DNA of 9,282 bases from a bacterium (GTDB taxonomy: Bacteria; UBP15; UBA6099; JAJRTR01). Below the pieces are notes generated by a model. It worked only from the letters and a program-made list of their open reading frames with translations. It made no database searches and was not told the origin of the DNA. The translations under genes and the position numbers were made by a program. Where the stretch lies: the NCBI GenBank assembly GCA_024278215.1, contig JAJRTR010000195.1, forward strand, positions 1-9,282. Direction: 5' to 3'. Below, piece after piece: positions 1 through 9,282 of this stretch (its first letter is position 1; every line of letters starts with the position of its first letter).

Positions 1-19
1 AATTCTGATTCTGCTGCGG

Positions 20-123
20 TCGGCTGCTATTGTCCATAGCTGCGTTGTCGGCGCAAAATCGTCCTCGACGTACTCTGCAAGTACGCCTGCGAGGATTTTA
101 CACCTCCGCCTTGTTCTGAACAA
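20..123. repeat. REP-like hairpin-rich intergenic repeat
   Basis: This non-coding stretch has nested inverted repeats. GCTAT (26-30) faces ATAGC (36-40). A long imperfect hairpin pairs AAAATC (55-60) with GATTTT (94-99), CTCG (64-67) with CGAG (90-93) and CGTACT (69-74) with AGTACG (80-85), around the loop CTGCA. TTGTTC-T-GAACAA is a perfect palindrome at 111-123. The layout, with CGTACT/AGTACG at the hairpin tip, resembles dispersed intergenic hairpin repeats found in many copies in some bacterial genomes. Only one copy is in this window, so its dispersed nature is inferred. It has no poly-T tail, so it is not a standard terminator. Confidence 0.45.
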
Positions 124-456
124 TTTCGCTCGACCTCGCTACGAACATAATTTTGCAATTGGCTCGGTTATGTATTATGAAACTAATGATATACTGATCT
201 TATACGTTTTTAAATTATCGTTTGAATTTCGGGGACATGACCGGCATCACACGAACGCCGTAACACATTTTGCCAACGGCCTGAAGTCCGGGAACTTTTC
301 CGAATTAAGCTCACCGCAAAATGACGATATATAGTATCTTATCAAGATTATCACTTTTCAATTTTGTCGTAGTTGTTTTGAGAACACGTTGGCGATGCAA
401 CAGTAATGAGGGTATATAAAACTGGAAACAAATAACAAAAAAGGGCAATAATAATA
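124..456. other. Intergenic stretch without recognised gene
   Basis: This is AT-rich sequence with frequent stops and no open frame resembling a protein. Only a weak inverted repeat is seen (ACATAA/TTATGT near 146-173). I recognise no riboswitch, tRNA or other structured RNA in it. It may carry regulatory sequence for the gene at 492 or be remnant DNA next to the repeat at the left edge. Confidence 0.4.
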
Positions 457-485
457 GTGACAAATGGGTTTTGTAGTGCTATACT
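457..485 (+). promoter_or_regulatory. Sigma-70-like promoter of the HTH gene
   Basis: GTGACA (457-462, 5 of 6 to TTGACA) and TATACT (480-485, 5 of 6 to TATAAT) are separated by exactly 17 bp. Transcription would normally start 6-8 bases after the -10 box, at about 491-493, which coincides with the ATG at 492. The mRNA would then be leaderless, which fits the absence of a Shine-Dalgarno sequence there. Confidence 0.5.
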
Positions 486-491
486 CTTCTC

Positions 492-977
492 ATGGGGCCG
501 CTAAGAATAGAAAACGAGGTTGTCACCACCCGCGAACTTCTGAGAATGGCGAAGACTTTGCCCGGTGCATGGACAGGGCTGAAAATAGCTGTGCTTATCC
601 TGATAAAGAATGGATGGCGGCCTTCGGAATTGCAGGAAACTTTCGGGCTCAGCAGGCAGACAATGACACGCTGGGTACATGAGGTCAACGACGCCGGAAT
701 AGAAGCGGTGGTGAAAACGCCGCCGCCGGGACGCCCCGGACAACTCACCAGCGAAATAAAGCAGCAGCTTATTGAAGACCTCGACATCGGACCAAGGGAG
801 TTCGGCTATTCAAGAAAAAAATGGAACGCTCCCACACTTGTCAATCATCTAAAGGAACACTACGGTATAGAGGTCAAAGTGAGGCAAGCGAGGAACTATC
901 TGAAAGAACTGGGATACAGGGGTAAGGGAAATGACATATCTTCACTTTTCAACAGGCAGGGAAATGCAGAGAAATAA
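492..977 (+). CDS. Double helix-turn-helix protein, IS630-transposase-like N-terminal half
   Basis: This 161-residue protein has two DNA-binding parts. A first HTH spans about residues 27-64 (SELQETFGLSRQTMTRWV), a Pro/Gly/Arg linker follows at about 77-86, and a winged HTH of the kind found in IS630/Tc1-type transposases covers about 111-143 (WNAPTLVNHLKEHYGIEV). Full IS630 transposases run to about 340 residues and place the DDE nuclease domain after this point. Here the frame stops soon after the winged HTH, and the next 133 bp show no DDE remnant. It is therefore either a decayed transposase fragment or a domesticated DNA-binding protein. The clean frame and a good promoter make a working gene plausible. 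An in-frame stop at 474 limits the start; ATG 492 lacks a Shine-Dalgarno site, and ATG 546 is an alternative. A regulatory role on the downstream gene would be guesswork. Confidence 0.7.
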   Translation: MGPLRIENEVVTTRELLRMAKTLPGAWTGLKIAVLILIKNGWRPSELQETFGLSRQTMTRWVHEVNDAGIEAVVKTPPPGRPGQLTSEIKQQLIEDLDIGPREFGYSRKKWNAPTLVNHLKEHYGIEVKVRQARNYLKELGYRGKGNDISSLFNRQGNAEK

Positions 978-1016
978 AAGGAATGCTATTGCAGGCAAAT
1001 AACGAATCTAACATCC

Positions 1017-1045
1017 GGGACAGCCGGTTTTGTAAAATATATAAT
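1017..1045 (+). promoter_or_regulatory. Promoter of the ThDP-enzyme gene
   Basis: GGGACA (1017-1022, 4 of 6 to the -35 consensus) lies 17 bp before a perfect TATAAT (1040-1045). The predicted start near 1052 gives a leader of about 60 bases carrying the ribosome site AGGGAGGA at 1097-1104. The promoter shows that the ThDP-enzyme gene need not depend on transcription from the upstream HTH gene. Confidence 0.5.
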
Positions 1046-1110
1046 GCCGAAAGTGGTCGTCTTAGGATGATCGACACGAAACAAAAAATACATTCCAGGG
1101 AGGAATAGAT

Positions 1111-2826
1111 ATGGCAGAAATTACAGGTGGTGAACTGCTGATGGAGTGCCTGGCCAATCAGGGCCCGGCACCGGTTTTTGGAATACCTGACGGTGGATAC
1201 AACATAATATATCAGTGGGTGCATGACAATCCCGACCGGGGAATGCACATTATTACCCCTAGGCACGAGGCGGCAGGCGCACACATGGCGGACGGCTTCT
1301 ACCGTGTGACGGGCGTGCCGGCGATAGCCATAGCAGGCGCGGGCCCCGGAGCGGCTAATCTTATATCGGGTGTAATAACGGCGGCGGGCGAAGAAGTCCC
1401 TATGATCGTTATCACGACTTCGAGGCGCAGCGACCTGATAGCTCCGCTTCGCGGTGCGATGCAGACGTTCGAGCAGGTGCGCGCGTTCAGGTCTGTTTGC
1501 AAGGACAGCATCGGAATAATATGTCCCGAGCGTATTCCGGCCGCCGTCGAATATGCTTATAAAAAGGCTATGACGGGTATTCCGGGACCGGTCAACATTG
1601 ATGTTCCCGAAGATATATTCAACTCGAAAGTCAACGCAAGCGAAGCGACGCCCTCGAGGTGTGTGCCTGCCGAATTACTGGCGGCAAACGCTGGAGCGGC
1701 ACCGGAGGCGATCGAAGCGGCAGCGAAGTTGCTGGTCGAGGCGGATGAAGCGATAATACACTGCGGCGCGACGGTTGTGCGTAGCGGCGCGTGGAAAGAA
1801 CTGATAGCGCTCGCGGAATATCTCGGAGTGGCAGTTTGCACAACACCGGGCGGACGCGGCGCGATCCCCGAGGACCATCCGCAGAGCATACCACCGGTTG
1901 CGGGGCTTGCGCGGGCCGCGATGTCGCAGGCAAATGTCCTTCTCGCCGTTGGATGCAAATTCGGCGAACTGGATTTCTACGGCAAGCCTCCGCTGTGGGG
2001 GCTTCCCGAATCGCAGAAGCTTATACACATCCATCGAGTGCCGGAAAGAATCGGCATGAACAGGCCCGCCGATGTTGCGCTCATGGGACACGCGCCTATA
2101 GTGCTCAAGCAGCTTCTCGACAGGGTCAGCGAGCTGACACAGAAGCGCGAACTGCATCCCAAAGTCAAACAGTATAAGGATCTCCAGATGATGGGAGAAA
2201 ACGAAATAGCGGAAAAATACTTCAAGCAGGATGACCCGATGACAACCGGCCGGGTCGTAAAAACGTGTCGCGAATTCTTCGAACGTGATACTGTTTTCGT
2301 GCAGGACGGCGGCAACACCAGCATGTGGGTTGCCAATGTGATGAAGATTCTCGAGCCGCGCACACATCTATGGACAGCCGACTTCGGCCACCTCGGAACG
2401 GGCATACCCTATGCTATCGGTGCAAAACTCGCCAGTCAGGGAACAGATGTCTGCCTCATCACAGGCGACGGCGCGTTCGGGTTCAATATTATGGAACTCG
2501 AGACCGCCGCACGCAACAATCTGCCCATTATCTGTGTCGTTGCTGTCGATAAGGCGTGGGGCATGGAGAAAACCGCACAGGAACGCTGCTTCGGACACTC
2601 GGATTACTATGTGAATGTTCAACATGCAACGGTGAGATATGACAAAATAGCGGAAGCAATGGGCTGCTTCAGCGCCTTTGTCGAAAGAGCAGATCAGCTT
2701 AAGACGGCGCTCTACGAAGCAAAGCAGTCGTGCAAACCGGCTGTCATTCATGTTGCCGTCGATATTGATGCAAACGTCTATCCTCCGGGAAACGACCTGT
2801 GGGTAGGTTCACACCAGGCAAGGTGA
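1111..2826 (+). CDS. Thiamine diphosphate-dependent enzyme, acetolactate synthase/benzoylformate decarboxylase-like
   Basis: This 571-residue cytoplasmic enzyme has the usual three-domain layout and length of the acetolactate synthase-like superfamily. The N-terminal pyrimidine-binding domain carries the activating glutamate, E53, in PRHEAAGAHMADGFYRVTG. A central domain (about 190-340) contains GGRGAIPEDHP. The C-terminal diphosphate-binding domain holds GDG at 452-454. Members decarboxylate or ligate 2-keto acids using ThDP and Mg2+. The second Mg2+ ligand, normally Asn 27 residues after the GDG aspartate, falls on D480 in VDKAWGM, a conservative change. No regulatory-subunit gene lies nearby, so true acetolactate synthase in branched-chain amino acid synthesis is less likely than a catabolic keto-acid lyase or decarboxylase. 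ATG 1111 is preceded by a strong AGGGAGGA. A terminator follows the stop. An amidohydrolase gene lies downstream; a shared substrate is possible but unproven. Confidence 0.85.
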   Translation: MAEITGGELLMECLANQGPAPVFGIPDGGYNIIYQWVHDNPDRGMHIITPRHEAAGAHMADGFYRVTGVPAIAIAGAGPGAANLISGVITAAGEEVPMIVITTSRRSDLIAPLRGAMQTFEQVRAFRSVCKDSIGIICPERIPAAVEYAYKKAMTGIPGPVNIDVPEDIFNSKVNASEATPSRCVPAELLAANAGAAPEAIEAAAKLLVEADEAIIHCGATVVRSGAWKELIALAEYLGVAVCTTPGGRGAIPEDHPQSIPPVAGLARAAMSQANVLLAVGCKFGELDFYGKPPLWGLPESQKLIHIHRVPERIGMNRPADVALMGHAPIVLKQLLDRVSELTQKRELHPKVKQYKDLQMMGENEIAEKYFKQDDPMTTGRVVKTCREFFERDTVFVQDGGNTSMWVANVMKILEPRTHLWTADFGHLGTGIPYAIGAKLASQGTDVCLITGDGAFGFNIMELETAARNNLPIICVVAVDKAWGMEKTAQERCFGHSDYYVNVQHATVRYDKIAEAMGCFSAFVERADQLKTALYEAKQSCKPAVIHVAVDIDANVYPPGNDLWVGSHQAR

Positions 2827-2841
2827 TTGTGCGAATAATCG

Positions 2842-2876
2842 GGGGGTGGGGATAGTTTCATCCCCTCCCCCTTTGT
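2842..2876 (+). terminator. Rho-independent terminator after the ThDP-enzyme gene
   Basis: A 12-bp stem pairs GGGGGTGGGGAT (2842-2853) with ATCCCCTCCCCC (2860-2871), with one mismatch and the 6-base loop AGTTTC. A short T-rich run, TTTGTTATA, follows. It begins 15 bases after the stop at 2826, where an intrinsic terminator belongs. It should reduce read-through into the amidohydrolase gene. Confidence 0.8.
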
Positions 2877-2924
2877 TATAAACAGGCAACATAATATCAG
2901 CCTTGCGCGTCGGACACAGGGTGT

Positions 2925-2938
2925 GGCTTTTAAAAGCC
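2925..2938. repeat. 14-bp perfect palindrome upstream of the amidohydrolase
   Basis: GGCTTTTAAAAGCC is a perfect palindrome lying 46 bases before the preferred GTG start at 2984. It could be an operator for a dimeric regulator or a small hairpin in the leader. No TATAAT-quality promoter was found with it, although TTGCGC at 2903 upstream and the TTTTAAAA core could form a poor one. Confidence 0.35.
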
Positions 2939-2983
2939 GGCAGGGAAGGAAGACAGGGAAACTATCGTGAAGAGGAGACGCTT

Positions 2984-4021
2984 GTGGAAGGTGAAGAAAA
3001 TAGAAAGTTGCTGTTCAGTGACTGCTACAGTCTGACAAAACTCCCATATTTTGATCTTAATGAAAAAGGCGTGCTGACACTGACGCAGGAGGGGTTGCCG
3101 CCCATCGTGGATTTCCACACGCATCTGGCGCTGACATGGCAGTTTTCGCCCCAGGTCGATCTGAACAAACGGACGCCGCGCGTGCTGCACTTCTTCCGCG
3201 AGCGGCATGTCAGGATAGACATGAATATCTATTCGGGCATCAACCTGAAGAACGAACGCCGCGAAGGGATGTTCAAGGAATACGTCGACGGCGCGTTTTC
3301 CAACAAGGGAGCGGTGTCGACCTTTACTGTCCCGAACATCCTTGCCGAAATGGACAGGATGGGTATCGAACACAGTGTTCTGCTGGCTGTCGACACGCCG
3401 GGCAGCCGGCATGTCTCAAAAAGCTATGCCGAAAGCACACAAAACGAACCCCGGCTGATAACATTCTGTGGGGTCAATCCGCGTTCGAGGCGATGGGAAG
3501 AGCATGTCGAAAAGGCTGTCGAGGACGGCGCGCGCGGTCTGAAGATTCATCCTTACATGATGTTCTTTCCGCCCAACCACAAAAAGGTTATGAGGCTTAT
3601 CAGGAAGTGGGGCGAAACCGGCTACCCGATCCTCTTCCACACCGCTCATAACGGACTCGAACCATCATTCCTGCGAAACCTCTCGGACATAGAACTATAC
3701 CGAAAGCCGCTCGAGAAGTTCCCGGATATAACATTCATCCTCGGACATGCCGGAATGGGTTTTTTCAGGGAAGCGGCGGAACTTGCCAGGAATCACGGCA
3801 ACACGTATCTCGAGATCGGCGGACAGCCGCCCGATGACCTCAAGCGTATTATCGACCTGATGGGTGAAGATAAGGTATTGTTCGGTTCCGACTGGCCATT
3901 CTATCCGTTCGCGCTCCCGCTCGCGAAAGCACTTATCGCCACGGAAGACGCGCCCGGCGTCCGCCGCAAAATCCTGTCGGAAAACGCTTACCGTCTCATC
4001 GGTGACCTGTGCCTGGTTTAA
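2984..4021 (+). CDS. Amidohydrolase family 2 metal-dependent hydrolase/decarboxylase
   Basis: The 345-residue TIM-barrel protein shows the amidohydrolase-2 pattern. HxH lies in DFHTHL (H45, H47), followed by GLKIHP (K187, H189), LFHTAHN (H219), GHAG (H255), GSDWP (D303) and a closing NAYRLIGD motif. H45, H47, H219 and D303 are the expected metal ligands, and H255 is near the catalytic site. The family includes ACMSD-like and resorcylate-type decarboxylases, lactonases and hydrolases, so the exact reaction cannot be read. The frame extends upstream to a TTG at 2903, but GTG 2984 is preferred: AGAGGAG (2971-2977) sits 6 bases before it, and the extra 27 residues are basic and unlike the family. 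The gene follows the ThDP enzyme across a terminator, so it may need its own promoter. It ends 36 bp from the convergent gene on the other strand. Confidence 0.82.
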   Translation: MEGEENRKLLFSDCYSLTKLPYFDLNEKGVLTLTQEGLPPIVDFHTHLALTWQFSPQVDLNKRTPRVLHFFRERHVRIDMNIYSGINLKNERREGMFKEYVDGAFSNKGAVSTFTVPNILAEMDRMGIEHSVLLAVDTPGSRHVSKSYAESTQNEPRLITFCGVNPRSRRWEEHVEKAVEDGARGLKIHPYMMFFPPNHKKVMRLIRKWGETGYPILFHTAHNGLEPSFLRNLSDIELYRKPLEKFPDITFILGHAGMGFFREAAELARNHGNTYLEIGGQPPDDLKRIIDLMGEDKVLFGSDWPFYPFALPLAKALIATEDAPGVRRKILSENAYRLIGDLCLV

Positions 4022-4057
4022 TAATAAGGAATTTCCCGGAGCTTCCTCCGTGGCAGT

Positions 4058-5974
4058 TCACTCTGCAAGTGTCGTCACCCACCAATAGTCGGACGTTTCG
4101 CGTGTTGTGCCTGTATCATCCTCGCATGATATAGTGAATATATACCGCGTGGCGGGCTCGAGACCGGACCACCTTATTGTGTGAGTGCGTGATAATTCCT
4201 TTTCGGTTTCGGCGACAGGTTCAAGCTCCATCAGATGTGTGCCGACGCGCAGCCCGCATTTGACTTTTTCATCAGTGATAAAACCGGCTTCCAATGAATC
4301 GATCGATTCTCCGATTTCAATATTACGAGCAACCGGTCCCGGCATGACGTATTCAGAAGTCTTCGTTTCCTGTTTTCCTTTTACCTGGCTGTAGTAGTTT
4401 GTTAGAAACTTTGCGATTCTCGCCGTGTTTCCGGGCCACTGGTTTTTCGGGAGTGTGTCGGCATAGCTGCCAAGGTCGGCGGCGAAATCGAGTGACCACT
4501 CGAGGTGTGCGGGATCACCGCTTTCGACATAAAGCCTGTAGGCCCATAGCGCTCCGTTCGCAAGCCGCCAGGTTTCGGCCGCTCTTTTCAACATTCCCAA
4601 TTCATTGCGAAGCAAGTTCTTATCACTTTCTTTCATTCCGGATACATTATTGATCTCATCGAAAATGCGATCTGAAATCGCGACTGCTTCTGATTTCTCC
4701 TCCATAATACGATTGTAAACATCGACATCGGGATGCGTCAGTTCGGCTTCCCGTTTTTTAAAAGCCGGGTCATAAAGCGCTACGCTGCGACCGGAGAGCA
4801 GGGCAGGGTAGGTGGCCGATGTCGTGAGGTCGCTTCCTTTTTCCAGCGCCCAGAATCCGAGAACATAGTACATCTTCCGTACCGCGTCGAAGCTGTGCTT
4901 ATAGATGTCGAGAAGCATTTTCGCATCTTCCGAATCAGGTTTCAGTCCGAATCTCTTTTCAAACCATTGCAGGCGCAGCGTGTCGGGGTCGGCGTCAGGA
5001 TTTTTCATGAGTTCGTGAAACGAATAAAGGTTTATCTCATTACCTGTGCCGAGCAGGCCTTCCGCGCCGCGCTCGACGCGTGCGACAAAACCGGATACGC
5101 CGTGATCGCGCGCGTACCTGATTCTGTATTGCAGATACTCCGTGAGGTCGGCGGGGAACGCACTCTTGCCCCAGTATTCGCCCGCAAGGTCGATCTCGAC
5201 AACCTGCGGATGTCCGCCCACCGCACCGATCAGACTGTTGTTCGGATAGTATGGTTCCCAATCCTGCGGTACACATTTCGACATTACGCTGAGCCCGTCG
5301 CGCCGCTCGCTTCGTATCAGTCCCAGGCGCACCCACTCGAGCTCGCGCGGCGTGTGTATGAATGTGCGCGCGACGAATTCCTTATGGTATTTTCCTATTA
5401 CGACGTCACCGATAATCTTTACGATCAGAGCTACTCGATCTCCGGCATCGTGTTTTCTGCACCAGGAGCAGGTGCAGAAAAGGCTCCACGGGTCGGGTCG
5501 CGAACTACCGAACGACACGATCACACCGTCGACATCGGGCACCTTCGCCAGCGCGTCGATATACGCCCTCCGCCGCACGGACCAGAATTCGCGGCCGTCT
5601 TTCGTGCGCGGATCGAGGCAGACGGTCATTTGTTTAGTGTTGAACTCATGTGTCCAGATATAAGTTTTTATCCCTTTGTCGCCGGCGCGCCGGGCCACCC
5701 TTTCGATGAGCGCGGCGCGGGCGGCGTCCTCGTTTATCCGGTCTATATTCATAATGATACTGTGTGAAAGCTGGATGTGATTGACACCGTAATCCGCCGC
5801 GAGGTCTATCATCCTGTCGATATGATCTTCGTCCGAATCGTGCAGTTGCCACCCGATGGTACTAAAAGCAGCGGGATCGACGGTTGAGTATGTTGTTATT
5901 GCAAAAGTAATACTAAACAGCAAACAAAAAACAGAAGTGATGAATTTGCCCGGTGTTATTAGCTCATTATTCAC
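4058..5974 (-). CDS. Exported glycoside-hydrolase-like TIM-barrel protein with C-terminal Fn3-like domain
   Basis: This protein of 638 residues starts with a likely signal peptide or membrane anchor (hydrophobic core about residues 11-28). A TIM-barrel-like region spans about 35-320 with IKTYIWTHEF, VDGVIVSFGSS and EINLYSFHELM. An alpha-helical region follows to about 535, and a beta-rich, Fn3-like tail (about 560-638) ends in LEPATRYIFTISCEDDTG. The EINLYSF...NPD...W pattern resembles GH67 and DUF4838-type alpha-glucuronidase-like proteins, but catalytic residues cannot be assigned, so carbohydrate hydrolysis is inferred. CTCSWC (C167, C169, C172) is a tight cysteine cluster, similar to one seen in such barrels, and could bind a metal or form a disulfide. 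GTG 5974 is chosen over GTG 5983 because GAGGTGA lies 5 bases before it. It begins 42 bp after feoB on the same strand, so co-transcription with the iron genes is possible. Confidence 0.6.
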   Translation of the reverse strand: MNNELITPGKFITSVFCLLFSITFAITTYSTVDPAAFSTIGWQLHDSDEDHIDRMIDLAADYGVNHIQLSHSIIMNIDRINEDAARAALIERVARRAGDKGIKTYIWTHEFNTKQMTVCLDPRTKDGREFWSVRRRAYIDALAKVPDVDGVIVSFGSSRPDPWSLFCTCSWCRKHDAGDRVALIVKIIGDVVIGKYHKEFVARTFIHTPRELEWVRLGLIRSERRDGLSVMSKCVPQDWEPYYPNNSLIGAVGGHPQVVEIDLAGEYWGKSAFPADLTEYLQYRIRYARDHGVSGFVARVERGAEGLLGTGNEINLYSFHELMKNPDADPDTLRLQWFEKRFGLKPDSEDAKMLLDIYKHSFDAVRKMYYVLGFWALEKGSDLTTSATYPALLSGRSVALYDPAFKKREAELTHPDVDVYNRIMEEKSEAVAISDRIFDEINNVSGMKESDKNLLRNELGMLKRAAETWRLANGALWAYRLYVESGDPAHLEWSLDFAADLGSYADTLPKNQWPGNTARIAKFLTNYYSQVKGKQETKTSEYVMPGPVARNIEIGESIDSLEAGFITDEKVKCGLRVGTHLMELEPVAETEKELSRTHTIRWSGLEPATRYIFTISCEDDTGTTRETSDYWWVTTLAE

Positions 5975-6016
5975 TGCTGTCACCTCGTGTACTTTATAAA
6001 ATGTGGGTACAGGTGT

Positions 6017-8212
6017 TCAAATACCAATGCCGAGAAGTCGACCGGTCTGGTATACGATGAAACAAACTGTCCAGGCGAGTGTCGATTGATATGCAACTGA
6101 AAATGCGGGCCATATCCACGAATTTGTTTCTTTTTTGATAATGCCGATAGTCGCAACACAAGGTACAGTCAGAAGCGTAAAGAGCATCAGAACGTAGGCG
6201 GTAAGCGGGTTGAAGTTAGGGTCTTTTCGTATTCTCTCGCGTAATGTTTTCGACTTCGCGTCGGCGTCGCCGATACTGTACACGGTGCCGAGTGTGCTGA
6301 CAACGAGTTCTTTAGCGAGAAACGCGGGAATGATGGATATGGTTGCCTTGAGGTCGAACCCGATGGGGCGGAACGCAGGTTCGATGAAGCTGCCGATTTT
6401 GCCGGCGAAACTTTTCTCCAGAGATTCACGTGCCATACGGCCTTCGAGTTGTTCGAGACGTGTTTGAAGTTCGGTAAATTCCGGAGATGCCGCAGGCGTT
6501 TCACTGTTGCCGGTCATCGCGGCAATCTGCGCATGTGTCGATTCGATTTTGACCTGAAGCTCGTTCTTTCCATCGAAATTTCTGGGGAAAGTCATCAGAA
6601 ACCACACAATCACGGATATCGCAAGTATGATCGTGCCGGCTTTTTTAACGTACATCCACGCGCGTTCCCAGATATGAAGCAGTACACTCTTAAGGGTAGG
6701 TATCCTGTAGGGCGGCAGTTCCATTACAAAAGGCGTAAGCTCGCCCTGAAAAAGAAAACGTCTGAAAACTTTTGCCATGATAACAGCCATCAGGATGCCG
6801 ATCAGGTACAGTGAGAAAATGATGTGTCCTGAAACAGCCGGGCTGAAAAATGCACCCGTGAGAAGAATGTAAACCGGCAGCCGCGCGCCGCAGCTCATGA
6901 GCGGAGTTATCAGAATTGTTATCAGACGGTCTTTCGGGTTGTCCAGAGTGCGAGTCGCCATTATCGCCGGGACGTTGCATCCAAAACCGATGACCATCGG
7001 GATGAATGATTTGCCGTGGAGTCCGATGCGGTGCATGATCCGGTCCATAATAAAGGCGGCGCGCGCCATGTAGCCGGAGTCTTCGAGCAGCGAAATGCCG
7101 AGAAAGAGCAGAAGGATATTTGGAAGGAAACTGACCACGCCGCCGACTCCCCCTATAACGCCGTCTACAATCAGGGAACTGAGCAGGGTGTCGCCGAGCG
7201 CTTGCGATAATATGACCGACATCCAGTTGAAGAGTGCGCCGAGCCATTCCATAGGCGGCGTGCCGATGGTGAATGTAAGCTGGAATGTCAGCCACATGAG
7301 ACCGAGGAATATAGGGAAACCGAGTACGCGGTTTGCGAGCACGGCGTCCGCGCGGTCGGAAGCAGTGCGGCGGTCGATGTTGGTTCTGCTCACCACTTCA
7401 CGGCAGAGGCCGCTGATGAAACCGTAGCGCATGTCGGCAATAACGATTTCCGGGTCTTCGCCCAGCGTGCTGCGTATATTTCCGCGGGCGAACTCCGCAT
7501 CGTCGGCAATGTCATTTCCGTTTTTGGCCGCACGCACATTTTCAATAATGTTGCTGTCGTTCTCGATCAGCTTTATAGCGAGCCAGCGTGGGACATATCG
7601 TTCTTTCAGTTCCGCATTGTTTTCGATCTTCCCGACAAGACGCTCGATCTCTTTTTCAGTTTCTTTTCCGTAATATACCTGTATCCTTTTTTTATCGCGG
7701 ACGCCGCGCGTTGTGTCCAGGACCGTCGCCACAAGTCTGTCCATGCCGTTGTTGCGCGACGCTACAGTCGCGACAACAGGAACCCCCAGCAGTTCGGAAA
7801 GGTACTGCGCGTCGATCTTAATACCCATTGTTTCAGCAGTGTCGATCATATTGAGAGCAATAACGATATTCGCGTTCAGCTCGAGGATCTGCACGGCGAG
7901 ATAAAGGTTTCTTTCCAGATTCGACGCGTCGAGGATACTTACAACGACATCCGGCTTTTCACTCATAATAAAATCGCGTGCGATAACTTCGTCCATCGAG
8001 TATGCCGTAAGACTGTAAGTTCCCGGCAGGTCCACAACCCTGAAATTGTGGCCGTCTCTGCTGAATGTGCCTTCCTTTTTCTCGACCGTTACACCCGGCC
8101 AGTTGCCGACATGTTGTTTTGCTCCGGTAAGGTTATTGAAAATCGATGTTTTGCCGGAGTTGGGATTTCCCGCAAGGGCCAGAGTTATGCATTCTTCCTG
8201 ATACCTGTTCAT
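6017..8212 (-). CDS. feoB: Ferrous iron transporter FeoB
   Basis: FeoB is the inner-membrane Fe2+ permease with a cytosolic GTPase domain. The 731 residues hold G1 GNPNSGKTS (15-23), a G2 threonine in WPGVTVE (T42), G3 DLPG (61-64), G4 NMID (121-124) and a G5-like ASRNNG (151-156), then a helical linker. The membrane part from about 295 contains the two inverted Gate repeats, with GFGCNVPAIMATRTL (C412), SCGARLPVY (C441) and LAKELVV around 633-639. Residues about 545-605, between membrane segments, form a charged, probably coiled-coil insertion (ELQTRLEQLEGRMARE). Length is typical of the long FeoB class. ATG 8212 has a GAGGAA ribosome site. No free-standing feoA precedes it; the FeoA domain is instead on the upstream regulator. 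Its own promoter and operator lie at 8260-8290. Confidence 0.95.
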   Translation of the reverse strand: MNRYQEECITLALAGNPNSGKTSIFNNLTGAKQHVGNWPGVTVEKKEGTFSRDGHNFRVVDLPGTYSLTAYSMDEVIARDFIMSEKPDVVVSILDASNLERNLYLAVQILELNANIVIALNMIDTAETMGIKIDAQYLSELLGVPVVATVASRNNGMDRLVATVLDTTRGVRDKKRIQVYYGKETEKEIERLVGKIENNAELKERYVPRWLAIKLIENDSNIIENVRAAKNGNDIADDAEFARGNIRSTLGEDPEIVIADMRYGFISGLCREVVSRTNIDRRTASDRADAVLANRVLGFPIFLGLMWLTFQLTFTIGTPPMEWLGALFNWMSVILSQALGDTLLSSLIVDGVIGGVGGVVSFLPNILLLFLGISLLEDSGYMARAAFIMDRIMHRIGLHGKSFIPMVIGFGCNVPAIMATRTLDNPKDRLITILITPLMSCGARLPVYILLTGAFFSPAVSGHIIFSLYLIGILMAVIMAKVFRRFLFQGELTPFVMELPPYRIPTLKSVLLHIWERAWMYVKKAGTIILAISVIVWFLMTFPRNFDGKNELQVKIESTHAQIAAMTGNSETPAASPEFTELQTRLEQLEGRMARESLEKSFAGKIGSFIEPAFRPIGFDLKATISIIPAFLAKELVVSTLGTVYSIGDADAKSKTLRERIRKDPNFNPLTAYVLMLFTLLTVPCVATIGIIKKETNSWIWPAFSVAYQSTLAWTVCFIVYQTGRLLGIGI

Positions 8213-8248
8213 TTTTCCTCATTATTTTACAGAACTCATTTTGAGACG

Positions 8249-8262
8249 AATTGCAAGCAATT
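8249..8262. repeat. Second inverted repeat at the feoB start region
   Basis: AATTGC-AA-GCAATT is a perfect inverted repeat of 6-bp arms with a 2-bp spacer, covering the predicted transcription start and touching the -10 box. It does not match the TTAG/CTAA operator. It may be a second regulator's site or a chance feature of AT-rich DNA. Confidence 0.35.
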
Positions 8263-8290
8263 ATAATAATTAGCATAATCTAACTGCTAA
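8260..8290 (-). promoter_or_regulatory. feoB promoter
   Basis: On the minus strand a perfect TATAAT -10 box lies at 8265-8260. The best -35-like hexamer is TTAGCA at 8290-8285, with a long spacer of 19 bp, so activation or a weak basal promoter is possible. Transcription would start near 8253, leaving a leader of about 40 bases before ATG 8212. The TTAG-N6-CTAA operator occupies the spacer, an ideal place for repression. Confidence 0.5.
8268..8285. promoter_or_regulatory. DtxR-type operator before feoB
   Basis: AATTAG-CATAAT-CTAACT is an inverted repeat, 5 of 6 matched, with core TTAG-N6-CTAA. It matches the operator in front of the regulator gene at 14 of 18 positions. TTAG/CTAA half-sites are a feature of the DtxR/IdeR consensus. 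A further half-site, CTAA, sits at 8287-8290. Metal-loaded repressor bound here would block the promoter. Confidence 0.6.
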
Positions 8291-8297
8291 ATAACAC

Positions 8298-8987
8298 TTA
8301 TTTCCGTTCTATTTCAATGTGGGCCGCCTCGTTTTTTCTCAGGGTCAGGTGGTATCCTTTGATTTTTATATCTATCGGATCACCGAGAGGAGCGACCCTG
8401 ATCATCTCGACACCCGTCCCTTTCGTGACACCCATGTCGGTCATGCGTTTGCCGATCTCACCCATCGCGCGGATATGGGTAATAACAGCCTTTTCGCCGG
8501 GTTTCAATTTGTCGAGAGTTGTTTGTTCAACTTCAGGTTTTGCCTCGATATCCTTCAAAAGCTTCATTCCTTTTACAAGATTACCGCGTGAAGAATCGGG
8601 CAACTCTGCGGCCCACCTGCTCAGAAAGATAAGCCTCTCGATCATAGATGTAGACAGTATGTGTTCGAGTTCGCAGGCATATTTCTCAGCCTCCAGCCTG
8701 TCCGAGAGCAGTAGTTCACTGAAGAAGAAATAAAGTTCCTCGTGCCGTCTGTTTATTATGCGTGCTGCCTTGTCGCCCTTCTCTGTGAGAGCAATACTTC
8801 GCCTCTTGTGGTAAACCACATAACCGAGATCGGACAGTCTTCTCATGCCGCCCGTGACGCTGGCCATAGTGACATTCAGGTGGGTAGCAACGTCGATAAC
8901 CCTCACTTTGTCTTTTGCCTTCTGGAGAACATATATTGATTCGAGGTAGTCTTCGAGCGCTGGAGTTAGTCCGGTTTTGTCTGCCAT
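8298..8987 (-). CDS. DtxR-family metal-dependent repressor with C-terminal FeoA domain
   Basis: This 229-residue repressor contains an N-terminal winged HTH (about 8-72, VATHLNVTMASVTGGMRRL), a metal-binding dimerisation domain (about 73-130), a linker and a FeoA/SH3-like domain (about 156-229, LKPGEKAVITHIRAMGE to RVAPLGDPIDIKIKGYHLTLRKNEAA). By alignment from memory, the primary metal site would use D13 (as D8 in MntR), C105 (as C102 in DtxR), E108 and H109, with H82 as a further ligand. Iron-loaded protein should repress; the neighbouring feoB makes Fe2+ the likely signal, with Mn2+ the alternative. The FeoA part is unusually close to free-standing FeoA. ATG 8987 is preferred over GTG 8999 because AAGG sits 5 bases before it. 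An operator overlaps its promoter, which implies autoregulation. feoB follows after 85 bp. Confidence 0.9.
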   Translation of the reverse strand: MADKTGLTPALEDYLESIYVLQKAKDKVRVIDVATHLNVTMASVTGGMRRLSDLGYVVYHKRRSIALTEKGDKAARIINRRHEELYFFFSELLLSDRLEAEKYACELEHILSTSMIERLIFLSRWAAELPDSSRGNLVKGMKLLKDIEAKPEVEQTTLDKLKPGEKAVITHIRAMGEIGKRMTDMGVTKGTGVEMIRVAPLGDPIDIKIKGYHLTLRKNEAAHIEIERK

Positions 8988-9001
8988 TTCAACCTTCACT
9001 C

Positions 9002-9019
9002 AATTAGCTTAGACTAATT
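9002..9019. promoter_or_regulatory. DtxR-type operator before the regulator gene
   Basis: AATTAG-CTTAGA-CTAATT has perfect 6-bp inverted arms around a 6-bp centre. Its core TTAG-N6-CTAA is shared with the feoB operator, and 13 of 19 positions agree with the DtxR consensus as I recall it. It spans the end of the -10 box and the predicted transcription start, so binding should block RNA polymerase. Confidence 0.65.
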
Positions 9020-9045
9020 ATAGCAGCGTCTCAATAACTTATCAA
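9017..9045 (-). promoter_or_regulatory. Promoter of the DtxR-FeoA regulator
   Basis: On the minus strand TTGATA (9045-9040, 5 of 6) and a perfect TATAAT (9022-9017) are separated by exactly 17 bp. Transcription would start near 9010, giving a leader of about 23 bases carrying the AAGG ribosome site. The -10 box overlaps the operator at 9002-9019. Confidence 0.7.
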
Positions 9046-9068
9046 GATGTTTGCATAAAAATTACGGG

Positions 9069-9282
9069 AGCATCTGCCGCCGCTGGATTAAAAATGACCC
9101 TTTATGCTGAAGTAATAATGACCCCACAGTAAGACAATATAATACCAGTAACAGGGAGAGGAAGCAAGGGCAAAGGGAAGCTCCCATGGGGGCGGCGTAG
9201 GGCCTGATTTTGTTGCCCGTTTGGCTCTTTGCCTGTTCCCGCGCCGGCAACTGACGGTGTCAGGGCCAGGGTCAGTTGGGTG
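9069..9282. mobile_element. Probable end of an IS21-type insertion sequence (partial)
   Basis: GCTG-GATTAAAAATGACCC (9082-9100) and GCTG-AAGTAATAATGACCC (9106-9124) are direct repeats, 16 of 19 identical, with a 24-bp period. Repeated blocks of this kind, with an ATTAAAAATGACCC-like core close to one edge, resemble the multiple transposase-binding repeats at IS21-family ends. The outer edge is placed near 9069 by analogy only; no target duplication can be seen. The remaining ~160 bases have no convincing gene, and a minus-strand open frame from the window edge to about 9090 resembles nothing I know. istA/istB would lie beyond the window. Confidence 0.4.
9248..9278. repeat. Inverted repeat near the right edge
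   Basis: CAACTGAC (9248-9255) faces GTCAGTTG (9271-9278) as perfect 8-bp arms. A competing smaller hairpin, CTGAC-GGT-GTCAG (9251-9263), uses the same left arm. Alternative pairings could matter in an RNA leader or be part of the presumed mobile element. The window ends four bases later, so its context is unknown. Confidence 0.35.

Follow-up and report, generated by a model that had tools for sequence, protein, structure and literature searches.

The window, a whole contig of 9,282 bp from a parent genome of 4.55 Mb in 207 contigs, encodes a DtxR/MntR-family repressor with a C-terminal FeoA domain that very probably controls both its own gene and feoB, which adjoins it downstream on the same (minus) strand after a gap of about 85 bp. 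Overall this is a known type of iron/manganese switch and a case of ordinary regulation. When the sensed metal (Fe2+ or Mn2+) is sufficient, a dimer of the regulator would bind the 14-bp palindrome TTAG-N6-CTAA at each promoter, covering the -10 box of the regulator gene and filling the spacer between the -35 and -10 boxes of feoB, so that RNA polymerase would be blocked at both; when metal is scarce, repression would lift and feoB would be made. Autoregulation and feoB control are likely because a DtxR-family protein with a FeoA tail is encoded here and the palindrome marks both promoters in distant phyla.

Regulator, promoters and sensed metal

Table 1. Positions of genes, promoters and predicted operators in the window
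Feature	Position	Strand	Details
Truncated IS630-type transposase	492-977		N-terminal part, 161 aa
641-aa protein	4058-5983	minus	directly downstream of feoB; without Pfam or NCBIfam match
feoB, Fe2+ (or Mn2+) transporter	6017-8212	minus	731 aa; TIGR00437, 8.3e-201
feoB promoter, weak sigma-70-type	8263-8290	minus	TTAGCA-16-TATTAT, 9/12; operator between hexamers
Predicted feoB operator	8268-8285		AATTAGCATAATCTAACT; TTAG-N6-CTAA core at 8270-8283
DtxR-family regulator with C-terminal FeoA domain	8298-8999	minus	233 aa from GTG 8999
Predicted regulator operator	9002-9019		AATTAGCTTAGACTAATT, AATTAG-N6-CTAATT; perfect 6-bp arms, exact core arms at 9004-9017; overlaps -10 box
Regulator promoter, sigma-70-type	9017-9045	minus	TTGATA-17-TATAAT, 11/12 consensus, extended -10 (TG); -10 box at 9017-9022

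The likelier start of the regulator is the ATG at 8987, which has an AAGG ribosome site and gives a protein of 229 aa. Pfam assigns it three domains (Fe_dep_repress, 8.8e-15; Fe_dep_repr_C, 5e-10; FeoA, 7.5e-21), of which the N-terminal winged helix (PF01325, 55.1 bits against a cutoff of 26) and the metal-binding/dimerisation domain (PF02742, 39.7 bits against 27) place it in the DtxR superfamily. Since the tail resembles the solved FeoA proteins 2k5l, 7r7b and 2lx9, and comparison with solved structures (at E 1e-3) gave no match to a DtxR SH3, the protein can fairly be called a DtxR-FeoA fusion. The promoter of the regulator looks real; that of feoB is called weak because the same scan gives about half as many sites in shuffled sequence.

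The sequence-only reading of this DNA had already recognized the fusion and both operator sites, which agree at 14 of 18 positions, one with perfect arms over TATAAT and the other between the -35 and -10 boxes of feoB, and these points hold. Its proposal of autoregulation and direct control of feoB is well supported by the comparative evidence given below and is very probably right.

The metal ligands of the regulator (D13, C105, E108 and H109, plus E16 and H82) combine the Asp of MntR with the Cys of DtxR, a D/C pair that 83 of 105 relatives of the regulator share and that is thus the normal state of the group. Relative to the DtxR/IdeR primary site (Met10-Cys102-Glu105-His106), the Cys, Glu and His are kept and Asp13 replaces Met; relative to the Bacillus-type MntR site (Asp8, Glu99, Glu102, His103), Cys105 occupies the Glu99 position, and the regulator scores below the cutoff of the NCBIfam MntR equivalogs. 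The one characterised protein with the D/C pair found in this analysis is PgMntR of Porphyromonas gingivalis, which sits with the FeoB-type Mn transporter FB2 and binds both Fe and Mn; Mn promotes its binding to DNA and Fe diminishes it (PMC4805248).

Iron sensing by the regulator is plausible because the adjoining feoB encodes the only FeoB of the genome: FeoB_C has a single match, and the other FeoB_N matches are far weaker and resemble ordinary GTPases. A switch with the same repression mechanism that senses manganese instead, in which an MntR-type regulator would govern import of Mn2+ by the FeoB homologue as in PgMntR/FB2, is possible but doubtful. Several observations point that way: D13, C105, E108 and H109 match D19, C108, E111 and H112 of PgMntR; the N-terminal part has its best matches, in both NCBIfam and the PDB, with MntR; a search of the genome for an Nramp-type Mn transporter found none; and certain FeoB lineages transport Mn (PMC8749426). 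The D/C pair, however, is too ordinary in the group to single out Mn, this FeoB, as the only one of the genome, is likely to be the ferrous-iron importer, and the E99 of MntR is replaced by Cys. With a hybrid site of the PgMntR kind, the iron named in the sequence-only reading is plausible but overstated.

Distribution of the palindrome

The exact motif occurs twice in the window against 0.07 expected, and none of 200 dinucleotide shuffles reaches two. With one mismatch allowed, the count in the window falls to the chance level with no excess, so the signal lies in the exact core. The whole genome, where a scan had been suggested along with the proposal of a wider iron regulon, contains nine exact sites, three of them just upstream of feoB, dtxR-feoA and a second dtxR (P about 1e-10 if sites are assumed to fall at a uniform rate, a figure that ignores the AT bias of promoters; in our judgement no reasonable correction for that bias removes the significance). 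The TATAATTAGTC-N4-CTAA layout recurs at the second dtxR. Elsewhere, one exact site falls within 23S rRNA (C190) and three within long ORFs (C24, C155, C179). Another (C150) is an isolated TGTTAG-N6-CTAACA palindrome in a very AT-rich, gene-poor gap of 1.7 kb (L015:4000-5780), and the site on C171 (L007:1501-1514; G000:C171:4762) lies between -35- and -10-like boxes of a gene for a 449-aa secreted FlgT/CsgG-like protein, which may be a further target or a chance occurrence. There is no evident metal link at five of the nine sites, and only four or five are plausible, so the proposed regulon is small.

The second DtxR paralog, a 151-aa protein without FeoA encoded on contig C44, is the only DtxR-family protein of the genome besides the window regulator. 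Because both paralogs carry the box, the binder is ambiguous, and the short protein might be the main repressor at all three sites while the FeoA-tailed protein does something else. We consider this unlikely, even with an exact operator 18 nt before the ATG of the short paralog, in the same layout over TATAAT, and 45% identity to the window regulator in the DNA-binding and metal domains. Three other genomes (G001, G006 and G027) have one FeoA-tailed regulator at an operator beside feoB, and no second homologue was found in them at E 1e-3, so FeoA-tailed proteins would suffice there. Repression by the FeoA-tailed regulator remains the preferred reading, and its arrangement of regulator, operator and feoB recurs in these distant genomes and in G084.

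Conservation extends much further. The 109 loci at which relatives of the regulator were collected span Thermodesulfobacteria, WOR-3, Fermentibacteria, Aquificota, Armatimonadetes, Halanaerobium, Spirochaetes, Planctomycetes, Lentisphaeria and others, and 100 upstream segments (-250 to +20) were used for footprinting. Among 4,352 palindrome types (256 half-sites x 17 spacings), TTAG-N6-CTAA is the commonest, present in 37 of the 100 segments, as compared with a mean of 0.5 and a maximum of 4 after shuffling; the same arms at gaps other than 6 occur in 0-3 of 100. Sites occur at 1.66 per kb ahead of regulators, at 0.51 per kb ahead of feoB and at 0.05 per kb elsewhere, with most upstream sites 24-68 nt before the start. 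The motif accompanies 28 of 43 FeoA-tailed regulators that have feoB just downstream and 2 of the 10 remaining ones. Owing to a few near-duplicate loci (L019/L020, L098/L099), the footprinting counts are not fully independent. A chance origin of the palindromes in AT-rich promoter DNA, by which they would be equally common at random AT-rich positions, has in its favor the one-mismatch count but carries negligible probability, and is already refuted by the comparative data, given the shuffles, the rarity and placement of exact sites in the genome, and a phylogenetic footprint with sharp spacing. The motif should be usable for annotating metal regulons in many deep-branching uncultured phyla.

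FeoA domains as regulator tails

Only two FeoA domains are encoded in the genome, as the tails of DtxR-FeoA and of a Fur-FeoA protein whose Fur domain is likewise the only one; no free FeoA was found in the assembly, which is 95% complete, so that a missing copy is conceivable. The Fur-FeoA protein (237 aa; L002:2158-2871, G000:C44:2286-2999) is encoded after the second dtxR. Between the two genes lies a MITE-like element of 148 bp with 23-bp terminal inverted repeats (L002:1969-2116, G000:C44:2097-2244); the genome carries some 35 copies of it, of which 18 show at least 90% identity.

A profile search revealed full-length Fur-FeoA fusions in 7 of 386 genomes (G000, G002, G041, G049, G108, G236, G275), plus locus L083. 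For most of them feoB lies in the same small locus, directly abutting in G049 and G236. Gene order in G002 is operator, fur-feoA, dtxR-feoA, feoA, feoB; G064 has separate fur, feoA and feoB, in that order. A Fur-type box, TGAAAATGATTTTCA, is located just upstream of fur-feoA in G049. The single FeoA domain in each of G001 and G006 is the DtxR-FeoA tail beside feoB, and the only FeoA in each of G049, G108 and G236 is Fur-FeoA, also beside feoB. No title or abstract describing a Fur-FeoA fusion was found in a literature search, and the available part of a survey of Feo evolution (PMC8749426) likewise contains no mention of one.

That part of the survey mentions FeoA with additional domains, and states that every bacterial Feo operon had either a feoA copy or a FeoB with an N-terminal FeoA domain. 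Regulator tails that are the only FeoA of a genome would fit this rule provided that such a tail functions as FeoA does. The metalloregulator could then be envisioned as the FeoA partner of FeoB, one protein linking transporter state and transcription, although we regard this as quite improbable. If it were true, regulator docked at FeoB would be kept from its DNA sites, or the apo-regulator would tune FeoB. Since a FeoA tail has been gained next to feoB both in DtxR and in Fur, two unrelated families of metalloregulators, and is in some genomes the only FeoA, the role of FeoA becomes directly testable.

Relation to known systems

The palindrome had been put forward as a family-specific motif. 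That claim is overstated: TTAG-N6-CTAA is not new, nor is it specific to this fusion family, but is the core recognized by a single dimer in the classical DtxR/IdeR box. It lies within the 19-bp box TTAGGTTAGSCTAACCTAA, half of which was shown to be bound by one IdeR dimer, and the 14-bp TTAGGNNNNCCTAA has been proposed as consensus (PMC8464063). Compared with TTAGGNNNNCCTAA, the outer TTAG/CTAA arms are exact at both window sites and the inner G/C of TTAGG/CCTAA is lost; by eye, the full 19-bp two-dimer box is absent at both. An HrcA/CIRCE assignment of the TTAG arms (TTAGCACTC-N9-GAGTGCTAA) is ruled out by arm length and spacing. In many deep-branching uncultured phyla, FeoA-tailed DtxR regulators encoded beside feoB are predicted to use the classical actinobacterial DtxR/IdeR half-box as their operator.

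DtxR and IdeR themselves (Corynebacterium DtxR, Mycobacterium/Saccharopolyspora IdeR) have in common with the window regulator the HTH, the metal/dimerisation domain and a C-terminal domain of SH3/FeoA fold, as well as TTAG-N6-CTAA in their operators. They differ in that the window protein has Asp at the M10 position and a tail that is true FeoA by sequence rather than a DtxR SH3, and in that their neighbours are siderophore genes, whereas the window regulator adjoins feoB.

Bacillus-type MntR is the best solved-structure match of the two N-terminal domains, and the equivalents of its D8, E11, H77, E102 and H103 are kept; unlike the window regulator, it is without a FeoA tail and has Glu99 in place of Cys105. 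PgMntR, for which no operator sequence was found in PMC4805248, has two FeoA domains where the window regulator has one, and otherwise presents the same combination of an Asp/Cys/Glu/His metal site, C-terminal FeoA and an adjoining feoB homologue, in its case FB2 in one operon.
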